Source: Puniceicoccaceae bacterium 5H
Lineage (GTDB): Bacteria; Verrucomicrobiota; Verrucomicrobiia; Opitutales; Oceanipulchritudinaceae
NCBI GenBank assembly: GCA_009772895.1
Contig: WOUP01000004.1
Span: forward strand, 132,501 to 196,500
Length of the DNA stretch: 64,000 bases
Direction of reading: 5' to 3'
In this document: piece after piece, positions 1 to 64,000 of the stretch
Layout of the letters: each line of letters opens with the position of its first letter
Position numbering within the stretch: the stretch's first letter is position 1
Notes under the pieces: model-generated
Database searches by the model: none
What the model saw: the letters and a program-made list of their open reading frames with translations, nothing else
Told to the model about the DNA's origin: nothing
Position numbers and translations under genes: made by a program

Positions 1-1197
1 GTCATGGGGCACGAGCAGTTGCATCACCCGCGTGTCTTTTTCGAGCATGCGCTCCATTTCGGCGTAAAGCCTTTCCATGCCCTGACCGGTAAAGGCGCTG
101 ACATAGACCGCATTTTTCTCGCGCTTGAGGGCGCCGGCGTCACCGAGGCCGTTCAGTTGGCCGCCTTCAATAGAGCCATTGGTGCCCGGCTGGCGAATTG
201 CATCCGGCGGCAAGCGATCCACCTTATTGTAAACCGTGATGATACGCTTGTCGTCCGCGCCCAATTCCTTGAGCACTTCCAGCGTCGTCTCGCGGTGGGC
301 ATCGACTTCCGGGCTGGTGACATCCAGCACGTGGATCAGAAAATCGCTGACGATCGCCTCTTCGAGCGTCGCCTTGAAGGCCTCCACCAAGCGGTGGGGG
401 AGCTTGCGCACAAACCCAACCGTATCCGTTACCAGGATTTTCTGGCCGGTGGGCAATTGAAGTTGCCGCGTGGTCGGGTCGAGCGTCGCAAAAAGTTTGT
501 CTTCCGAGAGCACACTCGCGCCCGTGATTTGATTGAGCAGGGTACTTTTGCCGGCATTGGTATAGCCGACGATGGCGGCGGTCGGAAGCGGTACGCGCTG
601 ACGCTGCTTGCGCTGCACGTGGCGTTGCTTGACGACGACCTCCAGCTCACGCTTCAGGCGGGCGATTTGTTGTCGCACCATCCGAGCGTCCAGCTCGATC
701 TGCGCCTCACCCTCACCACGCTGGGTGGTGCCGCCGCCGCGCTGTCGACTCAAGTGCGTCCAGGCATTTTTCAGGCGGGGCAGGGAGTGTTCCGCTCGGG
801 CCAGATCGACCTGCAAAACGGCTTCCTTGGTCTGCGCGCGCTCGGCGAAAATATCGAGAATCACCTCCTGGCGATCGATCACGCACAGCTTGGTCAGGGC
901 TTCCCAATTGCGCTGCTGGGCGGGGCTGAGCTCGGCATCGAAAACGAGACAGTCCGCTTCGATCTCACGGGCGGCCGCCAAAACTTCTTCGGCTTTGCCG
1001 GAGCCCATGAGGAAGCGGGCCTGAGGCTCACGGATGCGCACGATTTCGCGCCCTACGATGCCAATGGCCAACGTCTCCACCAGTTCTTCCAGCTCGTCGA
1101 GCAGCAGGTTTGCATGCTCTTCCGATTCTTCCGAGGTGCGCACACCGACGAGGTAGGCACGCTCGACCATCTTGGGTTTTTCGCGGACCTCAAACAT
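1..1197 (-). CDS. hflX: GTPase HflX (3' end beyond the window)
   Basis: Ribosome-associated GTPase of the HflX family, which binds the large subunit and is linked to splitting or rescue of stalled ribosomes under stress. The window holds the first 399 codons; the gene reads out of the left edge, so its C-terminus is missing. The HflX N-terminal domain is followed by a GGGTTQRGEGE segment near residues 154-164 (family hallmark GGRGPGE-like loop) and a long helical stretch. The G domain starts near 205 with G1 GYTNAGKST (211-219), G3 DTVGF (258-262) and G4 NKVD (324-327). The ATG at 1197 begins MFEVREKPKM, with no other good start upstream. It is divergent from the small basic protein at 1363. 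Identification is firm. Confidence 0.95.
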   Translation of the reverse strand, partial: MFEVREKPKMVERAYLVGVRTSEESEEHANLLLDELEELVETLAIGIVGREIVRIREPQARFLMGSGKAEEVLAAAREIEADCLVFDAELSPAQQRNWEALTKLCVIDRQEVILDIFAERAQTKEAVLQVDLARAEHSLPRLKNAWTHLSRQRGGGTTQRGEGEAQIELDARMVRQQIARLKRELEVVVKQRHVQRKQRQRVPLPTAAIVGYTNAGKSTLLNQITGASVLSEDKLFATLDPTTRQLQLPTGQKILVTDTVGFVRKLPHRLVEAFKATLEEAIVSDFLIHVLDVTSPEVDAHRETTLEVLKELGADDKRIITVYNKVDRLPPDAIRQPGTNGSIEGGQLNGLGDAGALKREKNAVYVSAFTGQGMERLYAEMERMLEKDTRVMQLLVPHD

Positions 1198-1362
1198 GCT
1201 TACCGGTCTCGCTGGCTGAATCGATCATCCATAAGGGACTAAACACGCCTTACTTTCGCGGATTTGAGCAACGCTGTCAACGTCCAGCGGCGCTGATTGC
1301 GCGTATCGACACGGATTAGCTTGATTCGCGGCAAGAAACGCGTCTATAGTTCTCCTTTTATC

Positions 1363-1569
1363 ATGAGCGGACGCATCCAAACACTTTCGGGCAAACGTCG
1401 CCCCCAGAAGAAGGCAGCCGGCAAGAAGCCGAATGCCCACCGTCAACGTGTGCTCGCTTCCCGCAAGCGCAAGTATCGCAGCAGCGCCCTGTTTGCGAAG
1501 CGTGAAGCGCTGAAGGAAGCCCAGGCTGCGCGCGCCTCCGAAGTGCCTTCGGTGGGCGACCAGCAGTAG
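1363..1569 (+). CDS. Small very basic protein (68 aa), unknown function
   Basis: A 68-residue protein, MSGRIQTLSGKRRPQKKAAG at its start, dominated by Lys and Arg in the first 45 residues and ending in an acidic-neutral tail. Upstream in-frame codons exist, but the ATG at 1363 is the natural start. A clear hairpin terminator follows 28 bases after the stop, which supports a real transcript. The composition suggests binding to nucleic acid or the ribosome, much like a ribosome-associated peptide, but I recognise no family. A second tiny basic protein of similar style lies at 15485-15607. Confidence 0.6.
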   Translation: MSGRIQTLSGKRRPQKKAAGKKPNAHRQRVLASRKRKYRSSALFAKREALKEAQAARASEVPSVGDQQ

Positions 1570-1597
1570 GTCGAGCCTCGTTCGATTGATTTTTCGA

Positions 1598-1628
1598 AGC
1601 CCCGTTGCCGTGTGCAGCGGGGCTTTTT
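1598..1628 (+). terminator. Rho-independent terminator after the small basic protein
   Basis: A 7-bp GC stem (AGCCCCG at 1598-1604 pairing with CGGGGCT at 1618-1624), a 13-base loop and a T-run. It lies between the small basic gene and the response regulator, separating the two transcripts. Confidence 0.8.
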
Positions 1629-1674
1629 GCATGATGGGCGAAACCTCGGGCTGCCTGTAGGGGTTGTTGCATAC

Positions 1675-3102
1675 ATGGCAAAGTTGCTGGCAGATCAGCG
1701 CGTTTTGGTGGTGGAGGACGAGCGTTTCTGGCGCGATGAGCTCTGCGACTATCTGGAGGAGCAGGGGGCCGATGTGTTGGGGGTCGGCAATTTGGGCGAG
1801 GCGCGTGGCGCGGCAGCCGACTGGGAGCCCGATTTTGCGCTGCTCGATGTGCACCTGCCGGACGGCTCCGGGCTGGAGTTGTTGAGAGGCGGTGTGTTCG
1901 GCAAGACCACGTCGGTGGTGGTGATGACGGCGGAAGGCGGGGTACAGTTGGCGGTGGAGGCGATGAAGCTCGGAGCGCTGGACTTTCTCAGCAAGCCCTT
2001 TGAGCCGGAAGCCTTGCCACTGGTACTGCGTCGTGCGCGCCAAAGCCGGCAACGTGATCGACTGGAGCAACACCAGCGGCAGGAACAGGCGACGACGTTG
2101 GGCGGCATTTACTTTGGTCGGGCGCTCGAGACCTTGCAGCACGAGCTCGAGCGCATCCTGGCGGCGGACCAGCGGCTGCGCCAGCACTTGCCCCCGGTGC
2201 TGATCGAGGGAGAAACGGGCACGGGCAAGAGCACGCTGGCGCGTTGGGTGCATGAGCAGGGGCCGCGGGCGGAGCAGCCGATGGTGCAGGTCAACTGTGC
2301 GACGCTGCCGGACAACCTGGCCGAGTCGGAGCTGTTTGGGCACGAGAAAGGGGCTTTTACCGACGCGCGCGCCAACCGTATCGGCCTGTTTGAGGCGGCA
2401 CATGGAGGCACGCTTTTCCTCGATGAAATCTCCAGCCTGTCTCCGGCCGTCCAGGCCAAGGTGCTGACGGCGATCGAGGATCGCTGCATCCGCCGGGTGG
2501 GGGGCAATCGCAGTATCGCGGTGGATGTGCGCCTGATCGCGGCCAGTTTGCACGACCTCGAGGCACTGGTGCATGAGGGTAGGTTCCGCGAAGACCTGTT
2601 TCATCGCCTCAACTTGTTGCGACTCAAGTTGCCGCCCCTGCGGGAGCGTAGGGAAGACATTCCCGCGCTGGCCGACCACTTGCTCGATGGGCTCAAGCGG
2701 CGTTACCGGCTGCCGGATGTACACATCGGTCCAGCGGGTTATCGGCAGCTGCAGACACAGCCCTGGCCGGGAAACTTGCGGGAGTTGAGCCACGAGCTGG
2801 AGCGTGCGTTGATCTTTTTAGAGGGCGATGCGCTGGGCTTCCCGCACCTCGGGCTGAGTTCGCGAGATACCGAAGCGGGCGCCAACGCCCAAACGGGGCC
2901 GGCGTTGCTGAATCCCGAGTGGCAGTTCCCGGAGGAGGGTGAGTTTAACCTTGAGGCGGCCATGCAGGAGCTCGGTATGACGCTGATCGAACGTGCGCTG
3001 GAGCGGTGCGATCAAAACGTCTCGGCGGCGGCGCGTCTGCTGGGGGTGCCGCGTGACTACGTGCGTTATCGCCTGAAGGTGGCCGGGCAGGAGTCGTCGT
3101 AA
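1675..3102 (+). CDS. Sigma-54-type response regulator with GAFTDA variant
   Basis: NtrC-family response regulator of 475 residues. The receiver domain (about 6-120) has acidic residues E14/D15, phospho-acceptor D58 (ALLDVHLPDG) and K107 (LSKPFEP). The AAA+ domain has Walker A GETGTGKST (179-187), Walker B GGTLFLDE (244-251) and the L1-loop motif GAFTDA at 226-231 where most sigma-54 activators have GAFTGA. A Fis-type helix-turn-helix ends the protein (NVSAAARLLGVPRDYVRYRL). The ATG at 1675 places the receiver domain directly at the N-terminus. The likely partner kinase is encoded at 4080-5459, with a periplasmic protein between, so the three probably form one signalling unit. Whether the Asp variant still activates sigma-54 RNA polymerase cannot be told from sequence. 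Confidence 0.88.
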   Translation: MAKLLADQRVLVVEDERFWRDELCDYLEEQGADVLGVGNLGEARGAAADWEPDFALLDVHLPDGSGLELLRGGVFGKTTSVVVMTAEGGVQLAVEAMKLGALDFLSKPFEPEALPLVLRRARQSRQRDRLEQHQRQEQATTLGGIYFGRALETLQHELERILAADQRLRQHLPPVLIEGETGTGKSTLARWVHEQGPRAEQPMVQVNCATLPDNLAESELFGHEKGAFTDARANRIGLFEAAHGGTLFLDEISSLSPAVQAKVLTAIEDRCIRRVGGNRSIAVDVRLIAASLHDLEALVHEGRFREDLFHRLNLLRLKLPPLRERREDIPALADHLLDGLKRRYRLPDVHIGPAGYRQLQTQPWPGNLRELSHELERALIFLEGDALGFPHLGLSSRDTEAGANAQTGPALLNPEWQFPEEGEFNLEAAMQELGMTLIERALERCDQNVSAAARLLGVPRDYVRYRLKVAGQESS

Positions 3103-3256
3103 TATTCCCCATTAGCACCGGGCGCCGGCGGGTAAACGGGGAAAACTTCCCTGTCGTGCGCCAGATGCGAGGGTGCGTGGAAATGCCTTGGCCCTTCACC
3201 GGCAGCGGCTTACACTGCTCATAGATGCTTGGCAACAAACCTGCCTAGTTGAAAGC

Positions 3257-4087
3257 ATGAAACGGATGTTACTACTTGGCTGCGCCTGCAGCCTCCTCGC
3301 GGTCGGGGCCGCGGCCCAATCGCCACCTCCACCGCCACCCGGTCTGCCTCCACCCGGCATGCTGCCGCCCGGAAGGCCCCCGCTGCCGCACCCGGATATG
3401 CCGCCGGAGTTGAAGGAATTGTTCGACGAGGTGCAAAAGGGGCGTGAGACCTTGCAGGAAAGCCGTCGCGAAGCCGTGGAAGATCTTCCGGCCGATGCAT
3501 CGCGGGGCGAACGCCGTGCCGCGCTAGCCAAATGGTATCGCCAGCATGCGGAGGATTTGGCGCGCCAGGAGCAGCGCGAGTGGGAGCTGCGGGAGATGCA
3601 GGCGCTCTATATGGCGGCGAATACGCCGGAAGACCGGGTGATGCCGCCGGAGATCCAGCATAAGGTGGAGGAGCTGCGCAAGGTGGGGCGTGAGCTGCTC
3701 GTGGCGCGCCAGGAGGTGTTGCGCCAGCTGGGCAGCATGCCGTCGATCCGGGAGCGTGAGCAGGCACTGGAGCGTTTTCGTTCGGAGCATCAGCAGCAGA
3801 TCGAGGAAATTCGCGAACGGATGGCCGACCTCAAGCGCTGGTGGCAGACGGAGGGCAGCGCGTGGCGCGGGCCGCGGGGGCTGGCCGAGCGACGCGAAGT
3901 TTTTGCCGAGGAGGCACAACGCTGGCGCGAGGAGCGCGAGCAGCTGCGCCGCGATCTTGAGGCCGCCCAAAGCGAAGACGAGCGGGCGGCGCTCATCCAG
4001 GCGTTCCGCGAGGAGCAGCGGGCGCATTTCCAGATGATGTTCGACGAAGAACGCGAACATCGTGGGCAGCGGGAGCACGATGACTGA
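3257..4087 (+). CDS. Secreted Pro-rich coiled-coil protein between RR and HK
   Basis: A 276-residue exported protein. Residues 1-21 form a signal peptide (MKRMLLLGCACSLLAVGAAA), followed by a proline-rich stretch near 22-50 and then an almost entirely charged, helical region rich in Glu, Arg and Gln that should form long coiled coils. There is no enzyme motif. It is reminiscent of periplasmic helical sensors such as the CpxP/Spy/ZraP group only in size, location and helicity; the LTxxQ motif of that group was not seen. The ATG at 3257 fits the signal peptide. Its stop overlaps the start of the downstream kinase by 8 bases, so the two are translationally coupled. It may modulate the kinase sensor domain; that role is inferred from position only. 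Confidence 0.7.
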   Translation: MKRMLLLGCACSLLAVGAAAQSPPPPPPGLPPPGMLPPGRPPLPHPDMPPELKELFDEVQKGRETLQESRREAVEDLPADASRGERRAALAKWYRQHAEDLARQEQREWELREMQALYMAANTPEDRVMPPEIQHKVEELRKVGRELLVARQEVLRQLGSMPSIREREQALERFRSEHQQQIEEIRERMADLKRWWQTEGSAWRGPRGLAERREVFAEEAQRWREEREQLRRDLEAAQSEDERAALIQAFREEQRAHFQMMFDEEREHRGQREHDD

Positions 4088-5459
4088 CCCGGAGCCCCAG
4101 TCTTCGCCGCCGTCGTTTTGGCGGACGGTGTTCCTGGTCGTCGTGGCACTGCTGGCGGTCTACGGTGGGGTGTTGTTTGCGATTGGCTGGCAGATGCGCA
4201 GGGATTTGCGGGAGAGCTTGATGGCGCGCGACGCCGAACTGCTGCAGGCGGTGGCGGCGCGCGAGCTGGAGCAACAGAAACCGATCCCGGGCCTCGGCTA
4301 CGACTTTCTGAGCCTGGCGCTGGAAGTGAGCGAGTTACGTGGTGTGGTGGGCGTGGCCCTCTATTCGCCGGAGGGTGAAATCGAGCAACTGGTGCCGCGT
4401 AGCCTTTACGCCTCGCCGCTGGAAGAACCAGTGCGCCTGGCGCTCGAGGCGGGGCAGGGCTTCAGTCGCTTTCACCCCGCCTTACGGCTCGATTCCCTGT
4501 TTCGCGATGCCTCGATCCTGAATGCGGAGGAGGATGTGCTGGTGGAGGTGTGGGTGCTGCTGCGCGATCCGCAGACCGGCGATCCGCTGCGGCTGTTGCA
4601 ATACTGGCTCGACGGGAGTTCGCTACAGGCCGATTTTGCCGCGCTCGACCACCGTTTGCTGTCCCAGTATGGGCTCGCTTTCGGCCTAGGGGGCTTTGTG
4701 ATCCTCTTTTTGGTCTGGAACGGTTTTTCGCGGGTGCGGCGGCTGAATGTGGCTCTGGTGGCGCGGACGCGGGAGCTTGAGCGCGCAAACGAGGAGCTGC
4801 TGCTGGCGGCCAAGACCTCGGCTTTAGGCACGATTTCCGCGCACCTGCTGCACGGGTTGAAGAATCCACTAGCCGGTTTGCAGCGGCACCTGTCGCGCCA
4901 GCCGGAGTTGGAGGAGGCGAGCCGCGTGGCCGAGCGCATGCAGCAGATGCTGTATGAGACGACGCGAATGCTGCGCCAGCACCGGCGCACTTCCAGCCGG
5001 CGCTACGGTGCGAGTGACCTGGGCTCGATCTTGGAAGAAGCCGTGCAGGAGCGCGCGCAGGAAGCGGGAGTTTTGCTCGAGGTCGGGCAGGCGCCGGAGG
5101 TGGAGCTACCGTTGAAGGAGCTGAATCTCGTGGCCCTGATCCTGCAAAACCTGCTGACGAATGCGATCGAGGCCACGCCGCGCGGAGCGGAGGTAAAGCT
5201 GCATTTCGAGGTGCGGCGGGACCGACTGGTGTGCCTGGTGATGGACGACGGGCCGGGCTTGCCGGAGGCGGTGAGCGAGCACCTGTTTACGCCGGTCACA
5301 AGCTCGAAGGAGGGCGGGTCCGGTCTGGGGCTGGCGATCTCGCACCTGTTGGCGCGCCAGATCGAGGCGGAGTTGATGCTCGAATACACGGGGCCGCAGG
5401 GCACTACGTTTCGCCTGGACGTGCCCGTAGGAGTGACGGTGGGGCAGGCCTTGGAATAG
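4080..5459 (+). CDS. Two-TM sensor histidine kinase
   Basis: Membrane histidine kinase of 459 residues. TM1 spans about 17-37, a periplasmic sensor region about 38-195 and TM2 about 198-214. No obvious HAMP follows; a short coiled coil leads to the dimerisation helix with H258 (AHLLHGLKNPLAGL). The ATPase domain has the N-box NLLTNAIEA (357-365), DDGPGL (389-394) and the G-box GGSGLGLAIS (412-421). The start ATG at 4080 overlaps the end of the preceding secreted coiled-coil gene by 8 bases. Together with the regulator at 1675 it makes a complete two-component pair of the NtrB/ZraS-like type, whose signal is unknown. Confidence 0.88.
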   Translation: MTDPEPQSSPPSFWRTVFLVVVALLAVYGGVLFAIGWQMRRDLRESLMARDAELLQAVAARELEQQKPIPGLGYDFLSLALEVSELRGVVGVALYSPEGEIEQLVPRSLYASPLEEPVRLALEAGQGFSRFHPALRLDSLFRDASILNAEEDVLVEVWVLLRDPQTGDPLRLLQYWLDGSSLQADFAALDHRLLSQYGLAFGLGGFVILFLVWNGFSRVRRLNVALVARTRELERANEELLLAAKTSALGTISAHLLHGLKNPLAGLQRHLSRQPELEEASRVAERMQQMLYETTRMLRQHRRTSSRRYGASDLGSILEEAVQERAQEAGVLLEVGQAPEVELPLKELNLVALILQNLLTNAIEATPRGAEVKLHFEVRRDRLVCLVMDDGPGLPEAVSEHLFTPVTSSKEGGSGLGLAISHLLARQIEAELMLEYTGPQGTTFRLDVPVGVTVGQALE

Positions 5460-5462
5460 AAA

Positions 5463-5490
5463 GAGCCTCCTCCCGCGGGGGAAGAGGCTC
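5463..5490 (-). terminator. Hairpin between convergent kinase and thioredoxin genes
   Basis: GAGCCTC at 5463-5469 pairs with GAGGCTC at 5484-5490, with extra inner pairing. A short T-rich run follows only on the minus strand, so it most likely ends the thioredoxin-like transcript and may also serve the converging kinase operon. Confidence 0.6.
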
Positions 5491-5511
5491 CGTTCCTGTT
5501 AGCCTGTCAGT

Positions 5512-5907
5512 TTACGAAAGTTTCTGCCGGATGGCTTCGGCCATTTGGTGCCCGGAGCGGTTGACCTTCAGAATCTCGACGATCTTTTTCTGCGCCGGGT
5601 CGTAGAGCACGATGATGCCGGTCTTGTGCTGGCCTTCGAATACCTCGGTTAAACCCAGTTCGCGCGCTTTGGTTGCGCTGGCGGTCTTGGTTTCGTCGTT
5701 GGTGAGGTCGAATCGCAGGAATTGGACGGGCTGGCCTTGCAACTCTGCCTGCGCCTCCTGAAAGGCGGGTTCGATGCGTTTGCAGACCACGCACCAGTCG
5801 GCGTGGATCTTGACCGCGTAGAGCTCCGGCTGCTGGGCTGGAGCGGCCTGAAGCCAGGAGGCGAGCCAGAAGGCGAGAATGAGGATGGGTGAGAGCGCTT
5901 TTTTCAT
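5512..5907 (-). CDS. Exported thioredoxin-fold protein (CVVC)
   Basis: A 131-residue protein with a signal peptide (residues 1-22, MKKALSPILILAFWLASWLQ) and a thioredoxin-like fold. The redox motif ADWCVVCK (cysteines near 40 and 43) replaces the usual CGPC. Downstream, VQFLRFDLTNDET and GIIVLYDPAQKKIVEI match the beta-strands of thioredoxin-family proteins. It probably acts in the periplasm as a thiol reductant or oxidant. It is monocistronic, convergent with the kinase gene. The family is clear; the exact role (DsbD-partner, cytochrome maturation or other) is not. Confidence 0.82.
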   Translation of the reverse strand: MKKALSPILILAFWLASWLQAAPAQQPELYAVKIHADWCVVCKRIEPAFQEAQAELQGQPVQFLRFDLTNDETKTASATKARELGLTEVFEGQHKTGIIVLYDPAQKKIVEILKVNRSGHQMAEAIRQKLS

Positions 5908-5982
5908 GAAAACAGGCGGGGACGCGGACGATCATGCATTAGAGACCGTCCGCTCCGCGCTTATTCCCGTAAAACTGCGTTT

Positions 5983-6567
5983 TTAAAGGGCCTGCAGGAC
6001 CGTCTTGCGGTTTTTGTGCGCCTTTTCATAGCGGCGCACGTGGTCCTGCTTGCGCTTGTCGAGCTGTTGGGCGCGCTCGGCGACTTCGTCGGCGTTCATC
6101 TCGTCGTAGTTCGAGAAGGGCTCGGCATCCTGGCTGCGCTCACCGTGCCGGGTGCTTTTCTGCTTGGAGGTTGCGGTGCTGCGCGCATCGCCTTTGTTGG
6201 CCTCCTGCAGGGCGCGTTCGAGCGATTTCTTGCCCACGTCCTTCTCGTTGCGGATCACGCGTTGGCGATCGCCCTTGCTGGAGGGCAGCCCCTTGGGCAA
6301 TACGAGAGAATCGTAGCTGCGGCCATCCTGCAAAAAGAGGTGGGGCATGTCCTGGAAATCCGCTTCGTCTTCGAAGTCCGCGAAGTAGTATCGGCCCTTC
6401 TGGCAGGCCGCGTCCTTGTTGTGATCGCTGTCCGAGCCGACCAGGATCTCGCCCTGCTGGCCGCGCACCCAGGCAAAGTACTGCTTGTGGTCGAGCACGA
6501 GGATCTGGTGGTCGTGGGGGGTCTCAAACAGTTCGTAGTCGCCTTGTTGTCGGATGTTCACGCTCAT
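5983..6567 (-). CDS. Uncharacterised 194-aa protein
   Basis: A cytoplasmic protein with no signal peptide or membrane segment. The N-terminal half (about 1-100) has a regular mix of hydrophobic and charged residues typical of a folded beta-rich domain (FETPHDHQILVLDHKQYFAW, then YYFADFEDEADFQDMPHLFL). The C-terminal half is highly charged and probably helical or disordered (RSTATSKQKSTRHGERSQ, then QLDKRKQDHVRRYEKAHKNR). I do not recognise it. It sits alone between the thioredoxin-like gene and ppdK, with a 329-base repeat-bearing gap upstream. Codon use and GC look like those of its neighbours, so it is probably native. Confidence 0.6.
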   Translation of the reverse strand: MSVNIRQQGDYELFETPHDHQILVLDHKQYFAWVRGQQGEILVGSDSDHNKDAACQKGRYYFADFEDEADFQDMPHLFLQDGRSYDSLVLPKGLPSSKGDRQRVIRNEKDVGKKSLERALQEANKGDARSTATSKQKSTRHGERSQDAEPFSNYDEMNADEVAERAQQLDKRKQDHVRRYEKAHKNRKTVLQAL

Positions 6568-6896
6568 GGCAGCTTATTTTGCTTATCGCATGCCAAGAGG
6601 AACAGGGATTGTCCGCCGATGAAAAGGCCTTTTGTCATCCACAGATTAGAGGGATTGTAAGGATTTTGGCTTTGGGAGCGTTAAATCTCCTTTGCAGAGT
6701 CGACTTCAGCGCCTTCCAAATCCATTCAATCCATTTAATCGGTGGATCATAAATATCGCTTCATCGGCGGAAATCAGCGCAATCGGCGGATGGATAAATG
6801 GCCTTTCTCGCCGCATGAATGCGGTTGTTTCGCAAAAAAAGCCCCCGCCGGTGAAGGCGAGGGCTGAAAGCATGAAGCCGGTGTGAACGGGCTCGC
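6568..6896. repeat. Intergenic region with CCGCAGAT-like repeat units
   Basis: A 329-base gap without a gene. It holds degenerate copies of a short dispersed repeat: 6638-6666 (TCCACAGATTAGAGGGATTG start) and 6763-6791, where ATCGGCGGA occurs twice separated by AATCAGCGCA. Similar units lie at 50671-50835 and 51464-51492. The right end contains the ppdK terminator. No ORF with coding character was seen. Confidence 0.6.
6834..6865 (-). terminator. Terminator of ppdK
   Basis: On the minus strand a ~10-bp stem (AGCCCTCGCC pairing with GGCGGGGGCT, one T-G wobble) with loop TTCACC is followed by seven Ts. It lies just after the ppdK stop. Confidence 0.85.
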
Positions 6897-9620
6897 TTAG
6901 AGGGCGGCCTGGGCCGCGGCGAGGCGGGCAACCGGGACGCGGGGCGGCGAGCAGGACACGTAGGCGAGGCCGACCTGGTGGAAGAAGCCGATGGAGGCGG
7001 GGTCGCCACCGTGTTCACCGCAGATGCCGAGCTTGATGTCGGGGCGGGTCTGACGGCCCTTGTCCACGGCGATCTTCACGAGGCTGCCGACGCCGGTCTG
7101 GTCGAGGCTGGCGAACGGGTTGCGGTCGAAGATCTCGAGGTTGCGGTAGTCGTCGAAGAACGAGCCCATGTCGTCACGGCTGAGGCCGAGCGTGGTCTGG
7201 GTCAGGTCGTTCGTGCCGAAGCTGAAGAATTCCGCTTCCTTGGCGATCTCGTCGGCCGTCACGGCGCCGCGCGGGACTTCGATCATGGTGCCGAGCTTGT
7301 ACTCGATCTTCACACCCTTTTCCTGCATCACCGCATCGGCGACGCTACGGATGATCTTGGCCTGGTTGGCGAGCTCGTCCTTGAAGCCGACGAGCGGGAC
7401 CATCACTTCGGGGTGCACCTTGGTGCCGGAAGCGACGACGTCAGCCGCGGCTTCGAAGATGGCACGGGCCTGCATCTCGGTGATTTCCGGATAGGTGATG
7501 CCGAGGCGGCAACCGCGGTGGCCGAGCATCGGGTTTTCTTCGTGCAGGGCCGCGACGCGCTGGGCGATCACTTCCGGGGACATGCCGAGCTTGTCCGCCA
7601 GGTCCTGGCGGGTGGCATCGTCGTGCGGGAGGAATTCGTGGAGAGGCGGGTCGAGCAGGCGCACGGTAACCGGGCGGCCTTCCATGGCCTGGAAGAGACC
7701 GGAGAAGTCGTCACGCTGGTAGGGCAGGAGCTTGGCCAGGGCGGCACGGCGCTCTTCTTCGTCACCCGCGAGGATCATCTGACGCATGAAGGTGATGCGG
7801 TCGCCTTCGAAGAACATGTGCTCCGTGCGGCAGAGGCCGATGCCTTCGGCGCCAAACTGGACGGCTTCGCGAGCCATCGCCGGGGTGTCGGCGTTGGTGC
7901 GGATGCCGAGCTGGCGGGTTTCGTCGGCCCAGCCCATCACGGTGTTGAACAGCGTGTAGGCGTGGCTGTCGTCGGCCTTCATCTCGCCGGAGAGCACGCG
8001 ACGCACTTCGGACGGCACGGTCTCGATCAGGCCCTGGTAGATTTCACCGGTGGTGCCGTCGATGGAGATGTAATCACCTTCCTTCAGCGTCACGCCGCCG
8101 GCGCTCAGGGTCTTGTTGGCGTAGTCGATCTTCACGTCGGAAGCACCGCACACGCACACCTTGCCGAGCTGGCGCGCCACGAGTGCCGCGTGGGAGGAGA
8201 CGCCGCCGCGGGAGGTGAGGATACCTTGCGAGGCGAGCATGCCCTTCAAATCTTCCGGGCTGGTCTCGTTACGGCAGAGGACCACCTTGCGGCCAGCCGC
8301 GGATTCGCGGGCGGCGGCGGTGGAGGAGAAGGCGATGTGGCCGGAGGCGGCACCCGGGCCGGCGGGCAGGCCGGAACCGATAACCTTGGCTTCCTTCTGC
8401 TTCTTCGGGTCGAAAACGGGGACGAGCAGGGTGTCGATGGATTCGGCCGGGATCTTCTTGATCGCGGTCTTCTTGTCCATCAGGCCTTCGTTGAACATCT
8501 CGACGGCGATGCGGACGGCGGCGAGGCCGGTGCGCTTGCCGTTACGGGTCTGCAGCATGTAGAGCTTGCCGCTTTCGACGGTGAACTCGACGTCCTGCAT
8601 GTCGCGGAAGTGGTCTTCCAGCTTGGCGCGCACTTCCATCAGCTCGTCGTAGCTCTTCGGCATTTCTTCCTTGAGCTTGGCGATCGGTTGCGGGGTGCGG
8701 ACACCGGCCACGACGTCTTCGCCCTGAGCGTTGATGAGGTATTCGCCGTAGAAGACCTTCTCACCATTGGCGGGGTCGCGGGTGAAGGCCACGCCGGTGG
8801 CGCAATCTTCGCCCATGTTGCCGAACACCATGGCTTGCACGTTGACGGCGGTGCCCCAGGCGGCGGGGATGTTGTACTTCTGGCGGTAGACCGTCGCGCG
8901 GTCGTTTTGCCAGGAGCTGAACACCGCACCCACGGCGCCCCAGAGTTGTTCCCACGCGTCTTGCGGGAAGGCCTTGCCGGTGCGCTCCTTGATCAGGGCC
9001 TGGTAGCGGCCGATCAAGTCCTTGAGCTGCTCGACGGTGAGCTCGTGGTCGAAGTGGACACCCACTTCTTCCTTCAAGCCTTCCAGAGCGTGGTCGAAAG
9101 GTTCCGGATCGTTGTCGTCACGGGGTTGCACGCCCATCACCACGTCACCATACATCGCGATGAAGCGACGGTAGCAATCATAGGCAAAGCGCTCGTTGCC
9201 GCTCTTCTTGGCGAGAGCGAGCACGGTCTGGTCGTTGAGGCCGAGGTTGAGGATGGTGTCCATCATGCCCGGCATCGACTCGCGGGCGCCGGAGCGCACG
9301 GAGAAGAGCAGCGGGTTTTCCTGGGCGCCGAACTTCTTTTCGGTTTCAGACTCGACCTGAGCAACCGCGGCCTGCACTTGAGCTTCAAGCTCAGCCGGGT
9401 AGGTCTTCCCGTGATCGTAATAGTAGGTGCAGACGTCGGTCGTGATGGTGAAGCCGGGAGGCACGGGAAGGCCGATGCTGGCCATCTCGGCCAGGTTCGC
9501 GCCCTTGCCCCCGAGGAGCTCGCGCATTTTGGCATTACCGTCCGTCACCTTACCAAAGGCATAGACGTACTTGTTCGCGTCATTAGACGCCGACTGATTT
9601 TGGCTGGAGTTAGCAGGCAT
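6897..9620 (-). CDS. ppdK: Pyruvate, phosphate dikinase
   Basis: Interconverts pyruvate + ATP + phosphate and phosphoenolpyruvate + AMP + pyrophosphate. At 907 residues it is full length for the bacterial enzyme. The N-terminal nucleotide-binding domain begins [20 protein letters not shown]. The swivelling phospho-histidine domain has [16 protein letters not shown] near residue 475, with the catalytic His in SHAAL. The C-terminal PEP-binding domain has the catalytic Cys in [10 protein letters not shown] (about 867). The start at 9620 gives a short Ser/Asn-rich leader before the conserved YVYAFG. It is monocistronic, divergent from tatC, with its own terminator. The enzyme allows PEP formation for gluconeogenesis or pyrophosphate-linked glycolysis. 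Confidence 0.97.
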
Positions 9621-9750
9621 GCTAGCTACGGTTGAGGTTTGGAGAACAGATAAATAGCTTAAAGAGCGATAAGCCAGAACGTCGCAGCCTTAAAGGTTGT
9701 CACACCCCTGTCAATGGCAGGCATCACCGTTTTACGGGTAATTTCCGAAT

Positions 9751-10629
9751 ATGGACGCGCGTCCGCCTCATTCCGACCACAACGAACCCGCCGAGACTTC
9801 GGACGAAAGCAACGAAGTCTGGGCCGAGCCTGCCGCCAGTGCGGCAGGTGATATGGGTTTTCTCGATCACCTGGAGGACCTGCGCTGGGCCCTCATCAAG
9901 ACCTTGGCCATCTTCGTCCTGGCCACGGGCGGCATCACGCTGTTTCTCACGCGCTTTGCCGACCTGCTGATGTGGCCCTACCACTTTGCGATCCACGGGC
10001 GCGAGGCGACGGCGACAATGGGCGGGCTGATCATGACGTCCTTCCTGGGCGTGTTTTCCGTCGTGTTTCAGCTGCTGCTGATGGGCGGGATCGCGATCAC
10101 GGCCCCCTTCGCGCTCTATTTCCTGGGCGAGTTCGTGGCGCCGGGGCTGACGCAGCACGAGAAAAAGCTGCTGATCCCGGGCTGCCTGCTGGGGCTCATC
10201 CTCTTCCTCTTTGGGGCCAGCTTCAGCTTCTTCCTTGTGGTGCCGGCGATGCTGAAGGCGTCGGTGTTCTTCAACGAGATGATGGGCTTCACGCTCTTTA
10301 TCACTGCCAACAGCTATTATTCGCTGCTGACGTGGAGTGTGCTGGGCATCGGGGCGGGCTTCGAGTTCCCGCTGGTGCTGCTGTTGCTGGTCTACCTGGG
10401 CGTGCTGAGTGTGGAACGGCTGAAGGAGTGGCGCCGCTACAGCTTTGTGGGCTTCCTCATCGTCGCGGCGGCCATCACGCCGGGCATGGATCCCTTTTCG
10501 TTCATCATCCTGACGATCCCGATGTACCTGCTCTATGAGCTGGCGATCTTCCTCGGGTATACGGTGGAACGCATGCGCGCGGAGGCAAAGGCCGAAGCGG
10601 AAGCCGACATCGACATCGACGCGGAGTAG
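9751..10629 (+). CDS. tatC: Twin-arginine translocase subunit TatC
   Basis: Polytopic receptor of the Tat pathway, which recognises twin-arginine signal peptides and exports folded proteins. The 292 residues show an acidic cytoplasmic N-tail (1-35), then the family start MGFLDHLEDLRWALIK and six hydrophobic segments ending near 275, followed by an acidic tail (EADIDIDAE). The conserved FLVVPAMLKASVFF region is present. No tatA or tatB gene is adjacent, so these must be elsewhere. A hairpin terminator follows 28 bases after the stop. Confidence 0.95.
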   Translation: MDARPPHSDHNEPAETSDESNEVWAEPAASAAGDMGFLDHLEDLRWALIKTLAIFVLATGGITLFLTRFADLLMWPYHFAIHGREATATMGGLIMTSFLGVFSVVFQLLLMGGIAITAPFALYFLGEFVAPGLTQHEKKLLIPGCLLGLILFLFGASFSFFLVVPAMLKASVFFNEMMGFTLFITANSYYSLLTWSVLGIGAGFEFPLVLLLLVYLGVLSVERLKEWRRYSFVGFLIVAAAITPGMDPFSFIILTIPMYLLYELAIFLGYTVERMRAEAKAEAEADIDIDAE

Positions 10630-10657
10630 GGGGAGGCTGCCGCCGCTTCCTGCTGGT

Positions 10658-10687
10658 GCCCGGCCGTGTCGCGGTCGGGCTTTTTTG
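10658..10687 (+). terminator. Terminator of tatC
   Basis: A GC-rich stem-loop, GCCCGGCCG pairing with CGCGGTCGGGC around TGT, followed by six Ts. Confidence 0.85.
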
Positions 10688-10755
10688 TCGCAGGCGTGTC
10701 CCGGTTTCGTGCGGAAAGCGGGAGGCGGGGGGCAGAAGTGCCGGATCGGGACACA

Positions 10756-10785
10756 AAAAAGGCGGCCCGTGGTGAGGGTCGCCCT
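10756..10785 (-). terminator. Probable terminator of the small membrane protein gene
   Basis: Minus-strand GGGCGACC / GGGCCGCC imperfect stem followed by TTTTTTG, 25 bases past the stop at 10812. The stem has mismatches. Confidence 0.5.
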
Positions 10786-10811
10786 GGAGTCGAAAGTTTT
10801 TGGTGCAGGCT

Positions 10812-11063
10812 CTAGGCCTTGTTGGCGCGCTTCTTTGCGTGGCGGCGTTCGGCCATCATGACGGAGAGCATGATCGAGGCGAAGAAGAACACCCCCGTCA
10901 GCGAGAGAGAGGTGTAGGCGCCCCAGATCATGCGCCACTTGATGTCGGCGTCCGGCACGTGCGGCGCCATGACGAAGGTGAAGCACACGAAGAACACCAT
11001 GGAAAGCAGGACGCATACGCCCACGGTCTTCTTGCCAACATACTCGTAGAAATGGTGCTCCAT
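10812..11063 (-). CDS. Small two-TM membrane protein, unknown
   Basis: An 83-residue protein starting MEHHFYEYVGKKTVGVCVLL. An alternative ATG three codons earlier (11072) is equally possible. Two transmembrane segments are clear (about 11-32 and 52-71), followed by a basic tail (ERRHAKKRANKA) that should face the cytoplasm. No family recognised. It stands alone between tatC and the divergent YHS-domain gene. Confidence 0.6.
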   Translation of the reverse strand: MEHHFYEYVGKKTVGVCVLLSMVFFVCFTFVMAPHVPDADIKWRMIWGAYTSLSLTGVFFFASIMLSVMMAERRHAKKRANKA

Positions 11064-11196
11064 CGACAACATAGTGTTACCGTTCTGCCATGTACAGGCG
11101 CGGTGTCTATAAAAAAATGCCGTCATGGGGCGGGCTGAACCGGCGGAGGTCAGTAGTTTGCCTACAGGTACGATGCGTGCTATTAATGGAAAAACC

Positions 11197-11733
11197 ATGA
11201 ATGCACTGCGCTTTCTGGCCCGCATCTTCGTCTCTGGCCTGCTGCTGACGCTGCCGGCGATCCCTGCGTTTGCCTTCAAGCCGGTCAACGCCCTCGAGCT
11301 GAATGAACGGCAAGTCGCCATCGGCGGTTACGACCCCGTGGCTTATTTCACCGAGCGAATCCCCGTCAAGGGCAGCCCCCTGCTGACCTATGAGTGGATG
11401 GGCGCTACCTGGTATTTCCGCACGCAGGAGCACCGACGCATGTTCGAGCAGGAGCCGACGCGTTTTGCGCCAGCCTATGGCGGCTACTGCGCCCTCTGCA
11501 TGCTCAGTGATCAGGAGCAGCACCGTCCGGGCGATCCCACGGTGTTTCTGATCCGCAACGGGCGCCTCTACCTGCTGGAAGACGCCGCGATGAAGGCTCG
11601 CTGGGAGGAGGATCCGGAGCGCTATATTGCCGAGGCTGACCAGCGCTACGATCACCTGCTGGATCTCTATGCCCAAGCGAAAGCGCGGGCCGATGGCACC
11701 CGGGTCGCGGCCGTCTCGCTCGTGGCGGATTGA
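11197..11733 (+). CDS. Exported YHS-domain protein
   Basis: A 178-residue protein with a signal peptide (MNALRFLARIFVSGLLLTLP, cleavage probably after AFA) and a YHS domain. The signature AIGGYDPVAYFTE is followed by TYEWMGATWYFRTQEHRRMFEQEP and RFAPAYGGYCA. YHS domains are small modules often tied to heavy-metal handling, named for a conserved Tyr-His-Ser; here the classic positions are replaced by the GGYDPVAYF form common in secreted YHS proteins. The C-terminal part is helical and has no known motif. An ATG at 11173 is an alternative start; 11197 is preferred because the signal peptide begins cleanly there. Function unknown. Confidence 0.8.
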   Translation: MNALRFLARIFVSGLLLTLPAIPAFAFKPVNALELNERQVAIGGYDPVAYFTERIPVKGSPLLTYEWMGATWYFRTQEHRRMFEQEPTRFAPAYGGYCALCMLSDQEQHRPGDPTVFLIRNGRLYLLEDAAMKARWEEDPERYIAEADQRYDHLLDLYAQAKARADGTRVAAVSLVAD

Positions 11734-11880
11734 GCCGCAGGCAGGGCAAGACGGCTTTACAATCTGCCTCCCCCGCTTGCAGCGTGGGCGCGTTGCGCTT
11801 AGGTAGCGCCGTGGCATTCTGCCAACCTGCAGCGCGATTTGCACGGCTGCGGAACGTTGGGCGATGTGCGTAACCCCTCT

Positions 11881-12222
11881 ATGTTTACCTGGACGGTCAT
11901 TGGCGTTGTAGCGGTGCTGCTGGTTGCGGTCTACGTGGGGGTGAACCTGCTCGCCCGGCAGTTCAAATGCCAGCGCAAGGCCGCGTTGGAAGCTTACGCC
12001 CAGTTGTCGGATCCACAGCTGAAGCAGCTGTTGCAGGAGGGGGACTTCAAGGGTCGCAAGGGCGCGATTCAGGCCGACGCCGCGTGTGCCGAAGCGGCGC
12101 GCCGGGCGTCCAAGGACGTGCAGATGTGGCGCCTGCTGGAGGAGCTGGGGCAAGACAGGAAAAGCCTTCGGGGCAGACTAGCGCTTGCGTATCTCAACTC
12201 TCTTCGTCAACAAGGATTGTGA
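11881..12222 (+). CDS. Small membrane-anchored protein, unknown
   Basis: A 113-residue protein with one N-terminal transmembrane segment (about 4-25, FTWTVIGVVAVLLVAVYVGV) and a basic, helical soluble domain. It has cysteines at CQRK and AACAE but no recognisable motif. GC and codon use match the surroundings. The 147 bases between the YHS gene and this start show no clear terminator, so the two could be cotranscribed. Confidence 0.6.
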   Translation: MFTWTVIGVVAVLLVAVYVGVNLLARQFKCQRKAALEAYAQLSDPQLKQLLQEGDFKGRKGAIQADAACAEAARRASKDVQMWRLLEELGQDRKSLRGRLALAYLNSLRQQGL

Positions 12223-12301
12223 TCCAGGTAAGATGTGTCTCCACTAGAGGCACCTCTGTGAGCTCCTATTCTCCTCCAAACCCCAACCTGACAGCGCAGA
12301 A

Positions 12302-13918
12302 ATGTTATCTGTTTTATCCTTCTTCTTTTTCACCGGCCTGGTGGGGCTGTTGACGTGGTACATCACGCGACGCGACGAAAAGAACACCAGTGTCGGCTAC
12401 TTTCTGGCCGGCCGGTCGCTGACCTTCCCCCTCATTGCGGCCTCCATGCTCCTGACCAATCTCTCGACCGAGCAGATGGTCGGCCTCAACGGCTCCGCAT
12501 TTACCGATGGTCTGGCGGTGATGGTCTGGGAAGTCCTGGCCGTAGTCGCGCTGATCGCGATGGCGCTCTTCTTTCTGCCGAAGTTCCTGCGCCTGGGCGT
12601 GGCCACCGTGCCGCAATACCTGCACCAGCGTTACGACCGGCAGACGGAGCTCATCACCAACCTGATTTTTCTGATCGCCTACGCGCTGATCCTCATCCCC
12701 ATCATCCTCTACACCGGGGCGACGGGGCTGATCGGTATCCTGAACCTCGACCAGGTGATGGGCGCCGAGTCCTTCCAGGCTGCGCTCTGGATCATCGTGG
12801 TCGCGGTGGGCGTCGTCGGCTCGATCTACGCCCTGCTCGGCGGCACGCGTGTGATGGCGGTGGCCGACTTCATGAACGGCATCCTGCTGCTTACGGGCGG
12901 TCTGATGATCATCGGCTTCGGCCTCAACGCCGTTTCCGGTGATTCCGGCGGCATTATCGACGGCTGGAACGTGCTGCGGGCGGAAGTGCCGGAAAAGTTC
13001 AACTCGATCGGCGGACCGGAGACTTCGGTGCCGTTCTCGACCGTGTTTACCGGTATCTTGCTGCTCAACCTCTTTTACTGGTGCACCAATCAGCAGATCA
13101 TCCAGCGTACCTTTGGCGCCAGCAGCCTGGCGGAAGGCCAGAAGGGCGTGCTGCTGACGGGCTTCCTGAAGCTGATCGGGCCGCTCTACCTCGTGCTGCC
13201 CGGTATCGTGGCCTTCTACCTGTTCCAGGGGCAGGACATCAAGGCCGACCACGCCTACGGCTCGCTGGTCAACCTGGTGCTGCCGCCCTACCTCTCCGGC
13301 TTCTTCGCCGCTGCCATGTTCGGTGCGATCATGAGTAGCTTCAACGCGGCCCTCAACAGCTCCACGACGCTGTTCTCGCTCGGCCTCTACCAAAAGAAGA
13401 TCCGCCCCGACGCTTCGGACCGCGAAGTGGTGCATGCCGGTCGGGTCTTCGGCGCCATCGTGGCGGTGGTGGGCATTCTCGTCGCGCCGCTGCTGGCCCA
13501 GACCGAGAGTATCTTCTCTTACCTGCAGAAGATGAACGGCATGTATTTTATCCCGATCTTTGCGGTGGTGCTCTTCGGCATGCTCAACAAGCGCGTGCCG
13601 GCGCTGGCCGCCAAGGTGGGCCTCATCTTCGGCTTTGTCGCGATTGCGATCGGCTACTTTGTGCCGCCGTTTACCGGCATGGTGGCGAGCCTCAAGGAAT
13701 ACCACTTCCTGGGCATTATCTTCCTCTGCATCCTCGCGATCATGGGCATCATCACGCTGGTGAAGCCGCAAGCGCAGCCGTTCGACGGCGAAAGCACGCC
13801 GGAAGCGGTCGACATGACGCCGTGGAAGCTCGCCCCCTTCGCGGGTCTGTTCCTGTTCGTAATCATCATCGCGATCTATTGGTACTTCGCCGATTTCGGC
13901 GCGGCCTACGGCAACTGA
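12302..13918 (+). CDS. SSS-family sodium:solute symporter
   Basis: Sodium-coupled solute transporter of the SSS (SLC5) family, 538 residues with about 13-14 hydrophobic segments. Family features include GYFLAGRSLTFPLIAASMLLTNLSTEQMVGLNG near residues 30-62 and the conserved stretch around GTRVMAVADFMNGILLLTGG. The NLSTEQ and NQQIIQRTFGA segments resemble the sugar or sugar-derivative branch (SglT-like) more than the proline or pantothenate branches, so a hexose or similar substrate is likely but not proven. It is probably monocistronic, ended by a strong terminator 44 bases downstream. Confidence 0.9.
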   Translation: MLSVLSFFFFTGLVGLLTWYITRRDEKNTSVGYFLAGRSLTFPLIAASMLLTNLSTEQMVGLNGSAFTDGLAVMVWEVLAVVALIAMALFFLPKFLRLGVATVPQYLHQRYDRQTELITNLIFLIAYALILIPIILYTGATGLIGILNLDQVMGAESFQAALWIIVVAVGVVGSIYALLGGTRVMAVADFMNGILLLTGGLMIIGFGLNAVSGDSGGIIDGWNVLRAEVPEKFNSIGGPETSVPFSTVFTGILLLNLFYWCTNQQIIQRTFGASSLAEGQKGVLLTGFLKLIGPLYLVLPGIVAFYLFQGQDIKADHAYGSLVNLVLPPYLSGFFAAAMFGAIMSSFNAALNSSTTLFSLGLYQKKIRPDASDREVVHAGRVFGAIVAVVGILVAPLLAQTESIFSYLQKMNGMYFIPIFAVVLFGMLNKRVPALAAKVGLIFGFVAIAIGYFVPPFTGMVASLKEYHFLGIIFLCILAIMGIITLVKPQAQPFDGESTPEAVDMTPWKLAPFAGLFLFVIIIAIYWYFADFGAAYGN

Positions 13919-13961
13919 TTCACGAGGCACGTCGCGCCGGCTCCGGTCGGTATCCCATTTC

Positions 13962-13991
13962 GGCACCCTGTTCGCGGGGTGCCTTTTTTTT
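13962..13991 (+). terminator. Terminator of the SSS symporter gene
   Basis: GGCACCC at 13962-13968 pairs with GGGTGCC at 13977-13983, followed by eight Ts. Confidence 0.9.
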
Positions 13992-14013
13992 GCACCGCAC
14001 GAGGGGGAGCTAT

Positions 14014-14100
14014 GGCACCGCTTCAAGGTGCTGGATCTGGGCGCGGAAGACCGGTGGTGTCGTCCGCTACGCTTCCTCAACCACCCGGATGGGGAGGCCT
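14014..14100. repeat. Fragment of the multi-hairpin intergenic element (copy C)
   Basis: Shares blocks in the same order with the two long copies at 46607-46853 and 47163-47408: GGCACC..CTTCAAGGTGC, then CCGGTGGTGTCG, then CTCAACCACC. It corresponds to their hairpins 4 and 5; the inner stem has drifted. It lies between the symporter terminator and the 3' end of the glycosylase gene. Confidence 0.65.
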
Positions 14101-14965
14101 ATTCTGCGTTTTTGCCGCGGCGGGCGCCGGCGAAGAGGTATTGCTGGGCGAGTCCGGCGGCGGAGCCGTAGTGGACGCGCCCGAAGTGGGCGATCTGTTC
14201 CGGTTTCCAACCTTCCAATGCGTAGTGACGCCCCATCGTCTGCAGGATCCAGGTGTCGACCGGGAATGCCTCGTAGCGTTGTGCGCCAAAGAGCAGGACG
14301 CAGTCGGCTACCTTGGGGCCCACGCCCGGCAGCGCCAGCAAATGCTGATGGGCGGCGGGGTAGGCGAGGTCCGCCAGTGCCTCGAGATAGCCCGGATGGG
14401 CGCGCAAAAAGTGGGCGGTCTGGTGCAGGTTTTTTGCGCGATAGCCGATGCCGGTTGCGCGCAACTCGGCTTCCGTGGCCCGCGCCAGTTCCTCCCAGGT
14501 CGGTAGCGCGTGATAGCCGCCTGCGAGTGCCTGCCCAAAGCCTTCGGCCAGCGCTTCGAGGCCCAGCTTGATCTGCGGGATGCGCTTGGTCGCGCTGCAG
14601 AGAAAGCCGAGCAGGGCCTCTTCCAGCGGTTGGCGCAGCAGGCGCAGGCCGGGCCAGCGGGTAATGGCCGCCGCGAGCACGGGATCGCTACGCCAGGGCA
14701 GGGCATCCGTCAGGGCGGCGAAATCCACATCCAGCGCGAGGTAATCCGCGACATCCGCCGCTGTGGTGTGGGGCGTCAACGCGCGCCAGTGCAGCGCTTC
14801 ATCCGGGGCAAGACGCAGTTGCACCACATGCTGCCTCCAGATCCCGAGATAGGCCTGGGCGTCTGCCTGCCAGTTCCAGCGGAAAGCCTGACCGCCATCG
14901 AGCGTTTCAGCCCATACGGCGGGGCTGAGACGGGGGGCGTTCGGCAGGGGCTGCCAGTCGGCCAT
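14099..14965 (-). CDS. 8-oxoguanine DNA glycosylase, OGG1 type
   Basis: Base-excision repair glycosylase of the HhH-GPD superfamily, OGG1/AlkA branch, 288 residues. The hairpin-helix-hairpin and catalytic region reads LALPGVGPKVADCVLLF with catalytic K218 and, after EAFPVD, the catalytic D237; this Lys/Asp spacing matches OGG1, a bifunctional glycosylase/lyase that removes 8-oxoguanine. The N-terminal part (AETLDGGQAFRWNW) matches the OGG_N domain. Its ATG overlaps the TAA of the upstream secreted-protein gene (TAATG), so the two are translationally coupled, although the functions look unrelated. OGG1-type enzymes are less common in bacteria than MutM. Confidence 0.9.
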   Translation of the reverse strand: MADWQPLPNAPRLSPAVWAETLDGGQAFRWNWQADAQAYLGIWRQHVVQLRLAPDEALHWRALTPHTTAADVADYLALDVDFAALTDALPWRSDPVLAAAITRWPGLRLLRQPLEEALLGFLCSATKRIPQIKLGLEALAEGFGQALAGGYHALPTWEELARATEAELRATGIGYRAKNLHQTAHFLRAHPGYLEALADLAYPAAHQHLLALPGVGPKVADCVLLFGAQRYEAFPVDTWILQTMGRHYALEGWKPEQIAHFGRVHYGSAAGLAQQYLFAGARRGKNAE

Positions 14966-15462
14966 TACGGCATTTCCCAGAGAAAGCTCTGGTAGGCGTC
15001 GAGTTCCTGACCCTGTGCGTCGACAAGGCTGATGCGGAAGGCCAGCGGCAATGCGTCTTCCTGCGGCCATTCGTCGCCCGTCAGGCCGAGGTAGACGGTG
15101 TCGTGATCGCACCCTTCGGCGGGCAGGTCAAAGTCGTATTCCTGCACATCGGGCTTTTGCGGCTCGATGTATTGCACGTGAAAATGGGCCCCGGCGGGGG
15201 CGTCTGCGGCGTCGTCGGAGAGCTCGAGGATAAAGTAGAGCCCGGCGCGCTGGCCTTCGGTGCTGCGCAGGATGATGCGGTTGCCGGGCGCTTCACGACC
15301 GGTGAAGTATTCACTCAACCGCTTGAAATGGGGAGCTTCGAGCCGCCGTACCGCCACCTCCTCGATCTCGAGCGCCGGGAGGGCGTTCACCAGGAGGGCA
15401 AAGAAAAAGCCCGCCAGGCAGGGACGCTGCCATTGTCGGGCGATGCGGCGCATACGGTTCAT
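14965..15462 (-). CDS. Exported protein of unknown function
   Basis: A 165-residue protein with a basic N-terminus and hydrophobic signal segment (CLAGFFFALLVNALPALE, about residues 17-34). The mature part is acidic and beta-rich (LRSTEGQRAGLYFILELS, then ADAPAGAHFHVQYI), with no motif I recognise. The start ATG at 15462 gives the cleanest signal sequence. It overlaps the glycosylase start by one base (TAATG). Confidence 0.65.
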   Translation of the reverse strand: MNRMRRIARQWQRPCLAGFFFALLVNALPALEIEEVAVRRLEAPHFKRLSEYFTGREAPGNRIILRSTEGQRAGLYFILELSDDAADAPAGAHFHVQYIEPQKPDVQEYDFDLPAEGCDHDTVYLGLTGDEWPQEDALPLAFRISLVDAQGQELDAYQSFLWEMP

Positions 15463-15484
15463 GCTCCGTGGTTTAGGTGCGGCC

Positions 15485-15607
15485 TTAGGCCTTCTTGGCA
15501 CGGGCGGCGCGCTTGGCCTCGATCACTTCCTTTTCCCGTTCCTTACGACGGGCGAGGTAGGCCTTGCGGCGTTGACGCTTCACACGAGCACGGAGTTGTT
15601 GTCCCAT
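15485..15607 (-). CDS. Tiny basic protein (40 aa), unknown
   Basis: MGQQLRARVKRQRRKAYLAR begins a 40-residue protein that is nearly half Arg and Lys and ends ARAKKA. It is helical throughout by composition. Its size and charge suggest an RNA- or ribosome-binding peptide, which is inference only. It lies 22 bases upstream of the exported protein gene at 14965-15462 and may share its transcript. The upstream in-frame extension (to about 15670) lacks coding character. Confidence 0.6.
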   Translation of the reverse strand: MGQQLRARVKRQRRKAYLARRKEREKEVIEAKRAARAKKA

Positions 15608-15684
15608 AATAGTCTTCGAAAGTTCAGTGGTTGAAACAGGGTAGCATTGCATTTCTGCGCCCGGAGTCAAGGCCGGAAGCCGCC

Positions 15685-17748
15685 TCAGTACCGGGGCGCC
15701 ACGTTGCGGGCGTTAAGCTTCTCGTAGAGGTTTTCGGGCAGCTCGCGCAGGAAGCGGCTGGGCTCGAGCCGCATGGCGCCGCCGCCCCGACCGGCATTGA
15801 TCATGGGGTAGCAGAGGTAAAGCTCGTCCTTGGCGCGGGTGACGGCCACGTAAAACAGGCGGCGCTCCTCCTCCATGTCGCCCGTCTCGATCGTGCGGCG
15901 GCTGGGGAATTGCTCCTCCGCAAGGCCGATCACGAACACCGCGGGGAATTCGAGGCCTTTGGCCTGGTGCACGGTGGTCATGCGCACGGTGTCGTCGCTT
16001 AGTTCCACCCCGCGGTTGCTTGTTTCGGAGTTGAGCAGCACGAGCTGGGAGAGCAGGTCTTCCATCGTGTCGAAGCGGGCGGCAAACTCCACCAGCCCCT
16101 GCAAGTCGTCCTCCCGCTCGCGATAGTTGGTGTAGAGGTTGCGCATGTAGTCCACGTACCAGCCCTGGATGGCCAGCTCGATGATCTCGGCCGGCTTGGT
16201 GGCCTGGGTGGGCCGGTGCATGGCGGCCTCCAACTCGCGCAAGGTCGTGACCATCGACTCGAAGGCTTCGCGGGCCGGTGCGGGCACCTTGGCCAGCACG
16301 GTTTCGTCGCCCAGGGCCTGGATCAGGCTTTCGCTCTGGCGCGCTGACGTCTTCTCGAAGAGGGAGCCTTCCTGGGCCAGATTTTCCTTGGCCGCGGCGT
16401 CGACCACCTTTTGCGCGGCGACGAGAATCTTGCGCACCGTGGCGGGCCCGACTTTTTCCAGCAGGCCCAGCAGGCGCTCCCAGGCTTGCTCGTCGGTGGG
16501 GTTGCTGACCACGCGCAGCTGGGTGACGAAGTCCCGGATGTGGGCCTGCTCAAAGAAGCGCACGCCGCTGGTGATGACGAAGGGGATGCCGCGCCGGGAA
16601 AACTCCAGTTGCAGGTCGAGCGCCTGAAAGTGCGAGCGGTAGAGGATCGCGATGTCGCCCAGCTTCAAGCCCTCGTCGTAGAGCCCCTCGATGCGCTTGA
16701 TGATAAACTGGGCCTGCATCTTGGTGTCGATCGCGGGCACGAGAAAGGGCAGCAGGCCGGGCTCGCGGGCGGAGACGAGCTCCTTTTCGTAGCCGGCGGC
16801 GGCGGGCTGGGCGCGCAACACGCTGTTGGCCAGCTCGAGGATCTCGGGCGTGCTGCGGTAGTTGCGCACGATCTTGTAGATCTCGGTGTTGGGGTGGCGC
16901 TCGGGGAAGTCGCGGATGTTCTCGAAGTTGGCCCCGCGCCAGGTGTAGATGCACTGGGCATCGTCGCCTACGGCCATGATGTTGTGGCGGTCGCCCGCCA
17001 GCAAGTCCACGATCTCGCTCTGGATGATGTTGGTGTCCTGGTACTCGTCGACCAACAGGTGGGTGAAGCGCTGCTGCAGGCGCGTGCGCAGTTCGTCGTT
17101 ATCGCGCAGCAGGTTGCGGGTAAAGACGAGCAAGTCGTCGTAGTCCACCACGTTTTGCTTCAGCTTGGCCTGCTCGTAGGCGGCGGCAAATTCGAGGATC
17201 TTGGCGATCTGGGGTTCGTCCTCCCACGGCAGGCGCTCTTCCACCAGCGCACGCAAGTCCATGCTGGTGTTGCGCGCATAGCTGATCATGTCGCCGATCA
17301 CGCGCGGCTTGGGGTTGTCCTTGTTGCGCAGCCAGCGGCTGTCGATGCCCTTGATGATGGACTTCAGGAGGTTGTCCGCATCGTCGGCATCGAGGATGGA
17401 GAAATTTGTCTGCAGGCCTACGGCTTCGGCGTGCTGACGCAGCAAGCGTCCCCCGATGCTGTGAAAGGTACCGGTCCAGTAGGGGCGCTTGTGCTCGCCG
17501 GTCAGCTCGGTCACCCGGTCGATCATCTCACGCGCGGCCTTGTTGGTAAAGGTGAGCAGCATGAGGCTGCCCGGATGGATGCCCTTTTCCAGCAGGAGGT
17601 AGGCAACCCGATAGGTGAGGGTGCGCGTCTTGCCCGAACCGGCACCGGCCAATACGAGCGCGGGCCCGCCGGGAGCCGTTACGGCCGCGTATTGCTCGTC
17701 GTTCAGCTCCGCGCGATAATCGATGGGCGAGAAGTCCCAGTCGTCCAT
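15685..17748 (-). CDS. UvrD/PcrA-family superfamily 1 DNA helicase
   Basis: ATP-dependent 3'-5' DNA helicase of the UvrD/Rep/PcrA family, 687 residues, close to the usual 650-750. The motifs are in order: Q motif LNDEQYAAV, Walker A AGAGSGKT (34-41), motif II VDEYQDTN, motif III VGDDAQCIYTWRGA, motif V TVHQAKGLEFPAVFVIGL and motif VI YVAVTRAKDELYL. The ATG at 17748 opens MDDWDFSPIDY directly before the helicase core. It probably works in repair and replication restart. The gene stands between the small basic gene and the sensor kinase and looks monocistronic. Confidence 0.93.
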   Translation of the reverse strand: MDDWDFSPIDYRAELNDEQYAAVTAPGGPALVLAGAGSGKTRTLTYRVAYLLLEKGIHPGSLMLLTFTNKAAREMIDRVTELTGEHKRPYWTGTFHSIGGRLLRQHAEAVGLQTNFSILDADDADNLLKSIIKGIDSRWLRNKDNPKPRVIGDMISYARNTSMDLRALVEERLPWEDEPQIAKILEFAAAYEQAKLKQNVVDYDDLLVFTRNLLRDNDELRTRLQQRFTHLLVDEYQDTNIIQSEIVDLLAGDRHNIMAVGDDAQCIYTWRGANFENIRDFPERHPNTEIYKIVRNYRSTPEILELANSVLRAQPAAAGYEKELVSAREPGLLPFLVPAIDTKMQAQFIIKRIEGLYDEGLKLGDIAILYRSHFQALDLQLEFSRRGIPFVITSGVRFFEQAHIRDFVTQLRVVSNPTDEQAWERLLGLLEKVGPATVRKILVAAQKVVDAAAKENLAQEGSLFEKTSARQSESLIQALGDETVLAKVPAPAREAFESMVTTLRELEAAMHRPTQATKPAEIIELAIQGWYVDYMRNLYTNYREREDDLQGLVEFAARFDTMEDLLSQLVLLNSETSNRGVELSDDTVRMTTVHQAKGLEFPAVFVIGLAEEQFPSRRTIETGDMEEERRLFYVAVTRAKDELYLCYPMINAGRGGGAMRLEPSRFLRELPENLYEKLNARNVAPRY

Positions 17749-17835
17749 CGCGTCAGAGAAGCGTATGCGCCGCGGCGGTGCAAGAGCAGACGTGCGCGCC
17801 GGTGGCAAGCCGGGAGCGTTTGCCACCGGCGAAGC

Positions 17836-19011
17836 TTACGAAAGGGGTAGGCGGACGGTGAAGGTCGTGCCGGCTTCCCGCGTGGACTCCACCTCTACGC
17901 GGCCCCCGTGGGCGGTGACGATCTGGCGCACGATATAGAGGCCCAGACCGACGCTGTAGCTATGGGTATTTGAACCGTTGCCGTTGAGCAGCATCCCACG
18001 AAACATCACGTCTTTCGTGTCCTGATCGATGGGAGAGCCTTCGTTATGCACGCTCAGGACGGCGGCGTCTTCGTTGTTGGCGATGCGGACGGTGACGGGG
18101 TGATCGGAGGCTCCATGCCGTAAGGCATTGTTGACGAGATTGCTGACGACCTGGTGAAGCCGGTCTACATCGAACATGCCCTCGACATTGCTTTCACAAA
18201 TCACCCGGATGTTTGAGCCGGGATGGGCGAGCTGCAGCTCTTGAATGAGGGCATGGCAGAGATCGCCGAGGTTGATGGGGCGCTTGTTGAGGTGCAGGCC
18301 GTTACCGAGGCGCACGCGCGTCATTTCGAGCGAATTGTTGATCAGTTCGTGCATGCGCTGGATGCTCGAATCGCCGATGCGGATGATTTCGCGTTCCTCT
18401 TCGCTCAGGTTATTGGAACGCGCCAATGCGTTCATCCCGGCCGCGAGGGCCGCCAGAGGGGTGCGCAGGTCGTGCCCGAGCACACCGATAAGCCAGTCCT
18501 TGGATTCCTGGACGCTGCGATGAAAGTGCTTTACCGATTCCATCCAGGCCTCATCGACCGCTTCGTTGAAGCGAATCAATTCCTGGAGATTGACTTCACT
18601 GATGGGCAGGGTGCGGTCTTCTTCCCATGCGCGCAAGACGGAGGCTCGGAGTGCGCGAAACTCCGAGCTGCTCTCGGAGATGCTGAAGCCGGATAACACA
18701 CGCTGGATGCCGTGCTGTTTGGCCGGTTGGAGCTCGTCGGTCTCGGCTGTTTTCTGGCCGCGGGCTTTGGCGCTTTGTTCGATCTCACTTTGTGGCGTCT
18801 CCATGTCGGCCGCGATGGCGACCAGCATTTCCTGCAGGTGATCCTCGACATCAGTGCCGTTCAACCGCCTGGCGGCTTCAATTTCTTCGCTGGCGAAGTC
18901 GCACCATTCTTGGACGATCCGCTCGCGGTTTTGCCGGATGATATCAGAAAAGCGCTTCTCCGTCTTATAGTTAGGAATGGGCAATAAGCCGCGCGTGTCA
19001 AGCCGTTGCAA
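17836..19011 (-). CDS. Soluble sensor histidine kinase with RsbRD-like N-domain
   Basis: A 391-residue histidine kinase with no membrane segment. The N-terminal ~150 residues are helical and resemble the RsbR/RsbRD_N sensing domain (RERIVQEWCDFASEEI and following helices). The dimerisation helix has LGVLGHDLRTPLAALAAG with the phospho-His in GHDLRTP near 180. The ATPase domain has the N-box VSNLVNNALRHG and G-box YSVGLGLYIVRQI. The first plausible start is a TTG at 19011; no ATG lies near it, so the exact start is uncertain. No response regulator is adjacent, so it is an orphan kinase. Confidence 0.85.
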   Translation of the reverse strand: MQRLDTRGLLPIPNYKTEKRFSDIIRQNRERIVQEWCDFASEEIEAARRLNGTDVEDHLQEMLVAIAADMETPQSEIEQSAKARGQKTAETDELQPAKQHGIQRVLSGFSISESSSEFRALRASVLRAWEEDRTLPISEVNLQELIRFNEAVDEAWMESVKHFHRSVQESKDWLIGVLGHDLRTPLAALAAGMNALARSNNLSEEEREIIRIGDSSIQRMHELINNSLEMTRVRLGNGLHLNKRPINLGDLCHALIQELQLAHPGSNIRVICESNVEGMFDVDRLHQVVSNLVNNALRHGASDHPVTVRIANNEDAAVLSVHNEGSPIDQDTKDVMFRGMLLNGNGSNTHSYSVGLGLYIVRQIVTAHGGRVEVESTREAGTTFTVRLPLS

Positions 19012-19116
19012 AAGAAATCAATCCTCCCTTCACGCATTCTGCATCGAGACCTTGGCGACGTCAAAAGAGCCGGTCGTTCTAGGGTGATAGCGCCGATCCC
19101 ACTGAGGTGGAAGACT

Positions 19117-19617
19117 TTAGTGACTCTGAGTGGGGCGCAGGTGTTCAGGGCCGACCGCTTCGGACCGGTGGACGACCGGTCGATACAGCGTGCCGACAAT
19201 GGCCCCAAAGATGAGGTGCAGGGCGATGAAGGTGAGGGTAGCCCCGATGCCGTAATGAATGGCGAACGGCCCCGGGGGCGTCATCGGATTGGGCATCATG
19301 GGGTGCAGCATCGGCAGCGCCATCATCGCCAGGCCGCTGATCACGCAGTGGATCGTGCCGACGACTGCGCCTGTGCCAGGGCCAGCCTTGTGCGAGGCAA
19401 ACTCGAAGACGGCGGCGTAGAGCAGCCCGATGAAACCGCCTCCTGCTACGTGAAAGACAAAGCCAGGCCAGAACGCGTTGCTCGGGGCGAAGCCCAGTAG
19501 GGTGCCGAGCGTGACGCCGAGGTTCATCGGCAGGCCGAACAGGCGCAGGATGGCGAGGAGGATCGAAAAGATGACCGCGCCCACGACGCCTGCGAAAAAG
19601 GCTTTTCCGTACTTCAT
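19117..19617 (-). CDS. Small polytopic membrane protein, unknown
   Basis: A 166-residue protein with four hydrophobic segments (about 6-28, 40-65, 80-105 and 128-150). Gly-rich helices include FHVAGGGFIGLLYAAVFEF, and there is a Met/Pro-rich loop (ALPMLHPMMPNPM). The His- and Met-rich loop could bind metal, but that is speculation. The ATG at 19617 gives MKYGKAFFAGVVG. No family recognised with certainty. Confidence 0.65.
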   Translation of the reverse strand: MKYGKAFFAGVVGAVIFSILLAILRLFGLPMNLGVTLGTLLGFAPSNAFWPGFVFHVAGGGFIGLLYAAVFEFASHKAGPGTGAVVGTIHCVISGLAMMALPMLHPMMPNPMTPPGPFAIHYGIGATLTFIALHLIFGAIVGTLYRPVVHRSEAVGPEHLRPTQSH

Positions 19618-19888
19618 AGCTGAAAGAGCTGGGGTTTGACCAACTCTTACGCAGATACGGTACCAGGCGGTGTAAAGCCATGAGACCCGGGCTGCGGCCC
19701 GGTCGGCAGCTCGCATTGCGCACGAGGGGATGAGGGAATGCGCAACGGATCTTCCACGAAGGCCGCACCGCCGGAGCGGTCGGCTTTGTAGGCTTTCCCT
19801 AGGAGCGTCTGCTATTAGAAAAACAGGCGTTTCCTTGCCTTGGCGTGTGCTCCTGCCTTAAGTGTCGGCAATCGTATAGATTTAATAC

Positions 19889-21502
19889 ATGTCGCAAGCA
19901 CAGTATGATGTCCTGGTGATCGGCAGTGGCATAGCCGGTCTCTCTTTCGCGCTCAAGATGGCGGCCACCGGCCGAAAAGTCTGCATCCTGACGAAGAAAA
20001 ACCGCGCCGAGAGCAACACCAATTACGCCCAGGGCGGGATCGCCGCCGTCACCTCGCAGACCGACGATTTTGAGCTGCATGTGCGCGACACGTTGAATGC
20101 CGGGGACGGCATGTGCGACGAGGATGTCGTACGCAGGATCGTGAGCGATGCGCCCGAACGCATTCAGGAATTGATCCAGGCCGGGGTGGCGTTTTCCCAG
20201 CTCGACGATGGCCGCGTGAGCCTGCACCGCGAGGGCGGGCACTCCAAGCGCCGCATCCTGCACGTGCAAGACATTACGGGCAAGGCGATCGAGCAGGCCC
20301 TGCTGCACGCGGTGGAGATCCAGCCCAACATCACGCTGCAGGAGCACATGCTGGCGGTGGACCTCATTACCAGCCGCAAGCTGGCGTTGAGTGGCTACCG
20401 GGTGGCGGATACGGTCAACCGCGTGGTCGGGCTCTACGCCTACGACGTGCAGCAGCACCGCATGGATACCTTTGTGGCGCCGGTCGTGATGCTGAGCACC
20501 GGCGGCGTGGGGCAGGTCTACCTGTATTCGACCAATCCCTCCATCGCGACGGGGGACGGGCTGGCGATGGCCTACCGCGCCGGAGCCGAGATCCGCAACA
20601 TGGAGTTCATCCAGTTTCACCCCACGGCGCTCTTTACTCACGGCGAGGATCGGTTCCTCATCAGCGAGGCGGTGCGGGGCGAGGGGGCGATCTTGCGCAA
20701 CCTGGACGGCGAGGCGTTTATGGAGCGCTACGACGAGCGCAAGGACCTGGCACCCCGCGACATCGTGGCCCGGGCGATCGACAGCGAGATGAAGAAGAGC
20801 GGTGCGCCGCACGTGTGGCTCGACATCACGAACAAGCCCGAGGCGGAACTGCGCGAAAAGTTCCCCAGCATCTTTGCCGCCTGCGAGACAAACGGCATCA
20901 ACATCGCCCACGACTACATCCCGGTCGTGCCCGCCATGCACTACCTCTGCGGCGGCGTCGCGACCAACATGAACGCCGAGACGGATATCCCCGGGCTCTA
21001 TGCCTGCGGCGAAGTCTCCTGCACCGGCCTGCACGGCGCGAATCGCCTGGCCAGTAACAGCCTGCTCGAGGCCGTAGTCATGGCGCACCGAGGCGCCGAA
21101 GCGGTCGACGCCTACCTCCAGACGGCCCCGGAGGCGATGCAGGATTTGCCGCCGTGGGTGGAAGGTGACATCACCAACAGCGACGAACGCGTGGTGCTGA
21201 CCCACAACTGGAGCGAGTTGAAGCACACTATGTGGGACTATGTGGGCATCGTGCGCACCAGCAAACGCCTGCGCCGCGCCCAACGCCGCGTGAAGCAGCT
21301 CAAGACGGAGATCCACGAGTATTACTGGAACTTCAAGGTCGAGCCCGCCCTGCTGGAACTGCGCAATCTGATCGAGGTGGCTGACATGATCATCAGCTGT
21401 GCGATGCAGCGCCAGGAAAGCCGCGGTCTGCATTACACGCTGGATTATCCGCGCAAGGCCCCGGTGGCAGTACCGACCGTGATCAGACGCAAGATGGGCT
21501 GA
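19889..21502 (+). CDS. nadB: L-aspartate oxidase
   Basis: First enzyme of de novo NAD synthesis: oxidises L-aspartate to iminoaspartate using FAD, with oxygen or fumarate as acceptor. The 537 residues match the usual length. The FAD-binding motif is DVLVIGSGIAGLSFALKMA (about 8-26), followed by the NYAQGGIAAV segment. The active-site region includes EFIQFHPTAL, LISEAVRGEGA and ARAIDSEMK; the FAD C-terminal motif is CTGLHGANRLASNSLLEAVV. nadA and nadC are not adjacent. A weak hairpin terminator lies just downstream, before the first chemoreceptor. Confidence 0.96.
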   Translation: MSQAQYDVLVIGSGIAGLSFALKMAATGRKVCILTKKNRAESNTNYAQGGIAAVTSQTDDFELHVRDTLNAGDGMCDEDVVRRIVSDAPERIQELIQAGVAFSQLDDGRVSLHREGGHSKRRILHVQDITGKAIEQALLHAVEIQPNITLQEHMLAVDLITSRKLALSGYRVADTVNRVVGLYAYDVQQHRMDTFVAPVVMLSTGGVGQVYLYSTNPSIATGDGLAMAYRAGAEIRNMEFIQFHPTALFTHGEDRFLISEAVRGEGAILRNLDGEAFMERYDERKDLAPRDIVARAIDSEMKKSGAPHVWLDITNKPEAELREKFPSIFAACETNGINIAHDYIPVVPAMHYLCGGVATNMNAETDIPGLYACGEVSCTGLHGANRLASNSLLEAVVMAHRGAEAVDAYLQTAPEAMQDLPPWVEGDITNSDERVVLTHNWSELKHTMWDYVGIVRTSKRLRRAQRRVKQLKTEIHEYYWNFKVEPALLELRNLIEVADMIISCAMQRQESRGLHYTLDYPRKAPVAVPTVIRRKMG

Positions 21503-21515
21503 GGCCGCTCAGGAT

Positions 21516-21541
21516 GGGGGAGCAGCCTCCCGCCTTTTTAC
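21516..21541 (+). terminator. Probable terminator of nadB
   Basis: Short stem GGGAG-CAGC-CTCCC followed by GCC and five Ts, shortly after the nadB stop. Confidence 0.55.
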
Positions 21542-21614
21542 AAATTAAGAGCTCGTATAGAGACTGTAACGGCGGCTTATTGGGCCGTTCTACTCAGGAC
21601 AACCCATACGCAAT

Positions 21615-23285
21615 ATGCTTAAACGTCTATCAGTCTCACTTAAGATCCAGCTGCTCGTCGCACTGGCGGTTGTCACCGCTGTCGTCCTTGGGCTGTCGGG
21701 GTACTTCGGCCTCTCTACTGCGGCCCATGTCGCTACCTCCCAGATGGAGCAGCGAGTGAATTTCGGTCAGAAGGAAAAGCTGAAACTGCTGCTGGACGGC
21801 CTCGCCGAAACGGTGGGGGACGAGCTGGGATACTTGCACGCACAGGACGATCCGGACGAGATCATCCGGCGGATGCTGAAGGACTATCGCTTCGAGGAAG
21901 ACCAGAGCGGCTACATCTTTGCCTACCGGGGGGCGATTACGGTGCTGCACCCGACTCGCGAGCCCGGCTCGGACTATTCCGAGCATCTGGACATCAATGG
22001 CCAGGACTACATCAATCAACTCAGCGACGTGGCCAATGCTGGCGGCGGTTTCGTCAACTACGTGACCGAAAAGCCCGGCCAGGGGCCGACGCCCAAGGTG
22101 TCTTACGCCTGCCTCATCCCGGGCACCGACGTATGGATTTCGGCTGGGGTTTATCTCGATAATGTGGCGGCGATCCAGGCGGAAACCAGCGCGGCGCTAG
22201 AGGCCAAGGCCTTCAAGATCCAGTGGGTTGCGACGGGGATTGCGGTGGTGGCCATTCTGGGCGGCCTCGTGCCGATGGGGATTTTCATCAGCCGCAGCAT
22301 TACGCGACAGCTTTCACAGACCAGCGACTTTCTTTACGAGAGCTCGGAGCAAGTGGCCACGGCCTCGCAGTTTATCGCCAATTCCAGCAACGAGTTGTCT
22401 TCGGGCTCTTGCGAGCAGGCCGCGGCGATCGAGGAGACTTCGGCTTCGCTCGAGGAAATCTCGTCCATGGCCAAGGGCAATGCCGAGCATTCTCAACAAT
22501 GCAATCGCCTGATGCAGGAGACGATGGCCTCTCTGGACGATGCCAGCGATCGGCTCAACCAGCTGACGCGCAGCATGCAGGCGATCTCGGAGGCTAACCA
22601 CGAGACGCAGAAGATCATCCGCACGATCGACGAAATCGCGTTTCAGACCAATCTGCTGGCGCTCAATGCCGCCGTCGAAGCCGCACGCGCCGGAGAAGCG
22701 GGCGCGGGATTTGCGGTGGTGGCCGAAGAGGTCCGCAGCCTGGCCAACCGCTCGGCCGAGGCGGCGCGCTCGACTTCCGACCTCATCGAGAACGGTGTGA
22801 GCCGGATCGAGCAAGGCAATCAGCTGGTCAAGGACTGCAACGAGGTGTTCGTCTCGCTGAACGATAAGTCGTCGAAGGTTGCACAGTTGCTGACCGGCGT
22901 CGCCGATGCCTCACTGCAGCAATCCTCTGGGGTCAGCCAGGTCAGCACCGCCGTGCAGGAGATGGATTCCGTGGTACAGAAAAACGCCGCCAGCGCGGAG
23001 GAGTCGTCTTCGTCGGCCGAAGAACTCAGCTCCCTCGCCAGTGAGCTGCTGGGTTCGGTCGAGCGGCTCGACGAGATCATTCGCGGGGCCGGCAAGCGCA
23101 GTTCTCACCAGCGGCGCGGCGCGAGCAAGCAGGCCGATGCGGCGGAGGAAGACGCCCATGACGACGAGGACGCATCGGCGCCGGCTGCCGCGAGACAGAA
23201 CGGGAACGGCAAAGTGGGCACGGCCAGCCGCAACGGGCGTGGTTTTGGAGAAACCGAGCTGAGCTTTCTGAAGCGACACAACTAG
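21615..23285 (+). CDS. Chemoreceptor 1 of four, Cache-type, HAMP-less
   Basis: Methyl-accepting chemotaxis protein, 556 residues. TM1 lies at about 10-32. A single Cache domain (about 33-202) carries the signatures GYIFAYRG (99-106), GGGFVNYV and [13 protein letters not shown]2 is at about 204-226. The cytoplasmic helices begin immediately; there is no room for a HAMP domain between TM2 and the first methylation region ([15 protein letters not shown], 268-282). The hairpin tip is [20 protein letters not shown] (340-359), and a second methylation-like region lies near 455-471. A variable linker (491-547) ends in the tail LSFLKRHN. It is the first of four tandem paralogs. A 6-bp inverted repeat (AACGGC/GCCGTT) lies at 21568-21589 upstream. 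Confidence 0.95.
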
Positions 23286-23307
23286 AGCCGACGGGCGGCA
23301 TGAAAAA

Positions 23308-23335
23308 GAGGCGTATTTTTGTAAAAAAACGCCTC
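23308..23335. other. Hairpin between chemoreceptors 1 and 2
   Basis: GAGGCGT at 23308-23314 pairs with ACGCCTC at 23329-23335, with a further T-run/A-run pairing inside. A T-run follows the stem only on the minus strand, so it is not a canonical plus-strand terminator; it may still attenuate transcription between the two genes. Confidence 0.45.
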
Positions 23336-23394
23336 GGGGCAAAATGCAGGAGGTGAATGGTCGTAATATCGTTCATCACTTCCTGTATTCTGTC

Positions 23395-25071
23395 ATGTTC
23401 TCACGTCTATCGGTCTCCCTTAAAATTCAATTGCTTGTAGTCTTGGCCGTCCTCATGGCAGCCATGCTGGCGGGGGCCGGCTATCTGGGCCTTTCACGAG
23501 CTTCCACGGTGGCCAATGAGCAACTCGCCAAGCGAGTGTATCTCGCCCAGCAAACCAAGCTGCAACTGCTGCTCGACGGGCTGGCAACCGCCGTAGGCGA
23601 GCAGATCGCGACGGTGGAAGATTCCGCGGCGCGGGATGCGCTGATCCGCAAGATGCTCAAGCCGGTGCGTTTCGAGGAGGACAAGAGCGGCTACGTTTTT
23701 GCCTATCGCGGCACGATCAACGTGGCGCACCCGACCAAGGAACCGGGCGGCGACTTTGGCAAGCAGGTCGACGTCAACGGGCTGCCGTTCGTGAAGGAGA
23801 TGAGCCGTATCGCCGGCGAAGGCGGCGGCTTTCTGCAATACGTGACCGAAAAGCCGGGAGAGGGCCCGAAGCCCAAGATCTCCTATGCGCGCATGATTCC
23901 AGGCAGTGATGTCTGGATCGGCACGGGCGTCTATCTCGACAACGTGGCGGCAGTGCAGGCAGAGACCACGGCGGCCCTCGAGCAAGAGGCCTACAAAGTC
24001 CAATGGATCGCCATGGGCGCAGCGGCCATCCTGATTTTTGGCGGGCTGGTGCCTTTGGGTATCTTCATTAGCCGCAACATCACGAAGCAACTTTCCAAAA
24101 CGAGCACATTCCTGTCGCAGAGCGCCGGGCAAGTGACCACCGCGTCGCACTTCATCGCCCAGTCGAGCAACGAGCTGTCCGCAGGCTCCTGTCAGCAGGC
24201 CGCGGCGATCGAGGAGACTTCGGCCTCGCTCGAAGAAATTTCGTCCATGGCCAAGGGCAATGCTGAGCACTCCCAGCAGTGCAACCACCTGATGCAGGAG
24301 ACGATGGCGGCGCTGGACGACGCCAGCGACCGGCTGACGAAGCTGACGCAGAGCATGACCGCGATTGCCGAGGCCAACCACGAGACGCAGAAGATCATCC
24401 GCACGATCGACGAAATCGCGTTTCAGACCAATCTGCTGGCGCTCAACGCGGCCGTGGAGGCGGCACGCGCCGGAGAAGCGGGCGCGGGCTTTGCCGTGGT
24501 CGCCAATGAGGTGCGCAGCCTGGCCAATCGTTCCGCCGAGGCCGCGCGCAGCACGTCTTCCCTGATCGAGAACGGCGTGAGCCGGATCGATCAAGGCAAC
24601 CAGCTGGTCAAGGACTGCAACGACGTCTTCGTCGCCCTCAACGAAAAGTCTTCCCGCGTCGCCGGCTTGCTGACGGGAGTGGCGGACGCCTCGCTGCAGC
24701 AGTCCTCGGGGGTCGGCCAGGTGAGCAAGGCCGTCCAGGAAATGGACGCCGTGGTACAGAAAAACGCGGCTGGCGCGGAAGAGTCGGCCTCTTCGGCCGA
24801 AGAGCTCAGCAGCCTTTCCAGTGAACTACTGGGCTCGGTCGAGCGCCTGGACGAGATCATCCGGGGCAAGGGTAAGAAGAAAGCCAAGCCGACCCAGGCG
24901 AAGGACAAGGATACGCCAGAAAAAGACACTTCCTCTGAAACAGCCAGGCCGGCGGCCAAGAACGGCCATGCGCATGGAGAAAAGGCGATCCACGCCAATG
25001 GTAGCGAAAATGGCCGACGGGGGCAGACGGGCTCGAAGGAAGAGCTGAGCTTTCTCAAGCGCCACCACTGA
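23395..25071 (+). CDS. Chemoreceptor 2 of four, Cache-type, HAMP-less
   Basis: A 558-residue paralog of receptor 1, starting [20 protein letters not shown]. Order: TM1, single Cache domain with [20 protein letters not shown] and [10 protein letters not shown]2 near 204-226, then the methyl-accepting helices and the same hairpin tip. Compared with receptor 1, the signalling helices are nearly identical while the ligand-binding part differs at many positions, so the pair probably signals to one array but senses different small molecules (Cache domains of this kind often bind short organic acids). The variable linker ends LSFLKRHH. The ATG at 23395 is chosen because [12 protein letters not shown] aligns with the other three starts. 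Confidence 0.95.
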
Positions 25072-25105
25072 TCGCAGTCGCTTCATAACGTGATTTAGAT
25101 GCATG

Positions 25106-25151
25106 GGTTCAGGAGGCTGTATGATATATTTTAATACTGGCCTGCTGAACC
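25106..25151. other. Long imperfect inverted repeat upstream of chemoreceptor 3
   Basis: GGTTCAGGAGGC at 25106-25117 and GCCTGCTGAACC at 25140-25151 pair over 12 bp with one mismatch, separated by 22 AT-rich bases. It lies 35 bases after the receptor 2 stop and 64 bases before receptor 3. No T-run follows, so a protein-binding site or processing hairpin fits better than a terminator. Confidence 0.5.
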
Positions 25152-25215
25152 TAATCTTATAAGCCGTCTGGCCGAACTTCAGAGGCAGCTCTTCGAATCT
25201 CGGATAATTGCTGCA

Positions 25216-26898
25216 ATGAAGTTTTCGCGTCTCTCTGTGTCCATCAAGATCCAGCTACTGCTGGGCCTTGCGATCTGTATTGCTATCGTGCTCGGTCTGG
25301 CCGGTCATTTGGCGCTCACCCGGGCGACGGACGTGGCCAGCCAAAACGTCGAGCAAGTGGTTCAACGCGCCGAGCAGGCCAAGGTGCGCCTGGCGGTGGA
25401 GTTGATGGCCGCCGAAATCGGGAACCGGATCGAGGGCATTTCTGATCCTGCCGCGAGCGATCAGATCATCCGCGACATGTTGCAGCCGCTGCGTTATGAA
25501 GATGACGCGAGCGGCTATTTTTTTGCTTCCCGCGGGACGATCAACGTCGCCCTGCCGGTTGATCCAAGCCAGGTGGGCAGTGATGCCAAGGGGGCCGTCG
25601 ATCTCAACGATGTGCCCTTTGTGGAAGAGATGAGCAAGCGTGCGGCCGAGGGCGGCGGCTTCGTCCACTATATGTACGACAAGCCCGGCGTGGGGCCGAC
25701 CCCAAAGATCTCTTACGCCAAGCTGATCCCGGGCACGGACGTCTGGCTGGCCAGTGGCGTCTACCTCGACAATCTGGAGGCCGAGCAGGCCGCCATGACG
25801 GCTGGGCTGCGCCACGAAGCGCGTTCGCTGCAGATGGCCGGTGGCGGGGTTTCGCTCGTGATGATCGTGGGGTTGTTGATCCCGTTGGGGCTGCTCATCA
25901 GCCGCACGGTGCGGCGTCAGCTCATCGAGACGAGCGGCTTGCTCCTGAGCAGCTCGCGCCAGGTCTCGACCGCGGCCAAGTTCATCACCACCTCCAGTAA
26001 CGATCTCGCCTCCGGCTCGTGCGAGCAGGCCGCAGCGATCGAGGAGACCTCCGCTTCGTTGGAAGAAATCGCCTCGATGGCCAAAAACAATGCGGCCCAT
26101 ACCCAGGAGTCTCACCGCATGATGCAGGAGACGGTGACGGCCATCCATGAGGCGAGCGAGCGCTTGGGCGAGCTGACCCGGAGCATGCAGGCCATCGCCG
26201 AAGCCAACGACCAGACGCAAAAGATCATCCGCACGATCGACGAGATTGCGTTTCAGACCAATCTGTTGGCGCTGAACGCGGCGGTGGAGGCCGCCCGCGC
26301 GGGCGAGTCGGGAGCTGGCTTTGCGGTGGTGGCCGACGAAGTCCGCAGCCTGGCCAACCGCTCGGCCGAAGCCGCCCGCTCGACTACTGCCATGATTGAG
26401 AGCGGGGTGGGGCGTATCGACCAGGGCACGCGGCTCGTTCAGGACTGCAACCAGGTGTTTGAGCAGCTGAGCCAGAAGTCGTCCCGGGTCGCGGAGTTGC
26501 TGACGGGCGTGGCCGATGCCTCCACGCAGCAGTCTTCGGGGGTGGATCAAGTGAGTCGTGCGGTGCTCGAGATGGATGCGGTGGTGCAGCGCAACGCGGC
26601 CAGCGCGCAGGAGTCTTCCTCTTCGGCCCAGGAGCTGAGCGCGCTCGCGGGAGATCTGCTAGGGTCCGTGGCGCGACTGGACCAGTTGGTGAAAGGCGGC
26701 TCGGCGGAGGAGGTAAAAGACGCACCCGTTTCTGCTCGAGCGGCTTCGACGGAAAAGAAAAAAGGCCACATCAACGGCCAGCCGGTCACACGCAAGGTGG
26801 TGGCGCCTCAGCCCAAAGCACAGGCGGCGGCTACTACGGCTGAAGCTCCTGCAGAGGCAAAAGAGGATGCGAAGCTGGAGTTTTTGTCGCGGCGTTGA
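25216..26898 (+). CDS. Chemoreceptor 3 of four, Cache-type, HAMP-less
   Basis: A 560-residue paralog, the most divergent of the four. The Cache domain has [39 protein letters not shown] and a second transmembrane segment with [20 protein letters not shown]. The methylation region [20 protein letters not shown] and hairpin tip are conserved. The linker is Ala/Lys-rich and the tail is LEFLSRR, a diverged form of the LSFLKRH tail of its neighbours. It starts at the ATG at 25216 ([13 protein letters not shown]). Confidence 0.95.
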
Positions 26899-27059
26899 GC
26901 GCTTGCCTCGGGCACGGAGTTAGAAGAGGAGGGTGATACCGGGTGTGGAGATCCAGTAGCGGAGCTTTTTACGAAAATTAATGCGTCTTTTTGTGCAAGT
27001 TCCCGTATCGGCATCCGTTTATAAAGGAAGACCTTCATTTATACCCCCCCCCTTCTCCC

Positions 27060-28742
27060 ATGTTCTCACGATTTTCTGCGGCGCTCAAGATTCAGCTCCT
27101 TGTTGCCATTGCCACGGTGACCGCACTTTTCCTCGCTTTCTCGGGCTTCCACGGACTGCAGCGAGCGACAGAGGAGGCCGATGGGCAGATCGGCAAATTG
27201 ATCATTCGAGGGGAAAAGGAGCGGCTCAAGTTGCTGATCGATGCCCTTGCGATCGACTTGGGGCGCGAGCTGGAGACGGTTTCCGTAGCGAGCGAGCGCG
27301 ATACGATCATCCGCGAGGCCCTGCACCCCATCCGCTTCGAGGAAGACAACAGTGGCTATGTCTTTGCCTACCGCCAGACGACGAATGTCGCGCACCCGCC
27401 GGATCCGGCGGCGAAGGAAGGCAAGGACGCCAAGGATACGAAAGACCTCAATGGCGTCATGGTGATCCAGGAGTTGCACCGCGTGGCTTCGTCCGGCGGT
27501 GGCTTCCTCAACTATGTCTTTGAAAAGCCCGGTGTCGGACCGGCGCCGAAAGTTTCTTACGCACGCATGATCCCCGGCACGGACGTGTGGATCGGTAGCG
27601 GCGTATATCTCGACAACGTCGCCGCGCAGCAGGCGGCATCGGTGGCGCAGATGGAGCGCAAGGCCCATCAGTTGCAGTGGATCGCGACCGGTATCGCCGC
27701 GTTTTTGATCGTCGGCTGTCTGGCCCCGATGGGGTGGTATATCAGCCGCAACCTGTCGCGCCAGCTCGGTAAAACCAGCGACATGCTTTCCACCAGCTCG
27801 GAACAGGTGGCCACCGCTGCGAATTTCATTGCCAACTCGAGCAATGAGCTGGCGGCCGGTTCTTGCCAGCAGGCGGCGGCCATCGAAGAGACCTCGGCCT
27901 CGTTGGAAGAAATCGCCTCCATGGCCAAGAGCAACGCTGAGCATTCGCAGCGCTCCAACCACATGATGCAGGAGGCGATGGCCTCCATCGAAGAGGCCAG
28001 CGCGCGCTTATCCAGGCTGACTGCCAGCATGCAGGAGATTGCCGAAGCCAACCAGGAAACGCAGAAGATTATCCGCACGATCGACGAGATCGCCTTCCAG
28101 ACCAACCTGTTGGCGCTCAATGCGGCGGTGGAAGCTGCCCGCGCGGGGGAATCGGGCGCCGGCTTTGCGGTGGTGGCCGAAGAGGTGCGCAGCCTCGCCA
28201 ACCGGTCCGCCGAAGCCGCTCGCTCTACCAGCAGCATGATTGAAAACGGCGTCTCGCGCATCGAGCAAGGCCAGCGCCTGGTGACGGATTGCAACGATGT
28301 GTTTTCGACCCTGAGTCAGAAGTCGGCAGAGGTCGCGGAGTTGCTGACCGGGGTGGCCGATGCCTCGCTGCAGCAGTCCTCCGGCGTAGACCAGGTCGGC
28401 AAGGCGGTGCTCGAAATGGATGCCGTGGTGCAAAAGAACGCCGCCGGGGCGGAAGAGTCTTCCTCGTCGGCCGAAGAGCTGAATGCGCTCGCGGCGGAAT
28501 TGCTGGGAGGGGTAAGCCAGCTGGATGCGATCGTGCGCGGCGGACGCAAGAGCCACCGCGCGAACGCCCGGGAGGACGCAAAGCCGCAAGCGCAGGCCAA
28601 GTCTTCGCATGAACCGCAGTCCGGGGCCAAAAAGACAGCCCGGAAGGCGGCCGACAAGGACGATGGTTGGGGAGATCTGGCCGGTTCGGAGTTCGATGCC
28701 GTGCAAGGCGAGGAGCTTTCGTTTCTGAAACGTCACCACTAG
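27060..28742 (+). CDS. Chemoreceptor 4 of four, Cache-type, HAMP-less
   Basis: A 560-residue paralog starting [20 protein letters not shown]. The Cache domain has [20 protein letters not shown] plus a Lys/Asp-rich insertion ([14 protein letters not shown]) not present in the other receptors, then [21 protein letters not shown]2, methylation region and hairpin tip are as in receptors 1-3. The tail ends LSFLKRHH. It closes the tandem array. The four genes are separated by 109-174 bases, so each may have its own promoter. Confidence 0.95.
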
Positions 28743-28819
28743 CACCATTCGATCGCGGCGTCCTCCGCGCGACTTTCCATTTCCCACACTTGCCAAGGCG
28801 CAGGTTTTGGGCAACGCTC

Positions 28820-28957
28820 ATGAGTTGCCCCGGGTGTGGGCAAAACATGATGAGCGACACCGACGATTGCGAAGGTGAGAGTAGTCCGCGCGGGCGACGG
28901 CCCGATGCCCCATTTGCACTGACCGTGCCGCTACGGGAAAGGCGGGACCAATGGTAG
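28820..28957 (+). CDS. Possible 45-aa Cys-motif peptide
   Basis: A short ORF, MSCPGCGQNMMSDTDDC at its start, with a CxxC pair and a third Cys, whose stop overlaps the start of the CNNM/CorC gene (ATGGTAG). The CPGCGQ motif looks like half a zinc ribbon. The overlap would allow translational coupling, but the remainder has no folded-domain character and no clear ribosome binding site was seen. It is listed with low confidence. Confidence 0.25.
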   Translation: MSCPGCGQNMMSDTDDCEGESSPRGRRPDAPFALTVPLRERRDQW

Positions 28958-30054
28958 CGTTGGTTCTGGCGATCCTCTTTACGTTGGGAACTTCCGCGTT
29001 CTGTTCCCTGCTCGAAGCGTTTATCCTCTCGACCACCGTGACGGAAGTCGAGGTGATGAAACGTGAGCATCCTCGGCGTGGCCGGTTGCTGGCCCGCTTC
29101 AAGGAGCGGATCGAGGAGAGCAGCGCCGCCATCCTCACGCTCAACACCATCGCCAACACTGCGGGTGCCACCGTGGTCGGCGCCATCGGTGCACGGGTGC
29201 CGGAGGTCAGCGACTCGGTCTACTGGATCATCCCGGGCGTTTGGCTGCTGTCGATCTTCATGACGGTTTCGATCCTCGTCTTTTCCGAGATCATCCCGAA
29301 GAACATCGGTGTCGCCTATCGCCGGAGTCTGGGCTCGTGGCTGGTGGATCCGCTGCTCGTCATCCGGGTAATCATGAAGCCGTTCAGCCTCATGGCGCGC
29401 AAGCTCCTCTCCTTCATGGTCGTGGTGCCGGCGCCGACGGAGGAAGAGCAGGAGGAGGAAATCCGCCTGCTGGCCGAGCGCAGCGCCAAGATGGGCGCCC
29501 TCAGCGACAGCGAGCGCGACCTGATCTCCAACGCCCTCAGCCTCGACGACCGGCGGGTGGAAGACATCATGACGCCGCGCACGGTGGTGATGTTTCTGCG
29601 GGACAGCGCCAAAGTGGGCGAAGTGATGACGGACTTCCGCAACATCCCGTTTGCCCGCATCCCCGTCTACGAGGAGAACATCGACAACGTGGTGGGCATG
29701 GTACGCCGCCGTGACATCCTCGAGGCCTACGGTGAGGACCAGGAGGAGACGACGATGCGCGACTTGATGCGCGATGCCGTCTTTGTGCCGGAGACCGCCA
29801 GTGCGCTGGATGCCATGCAGCTGTTCTTGCGCAAGCACCAGCAGATCGCCGTGGTGGTCGACGAGTTTGGCTCCACCGCGGGCGTAATCTCAATGGAAGA
29901 CATCGTGGAGCAGCTGCTGGGCGACGAGATTTACGAGCACTCCGACGTAGCGGTGGACATGCGCGAGCTGGCCAAGAAGCGAGCCGAGAAGCGCCCGCCG
30001 GCCACCCCGGAAGCCGAACGCACCAACGGCTCCTACAATCACGCCCGAGCCTGA
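28951..30054 (+). CDS. CNNM/CorC-type membrane protein with CBS pair
   Basis: Member of the hemolysin-C/CorC/CNNM family (DUF21 plus CBS domains), thought to take part in magnesium or cobalt homeostasis. At 367 residues it has three to four N-terminal hydrophobic segments (about 1-20, 60-80 and 90-115), including the conserved VFSEIIPKNIGVAYRR. The CBS pair (about 205-330) begins VEDIMTPRTVVMFLR and ends VVDEFGSTAGVISMEDIVEQLLG. The C-terminal transporter-associated CorC_HlyC domain is missing; the protein ends in a charged tail, as in the short CNNM-like forms. A purine-rich stretch (GGGAAAGGCGGG) precedes the ATG. Confidence 0.88.
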   Translation: MVALVLAILFTLGTSAFCSLLEAFILSTTVTEVEVMKREHPRRGRLLARFKERIEESSAAILTLNTIANTAGATVVGAIGARVPEVSDSVYWIIPGVWLLSIFMTVSILVFSEIIPKNIGVAYRRSLGSWLVDPLLVIRVIMKPFSLMARKLLSFMVVVPAPTEEEQEEEIRLLAERSAKMGALSDSERDLISNALSLDDRRVEDIMTPRTVVMFLRDSAKVGEVMTDFRNIPFARIPVYEENIDNVVGMVRRRDILEAYGEDQEETTMRDLMRDAVFVPETASALDAMQLFLRKHQQIAVVVDEFGSTAGVISMEDIVEQLLGDEIYEHSDVAVDMRELAKKRAEKRPPATPEAERTNGSYNHARA

Positions 30055-30117
30055 CTGAAGGCGGCCCCTCACGCTTCACCCTTGACGCTACGGCGTGTAA
30101 AGCGTCTATAGCCTGCG

Positions 30118-31014
30118 ATGGACTTGCTTGCCGGGCTGGCTTTCTGGGTGCACGATCTCGACCCGTTTATCTTTCAGATCCGCGAAGGCATCGGCCCGCG
30201 GTGGTATGGGGCCGCCTATCTGGTTGGTCTCTTCCTCGCCTGGTGGCTGCTGCGGCTGTATTACCAGCGGGGCCGGTCCTTTCTCGACGGGCCGAAGCGC
30301 GAAACGCTTTTCTACGCGCTGGTCATCGGGGTTTTCGCCGGTGGCCGCCTCGGTTACGCGATCCTCTACCGGCCGAGCCTGTTCTGGCCCAACCCGTTGA
30401 AGCTGTTCGAGGTGTGGGACGGGGGCATGGCGAGCCACGGCGGTTTCATCGGCGTAGCGCTGGCGCTATGTTTTTGCGCCCGTCGCTTCCACTTCGATAC
30501 GCGTGCGCTGGCGGATATCGTGGCGACGACGGCGCCGCCCGGGCTGTTCTTCGGCCGTATCGCCAACTTCATCAATGGCGAGCTGTGGGGCAAGGTGACG
30601 GATTTCAAGTACGCCGTCATCTTTCCCGACGCTCAGCAGCGGCCTTACTTCCGGCCCGACCTCTTCACCACCTACAGTGAGCAGCTCGGCCGCTACGTGA
30701 ATCCCCGCCATGCGTCCCAGCTCTACGAGGCGGCGCTGGAGGGGCTCGTATTGTTTGTCTACATGCAGCTCCGCTTCTGGACGCGCGATCCGCAAAAGGT
30801 CAAGCCGGGGCACCTGACCGGCGAGTTTCTGATCGCCTACGCCATCTTGCGCATGATTGGGGAAGTATTCCGCGAGCCCGACGCAAGCCTCATACTCGGG
30901 TTGAGTCGCGGCACCTTCTATTCGGTCGTCTTTATTTTAGTGGGCGTTGGGCTGATTCTGGTAGCTCGCCGTAGTGCCAACGTAGATACCACTCCTCAGG
31001 CGGCCGCAAAATAG
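30118..31014 (+). CDS. lgt: Prolipoprotein diacylglyceryl transferase
   Basis: Transfers diacylglycerol from phosphatidylglycerol to the lipobox Cys of prolipoproteins, the first step of lipoprotein maturation in the inner membrane. The 298 residues contain seven hydrophobic segments. The Lgt signature FFGRIANFINGELWGK is present, as are WDGGMASHGGFIG and the late Arg region FREPD. The ATG at 30118 is used. It is likely needed for the outer-membrane-factor lipoprotein at 41718-43214. It lies 64 bases after the CNNM gene and may share its transcript. Confidence 0.96.
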   Translation: MDLLAGLAFWVHDLDPFIFQIREGIGPRWYGAAYLVGLFLAWWLLRLYYQRGRSFLDGPKRETLFYALVIGVFAGGRLGYAILYRPSLFWPNPLKLFEVWDGGMASHGGFIGVALALCFCARRFHFDTRALADIVATTAPPGLFFGRIANFINGELWGKVTDFKYAVIFPDAQQRPYFRPDLFTTYSEQLGRYVNPRHASQLYEAALEGLVLFVYMQLRFWTRDPQKVKPGHLTGEFLIAYAILRMIGEVFREPDASLILGLSRGTFYSVVFILVGVGLILVARRSANVDTTPQAAAK

Positions 31015-31060
31015 CCTGTTTGACTTGAACTCGCCTCCCGGGCGGCCAATCGTGCAGCCT

Positions 31061-32989
31061 ATGAGGAAGGACGCTCTCTTGGCTCGAGCGCAGGGTTTCG
31101 TCGACTTTCGTTGCCGGGGCATCCTGCTGCTGTTGATGGTGTTCGCCGCTCCCTCCCTGTGGGGTCAGCTGCTTCGTTTCGATTCGATTCAGGACCTCGA
31201 GGATGCACCGACGAACGGCCTGGCACACCGCACGGTGGCTGTAGTCGCCGGTTTTGACGAACCGGGCGACGGTGGTGGTGGGGAGTTCTACCTCGACCGC
31301 TCGGGCCTGTTGGGCGAGGGGGCGGAAAATGCGGTGACCGTCTGGAAGGCGCAGGGCGAGCAGCCGTTGTATTGGCGACGCCTGGACGCGGCGGACGTTT
31401 CCGGTGTTTCGTGGCGCTGGGCGGGCGTCCGCACTTCCGACGATCCCCAGGACGCGGAGGTCAACGGCGAGCGTTTCCGTCACCTGCTGGGTTTCATGAA
31501 AGGGCGCAATGGACCCCTGGTGCTCGATGGCGGACGCGCCTATATTGGCGGCGCGCTGACGACACCGACGGATCTGGTTGTCCACGCGGGCGGCGGCGTC
31601 ATGGTGCATCCAGATGCGGACGGCAAATGGCACTTCGAGCACTTCGTGGAAGATACGTCGCGCCAGTGGGCGGATGCATCGGCAACGTATCTGGATGGTG
31701 CGATCGCCAATGGCTTTGCCCGGCCTCAGTGGTTTGGTGCCAGCGGGCGGGGCCGGGAAGGGGAGCATAACGCGCCGCATCTCAACAGCGCCTTTGCGAT
31801 CTCACGGACGATTCTGATCGCCGGCACCTTCAATATCGGCAGCGAGCCGGTACGTTTTCCCCAGGGCGGGCGCATCTCCGGCATGTCGTATACGCAGGGC
31901 AACATGCGAGATTCCACCTCATCGATGTTGCGCCGCACGGTGGATGGCGTCGGCCTGCTGATGGACGGCGGCTTTCCCATCAAGCAACAGCTGCGGCAGC
32001 TGCACCTGGACCACTTGCAGATCTTTGGCGGCAGCGTGGAGTTCAGCAGCGATTTGATCGTGGCGACGGGCGTGGCGCTGTTGCAGATCGACTCGACCGT
32101 CACGATTACCGGTCCATTTGCCAACGAGGACCGGCCGGGCGGATACCGCCTGCTGTATGCGGAGCAGGTCTTCGATTCGGAGCTGTATGCCCGCTTCATG
32201 GGCGGCGGTGACAAAAACGGGCTGCCAGCCATCGAGATCCACTCCGGGCCGCGTTACTGGACCAACCAGGTCTTTTTTGGGGCTCGCATGATGGAGGGCT
32301 TTCGCAGTACCGCGATCAAGATCGTCGGGCCTGCCAATCACATTATTTTCGACGGGCGCAAGCTGGAGAGCCATGTCGTCGAGCGCAACAAGCCGACCCA
32401 TCCCGTCCTGATTTTCGAGAAGTGCAATGTCATCAATTTTGACTACACGAACATCTTTTTTAACGGCGACCAGATCAACGGCGAGACGCTGGTGGAGTTT
32501 CGGGACTGCACCAATGTGTTCGGCCAGCTGACCATTGGCGCCGGCAAATACCGTAAGGGCACATATCCGCATCAGCTCGAGCAGGGCGAGCTGGAAGCGG
32601 GCCGCGAGTATCAGTTTTTGCGGGATGCGGCCGCCTTTGATGCCGAAAACCTGGGCCTGGAGGCGGAGGACGAGCAGACCTTCCGCGTCGAGCGCAGTGG
32701 GGTGCCGAAATCCTGGGGCAATGCCGCGGTGCGGCCATTGACGCCTGCCGAGGGCAAGGTGCGCTTCGATCACCTGATGACGTTCACGGGGGACAAGCCG
32801 GTCTCTGGCGTCGACCTCGATCTGTTTATCTATGACGGCAGCCGAGAGGTCCTGAGCAATTTGCGGGACGGCGTGGCGGTCGAGATCGAAGGCGAGGCGT
32901 TGCCAGGGCGGGTGAACGTGCGCATCCACGGCGCGCCGCATGTGCCGATCGAGGAGATTCGGGCGACGAATCTGGAGCCCGAAGAATAG
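31061..32989 (+). CDS. Exported beta-helix-like protein, unknown
   Basis: A large secreted protein of about 642 residues. A basic N-terminus is followed by a hydrophobic segment (GILLLLMVFAAPSLWG) that should act as a signal peptide. The body has the repeating beta-strand rhythm of right-handed parallel beta-helices (for example NHIIFDGRKLESHVV, then NVINFDYTNIFFNGDQING), with a tailspike- or pectate-lyase-like N-terminal module. No catalytic residues could be assigned. Substrate-binding or polysaccharide-degrading roles are plausible. The start is uncertain: the ATG at 31061 is preferred over a TTG at 31025. No phage genes lie nearby, so a tailspike origin is not supported. Confidence 0.65.
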   Translation: MRKDALLARAQGFVDFRCRGILLLLMVFAAPSLWGQLLRFDSIQDLEDAPTNGLAHRTVAVVAGFDEPGDGGGGEFYLDRSGLLGEGAENAVTVWKAQGEQPLYWRRLDAADVSGVSWRWAGVRTSDDPQDAEVNGERFRHLLGFMKGRNGPLVLDGGRAYIGGALTTPTDLVVHAGGGVMVHPDADGKWHFEHFVEDTSRQWADASATYLDGAIANGFARPQWFGASGRGREGEHNAPHLNSAFAISRTILIAGTFNIGSEPVRFPQGGRISGMSYTQGNMRDSTSSMLRRTVDGVGLLMDGGFPIKQQLRQLHLDHLQIFGGSVEFSSDLIVATGVALLQIDSTVTITGPFANEDRPGGYRLLYAEQVFDSELYARFMGGGDKNGLPAIEIHSGPRYWTNQVFFGARMMEGFRSTAIKIVGPANHIIFDGRKLESHVVERNKPTHPVLIFEKCNVINFDYTNIFFNGDQINGETLVEFRDCTNVFGQLTIGAGKYRKGTYPHQLEQGELEAGREYQFLRDAAAFDAENLGLEAEDEQTFRVERSGVPKSWGNAAVRPLTPAEGKVRFDHLMTFTGDKPVSGVDLDLFIYDGSREVLSNLRDGVAVEIEGEALPGRVNVRIHGAPHVPIEEIRATNLEPEE

Positions 32990-33034
32990 CGCTTGAAGCT
33001 TGTCTGAGCGGCAATAGTTGCCTAGTCATAGAGC

Positions 33035-34453
33035 ATGGCGTTTGACCGCATTCTGATCGTGGATGATGAGCGCATTGTGCGGCGGGCCCTGTCCACGTGG
33101 CTGCGCAAACGTAACTACCAGGTCGGCGCGGCCGAGAGCCTGCAGGATGCGCGCGATTCGCTGCAGCAACTGGCCTACGATCTGATCTTTCTGGACGAAC
33201 GCCTGCCGGACGGCGAGGGCTCGGAGTTTTTGCGTGAAATCGCCCAGATGCCCGACGCGCCCATGGTCGTGATCATGACGGGTTTCGGCAATGCCGATGC
33301 GGCGATCCAGTGTATGCGTTCCGGAGCGTTCGATTACCTGATCAAGCCCTTCCCCAACGAGCAGGTCGACGTGGTGGTGAAAAAGGCGGAGGATTACCGC
33401 CGCGTGCGCCAGCTCACGCGCTTTTACAGTGGTGCGGACGAGCAACAGCAGGACTCGCTGCTCATTGGCCAGAGCGGCGGCATGAAACAGGTCAAGGACT
33501 TGATCCGCCGCGTGGCCCCGACTCAGGCCACCGTGCTGATCCACGGAGAGAGCGGGACGGGTAAGGAGTTGATCGCCAAGGAAATCCACCGCAATAGCGA
33601 CCGCCGGGACCAGCCCTTCATCCGGGTGAACTGCGCGGCGATCTCCGAGACGCTGATCGAGAGCGAGTTCTTCGGCCACGAAAAGGGGGCCTTCACCGGG
33701 GCGGACCGCCGGCACGCGGGCCGCTTTGAACTGGCCGACGGCGGTACGATCCTGCTGGACGAAATCAGCGAGGTGTCACCCGCCTTGCAGGCCAAGTTGT
33801 TGCGGGTGTTGCAGGAGCAGGAATTTGAGCGCGTGGGGGGCACGAGCACGATCCACGTGGATGTGCGAGTGATCGCCACGACCAACCGTACGCTGGAGAA
33901 GGCAGTGGAGCGGGGGGAGTTTCGTCAGGACCTGTACTACCGCCTCAACGTGTTCCCCATCTATAATCCGCCCCTGCGGGAGCGTCGGGACGACATCCCG
34001 CTGATCGCGCGCTATTTCATCGAGTTGGCCCGGCGGCAACACGGGGTGGAGGTGACCGGCCTCAGCCCGGAGGCGTTGCAGGCGCTGTTGAACCACGATT
34101 GGCCCGGTAACGTGCGTGAGCTGCGCAATTTGATTGAACGGGCCGTCATCATGACCAGCGGCGGCGGCGCGATCCAGCCTGCGGCGTTGGGATTGGGCTC
34201 GATCGCTGAGTCCGAGGCGGCACCGGACGCGAGCCACGGAAACGGGGCAGGCCCTACGGTGCGTAGTTTTGCCTCGCTCGCCCCGGAAAACCTGCCGCCA
34301 CTGGAAGAAGTTGAACGAGAGCATATATTGACCACCCTGAGCGCCTATCAAGGCAACCGGACGCGCGCCGCCGAACGGCTTGGCATCAGCCTGCGAACGA
34401 TGCGTAACAAGCTACGGCAATACCGCGACGCCGGGATACCGATCCCCCAATAA
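33035..34453 (+). CDS. NtrC-type sigma-54 response regulator
   Basis: Sigma-54-dependent response regulator, 472 residues. The receiver domain has D10/D11, phospho-acceptor D54 (IFLDERLPDG) and K104 (LIKPFPNEQ). The AAA+ domain has Walker A GESGTGKE (171-178), the intact sigma-54 contact loop GAFTGA (218-223) and Walker B GGTILLDE (236-243). The C-terminal Fis-type HTH reads NRTRAAERLGISLRTMRNKL. The HTH resembles those of flagellar regulators of the FlbD/FleR kind, but no flagellar gene is adjacent. It is followed 7 bases later by the H-box protein gene, so the two are very likely partners. Confidence 0.92.
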   Translation: MAFDRILIVDDERIVRRALSTWLRKRNYQVGAAESLQDARDSLQQLAYDLIFLDERLPDGEGSEFLREIAQMPDAPMVVIMTGFGNADAAIQCMRSGAFDYLIKPFPNEQVDVVVKKAEDYRRVRQLTRFYSGADEQQQDSLLIGQSGGMKQVKDLIRRVAPTQATVLIHGESGTGKELIAKEIHRNSDRRDQPFIRVNCAAISETLIESEFFGHEKGAFTGADRRHAGRFELADGGTILLDEISEVSPALQAKLLRVLQEQEFERVGGTSTIHVDVRVIATTNRTLEKAVERGEFRQDLYYRLNVFPIYNPPLRERRDDIPLIARYFIELARRQHGVEVTGLSPEALQALLNHDWPGNVRELRNLIERAVIMTSGGGAIQPAALGLGSIAESEAAPDASHGNGAGPTVRSFASLAPENLPPLEEVEREHILTTLSAYQGNRTRAAERLGISLRTMRNKLRQYRDAGIPIPQ

Positions 34454-34460
34454 ATAGATC

Positions 34461-35123
34461 ATGGCCATTAGCACATCGCTGTCTCGCTTTGCTCCCTGGG
34501 CAGAAGAAGCCCGAACCCAAGCCCTCCGCAAGTTGCTGCACGACGGCGGCAATCAACTGCTGGGGGTCTTGTCGCTGGCCGAGAGCTGGCGCGACAGCAC
34601 TCCCGACGAGGAGTGTATCGAGGATTGGGAAGAGGTGTATCTCGCGGCCCAGAAGCTCAAGACGCAGCTGGCCAACATGCGGGAGATCCTGACGGAGGAC
34701 AGCAGCGTGGAATGGGTCGAGGCGATCGCGTGGCTGGAGACCAATCAGGAGCTGCTGCAAAACCTGTTGCCGCGCGGCATGAAGTGGGAGTGCCACACCA
34801 ATGCGGAGAGTGCACGGCTCCACATCCCGGAGTCTCGCTGGCGCGATCTGCTCGTGGCCTGCATCATGTTTCAGGTCGGCGAAGTGACGGGGCAGGGTGT
34901 CCTGCACTGCCAGCTGGAGCGTCATGGCGACGTGCTCGAGCTGTTCTGGCGCTACGAGTCCAAGCGGCCCGAGTTGTTTGCCGAAATCGAGGAACGTATG
35001 CACCAGCTGTGCGCTTCGCTCGATACAGAGTTCGACATCCAGGTGGTGCCGGAGGCAATCGAGACGGTGCTGCGCTGGGAGGTGGACACGCAGGGTGAGC
35101 CTCCAGCCTTGCGGGACAGATGA
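34461..35123 (+). CDS. H-box protein lacking kinase ATP boxes, likely partner of the NtrC-type regulator
   Basis: A 220-residue cytoplasmic protein. Near the N-terminus, KLLHDGGNQLLGVLSLAESW (24-43) looks like the phospho-accepting helix of a histidine kinase, with H27 followed by Asp as in HD-type H-boxes. A second helix (residues 56-75) would complete a four-helix dimer. The C-terminal part has the length of a small GHKL-like fold, but the N, D, F and G boxes are not recognisable. This resembles histidine phosphotransferases such as ChpT, which keep the dimer and a degenerate ATPase-like domain. It follows the regulator by 7 bases and overlaps the next gene by 4 bases (ATGA). Its role is inferred from sequence pattern and position. 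Confidence 0.6.
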   Translation: MAISTSLSRFAPWAEEARTQALRKLLHDGGNQLLGVLSLAESWRDSTPDEECIEDWEEVYLAAQKLKTQLANMREILTEDSSVEWVEAIAWLETNQELLQNLLPRGMKWECHTNAESARLHIPESRWRDLLVACIMFQVGEVTGQGVLHCQLERHGDVLELFWRYESKRPELFAEIEERMHQLCASLDTEFDIQVVPEAIETVLRWEVDTQGEPPALRDR

Positions 35124-35770
35124 GCGAGCTGCTGTGGCCCATCATGGCGGGAAGCTGGGTGGGGGTGCTTTTCGCGGCTTCTTTTGCCAGTGCCACTGTC
35201 TGGCTGTGCCAGCTGGCTTACAGCGGCTACCTTCGGGTCGCCTGGCAAGTCCAGGCCGCGCTTATGGCGGGCCTCGTCTGGGCGATGGGGCTGGTTTGCT
35301 CCGTTTGGCTCGTATTGTCGTGGTATGCGCGGCCGGCCACGCTCTTGCTGGGCGGGCTGGCCACGATTTGCCTGTTCGGCTCCGCTCTGGCCGTGCGGCG
35401 CGCGCCGGCACTCTCACAGCTTTCGTTTTCGCTGGAGCCGGGCGCCCGGCGGGGGCTGGCCTGGCGCGCCCTGCGCCGCCCCTTGTTCTTTTGGGGCACG
35501 TATGTGTTTGGTGTGGGCGCGCTCAACCTGGCGCAGCGTTTGCCGGAGCCGTGGGACTTCGTCAGCTGGTTGCCCTTGTTTCTGGCGGGGTTGAGCCTGG
35601 GCGCCGGGTGCTGGTTCGGTTTCTTTGTGTTGCTGGCCCGGATGGGCCGTTCGATCCCGCCGGATATCTGTCTGCGTTCGCTGAACAAGCTGCGCTTTCT
35701 CAGCTTCGTGATTCTCCTGGGGCTGGCGCTGCTCAACGTGCTCGACCTGGCGACGCTGCTGATCGCGTAG
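35120..35770 (+). CDS. Polytopic membrane protein, unknown
   Basis: A 216-residue protein with about six hydrophobic segments and few polar loops. It overlaps the H-box gene by ATGA and so belongs to the same operon. No motif or family recognised. An integral membrane partner of the regulator/H-box pair could supply the input signal, but nothing in the sequence proves that. Confidence 0.7.
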   Translation: MSELLWPIMAGSWVGVLFAASFASATVWLCQLAYSGYLRVAWQVQAALMAGLVWAMGLVCSVWLVLSWYARPATLLLGGLATICLFGSALAVRRAPALSQLSFSLEPGARRGLAWRALRRPLFFWGTYVFGVGALNLAQRLPEPWDFVSWLPLFLAGLSLGAGCWFGFFVLLARMGRSIPPDICLRSLNKLRFLSFVILLGLALLNVLDLATLLIA

Positions 35771-35778
35771 GCGAGGCA

Positions 35779-35811
35779 CAAAAAAACGCCGGAACCTGAA
35801 GGCTCCGGCGT
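35779..35811 (-). terminator. Terminator of the PiT-like gene
   Basis: An 8-bp perfect stem (ACGCCGGA/TCCGGCGT) followed by seven Ts on the minus strand, 24 bases past the stop at 35835. On the plus strand it also lies just after the membrane protein gene, so it may serve both. Confidence 0.85.
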
Positions 35812-35834
35812 GGACAAAAGGATGGGTGCTTGCG

Positions 35835-37007
35835 CTAGGCCTGCACCGTAGCGGTCGCCTCCGCTGGCTCCAGCCCCTCGTATTCGCGCAGGCGCAGGAT
35901 GTAGAGTGGCAACACGACCACGGCCACGGCAGAGATGGCCGCCGCGATCTGGTTGAAGGAGTTGTGCAGCGCGCTGAGGTCGGCGGAGCCCTGCAGGGCG
36001 GTGTTGATCACGGGCAGGCCGAGCGCGATCAGCACGCTCACCGCGAGTCCGGTGCCCGCCTTGGCGAGGTCGAGCGCCATGAGCTTGAAGCCGACGCCCG
36101 CGGTGTTGGGGCGGTCCATCATGCGCAGTCCGATTTCGCGACCCGCCAACAGTCCGATAAAGACCCAGGTGGTGCTCATCGGCATGCTGTTGTAGAACTT
36201 GAAATACCAGAGGATCACGCCGTAGAGCAGGTCGATCAGGGTGGCGGACCGGATGTCGACCGTGTTGCGCTTTTGCAGCACCACACGCTGGATGGCGCCC
36301 CCGTGCGACCAGAAGATGAAGGCCTGAATCACGACCATCCAGGCAAGGCCGCCGATCAACCAGCTCGTATCGAGGGGGCGCGGCAGGTAGATGAAGACAT
36401 TCGCCAGGTCCTGGGTCAGCCAGCCGCTCCAGAGCACGGCGGTCGAGACCCACTGAGCGATCACCCAGCCTATGGCCGGCTCATGCGCCTTGAGTTGCAG
36501 GTTGCCTTCGACCGTCGGCACGTTGGCCTCGCCGTTGCCTGCCCCGGGGATGGCCGGGTTCTGGCTCCACTTTTGCTCGAAGAGGCGCGAAATGGCGAGG
36601 TAGATCACGAGCCCGAGGCCCAGGGCCACGCCGTAGCCGATAATGGTCTTCGTCAACATGCCCGGCAGGGCCGAGCCCATGAAGACGAGCAGGATCAGAA
36701 AGGAGGTGCTGACCGGGAAGCCCCAGCGCGTCAGCGCCAGCAGGATGGCCGGGGCCACCAGGTGCGTCCAGTTGAAGTGGATTTCAGTGAAATCGGGAAA
36801 TTTGTTGAGGCGCCCGTGGGTCGCGTCGCCGTGGAACCAGCCCCAGAGGATGGTCGCGACCATCACCGTGGCGGCAAACGCGAACAGGAGCCACCAGGGT
36901 CGTTTGCTGTTGGACGCCAGAAAGGTGCCCAAGGTTTGAATGGAGTCGTTGGCGACGATGGCATACGCCGCCAACAAAAATCCGATGACCATGAAGAGTG
37001 TTTCCAT
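35835..37007 (-). CDS. PiT-like phosphate transporter family protein
   Basis: A 390-residue polytopic membrane protein with about ten hydrophobic segments. It has the internal two-fold layout of inorganic phosphate (PiT) transporters: an early ND motif (IVANDSIQTLGTFL, N20/D21), a Pro-Val-Ser-Thr segment (GFPVSTSFLILLVFMG), and second-half equivalents TQDLANVFIYLP and MPMSTTWVFIGLLAGRE. The similarity is by motif only and the protein is shorter than most PiT proteins, so the substrate is uncertain (phosphate or a related anion). The ATG at 37007 is preferred over an upstream extension. A direct repeat resembling a Pho box lies 150 bases upstream. Confidence 0.6.
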   Translation of the reverse strand: METLFMVIGFLLAAYAIVANDSIQTLGTFLASNSKRPWWLLFAFAATVMVATILWGWFHGDATHGRLNKFPDFTEIHFNWTHLVAPAILLALTRWGFPVSTSFLILLVFMGSALPGMLTKTIIGYGVALGLGLVIYLAISRLFEQKWSQNPAIPGAGNGEANVPTVEGNLQLKAHEPAIGWVIAQWVSTAVLWSGWLTQDLANVFIYLPRPLDTSWLIGGLAWMVVIQAFIFWSHGGAIQRVVLQKRNTVDIRSATLIDLLYGVILWYFKFYNSMPMSTTWVFIGLLAGREIGLRMMDRPNTAGVGFKLMALDLAKAGTGLAVSVLIALGLPVINTALQGSADLSALHNSFNQIAAAISAVAVVVLPLYILRLREYEGLEPAEATATVQA

Positions 37008-37156
37008 ACCGCAGTCGATGAGGATCCGATAGAGCCTGCAGGTTGAAACATGCAGTTCAACCTTTTTGCCCATATCGAATCCACACTACTCGGCAGAAGC
37101 CCGGGGTTGTAAAGGCGAAGGCAATCTCGTTGCCGAAATGTAACGCTCCAGTTAAT

Positions 37157-37174
37157 TTGTCACACTCCTGTAAC
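37157..37174. promoter_or_regulatory. Candidate Pho-box-like direct repeat
   Basis: TTGTCACACTCCTGTAAC contains TGTCA and TGTAA with an 11-bp period, as in PhoB boxes, although the half-sites read on the strand opposite to the downstream transporter gene. On the minus strand they read TTACA and TGACA, closer to the Bacillus PhoP pattern. It lies between the RND stop and the PiT-like start. The basis is pattern only. Confidence 0.35.
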
Positions 37175-37185
37175 AATTGAGGGGC

Positions 37186-40100
37186 TCAGGCGCGCGAGGT
37201 AGAGCCTTCAGTCTGCCGATCCTTCTGGTAGAGGCGCCCAATCTTCTTCATCCCGTGCTTCATATCCTCGGCGGCCAAATACGTAGCCGGTACCAGCAGC
37301 AAGGTGATGACGGTGACGAACAGCACGCCAAAGCCGAGGCTGAGCGCCATGGGGATGATGAAGCGGGCTTGCACGGCGGTCTCGAAAATCATCGGCGCCA
37401 GCCCCATGAAGGTGGTCAGTGAGGTGAGGATGACCGGGCGGAAGCGGCGGCGCCCGGCGTCGACGAGGGCCTCCCGCAGGTCCATGCCCTCCCGCCGGCG
37501 GTCGTTGACGGCGGCCACGAGCACGAGGGAGTCGTTGATGACCACGCCGCTGAGGGCGACGAGGCCGAACATGCTGACGATGCTGAGGTTGTAGCCGAGC
37601 AGGAGGTGGCCGAAGACGGCGCCGATGAGGCCGAACGGTACTACCAGCAGGATGATGATGGGCTGCAGATAGCTGTTGAACACGACGGCCATGAGCCCGT
37701 ACATCACCAGCAGGGCGATGAGCATGCCCTTGCCGAGCGCGCCCATCGCCTCCGCTTGCGATTCCTGCTCGCCGGAGACGAATTTCTCCAGCCCGGGGTA
37801 TTTTTGCTGCAGCTTCGGCAGTTCCTTGCTGAGCAATTGAGAGGTGATAGCGCCGCCGGTCGTGACGCTCTGGTCGACTTCGGCCGTGACTTCCGCCACG
37901 CGACGACCGTCCTGCCGGTTGATACTGGTGGCCGAGCGGCCCCGGTCGAAGAAAGCGGCTTCGGGCAGCGGGATTTCGCCCCCATTGGGCGTGCGGATGA
38001 TGAGGTTGTCGACGAGGTAGCCGGTGTTGCGCTCATCGTCGGGCAGGCGCACGTACACGCGTAACTCGTCCCGCCCGCGCTGCTGGCGCTCGACCTCGGC
38101 CCCGTAGATCGCGCCGCGTAGCTGCCGGGCCAGCGAGGCCTCCGTGAGCCCGAGCGCGCGGGCGGAAGGGCGCAGGGTCAGGTCGATCTGTTCCTTGCCC
38201 TCCTGAAAGCCGTCGTCCACATCGCGCACGCCGTTGTATTGGCGCAGGCGGTCGGCCAGTTCGCCCGAGGCGGCGCGCAGGGTGCGCAAATCGTGGTGGA
38301 CGAGTTGCAGGGAGACGGCGGAGCCGGTGGCGGGGCCGATGTCGTAGCTCACCTTCAGGCTTTCCGCGCCCGGCACCTCGCCGATCTGCTCGCGCCATTT
38401 TTCCGAAAAGGCGCTGGTCGAGACATCGCGCTGGGCCGAGGGCACCAGAAAGATCTCGATCGCGGCCAGGTGGCTGCCCGAACCGCTGCCGCCAAAGGTA
38501 TCCGGCCCGCTGGCGCTGGTGGCCTGGGTGCCGACGATGGAAAAGGTGCCTTCGCTGATCTGCGCGTCCTCCTGATCGTCCGCATCCTGCTTCAGGTCGT
38601 CGAGCGCGGTGCTGCCGGCCTGCACGATCTGGCGCATCGCGGCTTCCGTCTGTTCCTGGGAGGTGCCGTAGGGCATGGTCAGGGCGACGGTGACGCGGTC
38701 GCTGGCGATCTTGGGCAGGAAGGTCGTCGGCAGGTAGCCGCTCATGACAAAGCCTATGATGACGATCAGGAGCCCGTAGGCCGCAGCAATGGTGAGGTAG
38801 CGCCACTCCAGCACGCGGCGGGCAAAGGGCGGGTAGTGGCGATCCACCCAGTTGCGGAAGCCTTCCGAGAAGCGATCCTGGGCGCGGCTCAGCTTGGCAA
38901 AGACGCTCTTGCCCTGCGGCTTCTGGTTGGGGTCGCCCGCGTGCCGCGCGAGGTGGGAGGGCAGCACGAGCAGGGATTCGACCAGTGAAATCAGCAGGAT
39001 GGGGATGACGATGAGCGGGATCTCCTGAAAGAACTTGCCCATCGCGCCCGGCACCATCAGAAGCGGCGCGAAGGCAACCACGGTGGTCATGACGGCAAAG
39101 ATGACCGGCGTGAGCACCTCGCGGGTGCCGAGGATGGCGGCGAGCGTCGGGTTGTCCTCTTCGCGGCGTTTGTCCGAGATTGCTTCGCCGACCACGATCG
39201 CGTCGTCCACCACGATGCCCAGCACCAGCAGAAAGGCGAAGAGCGAGATCATGTTGATCGACACATCGAAGAAGGGCATGAAGACGAAGGCCCCCAACAG
39301 CGCGATGGGCAGCCCGAGCGTGACCCAGAACGCGAGGCGCGGGCGCAGGAACAGGCCGAGGATGACCAGCACGAGGATGATGCCGAGCCGCCCATTTTCA
39401 ACCAGCAGGCCGATGCGGTCCTTGAAGAGCTGGCTGCGGTCGTTCCAGGTGGCGATGTGCAGGTCGTCGGGCAGCTCCGCCCGCTTGCGCTCGAGGAACT
39501 TCTCGACTGCGCCAGTGATCATGAGCGGCGTCTGGTCGCCCACCCGGTAGATCTTGAGCCGCACGGCGCGCTGGCCGTTGAAGTAGGCCGCGATGTCGGT
39601 ATCGCGAAAGCCGTCGATCACCGCGCCGAGGTCGTCCAGCGTGACGGTGCTGCCGTTGGGTTCGCGAATCACGGCCACGTCGCGGAACTCGATGCCCTGC
39701 TCGCGCTCTTCGGTCACCCGCAGGCGCAGGTCGCCGCTGGGCGTCTCGATCGCGCCCGCCGGTAGCTCGATGGAGGCCGCGTCGACTGCGCGGGCGACAT
39801 CCTGCGGCGTCAAATCGTAGCGGCGCAGATTTTCCTGCGGGATCTCAATGCTGATTTCGGGCTCCGGCAGGCCGTCGATCTCCGTATAGGTGACGGGGGT
39901 CTGGTTGAGCAGTTCCTGGCGGGCCTCTTCGGCCAAGCGCTTGAGCTCCTGCGGGGTGGCGTTGCCGTAAAAGATGAGCGAGATGACCTGGGCGCGGTTG
40001 TCCGGAATCGTGATGATGGGCTCTTCCGCCTGCTCGGGGAAGGAGCGGATGCGCGCCACCTCGTTCTTGATGTCGTTCAGCGCGCGCTGGCGGTCGGTCC

Positions 40101-40440
40101 CGGTGATCAGCTCCGCAATCACGGTGCCGCTGCCTTCGGAGGCGGACGCGCGGACCTCGTCCACGCCGTCGACGCCGCGCACGGCATCCTCGATCGGCAG
40201 CACAATGGCCTCCTCGACTTCCTCCGGTCCCGCACCGGGGTAGGGGACCGTGATGGTGACCATCTCGAGCTCGATGTTGGGAAAGACCTCCTGTTTCACA
40301 CCGAAGGCGCTGACGAGGCCGCCGACGAGGAAGATGAGCATGATCAGGTTGGCCGCCACCGGGTGCTGCACAAACCATGCGACAATGCCCTTCTGGCGCT
40401 TCACCGGGTCGTCCGGGTGCTGCTGCGAATCGTCGGCCAT
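37186..40440 (-). CDS. RND efflux transporter, inner membrane subunit
   Basis: Proton-driven RND pump of the AcrB/MexB-like HAE superfamily, 1084 residues. TM1 (about 25-45) precedes the first periplasmic domain with [27 protein letters not shown]. Central helices carry the conserved [17 protein letters not shown] (relay aspartates), and a second periplasmic domain and helix set repeats the layout ([22 protein letters not shown]). It is the last gene of a minus-strand operon OMF-adaptor-pump, 3 bases after the adaptor stop. The combination suggests export of hydrophobic toxins; the substrate is unknown. Confidence 0.95.
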
Positions 40441-40443
40441 GGT

Positions 40444-41721
40444 TCAGGAAGCGTTGTCGTGGTGGGCGGTTTGGTCGGCGGCGGTCGCGTTCTGTCCGGT
40501 GTTGCCGCCCTGGCTCTGGCGGACCTGCTCGGCGCGGCGCAGCTTCATGCCGTCCACGGGATTGGAAATGGGCGAGATCACCAGCCGGTCGCCGTCCTGC
40601 AGGCCTTCGGCCACGTATAGCGCTTCGGGCGTCTGCCACGCGATTTCGATCGGCTGGATCTGCATCTTGCCGTCGCGGAAGACATAGACCTCATCGCCCT
40701 CGCGCAGCGCGCGCCATGGCACCTTTACCAGGTTCTCCTGGGCCGGGGTGTCGATCACGACCTCCACGTAGGCGCTCAGGAGCAAGGGCAGGGCCGGGGT
40801 TTCGTGGGCGGCGGCCTCCGTCGAATCGAGGCGCAGCGGGTCGTCTACCTCGATCAGGATGCGCGCCATGCGGCCGTTTTCGTCCAGATCGCCATACAGG
40901 CGGGAGACGTGACCCTGCCGCTCGATTCGCTGGGCGCCGAGTTGCTGGATCACGCGCACGGCGGAGCCCTGTTCCGCCTCGGTGTTGAAACCCGGGATGT
41001 GGATGCGGTCGAGCTGCTTGACCGGCAGGCTGGCTTCGACCCAAAACGTTGCGTTGCCGATCAGCTCCACCAGTTGGCTCTGGGGCGTCACGAGTTGACC
41101 GAGCCCCACCTGCTCCTGACGGATGAAGCCGTCGAAGGGCGCCTCGATGCGCGTCTTTTCCAGCTGCAATTGGGCGCGGTCGCGCTGGGCCTTTGCGGTC
41201 TCGACCTGCGCTCGGGCGGACTGCATCTGCGGCACGCGCAAGGCCAGCGAGCGGTCGGCCTGGGCCTGTTCCTCAACGTTTTCCTGATAGTATTCCCAAT
41301 CCAGCTCGGCCACGTCCTGCCGGCCCTCTTCCTGCGCCAGCTGGGCCTTGGCCTGAGCGAGCTGTCCTTCGGCTTCGGCCAGCCGGTAGCGATAGACGCG
41401 CGGGTCGATCTGCACCAGCAGCTCGCCTTCTTCCACGCGACCGCCGGGGCGTACCGCAGGGTTGAGTTCCACGACCTTGCCTTCGACTTCGGCGTGGATC
41501 CAGGCCCGGCGGGCGGGCATCACGTTACCGTAGCCGTGCACCTTCAGCGGGCGCACTTCGCGGTGCACGACCGTGGTTTCCACCACGGGCCCGAGGCGTT
41601 TGGGTTCGCTTTGCTGCGGCGGCTGCTTGAAGGCAAACAGGGCCATCGTGATGCCCACAGCCAGCGCGAGCACAAGGATCGGCAGGCCCCAGCGGAGCCA
41701 TTTGGCGCGCTTCTGATTCAT
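40444..41721 (-). CDS. RND efflux periplasmic adaptor (HlyD/AcrA family)
   Basis: Membrane-fusion protein of 425 residues linking the RND pump to the outer-membrane factor. An N-terminal signal anchor (WLRWGLPILVLALAVGITMA) is followed by a biotinyl/lipoyl-like half (NVMPARRAWIHAEVEGKVVE), a long alpha-helical hairpin (about 125-200) and the second lipoyl half (TRIEAPFDGFIRQEQVGLGQ), then a beta-barrel domain. The ATG at 41721 overlaps the TGA of the upstream outer-membrane-factor gene (ATGA), so the genes are translationally coupled. Confidence 0.93.
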   Translation of the reverse strand: MNQKRAKWLRWGLPILVLALAVGITMALFAFKQPPQQSEPKRLGPVVETTVVHREVRPLKVHGYGNVMPARRAWIHAEVEGKVVELNPAVRPGGRVEEGELLVQIDPRVYRYRLAEAEGQLAQAKAQLAQEEGRQDVAELDWEYYQENVEEQAQADRSLALRVPQMQSARAQVETAKAQRDRAQLQLEKTRIEAPFDGFIRQEQVGLGQLVTPQSQLVELIGNATFWVEASLPVKQLDRIHIPGFNTEAEQGSAVRVIQQLGAQRIERQGHVSRLYGDLDENGRMARILIEVDDPLRLDSTEAAAHETPALPLLLSAYVEVVIDTPAQENLVKVPWRALREGDEVYVFRDGKMQIQPIEIAWQTPEALYVAEGLQDGDRLVISPISNPVDGMKLRRAEQVRQSQGGNTGQNATAADQTAHHDNAS

Positions 41722-43214
41722 GATGCGGAAAGGTCTTGGGTGGCTTGGCGGGCGGCGGCGGGCAGATCGTCTCCACCCGAGGCGACGGCGCGGTAGAGCT
41801 GCAGGCGGTTGAGCCAGCGGTCGCGGCGCGCCTCCAACTCGGCAATCTGGGCCTCGCGCAACTGCTGCTCGGCATCGAGCACGCGCAGGTAGCCCACCGC
41901 CCCGTTGACGAAGCGGGAACGCGCCAGCTCCAGCGCCTGCTCGCTCTGACTCAGCTGGGTGCGCACGCTCTGCTCGTAGGCATCCAGCTCGCGGGCCTGG
42001 CTCAGGGCGTCCGCGACTTCGCGCAAGGCATCCAGCCACGCCTGTGCATAGGAGAGGCGGGCGACGTCGGCTTGAGCGCGCGCCACGTCTTCCTGGGCTT
42101 CGATGCGGCCACCGTCGAAAATCGTCTGCTGGGCCTCGCCGGCAATGCTCCAGAAGACCGTATCGAGCAGTTCATCCAGCTCGGTCGCCTGCAGAAAGGC
42201 CTCTGCCGACAGGGTGATCGACGGGAGGTGTTCGCGGGCGGCGGCCGCGGCCTCGGCATCGACCGCCTGAAATTCATAAAAGGCCTGTTGCAGATCGGGC
42301 CGCTGCTGCAACAGCTCGATCGGCAGGCCCGGCTCGGGCAAGGGGGGCAGCGGCGGCAACCGGTCGGCCACGTCGAGCTGCCAGTTCTGCGGCGCATGGC
42401 CGGTCAAGGTCGCCAGCTGGTGGGCATACTGGTCGCGTTGACTCTGCGCCAGTTGCACCTGTCCCTGGAGCCGTTCGGCCGTCTGCTCCTGCTGCGACAG
42501 GTCGAGCGCGGAGGATTGACCCTGACCGACCCGACGCTCGAGCAACGCGATCTGTTCCTGCACGGCCTCGTATTGCCGGTGGAGCAGGGCGAGGCGGGCT
42601 TCCGCGGTGCGCAGGCGCAGGTAGGTTTCGGTCACGCGGGCGGCGAGGGAGATGGCGAGGCCCTCGATCTGCGCTCGGCCGGCGGCCACCCGGCGCTCGG
42701 CGGCGGCGTCCTGCGCGGCCAGCTTGCCCCACAGGTCCAGCTCCCACGAGGCGGCGAGGCCCGCGCGGTAGGTGGTGTCGGTGTAGGCGTCGGGCGTGCG
42801 CGTGTTGCCGCCTTGCCCGGATTGCTGCTGTCCACCGCCGGCGGCAAGGGCCGAGGTCGCGCCCATGATCGGTTGCTTGCTGCGTTGGATCTGCCCCGTG
42901 GCTTGCACTTGCGGCAATCGGCCCGCGCCGGCCTGACGCGCTTGCGCCAGCGAGACTTCGAGTTGGGCCCAGGCTTGTTGCCAACTGGGGTTGCGGCTAA
43001 ACGTATCCTGCAGGAGCGTCGCCAACTCCGGCTCCTGCCACAGGTCGGCCCATTGCTGCGGCGGCACCGTCTCCTGTGCGACCGCCTGGAAGGACTCCGG
43101 GACCTCCACCGGCGGGCGTTCGGCGTGGAAATCGCTCGCGTGGTAGCAGCCGCCCAGGCCGAGCAGGAGGCAGACGGCGAGCGTGGATCCGCTGACGGTA
43201 GACCGAGTGGACAT
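41718..43214 (-). CDS. Outer-membrane efflux lipoprotein (TolC/NodT family)
   Basis: Outer-membrane channel subunit of the RND system, 498 residues. The signal peptide ends with a lipobox (LLLGLGGC), so the protein is lipid-modified, as typical for NodT/OprM-type factors. Two OEP domains follow, each with long helices (for example LEVSLAQARQAGAGRLPQVQ and ARAQADVARLSYAQAWLDAL). It is the first gene of the operon; the adaptor and pump follow downstream. The ATG at 43214 fits the lipoprotein signal; an upstream GTG would add ten residues. Confidence 0.93.
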   Translation of the reverse strand: MSTRSTVSGSTLAVCLLLGLGGCYHASDFHAERPPVEVPESFQAVAQETVPPQQWADLWQEPELATLLQDTFSRNPSWQQAWAQLEVSLAQARQAGAGRLPQVQATGQIQRSKQPIMGATSALAAGGGQQQSGQGGNTRTPDAYTDTTYRAGLAASWELDLWGKLAAQDAAAERRVAAGRAQIEGLAISLAARVTETYLRLRTAEARLALLHRQYEAVQEQIALLERRVGQGQSSALDLSQQEQTAERLQGQVQLAQSQRDQYAHQLATLTGHAPQNWQLDVADRLPPLPPLPEPGLPIELLQQRPDLQQAFYEFQAVDAEAAAAAREHLPSITLSAEAFLQATELDELLDTVFWSIAGEAQQTIFDGGRIEAQEDVARAQADVARLSYAQAWLDALREVADALSQARELDAYEQSVRTQLSQSEQALELARSRFVNGAVGYLRVLDAEQQLREAQIAELEARRDRWLNRLQLYRAVASGGDDLPAAARQATQDLSAS

Positions 43215-43451
43215 GGCCTCTCCCGTGGGCAGATCCCGTACCACCCCTCCCGGCCGATGGGGTAGAACGCCGCTAAACCTTCCGGTATAGGCGCAAACGA
43301 GCGTTTTACCGAGCGCGACTCATGCTGTTGAGGTTATGCAGGCTGCAATGCTGCTGCGGCGGGCAAGGTGCAGCCTACGCGAGTGTAACGGTAAGCGGAG
43401 AAAGTCACGCTTGGGCGCTTGAAGACTGGGGGGCATGTTGTAGGCTGGCGC

Positions 43452-45857
43452 ATGAGCGCTCCCTTCACGGCAGAATTTGCCCCGGACAAACCGGGCGTGG
43501 ACCCGCATTGGTCGTCGACCGTCAAGAATGGCGTCGGCACCGCCTTCCAGCGCGAGAGCCTGATCTGGTTTACCCTCGGCCAGGGGGTGGTGAAGGAAGT
43601 CTTCTACCCGACGATCGACTCCGCCAACCTGCGCGACATGGGCTTCGTCGTCACCGGGCCGGACGGCTTTTTCTCCGAAGAACGCACCGACACCGAGCAC
43701 GATACACAGATCCTCGAGCCGGGCGTACCGTTCTACCAGATCACCAACACCTGCAAGCAGGGGCGTTACCGGATTTACAAGGAGGTCATCTGCCACCCGT
43801 CGCGCGAGGTCTTGCTCCAGCGCATCCGCTTTGAGGTGCTGGAGGGCAAGCGCAGCGACTACCGCCTGTTCCTGCTCGTAAACCCGCACCTGCGCAACAG
43901 CGGCGCCCACAACAACGGGCTTGCGATGGACATCAAGGGCCGGCCCTACCTCTGCGCCGAGCGCCAGAACACCTGGATGGCCGCAGCCTGCGATCAACCG
44001 TGGCTGGCGCGCTCCGTGGGCTATGTGGGCAGCAGCGACGGCTGGCAACAGCTGCACGATCATGGGGAGTTGACCGAGCGCTACCGCCGCGCGCCCGACG
44101 GCAATGTGGCGCTCACCGGCGAAGTCGACTTGCATGGCAGCGGGGAATGGATCCTGTCTGTGCTGGCGTTTGGGCGCAGCGCGGGCGAAGCGACCCACCA
44201 CGCCAACGCGTCGATCATCGAAGGCTGGGAAACCGTTTGCGATACCTACACGGATGCCTGGCGCGACTTTCAGAACCAGTGCTCCACGCCAGACTTGAAG
44301 GGCGTGAATCAGGACCTGCTGCACACGAGCCGCATGGTGCTGCGCGTGCACGACAGCAAGCAATACCCCGGCGCGCTCGTGGCGAGCCTCTCCTACCCGT
44401 GGGGCACGCACGAAGACGGCAACAGCGAGTCGGGCGGCTACCACCTGGTGTGGCCCCGCGATCTGGCGGAAGCGGCCCTGGGCTTTCTCGCGCTCGAGGA
44501 CGAGCAGTCGGCGCGGCAGTCGTTGATCTACCTGCTCGCGAATCAGGAGGCGGACGGCCATTGGGCGCAAAACATGTGGCTCGACGGTAGCCCCTACTGG
44601 ACTGCCAACCAGTCCGACGAAACCGCTTACGCGCTGCTGCTGGCGGAGGTTCTGCACCGCCGCGACCAGCTGGAGGGCATCAAGCTGTGGCCGGCCATGC
44701 GCAAGGCGGCGGAACGCCTCATGATCAACGGACCCGGCACGGCCCAGGACCGGTGGGAGGAAGTCAGCGGCTACCCGATCTTTACCCTCGCGGCCGAGGT
44801 GGCCGGCCTCTGTGCCGGGGCCTATCTGGCCCGTAAATACGACGAGCCGGAGTTCGCCCAGTTGCTGGAGGAGACGGCGGACGACTGGAACGCCTTTATC
44901 GAAGACTGGCTCTACGTGCGCGGTACGGATCTGGCCCAGGAACTGAAGATCGAGGGTTATTTCCCGCGCGTGGTGCCCTTCCAGGGCGTGGCCAAGGGAG
45001 ACGCCGCCGGGGCCACCGTGACGCTGGCGAACCGCATGGAAGCGCCCTACGAAGTGCCGGCAGGCGAGATGACGAGCGTCGACGCGCTGTCCCTCGTCTG
45101 GATGGGCTTGCGCAAGGCCGACGACGCCCGCATCCGCGACACCGTGAAGGCGGTCGATCATACCCTGCGCGCCGAGACCAAGGCTGGCCCCTGCTGGTAT
45201 CGCTACCGCTTCGACGGCTACGGCGAAAAACCGGGCGGCGAGGCCTTTGACAACGCCGGAGTGGGGCGCCCATGGCCGCTGCTGGCGGCGGAGCGTGCGC
45301 TTTACGAGCTGAGCCTGGGCGAGAAGGACGAGGCCCAGCGGCTGTGCCAGGGCGTCGAAAAGATGGCCAACCACTGCGGCCTCATCGCCGAGCAAGTCTG
45401 GGATGAGGACGACATCCCCGAGCAGGATCTTTACAATGGCCAGCCCACCGGCTCGGCGACGCCGCTCGTCTGGGCGCACTCCAACTACCTGCAGCTGGTG
45501 CGCTCCCTGCACGAGGGCTACGTTTTTGGTTGGGCTCCCGCTGCGCACGAGCGCTATGCCCAGGCCGACGAAGCGCCCGTGGGGCGCGCGTTCTGGCGCT
45601 TCGACACGCAGGTGCCGTTCATACGCGAGGGTCGCAAGCTGCGCCTGATGCTCACCGGCCCAGCGCGGGTCCGCTACACCTTCGACGACTGGAAACATCA
45701 TCAAGACGTCGAGACAGACGGCCGAGGTGGTGTATATTGGGTGGACCTCGATACCACGCAGATGCAGCCGGGCGACAAGGTGGTCTTTACGTTCTTTTGG
45801 ACCGAAACGACAAACTGGGAAGGCCAGGACTTCGCCGTCGAGGTGAAGGACTGGTAG
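43452..45857 (+). CDS. GH15 glucoamylase-family glucan hydrolase
   Basis: Hydrolyses terminal alpha-glucosidic bonds from glucans or maltodextrins. The 801-residue protein has an N-terminal beta-sandwich (about 1-270), the (alpha/alpha)6 barrel (about 290-690) and a C-terminal beta domain (about 705-801). Hallmarks are SGGYHLVWPRDLAEAAL, the general-acid region RWEEVSGY (near 435) and the general-base region AEQVWDEDD (near 646). No signal peptide is visible, so it should act in the cytoplasm on stored or imported glucan. With the GH13 enzyme at 56514-58454 it suggests glycogen turnover. It is divergent from the efflux operon. Confidence 0.92.
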   Translation: MSAPFTAEFAPDKPGVDPHWSSTVKNGVGTAFQRESLIWFTLGQGVVKEVFYPTIDSANLRDMGFVVTGPDGFFSEERTDTEHDTQILEPGVPFYQITNTCKQGRYRIYKEVICHPSREVLLQRIRFEVLEGKRSDYRLFLLVNPHLRNSGAHNNGLAMDIKGRPYLCAERQNTWMAAACDQPWLARSVGYVGSSDGWQQLHDHGELTERYRRAPDGNVALTGEVDLHGSGEWILSVLAFGRSAGEATHHANASIIEGWETVCDTYTDAWRDFQNQCSTPDLKGVNQDLLHTSRMVLRVHDSKQYPGALVASLSYPWGTHEDGNSESGGYHLVWPRDLAEAALGFLALEDEQSARQSLIYLLANQEADGHWAQNMWLDGSPYWTANQSDETAYALLLAEVLHRRDQLEGIKLWPAMRKAAERLMINGPGTAQDRWEEVSGYPIFTLAAEVAGLCAGAYLARKYDEPEFAQLLEETADDWNAFIEDWLYVRGTDLAQELKIEGYFPRVVPFQGVAKGDAAGATVTLANRMEAPYEVPAGEMTSVDALSLVWMGLRKADDARIRDTVKAVDHTLRAETKAGPCWYRYRFDGYGEKPGGEAFDNAGVGRPWPLLAAERALYELSLGEKDEAQRLCQGVEKMANHCGLIAEQVWDEDDIPEQDLYNGQPTGSATPLVWAHSNYLQLVRSLHEGYVFGWAPAAHERYAQADEAPVGRAFWRFDTQVPFIREGRKLRLMLTGPARVRYTFDDWKHHQDVETDGRGGVYWVDLDTTQMQPGDKVVFTFFWTETTNWEGQDFAVEVKDW

Positions 45858-45945
45858 TCCCACGGTTCCACAGGCGAATAGGGACGCCGGGCGGTCGTAT
45901 TCCGCTCGGCGTTCTGGTATCGTCCGCACCCCCTGTTTTATCCAT

Positions 45946-46476
45946 ATGACACGTTACGTTGCCTGGCTCCGCGGGGTAAATGTCGGCGGACACAACAAGC
46001 TGCCGATGCAGTCCCTGCGCACTGTCCTTTCCGCCAACGGATTCGAGGCCGTGCAGACCTACATCCAGAGCGGTAACATCGTCTTCCAAAGCGGTGAATC
46101 CGACCGCCGCCAGCTGGAGCGTCAGATGACCGAGCTGATCGAGCAGGACTTCGGCTTCGCGCCCTCAGTCATGATCATCACGGGAGAGGAGCTGCACGCA
46201 GCGGTCGAACGCAACCCCTTCCCCGAAGTGGCCGACACCCCGAAGCACCTGCACGTGAACTTCCTCGGCGATACGCCCACCCACGTAAACTGGGATTCGC
46301 TGGAAGCCTCCCGCGACAGCGAACGCTATGAACTGGTCGATCGCGTTTTTTACCTGCACGTGCCTGGCAGCATCTGGGCCTCGAAGCTCGCCGCCAAAGT
46401 CGAACGCTGCCTCGGCGTGCCTGTCACCAGCCGCAACTGGCGCACCGTCTGCAAAGTCCGCGCCATGCTCGCGTGA
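45946..46476 (+). CDS. DUF1697 family protein
   Basis: A 176-residue cytoplasmic protein of the DUF1697 family. The N-terminal signature YVAWLRGVNVGGHNKLPMQ and the segment TYIQSGNIVFQS are typical, as is the C-terminal SNRNWRTVCKVRAM-like block (here TSRNWRTVCKVRAML). The biochemical role of the family is unknown. It lies 88 bases after the glucoamylase gene. The non-coding repeat region begins immediately downstream. Confidence 0.9.
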   Translation: MTRYVAWLRGVNVGGHNKLPMQSLRTVLSANGFEAVQTYIQSGNIVFQSGESDRRQLERQMTELIEQDFGFAPSVMIITGEELHAAVERNPFPEVADTPKHLHVNFLGDTPTHVNWDSLEASRDSERYELVDRVFYLHVPGSIWASKLAAKVERCLGVPVTSRNWRTVCKVRAMLA

Positions 46477-46606
46477 CGGGGGTAACGCGCGGCGTCCGTG
46501 CTGGTCGTGGCGGGTCATCGCGTCTTGGGATGCGCAGCATTCCGCCGCTTTTCTAGCGCGAGCGTGGGCGGACCTGCGGATATTTGGCTGGCAATTCGCG
46601 CTGTCG

Positions 46607-46853
46607 CATCCCGGCGGGATGCCAGCCTTTAGCCGGTGGTTGAGGACGCGCAGCGTCCGACACCACCGGTTGCCTGATACGCCGTAGTCTGCACCCCGAA
46701 GGGCGTGCCACCGTAGGGGGAAGACTGCGCCGTTGCTGGCACCTTTTCAAGGTGCGGTCATGGTGGATGGAAATCCGGTGGTGTCGCCGCAGAGGCGGCT
46801 CAACCACCGGCTATAGGCTACGACCCCTCCGGGGTCGCGTGCCCGTCGCGGAG
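46607..46853. repeat. Multi-hairpin intergenic element, copy A (247 bp)
   Basis: A chain of about six hairpins: CATCCCGGCGGGATG (46607-46621); a nested stem with outer CCGGTGGT/ACCACCGG (46633-46640/46662-46669) and inner GGACGC/GCGTCC; GCAC-CCC/GGG-GTGC (46691-46708); GCACCTT/AAGGTGC (46739-46755); a second nested stem with outer CCGGTGGT/ACCACCGG (46775-46782/46803-46810) and inner CGCC/GGCG; and CGACCCC/GGGGTCG (46821-46837). Nearly identical to copy B. Confidence 0.85.
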
Positions 46854-46898
46854 GGAGCGGTAGGGCGCGGGGGCCGTGCAAGCCGATGCGTTTTGAGT

Positions 46899-46919
46899 GC
46901 TGAGCTTAGCTCAGCTTTT
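46899..46919 (+). terminator. Terminator-like hairpin in the repeat region
   Basis: Perfect 7-bp stem GCTGAGC/GCTCAGC with loop TTA and a following TTTTC. It comes 46 bases after copy A, so it could end a transcript that runs through the element. Confidence 0.5.
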
Positions 46920-47162
46920 CCTAGCGGAGTCGGAAAATCTATACGCCTCGTTTTCGTCTGCGATTGAGCGCTGATTTGCTGTTTCTCGCGAGGGAGGTTC
47001 GCCGTCAAAGCGGAGTCGCTTCGCACTCAAAATAGGTTCCGTGGCCGTCGAAAACGCACTTGCTCGGTGTTGCGTCCAATGCGGAAAAGCGGCGGGATAC
47101 GCCGCACTCCAAGGCGCGTTGGGTGCTTGGTGGCGTGCATGGAGACGGCGCCCTACTTTCAG

Positions 47163-47408
47163 CATCCCGGCGGGATGCCAGCCTTTAGCCGGTGGTTGAG
47201 GACGCGCAGCGTCCGACACTACCGGTTGCCTGATACGCCGTGGTCTGCACCCCGAAGGGTGTGCCACCGTAGCGGGAGACTGCGCCGTTGCTGGCACCTC
47301 TTCAAGGTGCGGTCGTGGTGGATGGAAACCCGGTGGTGTCGCCGCAGAGGCGGCTCAACCGCCGGCTACAGGCTGTGACCCCTCCGGGGTCGCGTGCCCG
47401 TCGCGGAG
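47163..47408. repeat. Multi-hairpin intergenic element, copy B (246 bp)
   Basis: Direct repeat of copy A, same orientation, differing at a small number of positions and one single-base length difference. In both nested stems the outer arm differs from copy A at one base (ACTACCGG for ACCACCGG; ACCGCCGG for ACCACCGG), and each change leaves a G-U pair rather than a mismatch in one folded RNA strand. Confidence 0.85.
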
Positions 47409-47549
47409 TGGGCGGCGGGGCGCGGGTGTCATCCAAGACGCGTTGGGTGGCCGGCGTCATCTCCAGAGAAGCCCGTCTCGGGAGGAAGCTAAAGTGGCGT
47501 TATTTTTAGGTAGAATCTCACCCTTCCCTCGCGCCACCTACGCACCCGT

Positions 47550-49505
47550 TCAATCGCCCCACTGGGCTTCGGCGGCCTCGAGTTCGGCGGTGGCGTTTTC
47601 CCAGGCTTCCATTGCGTTGTGCTGGTCGCGCTTGGTTTGTTCGTAGGCCTGCATGTCTTCCTTCAGGCCGTCGGAGCGACCGAAAAAGGCGGGGTCCTTC
47701 ATCTTTTCTTCCCAGGCGGCGATGGCGGCGTCGAGGCGCTCCACTTCGGCCTCGAGCTTTTCGACTTGCTGGCGCAAGGGCTGGAGCACGCGGCGTTTCT
47801 CGGCTTCGCGTTGGCGCCGCTCCTTGCCGCTGAGGTTGTCCGCGCTGCCGGCGGCGGGGGCCTTGCCGTTGTTGGCCGGGGCGAGCCCGTTGGCGGCGGC
47901 CTGTTCGGCTTCGACCTTGGCCAGATATTCGGTCACATTACCCCAGAACATACGGTGGCCGCTGGGGCTGATTTCGAGCACCTTCTGCACGATCGGATCG
48001 AGGAAATCGCGGTCGTGGGAGATAATGCAGAAGCCGCCGTCGTAGAGCCGCAAAGCCTGCTGCAGGGTGCGCTTGCTCTGCATGTCGAGGTGGTTCGTCG
48101 GCTCGTCGAGGATGAAGAAATTGGCGGGCTGGAGCAGCATGCGGGCGAGCGCCAGACGGTTTTTCTCGCCCCCGCTGAGCACCTTGACCGGCTTGAACGC
48201 CTCGTCGCCGCGAAAGAGGAACGAGCCGAGCACGTCGCGCGTCTGCTGTTCGGTGGCCGGGATGCCGCGCATGGCGGCCTGCACCACGTTGTCGTCCGGC
48301 TGGAGGGCCTCCGTCTGGTGCTGGGCAAAGTAGCTGATCTGCGCCTGATGCCCCAGCTCGCGCGTGCCGCGGTCCATCGCCTCCTCTCCGGCCATCATGC
48401 GGGCGAGGGTTGATTTGCCGGCGCCGTTGACGCCCACCACGGCGAGGCGGTCGCCCTTGTCGATCTTGAGGTCGAAGCCCTTGAAGAGGTGCAGGTTACC
48501 GTAGGCCTTGTGCAGGTCCTTGATCTCCATCACCGTGGCGCCGCAGCGTGGGGCGGGCGGGAACTTGAAGCTGACGCTCGCCTCGTCGTCCTCGATCTCG
48601 ACCAGCTCGACCTTCTCCATTGCCTTGATGCGGCTCTGCACCTGCCGGGCCTTGGTGGCCTTGGCGCGAAAGCGGTCGATGAAGGCCTGGGTCTTTTCCA
48701 TCTGGCGCTCCTGGCTCTCGCGCTGGGCGAGCGCGATGGCTTTGCGCTGGGCGTGTTCGGCCTCGTAAAAGCTGTAATTGCCGTTGTAGACGACCAGCTT
48801 GCCGCGCGAGAGGGCAAAGGTCTTGTTCGTCAGCTCGTCGAGGAACGCCCGGTCGTGGGAAATCAGCACGAGGCCGCCGGGGTAGGTGCGCAGGTATTGC
48901 TCCAGCCAGCGCTGAGAGGGCAAATCAAGGTGATTCGTCGGCTCGTCGAGCAGCAGAAAGGTGGGTTGCGCCAGCAGCAGTTTGGAGAGCGCGATGCGCA
49001 TTTGCCAGCCGCCGGAGAACTCTCCGCAGTCGCGTCCCATATCCCGCTCGGCAAAACCGAGACCGCTGAGCACCTTTTCGGCACGGGCGCGCAGCTTGTG
49101 GGCTTCGCGGGCTTCCAACTCGCGTTCCAGCTCGCCGATGTGCTCCAGCTCGTGGCGGTAGGCCTCGCTCTCGTGATCGAGCGTATGCAGGCGCTCGGTA
49201 GCCGCATCCACCAGCGCGTGCAGCTCGTAAGTCCGCCGGTCGGCCTGCATCACCTCGTCGATCACCGGCTGGCCGTGCGCCTCCAGGCCGTCCTGCGGCA
49301 GGTAGCCCAGCGTGGTGCCAGCGGTGCGGTCGATCCGCCCGCCATCGGTCTCCACGCGGCCGAGCAACACCCTCAGCAGGGTCGATTTACCCGAGCCGTT
49401 GCTGCCGACCAGGCCAATACGGTCGCGGTCCCCCAGGCGGGCGCTGATGCCATCGTAGAGCACCTTGGGTCCGTAGCGGAGGGAAAGCTGTTGGATCTCG
49501 ATCAT
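47550..49505 (-). CDS. ABC-F family ATPase
   Basis: Soluble protein of 651 residues with two ABC domains and no membrane segments, typical of ABC-F translation factors and antibiotic-resistance ribosome-protection proteins (Uup/YheS/EttA relatives). Domain 1 has Walker A GSNGSGKST and signature FSGGWQMRIAL with Walker B FLLLDEPTNHLD. An interdomain linker follows (about 235-325). Domain 2 has GVNGAGKST, LSGGEKNRLAL and FILDEPTNHLD. A charged C-terminal extension (about 540-651) forms a predicted coiled coil, as in YheS and Uup. It is probably monocistronic. The exact subfamily is not assigned. Confidence 0.93.
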   Translation of the reverse strand: MIEIQQLSLRYGPKVLYDGISARLGDRDRIGLVGSNGSGKSTLLRVLLGRVETDGGRIDRTAGTTLGYLPQDGLEAHGQPVIDEVMQADRRTYELHALVDAATERLHTLDHESEAYRHELEHIGELERELEAREAHKLRARAEKVLSGLGFAERDMGRDCGEFSGGWQMRIALSKLLLAQPTFLLLDEPTNHLDLPSQRWLEQYLRTYPGGLVLISHDRAFLDELTNKTFALSRGKLVVYNGNYSFYEAEHAQRKAIALAQRESQERQMEKTQAFIDRFRAKATKARQVQSRIKAMEKVELVEIEDDEASVSFKFPPAPRCGATVMEIKDLHKAYGNLHLFKGFDLKIDKGDRLAVVGVNGAGKSTLARMMAGEEAMDRGTRELGHQAQISYFAQHQTEALQPDDNVVQAAMRGIPATEQQTRDVLGSFLFRGDEAFKPVKVLSGGEKNRLALARMLLQPANFFILDEPTNHLDMQSKRTLQQALRLYDGGFCIISHDRDFLDPIVQKVLEISPSGHRMFWGNVTEYLAKVEAEQAAANGLAPANNGKAPAAGSADNLSGKERRQREAEKRRVLQPLRQQVEKLEAEVERLDAAIAAWEEKMKDPAFFGRSDGLKEDMQAYEQTKRDQHNAMEAWENATAELEAAEAQWGD

Positions 49506-49706
49506 GAAAAGCCTCCAGCAAAACAGATCCGGCCCGGGGGCGAAACACCATTTTTACGCCGCTTGCTGGATCCCCGAAAATGGCGGAAAAGGGATCTTTC
49601 TTATGTTATTCATTAGTAACGCTCCAAGCGGTTGATGTAGATGTTCTTGCAGTGTAAAAATACAAAGCTGCCCTTGATTATTTGCCGTTTATTCCGTGTG
49701 TAGGAC

Positions 49707-50654
49707 ATGTCATCGCCCCAGACTATGCTCAAACAAATCTCTTGCCTCTCCCTGCTTTCGTTGGCCACGGCTTCGCTGTCGGCCATCACCTTTACGTTCG
49801 ATTACTCCTACGACTCCAACGACTTTTTCTCTGGTGCCAACGTTGGGCGCCGCGCGTATCTGGAGCAGGCGGGCAGCCTGTTCGAGAGTCTGTTGACGGA
49901 CAACTTTTCCGCGATCAGTCCCGGCGGCAGCCTGACTTACACGCAGCAGTTCAGCAATCCGGGCACCGGTGAGGTCCAGTCGGCCACGGATGTGCCGGTC
50001 GCCCAAGACGAGATCATCGTCTATGCCGGCGGGCGCGATCTGGGTGGCTCCACGCTGGGGCGGGGTGGCCCGGGCGGCTGGAACGCGAGCGGTAACAGCA
50101 GCTTTTTCAGCGACATCCGCCGGGGGCAGGGTGACACGATTGGCGCCACCGCCGACGATTTTGGCGTGTGGGGCGGCTCGATCAGCTTCGACAGCGATTC
50201 GAGCTGGTACTTCGATGACGACATCAGCACGGTCGAGTCCTTCGCGGGCCAATACGACTTTTACTCCGTGGCCATTCACGAACTGGGTCACTTGCTTGGG
50301 ATGGGGACGGCCGACAGCTGGGACAACCTGATCGACGGCGGCAATTTCTTTACCGGCGCGAAGTCGATGGAAGTCTACGGTGGGCCGGTGCCGCTCCAGA
50401 GCAGCGGGGGGCACTTCTCCTCGGGCGTGGAGAGCGAGACCATTGCCGAGGCCGCCACCGCCCAGGAAGCGGCCATGGACCCGGATATCGCCAGCAATGT
50501 GCGCAAATACTTTACGCTGCTCGATGTGGCCGCGCTGGATGACCTCGGCTGGGACATCGACTACGCCAACGTGCCCGAGCCCCGCACGACCGCCCTGCTC
50601 GGCGGCCTCGCCGCCTTGGGCCTGATCGCCTTCCGCCGCCGCCAGCGCTGCTAG
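49707..50654 (+). CDS. Secreted metalloprotease with PEP-CTERM anchor
   Basis: A 315-residue exported protein. A signal peptide (about residues 7-25, MLKQISCLSLLSLATASLSA) precedes a zinc-metallopeptidase domain. The zinc motif is AIHELGHLLGMG (HExxHxxG). The usual third His is not two residues later, so the third ligand is probably the His of GGHFSSG, followed by a Met-turn-like AAMDPDI. The C-terminus has the PEP-CTERM signal: VPEP, a hydrophobic helix and RRRQR, which an exosortase would process. Start: ATG at 49707; an ATG at 49725 is an alternative. Substrate unknown. Confidence 0.85.
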   Translation: MSSPQTMLKQISCLSLLSLATASLSAITFTFDYSYDSNDFFSGANVGRRAYLEQAGSLFESLLTDNFSAISPGGSLTYTQQFSNPGTGEVQSATDVPVAQDEIIVYAGGRDLGGSTLGRGGPGGWNASGNSSFFSDIRRGQGDTIGATADDFGVWGGSISFDSDSSWYFDDDISTVESFAGQYDFYSVAIHELGHLLGMGTADSWDNLIDGGNFFTGAKSMEVYGGPVPLQSSGGHFSSGVESETIAEAATAQEAAMDPDIASNVRKYFTLLDVAALDDLGWDIDYANVPEPRTTALLGGLAALGLIAFRRRQRC

Positions 50655-50670
50655 GCAGAAGGGGCTTTTT

Positions 50671-50835
50671 ATCCGCAGATTATCAGGAGGGACGCAGATT
50701 TGTTTTTCCTGTTTTGGTCCACAGATGGGTGGGATTACGGTTCCAGATGTTGCACTGAGCCCGCAGCGCGTGACGTGCTGCCAATGGACATAGAGGGATG
50801 AAGTGTCCGCAGATGAGCAGGATTGGCGCAGATTT
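50671..50835. repeat. Cluster of CCGCAGAT-type repeats upstream of the GxxExxY gene's 3' end
   Basis: Units at 50671-50700 (ATCCGCAGAT then GACGCAGATT) and 50806-50835 (TCCGCAGAT then GCGCAGATTT), and a variant at 50718-50740 (TCCACAGATGGGTGGGATTA). Similar units occur at 6638-6666 and inverted at 51464-51492, so this is a dispersed family of short repeats. Confidence 0.6.
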
Positions 50836-50882
50836 TCCTGGGGTCAGGGCTCGGAGGTTGCTCTATGGCTCGAATCTGAGGA

Positions 50883-51284
50883 TCATCCCTCCTTTTGCTT
50901 CCCATCTGGATGATTCAGCACGAGCCGCTTTGACACCAGAGAAGGCGTACCGAAGTTGAACAGCAGCGCCTTCGTGAAGCCGGTCGCTTTGAGATAGTTG
51001 ATGACCTGCGCTTCCTCTTGTCCGCTGAGTCGCATTAAGGCTTTAAGTTCTACAATGGTAGTTCCAAAGCAGATAAAGTCTGCGCGGTAGTGGGTGTTGA
51101 GCTTGGTGCCTCGGTAGTGGATCGGGAGGGGCGCTTCCCGCAAATAAGGGACCTGCGCCCACTTGAGCTCCTGTTCCAAGGCTTCCTGATAGACCGCTTC
51201 CAGAAAACCGGATCCCAATTCCCGGTGGACGGTCATCGCTGCGCCAATCACTGCATAGGTTTCAGGATCCCGAGAAGACACCAT
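50883..51284 (-). CDS. GxxExxY protein
   Basis: A 133-residue protein of the GxxExxY family, named for GSGFLEAVYQEAL here. The remaining conserved parts are YRADFICFGTTIVELKAL and INYLKATGFTKALLFNFG, which match a PD-(D/E)XK-like nuclease fold (DFI...ELK). Function is unknown; family members are widespread and frequently sit among short repeats. Here both flanks carry CCGCAGAT-type repeats, on the left at 50671-50835 and on the right at 51464-51492. Its codon use resembles the surrounding genes only loosely. Confidence 0.85.
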   Translation of the reverse strand: MVSSRDPETYAVIGAAMTVHRELGSGFLEAVYQEALEQELKWAQVPYLREAPLPIHYRGTKLNTHYRADFICFGTTIVELKALMRLSGQEEAQVINYLKATGFTKALLFNFGTPSLVSKRLVLNHPDGKQKEG

Positions 51285-51579
51285 GGAGGACCTTCTTCAT
51301 TAAACCAAACGATCTGCAAGCCTTATGGTGAAAGCGGAGTTTTTATCCGCCGATGGTCAGGGTTAGGCCGGTCTGGGCTGAAAACTCCGGACAAGTCCGT
51401 AGACCCCATCCAGATCCAAGGAGCATCTTGTCGAATCCACGGACCGCCAGCCTCGGAAAAAAAAATCTGCGGAAATGCGCGTAATCTGCGGATCCATAAC
51501 TGGATCGGAAGCTGTAGGTTCTCAGGCTGTATTCGGATGTTTACGTGTTGGCGGAAGCGGGTTTGTCTAGGGGGCGAGG
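51285..51579. repeat. Intergenic region with inverted CCGCAGAT-type repeat
   Basis: A 295-base gap between the GxxExxY gene and recQ. It holds the inverted repeat unit at 51464-51492 (AATCTGCGGAAATGCGCGTA then ATCTGCGGAT) and a weaker relative near 51343 (ATCCGCCGATGGTCAGGGTT). Otherwise no gene-like structure. Confidence 0.55.
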
Positions 51580-53676
51580 ATGCGAGAAGAAGCAAGACAG
51601 GCCTTGGCGCAGTATTTCGGGTTTTCCGCTTTTCGGGCGCCGCAGGAAGACATCGTGGCCGCCGCGTTGGAAGGGCGCGACACGCTCGTCATCATGCCCA
51701 CTGGGGGCGGCAAGAGCCTGTGTTACCAGCTGCCCGCGCTCCTGCTCGATGGGGTGACGGTGGTGGTTTCGCCGCTGATCGCGTTGATGAAGGACCAGGT
51801 GGATGCGCTGCAGGCACGCGGCATCCCGGCGGCGATGATCAACAGCAGCCAGAGCTGGAACGAGCAACTGGCCATCCTCGACGACCTGCGCGAGGGCCAG
51901 CTGAAGCTGATCTACGTTGCGCCCGAACGCTTCCGGGCCGAGAGCTTCCGCCGGGCGCTGCAGGACATGCCGATCGCGCGCCTCGCGATTGACGAGGCGC
52001 ACTGCCTGTCCCAATGGGGGCACGACTTCCGGCCCGACTACCTGCGGCTGGGCGAGGCGCGCAAGGCGATGGGCAGCCCGCCCTGTATCGCGTTGACTGC
52101 TACCGCGACGCCCGAGGTGCGCGGTGACATCGTCGATACGCTGGAGCTGCGCGAGCCGGCGACCTTCGTGGCGGGTTTCGGCCGCGAAAACCTGGCCTTC
52201 CGCATTACCCGCGTCGAGAAGGATGAGCACAAATACGTGCGCATCAAGAGCCTGATCGAGGCCCACCGCACGGGTATCATCTACTGCGCGACGCGCAAGA
52301 GCACGGAGGCAGTCTCCGAATGGCTCAACTGCGAGCACATCGACCACATCGCCTACCACGGCGGCTTGAGCGACGACGCCCGCAGCGAGGCGCAGGAGCG
52401 CTTCTTGCGTCAGGAGGTAGGCATCGCGGTGGCGACCAACGCCTTCGGCATGGGCATCGACCGCGCGGACGTGCGCTTTGTCTGCCACTTTGAGCTGCCG
52501 GGCAGCATCGAGGCCTATTATCAGGAGGCCGGGCGTGCCGGGCGCGATGGCCAGGAGAGCGTGTGCGAGCTGCTGTTTCGTCCGAGCGACCGCCGCGTGC
52601 AGGAATTTTTCCTCGATGGGGCCAATCCGCCGCCCGCGCTCGTGCACCAGGTGTTCACGACCTTGCGCCGCATGGCCGATGATCAGGGCGAAGTGCTGCT
52701 TTCGATCGACGACCTGACGGAGAAGGTGGGTCGCGGCACCAACCCGATGGGCGTGGGCACGAGCCTCAGCGTCTTGACCCGGGCGGGGGTGATCGAGCGC
52801 TTCGACGTGCCGGGCCAGCGCATCCGCGGCACCCGGCTCAAGCAACCGGGCCTGAAGGCGAAGGACCTGCCGCTCGACACGGCCGCGATGGACGAAAAAC
52901 GGCGCCGCGACTACCAGAAGCTCGAGCGGCTGATCGACCTGTGTCATGCGCCGGGGTGCCGTCAACAGGCCATCCTGCGCTACTTTGGCGAAAACAGTCA
53001 GGAAAACTGCAAGAAATGCGACCGCTGCGCCCGCCGTTCCGACGCCCGCGAAGGCAATGCGGAGGAGGCGCTGGTCTTGCGCAAGGCGCTGAGTGGCGTC
53101 GCCCGCATGAGCAAGCGTGCGGACACCCACCACTGGATCCCGCGCTTTGGGCGCACCAAGATCATTGCCTGCCTGCGCGGCAGTGAGCGTCAGGACCTGA
53201 CCGACGCCGGCCTGACGCAGCTCTCGACCTACGGTCTGCTCAAGGAACTCCCGCAGGCCTACCTGCGCGCGCTTTTCGACGAGATGGAGGCGGCCGGCCT
53301 GATCGAATCGAGCACGGACGAATACCGCCTGGTGGGGCTGACGAGCCTCGGTTCACGCGTCATGCTGGGCGAAGATGCGGCGGCGTTGCGCTGGCCGCCG
53401 CTGGCCAGTGCGCCCGCCGGCGACGAGATCGACTACGACCGCCACCTCTACGACGAGCTGGTGCGCCTGCGCAACCAGATGGCCCGCGAACGCAAGAACG
53501 CGCCCGCCTATACGATCTTCCCCAACCGCGTGCTGAAGCATCTGGCCGCGAAGAAGCCGCTGACTGCCGAAGACGCCAAGGAGCTGCCCGGCATTGGCGA
53601 GGCCAAGGCCAAATCCGTCCTGCCGCGCTTCCTCAAGGTCATCGCCGCCCACGCCAAGAGCAGCGCGGTGGCGTAA
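51580..53676 (+). CDS. recQ: ATP-dependent DNA helicase RecQ
   Basis: 3'-5' DNA helicase of the RecQ family, 698 residues. Motifs: Walker A PTGGGKSLCYQLPALL (about 40-55), motif II IDEAHCLSQWGHDFRPDY, motif V/VI region ATNAFGMGIDRADVRFVCHFELPGS and YYQEAGRAGRDG. The RQC zinc-binding region has cysteines at HAPGCR and ENCKKCDRC. A C-terminal HRDC-like domain ends the protein (YDELVRLRNQMARERKNAPA and ELPGIGEAKAKS). It is full length, acting in recombination and replication-fork repair. The start ATG at 51580 follows a purine-rich GGGGCGAGG stretch. Confidence 0.96.
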   Translation: MREEARQALAQYFGFSAFRAPQEDIVAAALEGRDTLVIMPTGGGKSLCYQLPALLLDGVTVVVSPLIALMKDQVDALQARGIPAAMINSSQSWNEQLAILDDLREGQLKLIYVAPERFRAESFRRALQDMPIARLAIDEAHCLSQWGHDFRPDYLRLGEARKAMGSPPCIALTATATPEVRGDIVDTLELREPATFVAGFGRENLAFRITRVEKDEHKYVRIKSLIEAHRTGIIYCATRKSTEAVSEWLNCEHIDHIAYHGGLSDDARSEAQERFLRQEVGIAVATNAFGMGIDRADVRFVCHFELPGSIEAYYQEAGRAGRDGQESVCELLFRPSDRRVQEFFLDGANPPPALVHQVFTTLRRMADDQGEVLLSIDDLTEKVGRGTNPMGVGTSLSVLTRAGVIERFDVPGQRIRGTRLKQPGLKAKDLPLDTAAMDEKRRRDYQKLERLIDLCHAPGCRQQAILRYFGENSQENCKKCDRCARRSDAREGNAEEALVLRKALSGVARMSKRADTHHWIPRFGRTKIIACLRGSERQDLTDAGLTQLSTYGLLKELPQAYLRALFDEMEAAGLIESSTDEYRLVGLTSLGSRVMLGEDAAALRWPPLASAPAGDEIDYDRHLYDELVRLRNQMARERKNAPAYTIFPNRVLKHLAAKKPLTAEDAKELPGIGEAKAKSVLPRFLKVIAAHAKSSAVA

Positions 53677-53730
53677 CTAAGCAGCGTTTACAGGTTGAGT
53701 TTGGCATGGTACCAGCCCTACCATTGAGAA

Positions 53731-54612
53731 ATGGATGATGCGCGTCGTTCAGAACTTCGAGCCGAAGCAGAGAGAGAGTATGCTGAAGAAGAGGCCTATG
53801 CTGCGGCATACAATCAAGTGATAGAATGGTTCCTCGCACGCTATGAAGATCCCGCAAAGATTTTGCCCTATGAGGGACAGAAGGGAGGCTATCAGTATAT
53901 ATGGGGGGATCCCGTTGACCCGGCAGAAGTCTTGTATGACAGATTTGGGGACGAGGTTGGTGAGGACCTACTTGATCAAGTAGCGGAAAGTCTACGTGCC
54001 GAGTGTCCTAAATGGACGCCACTTCCCTCCCTTAAGGACTACAATGATGATGAGGCTACTCATGTGGGCTATCACAGGCGGTTTCATGCGTCTTTGGAAA
54101 AGGTGAAGAGACAGCTTAACCGAATAAGCGAACCGGAGGAGTGGTCGTTAATTTTGCCGCTTCTATTTGTGCATCTTGTTTCAATTATGGAGTCATATCT
54201 TCAGGGCGTGATTATAGCAATGGTTCGCTGTTCGACAGTGTCTATGCGGCGCTTTGTGGAAGGATATAAACCGTTTACAGAGGAGGATATCAAGATGTCT
54301 GCGATTTACAATCGCATGGAAACGCTGCCGGATAAGGTGTTAGAGCATATACTACGCATCCCATTTCATCAGCTTGATCTTGTAGCGAAAATTTATAAGT
54401 TCACCTTGGATATTGATTTCCCAGCTGACCGTTCAGACTTGCTCAAGGCCATTAGCAAACGGCATGATATCGTTCATCGTAACTGCAGAAATAAAAAAGG
54501 TGAGATCTTCACCGTATCCAAGCAAGATGTGTCGGAGTTGTTTGCTCTAGTAGCTGATTTGGGAAATATGGTAAATTCTCAAATCGAAGAAATGCGAGCC
54601 AATCGGCAATAG
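53731..54612 (+). CDS. HEPN-like protein (RHDIVH motif), candidate RNase
   Basis: A 293-residue protein, helical and without membrane segments. Near residues 243-252 it has KRHDIVHRN, matching the R-x4-6-H catalytic motif of HEPN-superfamily ribonucleases, followed by basic CRNKKGE. The pattern resembles the RiboL-PSP-HEPN branch. A preceding hydrophobic helix (LLFVHLVSIMESYLQG) is typical of the HEPN core. HEPN proteins act as toxins, in phage defence or in RNA processing. The gene is visibly AT-richer than recQ upstream and the SulP gene downstream, with different codon use, which suggests transfer. No antitoxin-like partner ORF is adjacent. Confidence 0.7.
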   Translation: MDDARRSELRAEAEREYAEEEAYAAAYNQVIEWFLARYEDPAKILPYEGQKGGYQYIWGDPVDPAEVLYDRFGDEVGEDLLDQVAESLRAECPKWTPLPSLKDYNDDEATHVGYHRRFHASLEKVKRQLNRISEPEEWSLILPLLFVHLVSIMESYLQGVIIAMVRCSTVSMRRFVEGYKPFTEEDIKMSAIYNRMETLPDKVLEHILRIPFHQLDLVAKIYKFTLDIDFPADRSDLLKAISKRHDIVHRNCRNKKGEIFTVSKQDVSELFALVADLGNMVNSQIEEMRANRQ

Positions 54613-54704
54613 AAAATCGACGAAACCGCTTCTATTCTAATAATTACCGAGGAAGCCTCGCGGTCGACCTTCGCGGCTTAGCGTGAGCAAAGCCCCTTCC
54701 CCCG

Positions 54705-56330
54705 CTACTGGTGGTTGCGGTAGTGCTGGAGGGCTTCGTCGATGGTGGGGGCGGAGTGAGGGAAGCCGTTGGCGCGCAGGCCGGTTTTGTCGAGCAGCTG
54801 CAGCGGTTGCTCCCGCAGGCCGGTGAGGTAGACGGTCTTTTGGTCCTGCCCCGCCTTGCGCACGAGGGCCTGCAGAGCGCGCAAGCCCGTGGCGTCCATC
54901 CACGGCACCTCGCTCAGATCGAGGATCAGGGCGTGATAGCGGCGGTCGACGCGGTCCAGCGTATTGAGGCAGGTATCGGCTACGCCAAAAAAGAAAGGCC
55001 CGCGCAGGCGAAAGATCTGGATGTCGTGTTCCAGCAGATCCTGGTCGGGTCGTGTGGGCACCGTCTCGGCTGGCTCCAGCGTGGTGACGTTGGCCATGCG
55101 GCGCATGAAGAGCAGGGCGGCCAGCAACACCCCCGCCTGAATGGCGAGCGTGAGATCGACGAAGACGGTGAGGAAAAACGTGATCAGCAGCACGCCCACG
55201 TCTTCGCCCGGGCTGCGCAGCAGGCGTACGAACAGCCGCCACTCGCTCATGTGGTAGGCCACGACCAGCAGGATGCCGGCGAGCGTGGCGAGCGGGATGT
55301 ATTGCACGTAGCGCCCCAGGAGCAGCCCGATCGCGAGCAGGGTCAGCGCGTGCACGAGGCCGGAAAGCGGGGTGCGGCCACCGTTCTTGATGTTGGCCGC
55401 AGTGCGGGCGATGGCGCCGGTTGCCGGCATACCGCCGAAGAGGCTGACCGCGCAGTTGGCGAGGCCCTGGCCCACAAGTTCGGTATTGGGCCGGTGGCGA
55501 TAGCCCGTCATCCCGTCGGCGACCATGGCCGAAAGCAGTGATTCCAGCCCGCCCAGGAGCGCGATGGCGATGGCGGAGGGCAGGAGCGCCGGGGCCTGGC
55601 TCCAGTCAAAGTCCGCCCAGCTCGGCATCGGCACCGTGAGTTGGAGGTTGGGGAACTTCGAGCCGATGGTGGGGACCTGTAGCTGCAGGGCGAGGGCGAG
55701 CAAGGTCGTGAGCAGGATCGCGATGAGCGACCCGGGTACGCGTCGAGAGAGACGCGGAAAGAGCGTGACGATGAGGATCGTGACGAGCCCGAGCAGCAGG
55801 CTGCCGGGCTGGATGTCGGCCAGGTGATGCGCAAAGCTGAGCCAGCGCTCGAACATGCCTTCCGGCCACGGCCCATGCCAGCCCATCAGTTCGGGGATTT
55901 GTCCTGTGGCGATGATGAGCGCGATCGCGCTGGTGAAGCCGACCGTCACCGGGTAGGGGATGTAGCGGATCACCGCACCGAGACGGCAGACGCCCATCAG
56001 CACGAGGATCACGCCCGCCATGGCCGTGGCCAGGAGCAGTCCCCCGTGCCCGAACTGGGTGACCGTCTGGTGCACGAGCAGCACGAAAGCGCCGGTGGGG
56101 CCGCCGATTTGAAACCGGCTGCCGCTACCGAGTGAGATCAGCCCGCCGGCAATGACGCCCGTGATCCAGCCGGTCTCTGGCGGCAGACCCGAAGCGATGG
56201 CAAACGCCAAGGCCAAAGGAAAGGCCAGAACGCCGACGATGATGCCCGCGAGCAAGTCTTGAGACCACGAACGGCCGAGGGTGCCGTCGCGTAAAGCCGA
56301 CCACATAGCCGGAGAAAAGCACGATTTCAT
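54705..56330 (-). CDS. SulP family anion transporter with STAS domain
   Basis: Inner-membrane anion transporter (sulfate, bicarbonate or similar) of the SulP/SLC26 family, 541 residues. The N-terminal hydrophobic core has the conserved LLAGIIVGVLAFPLALAFAI and, further on, GLANCAVSLFGGMPATGAIARTA. The C-terminal STAS domain (about 435-541) reads ALILDLSEVPWMDATGLRALQ. The ATG at 56330 (MKSCFSP) is preferred over a TTG two codons upstream. It is monocistronic as far as can be seen. The transported anion cannot be told. Confidence 0.93.
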   Translation of the reverse strand: MKSCFSPAMWSALRDGTLGRSWSQDLLAGIIVGVLAFPLALAFAIASGLPPETGWITGVIAGGLISLGSGSRFQIGGPTGAFVLLVHQTVTQFGHGGLLLATAMAGVILVLMGVCRLGAVIRYIPYPVTVGFTSAIALIIATGQIPELMGWHGPWPEGMFERWLSFAHHLADIQPGSLLLGLVTILIVTLFPRLSRRVPGSLIAILLTTLLALALQLQVPTIGSKFPNLQLTVPMPSWADFDWSQAPALLPSAIAIALLGGLESLLSAMVADGMTGYRHRPNTELVGQGLANCAVSLFGGMPATGAIARTAANIKNGGRTPLSGLVHALTLLAIGLLLGRYVQYIPLATLAGILLVVAYHMSEWRLFVRLLRSPGEDVGVLLITFFLTVFVDLTLAIQAGVLLAALLFMRRMANVTTLEPAETVPTRPDQDLLEHDIQIFRLRGPFFFGVADTCLNTLDRVDRRYHALILDLSEVPWMDATGLRALQALVRKAGQDQKTVYLTGLREQPLQLLDKTGLRANGFPHSAPTIDEALQHYRNHQ

Positions 56331-56513
56331 GCGCAACCTGAGACAGAAAATCGCGATGATGCCTTATTTGTCCCGAGCGGCAAGCGGTATGTTGTGGTAG
56401 CCTTGTTCTGTGTAAATATTTGCGGGTCTGCGATTTAAATAATGAAGAAATTTTCGCGTTTTCCGTTTCACGACGGTAAGGGCGGGGCGGCGTTCCTGAA
56501 CGCCCTTGGTCCC

Positions 56514-58454
56514 CTAAATCACCGGTTCGCGACTGAAGACGAGTACGCTGTTGGCCGGGATGGTGATACGGGCGGACTGAAGGAGGCCGTTGCTGCGAAT
56601 CGGCTCGGTCTGGACGCCGCCGCCATTGCCCTGACACCAGGGGTTGACGTAGTGATCGTAGACGTCGCTGTTGAAGACCTCGTGCCAGTGGCCGGGCACG
56701 GGGAAGCCGAGGCGGTAGTCGTATTGCGAGCGATGGTTGAAGCTGATCACGACCAGCTTTTCGTGGCCCATGCCCGGGACGAAACGGTAGTAGGCCAGCA
56801 CGCGGTCCTGATTGTGCACGGCGATCACGCGCAGCCCTTCGGCGGTGAAGGCCGCGTGTTGACGACGCAGGTGCAACAAGTCGCCGAGGAACTTCGCGAA
56901 GTCGCGACGGTGGCGGTCGAAGGCCACGCCCTGCCAATCCACGCGGTGGTGGGCATGCAGGATCAGGTTGTCCGACCAGTTACGAGTCTCGAGCACCTCC
57001 TGCCCCATGAAGAGCTGAGGAATGCCGGGCGCGGTGAGCAGCAGCCCCATGGCGGCACGGCAACGGCTGCGCGCGTACCAGCCGCTTGGGTCGTTGGGAT
57101 CGGCCAGCACGGGCAGGCGGGGGGCGCGGTCGGGATTGCCGGGCTCGAAGAAGACCACGTCGTGATTCTCAAGGCACTGTACGGCCTGCCAATGATGCCG
57201 CAGGCCGTCCGCCCGGAGTTCACGCGCCACGCTGTCGAGGTCCACTGCGTGCGAGCCGGGGTAGCTGGCCTGCGTGAGCACCTTGCGCACGCTGTCGCGC
57301 AGGCCTTGGTGCACGGTGCCGGAAAAGCCCGCGCCGCCTTCGCCGGTGGGGCGGGTCAGCGCGCCGGAGACCGGCCAGTGCTCGGAGAGCCGGAACGCCT
57401 CGGGCTTGCGGTTGTGCAGCGTGTCGTTGAGGTCGCGGCAAAATTGCCAGCCCGTGTGCCCCGTCTGTTGCAGCAGCACGCTCACTTCGTCGAAACGGAA
57501 GCCGTCGACGTGATACTCGCGCAGGAAAAACTGGGCGTTGTCGATTAGGTACTGGCGCACCTCGCGCTTCCAGAGCGCAAAGACGAGGCCGCCCGCCCAG
57601 CCTTGGTCGGTGAAGTAGAGCGAGCGGTTGTGATTGCCCCGTCGCTGGCGGTCGAAGAAATACAGGCTCTCGCGGTCGAAGTTGCCGCCCGCGTGGTTGT
57701 AGACCACGTCGAACAACACGGCCAGGCGGTGCAGGTGGGCGAGGTTGATCAGGGTCTTCAGCTGCCGCATGCCGCCGCTGAGCATGTGTTTTTGCATCGG
57801 CGGGCGTCCCAGCTCGGCCAGTTGACGGTTGATCTCCTCCAGGTAGGGCCCCAGCGCGGCGTCGGGCACCACGTAATTCAGCTCCGGCGCGAAGTAGTCG
57901 ACCGGATTGTAGCCCATCGAAAACATGGTGGGCACGCCGTGGACCGGCAGTAGCAGCAGCGCGTTGATGCCTAGTTGCTGGAGGCGCGGCAGGTGGCGGA
58001 CGACATCAAGAAAGGCGCCTTGGCGCTGCGGCCACGCCGGGGCGTCGAAGGTGCCCACGTGGAGCTGGTAGAGCACCAGTTCGTGCCAGGCAGGTGTGCG
58101 GAAGTCCGCATCGTGCCACGCATAATCATCGCCCCGGATCACGCTCTTTCGCTTGTTGCGCCGCAGCCGCAGCTCCCGCGAGTAGGGGTCGCGCTTGGGG
58201 CCGACACTGCCGCGGCCCACCACCGCGTATTCATAGCGGTCTCCCTCGCGCGCCTCCGGCACGTAGCCAGCCCAGTAACCGCCCTCGTAACGCTTCAGCC
58301 GCGTCGCCTCGCGCCCCCGCCAGTTGGAGAAATCGCCGCGCACGTAGACGGCCTTCGCCGTCGGCGCCCAGACCCGAAACGTCACGCCGCCGCCTGGCAC
58401 CAAATGCGCGCCCATCTTCGTTTCCGGCGTGATGTGCTGCTGGGAGGCAGGCAT
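56514..58454 (-). CDS. GH13 alpha-amylase family enzyme, branching-enzyme type
   Basis: GH13 glycosidase/transferase of 646 residues with an N-terminal CBM48-like domain (about 15-110; VTFRVWAPTAKAVYVRGDFS) and a (beta/alpha)8 barrel. Catalytic residues by homology: Asp in GFRFDEVS (near 320), Glu in LSEHWPVS (near 355) and Asp in LENHDV (near 427). The architecture fits 1,4-alpha-glucan branching enzymes and relatives; the SEHWP form differs from the usual AEDWP-like glycogen-branching motif, so substrate specificity is uncertain. It could act with the GH15 enzyme in glycogen metabolism. The gene ends 183 bases before the SulP start on the same strand. Confidence 0.82.
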   Translation of the reverse strand: MPASQQHITPETKMGAHLVPGGGVTFRVWAPTAKAVYVRGDFSNWRGREATRLKRYEGGYWAGYVPEAREGDRYEYAVVGRGSVGPKRDPYSRELRLRRNKRKSVIRGDDYAWHDADFRTPAWHELVLYQLHVGTFDAPAWPQRQGAFLDVVRHLPRLQQLGINALLLLPVHGVPTMFSMGYNPVDYFAPELNYVVPDAALGPYLEEINRQLAELGRPPMQKHMLSGGMRQLKTLINLAHLHRLAVLFDVVYNHAGGNFDRESLYFFDRQRRGNHNRSLYFTDQGWAGGLVFALWKREVRQYLIDNAQFFLREYHVDGFRFDEVSVLLQQTGHTGWQFCRDLNDTLHNRKPEAFRLSEHWPVSGALTRPTGEGGAGFSGTVHQGLRDSVRKVLTQASYPGSHAVDLDSVARELRADGLRHHWQAVQCLENHDVVFFEPGNPDRAPRLPVLADPNDPSGWYARSRCRAAMGLLLTAPGIPQLFMGQEVLETRNWSDNLILHAHHRVDWQGVAFDRHRRDFAKFLGDLLHLRRQHAAFTAEGLRVIAVHNQDRVLAYYRFVPGMGHEKLVVISFNHRSQYDYRLGFPVPGHWHEVFNSDVYDHYVNPWCQGNGGGVQTEPIRSNGLLQSARITIPANSVLVFSREPVI

Positions 58455-58476
58455 ACCACCCTATCAACGGAGAGGG

Positions 58477-61400
58477 TCACGCGTTTGTAAAGAACGAAGC
58501 CCATTTTGGAACCTTGTAGGCAGGGGAGGAGTGGGGGACGAGATCCCGGTAATATGGCATGTTTCTCTGCTGGATCCATTCGCCCGTAGCCCACTTCGAG
58601 TTATTGCGCTTCATTTCTTGCCACTTTTCGATGTGCAGCCCTAGTTGAGAATGTTGGCGGGCTGACTGGATTAAATCCTTTCGCTCTTTGGGATCAAACG
58701 GGATTAACTTCTGGCCAATGCATTCGTCCCAGATCTCGCCAAGCACAGAAGTCTGTGACTGCGGTGGGAGAGCTTTGACTGACGTAGTAAACGCGAATGG
58801 TTTTTTTAAATCGTAGCTCTCTTTCTGCTGAATGGAACGCGCGAGTTGGTGTGTTATATTTGATAGTTCGGCCTGTGCATTGTCGTCTAAATTGATATTA
58901 TAAAAAATAAGATAATCGTCCACTTCGTGGGAGGTCCATTTACTTTGCCGGATTTGGGACTCAAGATCTCTGTCGCCTTTTTGCATTGATACTATGGCAG
59001 GACTTCCTTTATTAAGCCGTTGGATGAAGTTGTATTCCTCCATGCTGTTTTCGCGGCTTCGATTTACGAAGATGTGATAGTCATGCTGCCTGAATAATTG
59101 ATCAAATAGACTGTCTAAGCCCTTTTCTATTGGCGGCGAATCTGAGGAATATCCGATAATAATGGGCGTAGATTCTACTATTTTTGAAACTAGGTAGGGG
59201 TCTGTGAAGGTAAAGCCGTGCCTGGATGTGCAATAGCTTTCCAGTTTAGCATTGTGAAAATCACAGTGCCATTCATGAAGTAAATTCTCTAGGATTGCGT
59301 TTACGCGAAGAGGGTAAATCCGAGGCTTCAGTGCACATTCGAGGGGAGTTTCAGGACCACAAATAAGATGGAAAGCCAAAAAAGAGTAAGTTATGTCACG
59401 GCCGATTTTCTCAGCTACGCCAAGTGGGGCTGCTATATCATATCTTTGGATGTTGATTGGTAATTGAGCTTGCGGATCTATAATCGACAGGGATGGAGCT
59501 TGGCGAGATTTGTGTCGCATGTTGTTATTCCACCACGTATTTGGATCTTCTACGATAAATCCGTTGTAGAGGATTGGGACGTCATTTTCGAAGGTCCATG
59601 CTATCTCGTATTTTGCTTCATCCGATCGCACGGTCGACCAAGAGGGTGGCAAAGCTTTCGTAGTAGGGGGAATTAGTCGTCCGCCTCTTACGGGTAAACT
59701 TTCGCCATTTTGTTTTGTGATGGAGACGTGTAATTTTGGTTTTGTCCAGCGGTAAAGATCAATGTCAGCGTCGATGGTGCTATCCAATGTTCCCCCGAAA
59801 CGACGCGATAGTAGCTTATCGATTGACGATCGTTTTAAGATGACATCAATTTTCGTTCCGATAGCGAAGGGGTTGTTCTGCCGTTCGATCTCTATCAGTC
59901 CGCTTGTCTTGTTTGCACTCAACCGAAGGCTTTTACTTCCGCAATCTGCATGACGCGTTTCTAAAGTAAAAGAGTCTCCCAGCAGGAATACGGCGAAGGC
60001 ACCGATCCCGAACCGGCCGGCTCGCGTTATTTTTGGAGTGCCCGTGTCATCAATAAACTCTTTGCTCCACTCGGGGCTGTTGCGGAAGGACGCCCCGGCA
60101 CGCAGAAAATAGTTTTGCAGTGTTTCCGCGGTCATCCCGATGCCGCGATCCTGAACGCTTAGAATCCATGAGCCATTTGTTTGTTCAATGAAGTTCACGA
60201 GCACATCGGCAGCATCAGGCAGTTCGGGCCGCTGGAGTTTGTTCATGTCAGCGTCCCGATTTTCGCACCATGCGTGCAGTTCACGCACGGCATCGACGGC
60301 GTTCTGCATCAGCTCTCTTACCCCTACGCTCGGCTCATTGCCGTAGAGTGGTTCTACGATTAAGGTTAACAGATTTGGGTCGACGCTGAACCCAGTTCGT
60401 TTGGGCACATAGGGTAGCTTTTTTTGAAAACGGGGCTTGAAGAGGTTTGAGTCTATGCGACGAATATTTAAACCAAGCTTTCCGAGTTTTTCGTAATGGC
60501 CGTACACTTCATCAAGGACTGCGCTGGAATGGTCGATTTCGTGCTGTATGCCTTGCAAGAGTTCGTTAAGTTGAAGGTATGTGGCGAGCCTGAGTTTTTC
60601 ACTAACTTGGATCATCTTACACCGAGGTGCCTTTGCATCCGTGATGTTCAACACTACTTGATGGTTTTCCCATTCCTGTTGAGAGATCGGGCTCCGAGGG
60701 TTACGTAGTTGCAGCAGGACGGTAGGCGCCCGTGCTTGATCGATCTGCATATAATCAGCTACGCGTAATAGCGCCATTGGATAGAAGACTGCCGATCCTA
60801 GAGGTCGGAGTGTATCCGGATATTCATCGTCCAGATACGCTTGGCAGACACGTAGAGATATACCATGAGACCGAGCGGCGAGGCCGATGAGGTCGGCCAA
60901 TGGCCCCAAATAATCGGTTAGGGGCGAGAAGTCATTCACGTCTGCTCCGGGAAATCCGTAGAGTGCCACTTCGTGTGCAAGGCGGGCGTGATGACGGCGG
61001 ATGAATTCTCCAATTATCAGAAGGTGGTTCTCTTCCCAGCGCAGGGGACTTTCTGGTAATCCGGTAAAGCTCCATTCAAGAGCAGCCTCCTCCCCAATGA
61101 TGTTGCCAAGGGCACGATCGCTGAAACGCTTTGCCTCGCGTTCATAATCAGTCCATAATTCGTGCCATGGACGATCGCGGGGGTAGTCGGTCTGCTCTTG
61201 ATCGAACCATGTAACAGGTCTGAATCGGCAACCTGGGCGAATAAGTTCACGGAAGCCATCCTTCCTCAGGTGCATGCCGATATCATGAAGAAGTACGCTG
61301 CCGATAAGAATGGCCGCATCGGCGTCCTTGAGCAGGTTCTCTTCCCAAACGTCATCTGGCACTAGGTCTACTGCCGATTGGAGGACGTTGTTGATGTGTT

Positions 61401-61551
61401 CGATGCCATGATCTGTGAAGCTTGGAAAAAAAACGAGTTTATTGTCTTGGAGGATCTTACCTGTTGCGTCCGCGAAAGAGCGGACAGAGGCTTCATATCT
61501 GCTGGAGTTGAGCAGTTCTTGGAGTTTCTGGGGAAATTGGACGGAAACCAT
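58477..61551 (-). CDS. HD-domain/GHKL (Hsp90-like) ATPase fusion protein
   Basis: A large 1024-residue soluble protein. The N-terminal HD phosphohydrolase-type domain (about 40-250) has H48 in SFTDHGIEH, HD at 89-90 in LLHDIGMH, HH in RRHHARLAH and D in LRVADYMQ. A GHKL ATPase domain follows: the N-box VRELMQNAVDAVREL (about 413-427), DRGIGMT (about 465) and G-box AGRFGIGAFAVFLLGD (about 510-525), as in Hsp90/MutL/MORC-like ATPases. The C-terminal 450 residues have no recognised domain. It is visibly AT-richer than its GC-rich neighbours and starts 83 bases before the next gene on the same strand. It is a candidate for nucleotide-signalled stress or phage defence; that role is inferred. It may be transcribed alone. 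Confidence 0.8.
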   Translation of the reverse strand: MVSVQFPQKLQELLNSSRYEASVRSFADATGKILQDNKLVFFPSFTDHGIEHINNVLQSAVDLVPDDVWEENLLKDADAAILIGSVLLHDIGMHLRKDGFRELIRPGCRFRPVTWFDQEQTDYPRDRPWHELWTDYEREAKRFSDRALGNIIGEEAALEWSFTGLPESPLRWEENHLLIIGEFIRRHHARLAHEVALYGFPGADVNDFSPLTDYLGPLADLIGLAARSHGISLRVCQAYLDDEYPDTLRPLGSAVFYPMALLRVADYMQIDQARAPTVLLQLRNPRSPISQQEWENHQVVLNITDAKAPRCKMIQVSEKLRLATYLQLNELLQGIQHEIDHSSAVLDEVYGHYEKLGKLGLNIRRIDSNLFKPRFQKKLPYVPKRTGFSVDPNLLTLIVEPLYGNEPSVGVRELMQNAVDAVRELHAWCENRDADMNKLQRPELPDAADVLVNFIEQTNGSWILSVQDRGIGMTAETLQNYFLRAGASFRNSPEWSKEFIDDTGTPKITRAGRFGIGAFAVFLLGDSFTLETRHADCGSKSLRLSANKTSGLIEIERQNNPFAIGTKIDVILKRSSIDKLLSRRFGGTLDSTIDADIDLYRWTKPKLHVSITKQNGESLPVRGGRLIPPTTKALPPSWSTVRSDEAKYEIAWTFENDVPILYNGFIVEDPNTWWNNNMRHKSRQAPSLSIIDPQAQLPINIQRYDIAAPLGVAEKIGRDITYSFLAFHLICGPETPLECALKPRIYPLRVNAILENLLHEWHCDFHNAKLESYCTSRHGFTFTDPYLVSKIVESTPIIIGYSSDSPPIEKGLDSLFDQLFRQHDYHIFVNRSRENSMEEYNFIQRLNKGSPAIVSMQKGDRDLESQIRQSKWTSHEVDDYLIFYNINLDDNAQAELSNITHQLARSIQQKESYDLKKPFAFTTSVKALPPQSQTSVLGEIWDECIGQKLIPFDPKERKDLIQSARQHSQLGLHIEKWQEMKRNNSKWATGEWIQQRNMPYYRDLVPHSSPAYKVPKWASFFTNA

Positions 61552-61635
61552 AACAGGGTATTACTTTGGCTCCCGATTTTTATAGCATAACGTTTCTAGG
61601 TCAAGCTATTTTCTGAACCGTTTCCCTGTGGCCTG

Positions 61636-62001
61636 TTATACGTCTGGCTCAGGCGGAGTGGTTGGGGGGTTGGAGGCTTTGCCGGCGGCGAGTGTGGCCT
61701 CGGCGGCGTGCTTGTCGAGCAGGCTGTCGCCGATATCGGCGATGATGATGGCGGCCTCCTTCCAGAAGCGGGCCATGATGAAGAGGAAGGCCGCGTAGAG
61801 CAGGCCGCCGACAAACATGCCCAGGCCGGAGCCGAAGTTGTGGAACATGGTGCCGATGCCGCCGAAGACGGCGACCAGCGCGGCCAGGGCGGCGGCCGCA
61901 TAGCCGAGATACAGCACCAGCGTGATGATGCTGCGAAAGGTGGGGTAGGCGGATTCCTGACGGATCCGGTCGAGGTATTGGCGTTTTTGGGTCGGTAGCA
62001 T
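61636..62001 (-). CDS. Small membrane protein, unknown
   Basis: A 121-residue protein with two transmembrane segments (about 26-50 and 55-80), the first Ala/Gly-rich (LYLGYAAAALAALVAVFGGI). The second region ends in an amphipathic helix and a Pro/Thr-rich C-tail. GC is as high as in most of the window, unlike the large HD-GHKL gene that follows. No family recognised. Confidence 0.6.
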   Translation of the reverse strand: MLPTQKRQYLDRIRQESAYPTFRSIITLVLYLGYAAAALAALVAVFGGIGTMFHNFGSGLGMFVGGLLYAAFLFIMARFWKEAAIIIADIGDSLLDKHAAEATLAAGKASNPPTTPPEPDV

Positions 62002-62135
62002 TGCAAGACAGGTTCGTTACCTGACTATGCTTTTGGGCTGCATGCGTCGATGCGAAATACGCTCTGGAGCGTAGGGTATTCGCTTTTGTTGCCATGGCCT
62101 CAACTTCCGCCCATGCAGCCCCGAAAGCGCGGAGC

Positions 62136-63061
62136 TCAGCCCTGGAAGTAATGGCCGGCCTCGAGATCCGCCAGCAGCGTGGGATGCGTCGGCTGCCAGT
62201 CCAGCTCACGCTGGGTTCGGGCGCTGGAGGCGGGGCAGTCGTTGCCGAAAAAATGGGCCATCCAGGCAAAGTGGGCGGTCGCGTCTTCGCCGGTTTTGGC
62301 GACGACGGGCAGGCCCAGGTGACGCCCGATGACCTCCGCAATCTCACGGGTCGGCACGCCTTCTTCGGCGATGGCATGATAGGCGGCTCCCGCGCTGCCC
62401 TGTTCGAGCGCTAGACGGTAAAGGCGGGCCGCGTCCAGACGGTGGACGGCGGGCCAGCGGCTGCTCCCGTCACCGATGTAGGCGGAGGCGCCCTGGTCGC
62501 GCGCGATGCCGATGAGGATGGGCACGAAGCCATGGTCGCCTTCGCCGTGGACCGATGGGGGCAGGCGCAAGACGGAGGCGCGGACGCCGCGTTGGGCGAG
62601 GGAACGCGCCAGGTGGTCGGAGGGGCCGCGGTAACGGGCCGCCCCGTCTTCTCCGGGCACGTCGTCTTCGGTCACGAGGCGGCCACTGGGCAGCAGCGCG
62701 CTGGCTGAGGTGACCACGAAGGGCTTGTCGGTACACCCGCGAGGGTTTCACCCAGGGCTTCGATGACGGCGTAGTCGCGTTGGGCCGAGGCCGGCAAGTT
62801 GGTAAAATCGTGGATGAAGGCGGTGTGGATGACGCCGTCGCAGGCGCTGGCCGCCACCTGAAGACTTTCGAGATCCTCAAGTGAGCCCCGGTGAACCGCC
62901 GCCCCGGCCTCGCTTACGCGAGCGGCGGACTCATCGGAGCGCGCCAACCCGAGAACGCGGTGGCCGGCGGCGATCAATTCCTGCACGACGGCCGATCCGA
63001 CAAAGCCGGAGGCCCCCGTCACAAATACCCGCAAGGGGCGTTGCGTAGCTGTAGTCGTCAT
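62136..63061 (-). pseudogene. Frameshifted NAD(P)-dependent epimerase/SDR
   Basis: An extended-SDR oxidoreductase broken by an apparent frameshift near 62731-62736. The N-terminal part starts at the ATG at 63061 with the NAD(P) motif TGASGFVGSAV (about 15-25) and reads to GETLAG. The C-terminal part is in another frame and restarts near VVTSASALLPSGRL, continuing through RYRGPSDHLARSLAQRGVRA and the HRLDAARLYRLALEQ region to HYFQG. Restoring one base would give a single ~308-residue protein. It is divergent from the AraC-type regulator at 63183. The shift could be a sequencing error or a real recent inactivation; the sequence alone cannot tell. Confidence 0.8.
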
Positions 63062-63182
63062 GGCCGCCATCATATCTCGCCCGCCGTGGCAGGTAAATGA
63101 CGGGCAGTCCCGGATTCTTGCCAAATCGTCCAGGGTGATGTCTTGTGTGGCGCTCCTTGTCAGGTTATGTCTGCCATCGAGC

Positions 63183-64000
63183 ATGGAACATTCGAGGCAG
63201 AGACTGGCGGAATTGATCAACGGCTTCGCACAGGGAGAAGGGCTGCAGGCGACGCCCATTCCCGGTGTCTATTGCACAAAAGTCTCAGCGCCGGACCTCG
63301 ATTCCAGGCGGCGCTGGCGGGCGTGCCTGGCTATTATCGCCCAGGGCGCGAAAGAGATCCGGTTGGAGGATGCGCGCCACCGGCTGGAGGAGACGCACTA
63401 CACCGCGTCACCGATCGATTTGCCCGTGATTACCAGCATTCCTGACGCTTCGCCAGCGCGCCCGTTTCTGGCGCTGCTGATCGATTTCGACCCGCTCGCC
63501 TTGCGCGAGATGGCGGCGTCGCTCGAGTCGGAGTTACGTGCGCCGGTGGCGGCCCCCCGGCAAGCGGTTTTTGTGGGCGAAACGGACGCAGGTCTGCTGC
63601 AAGCCGCCGTGCGTCTGGCGGAGTTCTTCACGCGCCCCCCCGATGCACGGGCGCTGGGTCCGCTGGTGGTGAAGGAGGCCTTTTATCACCTGTTACGCGG
63701 GCCGAACGGGCCGGCGCTTTATCAATTTGTGCGTGCGGGCACCCGAACGCAGCAGATCTACCACGCGATCTACAGCCTGCGCACCAACCTGGGCGGCGAG
63801 GTCGACATCGAGGCGCTGGTCCGGAGCGCGCGCATGAGCCGATCGGTGTTTTTTGCGCACTTCAAGCAGGTGACCGGCTTCAGCCCGATCCAGTATCTGA
63901 AGCGCATACGGCTGCTGGAGGCACGCCGTCTGATGGTCGAGGAAGGCACCACCGCCGAAGAGGCGGCGTTTCGGGTGGGTTACAGGAGCGCGCCGCAGTT
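63183..64000 (+). CDS. AraC-family transcriptional regulator (3' end beyond the window)
   Basis: Transcription regulator with an N-terminal AraC_N-type domain (about 1-180, including ALLIDFDPLALREMA) and a C-terminal AraC HTH pair. The first helix-turn-helix has DIEALVRSARMSRSVFFAHF followed by KQVTGFSPIQYLKRIRLLEA and the start of the second HTH (TTAEEAAFRVGYRSAPQ). The final few dozen residues lie outside the window, which ends inside codon 273. It starts at the ATG at 63183 and is divergent from the SDR gene; AraC_N regulators next to oxidoreductases often control them. Confidence 0.9.
   Translation, partial: MEHSRQRLAELINGFAQGEGLQATPIPGVYCTKVSAPDLDSRRRWRACLAIIAQGAKEIRLEDARHRLEETHYTASPIDLPVITSIPDASPARPFLALLIDFDPLALREMAASLESELRAPVAAPRQAVFVGETDAGLLQAAVRLAEFFTRPPDARALGPLVVKEAFYHLLRGPNGPALYQFVRAGTRTQQIYHAIYSLRTNLGGEVDIEALVRSARMSRSVFFAHFKQVTGFSPIQYLKRIRLLEARRLMVEEGTTAEEAAFRVGYRSAPQ

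Follow-up and report, generated by a model that had tools for sequence, protein, structure and literature searches.

We consider it probable that the two hairpin-rich copies described here are head-to-head REP-type dimers at the DNA level, multiplied in trans by a transposase of the TnpA-Y1 subclass 1.2 type, and that a comparable layout exists around most of the genes of that type examined. The copies lie in what we call the window, which is the whole stretch of 64,000 nt that was analysed (Puniceicoccaceae bacterium 5H, contig WOUP01000004.1, positions 132,501 to 196,500 of the forward strand). The repeats are best read as non-autonomous REP-dimer (REPIN-like) DNA elements served by the transposase encoded on contig 27 of the same genome, and they probably hitch-hike on this small transposase gene. 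Among the functions that the initial annotation of the window had left open, the parasitic repeat is the one favoured by the evidence.

The copies in the window and their repeat family

A mechanical repeat search of the window returned direct repeats at 46606-46885 and 47162-47440 (97% identity over 116 nt and 90% over 167 nt), and by BLAST the two copies, A and B, were 95% identical over 247 positions. In comparison with dinucleotide shuffles, copies A and B folded with z values of -7.0 and -7.8, none of the 200 shuffles of either copy being as low, and the opposite strand of copy A folds strongly too (z -6.9). The description of two near-identical direct copies built from hairpins was thereby borne out, as were the nested CCGGTGGT/ACCACCGG stems and the one-base changes of copy B. 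The element had been given as 247 bp long: the repeat of that length is real, but the part shared by the family is only about 232 bp and the last 16 bp lie outside the family-model match. The features of the locus are the following.

46606 to 46837, + strand: copy A, whole REP-dimer element (about 232 bp), from repeat comparison and family-model match
46606 to 46622, + strand: left outer hairpin H1 of copy A (GCATCCCGGCGGGATGC)
46629 to 46632, + strand: left REP tag of copy A, TTAG
46633 to 46669, + strand: left REP hairpin of copy A, CCGGTGGT..ACCACCGG, with a distal hairpin at 46644-46658
46691 to 46708, + strand: linker hairpin H3 of copy A (GCACCCCGAAGGGCGTGC)
46739 to 46755, + strand: linker hairpin H3' of copy A (GCACCTTTTCAAGGTGC)
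46775 to 46810, - strand: right REP hairpin of copy A, inverted
46811 to 46814, - strand: right REP tag of copy A, ATAG on the - strand
46821 to 46837, + strand: right outer hairpin H1' of copy A
47162 to 47392, + strand: copy B, whole REP-dimer element, 95% identical to copy A
47189 to 47225, + strand: left REP hairpin of copy B, right arm ACTACCGG, the first G-U-compatible change of the initial annotation
47330 to 47365, - strand: right REP hairpin of copy B, right arm ACCGCCGG (+ strand), the second such change
13961 to 14089, - strand: third, degenerate half-element of the family in the window, core at 14051-14089 with 3 substitutions
45946 to 46476, + strand: gene of a DUF1697 protein, flanking copies A and B
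47550 to 49505, - strand: gene of an ABC ATPase with two ABC domains, flanking copies A and B

The two copies sit in the gap between the 3' ends of these two convergent genes, the second of which we read as 'ABC-F' from its domain order. The terminator-like hairpin reported after copy A exists (46899-46915) but is not above chance, since the copy region holds 2 terminator-like sites versus 1.3 (sd 1.3) in shuffles. A promoter scan of the same region, with 0 found and 0.1 expected, is uninformative either way. As a separate observation, a motif close to GGTAGGGCGCnnCGTCnACGC recurs outside the element (in the window at 46858-46884 and 47132-47156, and in the flanks of many copies of loci L034, L037 and L041), often inverted on the element's other side, and is perhaps another repeat layer.

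The position between two convergent 3' ends would suit an array of binding sites that the host uses for supercoiling, transcription end points or mRNA stability, with no current mobility, and the open text of PMC3733652 hypothesises such roles for REPs. We regard this explanation as improbable; host use is, however, compatible with a mobile origin.

Searching the genome with the copies, as had been proposed, revealed a genome-wide family with about a hundred further units beyond the pair in the window. The exact core TAGCCGGTGGTTGAG..GACACCACCGG occurs 113 times in the genome (4.10 Mb in 40 contigs), 60 times forward and 53 reverse, versus 0 for the reversed-pattern control. BLAST with the element gave 114 matches, in which many places are counted on both strands because the element resembles its own reverse complement. 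For the anatomy we used the 93 units found in the window and in 18 further stretches of the genome, allowing at most 2 substitutions per arm, a rule that favours invariance, and leaving out units too near a stretch end. They form 31 head-to-head pairs with the tags outside, and 31 of the 93 units are unpaired. Closer than 260 bp are 29 pairs, at 180-251 nt, and 28 were aligned over their full length; L035:1085-1388 was left out of this alignment because it joins two half-units of a sister family.

Each unit consists, in order, of the outer hairpin H1, about 10 nt with CAGCYT or similar, the tag NTAG, the stem CCGGTGGTTGAG..loop..CGACACCACCGG, a spacer and the small hairpin H3; the second unit then follows inverted, which gives the head-to-head dimer. 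The core stem CCGGTGGT..ACCACCGG encloses a variable, largely self-complementary loop. The whole dimer can also fold into a single long nested hairpin, the form drawn by the RNAalifold consensus, and partial copies and half-elements occur besides full dimers.

We compared this anatomy with what defines REPs. The tags are GTAG in 43 units, CTAG in 24, ATAG in 22, TTAG in 2 and GTGG in 2, so that NTAG is present in 91 of 93 and the strict GTAG in about half. High copy number is given by the 113 exact cores, with extragenic position checked for the window pair only. Two inverted REPs with the tags outside, recurring as a unit in the manner of a REPIN or BIME, are found in the 29 close pairs.

Copies were also seen within about 400 bases of the ends of contigs 7, 10, 14, 18, 21, 22, 23, 27, 32, 33, 34 and 39. 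Since many contigs start or stop near a copy, the repeats probably break the assembly and their copy number is underestimated.

Conservation of pairing and the question of RNA versus DNA

In the 28-copy alignment 97.8% of 1846 cells were paired, versus 35-45% for structures slid along it. Both sides were changed in 9 of 66 pairs and in 42 cells, compared with 4.0 pairs and 13.2 cells in shuffles (0 of 500 as high); for this test the alignment had not been adjusted to the structure, yet the structure was derived from the alignment. The outer hairpins account for six of the nine compensated pairs, one of them with four and the other with two. That the structure is kept, as initially proposed, is thus supported by compensatory change. 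Pairing counted inwards from the loop ends also exceeded permutation (at 3, 4 and 5 pairs none of 2000 shuffles reached the observed level), although the loops are bulged and this is a rough view.

The core behaves differently from what the two G-U-compatible changes of copy B had been taken to suggest, namely an RNA. Over eight core pairs in 93 units there are 6 departures in 744, of which two are wobbles, the very two noticed at first, and the other four are the mismatches C-T, G-G and T-C (twice). Near-invariant core stems, as observed, are what one expects if the core sequence, and not only its pairing, is read by something. In the 28 full copies we counted by hand 12 G-U versus 19 A-C cells, leaving out three loop-closing or constitutive wobble pairs; positions 1-5 of the outer hairpin have 2 G-T and 6 A-C. 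At the loop end of the outer hairpin, 33 units have T-G and none has A-C, and these two positions may not pair at all. Mean folding z over the 28 copies was -8.2 for the oriented strand and -8.7 for the other, and 10 of 28 favour the first (binomial p 0.18). The argument from G-U compatibility to RNA is therefore not supported, with only 2 of 6 core departures of wobble type, no excess of G-U over A-C and no strand favoured.

A structured non-coding RNA family, in which each copy would be a gene with a folded RNA, could draw on the very stable folds and on the compensatory changes. The covariation check proposed for it (RNAalifold consensus and pair counts) did find covariation, but compensatory change fits hairpins of single-stranded DNA as well as those of RNA. 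Rfam returned five matches, none at the gathering score (the best by E-value had 27.1 bits versus 197 needed), and, with no strand preference and no G-U excess, an element of the same family carries a transposase gene inside. We hold the RNA explanation to be very unlikely. Nothing marks one strand as RNA, and the copies may still be transcribed. The even split of the cores (60/53) was considered as an argument against RNA and dropped, as it follows from head-to-head pairing.

The transposase genes and the repeats around them

Three genes of this genome score above the Pfam Y1_Tnp cut-off. The one on contig 27 (11369-11812) encodes a Y1/HUH transposase of 147 aa (Y1_Tnp, E 7e-21) and lies within an element of the window family, whose left half is at 11201-11313 (model 1-111) and right half at 11813-11927 (model 123-229). 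The two linker hairpins enclose the gene, whereas in the dispersed copies only a short linker separates the halves, so that these copies resemble the contig 27 element with its gene replaced by a short linker. The 17 kb around this gene (contig 27, L034) hold about 20 copies, full or partial, which is unusually dense. The contig 14 gene likewise lies between the halves of a sister sub-family, with the tag GTAG, and the contig 2 gene lies between inverted units of a different stem (GTAGCCGGATGTC..GACTTCCGG at one end, CTAGCCGGATGTC at the opposite one), with the tags GTAG and CTAG. The three proteins are 50-59% identical to each other and group together in the tree (100/98). Sequence comparison also matched four solved chains named transposase, which we take to be of the IS200/IS605 type. 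No relative of the transposase was found in viral contigs.

We considered the class of this protein according to Quentin et al. 2018 (PMC6006769), whose open text divides TnpA-Y1 proteins into subclasses. There, subclass 1.2 has the motifs DH[IV]H, WQ and Y---Q--HH, a median length of 148 and a low gene copy number. The contig 27 protein is like it in all these respects (DHVH, WQ, YVLQQVEHH, 147 aa, low gene copy number). Among 35 relatives, our three own genes included, HuH, WQ and Y---Q--HH were present in 35, with lengths of 147-155, and the exact DH[IV]H in 31, the other four having NHVH, NHIH or DHAH. The transposase thus fits subclass 1.2, a membership that rests on the signature; in the tree, subclass 1.2 as one clade is weakly supported (42/78), as is its separation from subclass 1.1, and long branches meet. 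A cyanobacterial plasmid gene (L212) tried as an example of subclass 1.2 was rejected, its motif not being that of the subclass.

An ordinary REP/REPIN system of a class-2 RAYT, of the kind known in E. coli, Pseudomonas and Stenotrophomonas, would have the same anatomy as far as the open texts describe it, with tagged hairpins, head-to-head dimers and one gene between inverted units, and our own genes are indeed flanked by two inverted REPs, as in the definition of class-2 RAYTs. The protein, however, makes this explanation very unlikely. The class-2 motif Y---NP is absent, with Y---Q--HH instead in 35 of 35, and the contig 27 protein scores 60.8 bits with the NCBIfam IS200/IS605 model (cut-off 55) versus 19.8 bits with the RAYT model (cut-off 80). 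Its two sisters have 50.3 and 52.0 bits with the first model, slightly below the cut-off, and 13.2 bits and no match with the second.

To see how general the association of gene and repeat is, we scored inverted similarity between the 350-nt flanks of each gene and considered a score above 30 as an inverted repeat. In the first set of flanks this was found in 30 of 35 genes, the maximum in 175 shuffles being 28; the five genes below 30 were L111, L152 (right flank of only 56 nt), L158, L167 (29) and L179. In the second set, 17 of 20 subclass-1.2 genes had inverted repeats. Counted by hand over distinct subclass-1.2 genes that had not been chosen for their flanks, inverted repeats were present at 41 of 48. 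They were absent from 8 of 8 genes of subclass 1.1 (IS200-type), 2 of 2 of class 2 and 3 of 3 unclassified genes. The subclass-1.1 controls (6 plus two annotated IS200/IS605 genes) are few, L183-L186 being near-identical and L190 an uncertain member.

Because inverted repeats are not necessarily REPs, we made a separate count of tagged hairpins, defined by at least 7 pairs, N[T/C]AG at the foot and C as the first stem base. Such a hairpin was present on at least one side of 35 of 47 subclass-1.2 genes and on both sides of 16, that is, in 51 of 92 flanks versus 12 of 1840 shuffled flanks, and in none of the 14 flanks of the 7 subclass-1.1 genes. Both the 41/48 and the 35/47 counts exclude our own genes (L031, L032, L151) and the loci fetched by the core (L064, L111, L119); L192 is the same gene as L168 and was counted once. 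The totals differ because L182 (DHTH) is in the 48 and not in the 47, for which a different HuH motif was asked, and L190 is in the 8 controls and not in the 7. With the six excluded loci added and a single threshold (score above 30), the hand-compiled count of inverted repeats becomes 46 of 54.

The strict rule left 12 of the 47 genes with no tagged hairpin, including L153 and L156, which have the longest inverted repeats. L156 is a gene between inverted repeats of about 240 bp that are 86% identical, with the hairpin the opposite way and the tag facing the gene. A looser hairpin rule applied to all loci gave 68 of 106 flanks versus 2 of 106 shuffled, and 58 of the 68 have N[T/C]AG; with the same rule subclass 1.1 had an AG-C hairpin in 3 of 10 flanks and in 1 of 10 shuffled. 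The stems vary widely by lineage (for example CCGGTGGT, CCCAGCC, CCCGGCG, CCACGGG, CGATGGGT), each being self-complementary. As to Bacteroidota plasmid genes, that of Persicobacter has a tagged hairpin on both sides and that of Bernardetia neither a tagged hairpin nor inverted repeats.

These counts bear on whether the copies could be plain MITEs of an ordinary IS200/IS605 element, that is, internal-deletion copies moved as one unit. The gene-bearing and gene-less copies have both ends in common and the protein is IS200-like, as this would require. On the other hand, IS200/IS605 elements are without terminal inverted repeats in the open text of PMC2817692, as in our controls (0/8), the genome has two genes with this core (one per sub-family) versus 113 cores, and half-elements, partial copies and unpaired units (31/93) occur. 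We judge the MITE explanation unlikely and keep REP-type dimers served by the contig 27 transposase as the preferred reading.

Distribution, relation to known systems and meaning

Of 288 genomes of the phylum, three contain the window-family core, with 113, 15 and 1 copies; among the matches listed, it is also present in records named Planctomycetaceae, Verrucomicrobia, Lentisphaerae, Kuenenia, Terriglobia, Nitrospinota and Deltaproteobacteria. Such a patchy spread is as for elements passed between lineages. A related gene was absent at 77 of 80 loci with this core in other genomes, up to 8 kb being examined, as expected for dispersed copies and no proof of association. One locus (L111, 2957-3485), in an assembly titled Deltaproteobacteria that carries a Myxococcota tree label, has the window core next to a gene of subclass 1.2 whose protein shares 44% identity with that of contig 14; this may reflect horizontal transfer or a binning error.

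A Y1 gene of this type was present at E 1e-15 in at least 63 of the 288 phylum genomes. The hairpin AGCCCAGGGCAACGCCCTGGG occurs in 25 of them, several of the matches being the flanks of the gene itself, and at least 18 of these 25 have the gene at that threshold versus at least 63 in the whole set of 288 (p 2e-8 for an odds ratio of 12.5, with no correction for kinship); in 7 of the 25 it was absent among the candidates scored. One genome (G259) has 13 copies of AGCCCAGGGCAACGCCCTGGG and no subclass-1.2 gene at E 1e-15 among the candidates scored, so that the gene may be lost or missed, or another enzyme may be at work. A genome of the same class and another family (G316) carries its own module at at least 40 places (40 of 120 candidates scored), and its exact core 37 times, with 0 in the control. 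The same module search in seven other genomes found none in six and a single 27-base match in one. Dispersal was thus seen in detail for two genomes, not for all.

REP/RAYT and IS200/IS605 enzymes provide a general model of mobility via HUH single-strand chemistry. By analogy with them, the transposase would recognise the tag and hairpin of each unit in single-stranded DNA and would cut beside them through its tyrosine; units would thereby be moved or copied, gene-less copies would be multiplied in trans, and the multiplied copies would now be passive repeats, here in the gap between convergent genes. According to the open text of PMC8266576, the tagged single strand is what TnpA-REP recognises in E. 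coli, with cleavage at CT dinucleotides next to the hairpin. Movement of the units is what we infer from these enzymes; 27 joined-flank queries for empty sites, run on part of the own genome, gave 0 junction-spanning matches.

In their tagged hairpins, head-to-head dimers, about 100 units and a gene flanked by inverted units, the repeats are like the REP/BIME/REPIN and RAYT system ('REPtron'). They are unlike it in that neither motif nor profile places the transposase in class 2, the units carry two more hairpins (H1 and H3) in a dimer of about 232-246 bp, and the tag is loosened to NTAG, or to NCAG in related systems. IS200/IS605 (subclass 1.1) provides the closest NCBIfam model, but 8 of 8 genes tested were without inverted flanking repeats, whereas our own genes lie between inverted halves. 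TIRYT genes and their TIR families (Di Nocera et al. 2013, PMC3733652) are, in the open text, Y1 genes flanked by long inverted repeats of which the genome has further copies, and are alike in this; unlike ours, the 26 TIRYTs belong in the open text of PMC6006769 to subclasses 2.1, 2.2 and 2.5, and none to 1.2. The families GTAG-17, -19 and -20 of Opitutus terrae (PMC3733652) are alike in their GTAG-type REPs, dimers and Verrucomicrobia host, a comparison made by description and not by consensus.

With respect to published subclass 1.2, the open text of PMC6006769 has REP as 'no' in Table 1, describes the genes as generally without terminal hairpins, and gives as hosts mostly Cyanobacteria and Bacteroidetes. 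Here, instead, most genes lie between inverted tagged hairpins and the hosts are of the window's own phylum, plus one Bacteroidota plasmid. In open-licence papers, taken without figures or supplements, we found no literature linking subclass 1.2 with REPs. The anatomy is already known: the open texts document RAYT genes between inverted REPs from 2010 on (PMC2817692) and GTAG families, including those of Opitutus terrae, from 2013 on (PMC3733652). What is new is the class of the attached transposase and the multi-hairpin unit.

We think it reasonably probable that subclass 1.2 is generally REP-making, with inverted N[T/C]AG multi-hairpin modules whose self-complementary stems diverge between lineages and which multiply in the host. 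Naming the repeats has a practical use, as assemblies seem to break at them and reading frames from the mechanical list run across them. If the proposal is true, REP systems arose from the IS200 branch too, not only from class 2, and subclass-1.2 enzymes are intermediate between an insertion sequence and a RAYT. It would give a published subclass of HUH nucleases its missing DNA partner, would account for a conspicuous group of hairpin repeats found in the window's phylum and in some other phyla, and would offer many natural pairs of transposase and hairpin for studying how REP recognition evolves from IS200-type transposition.
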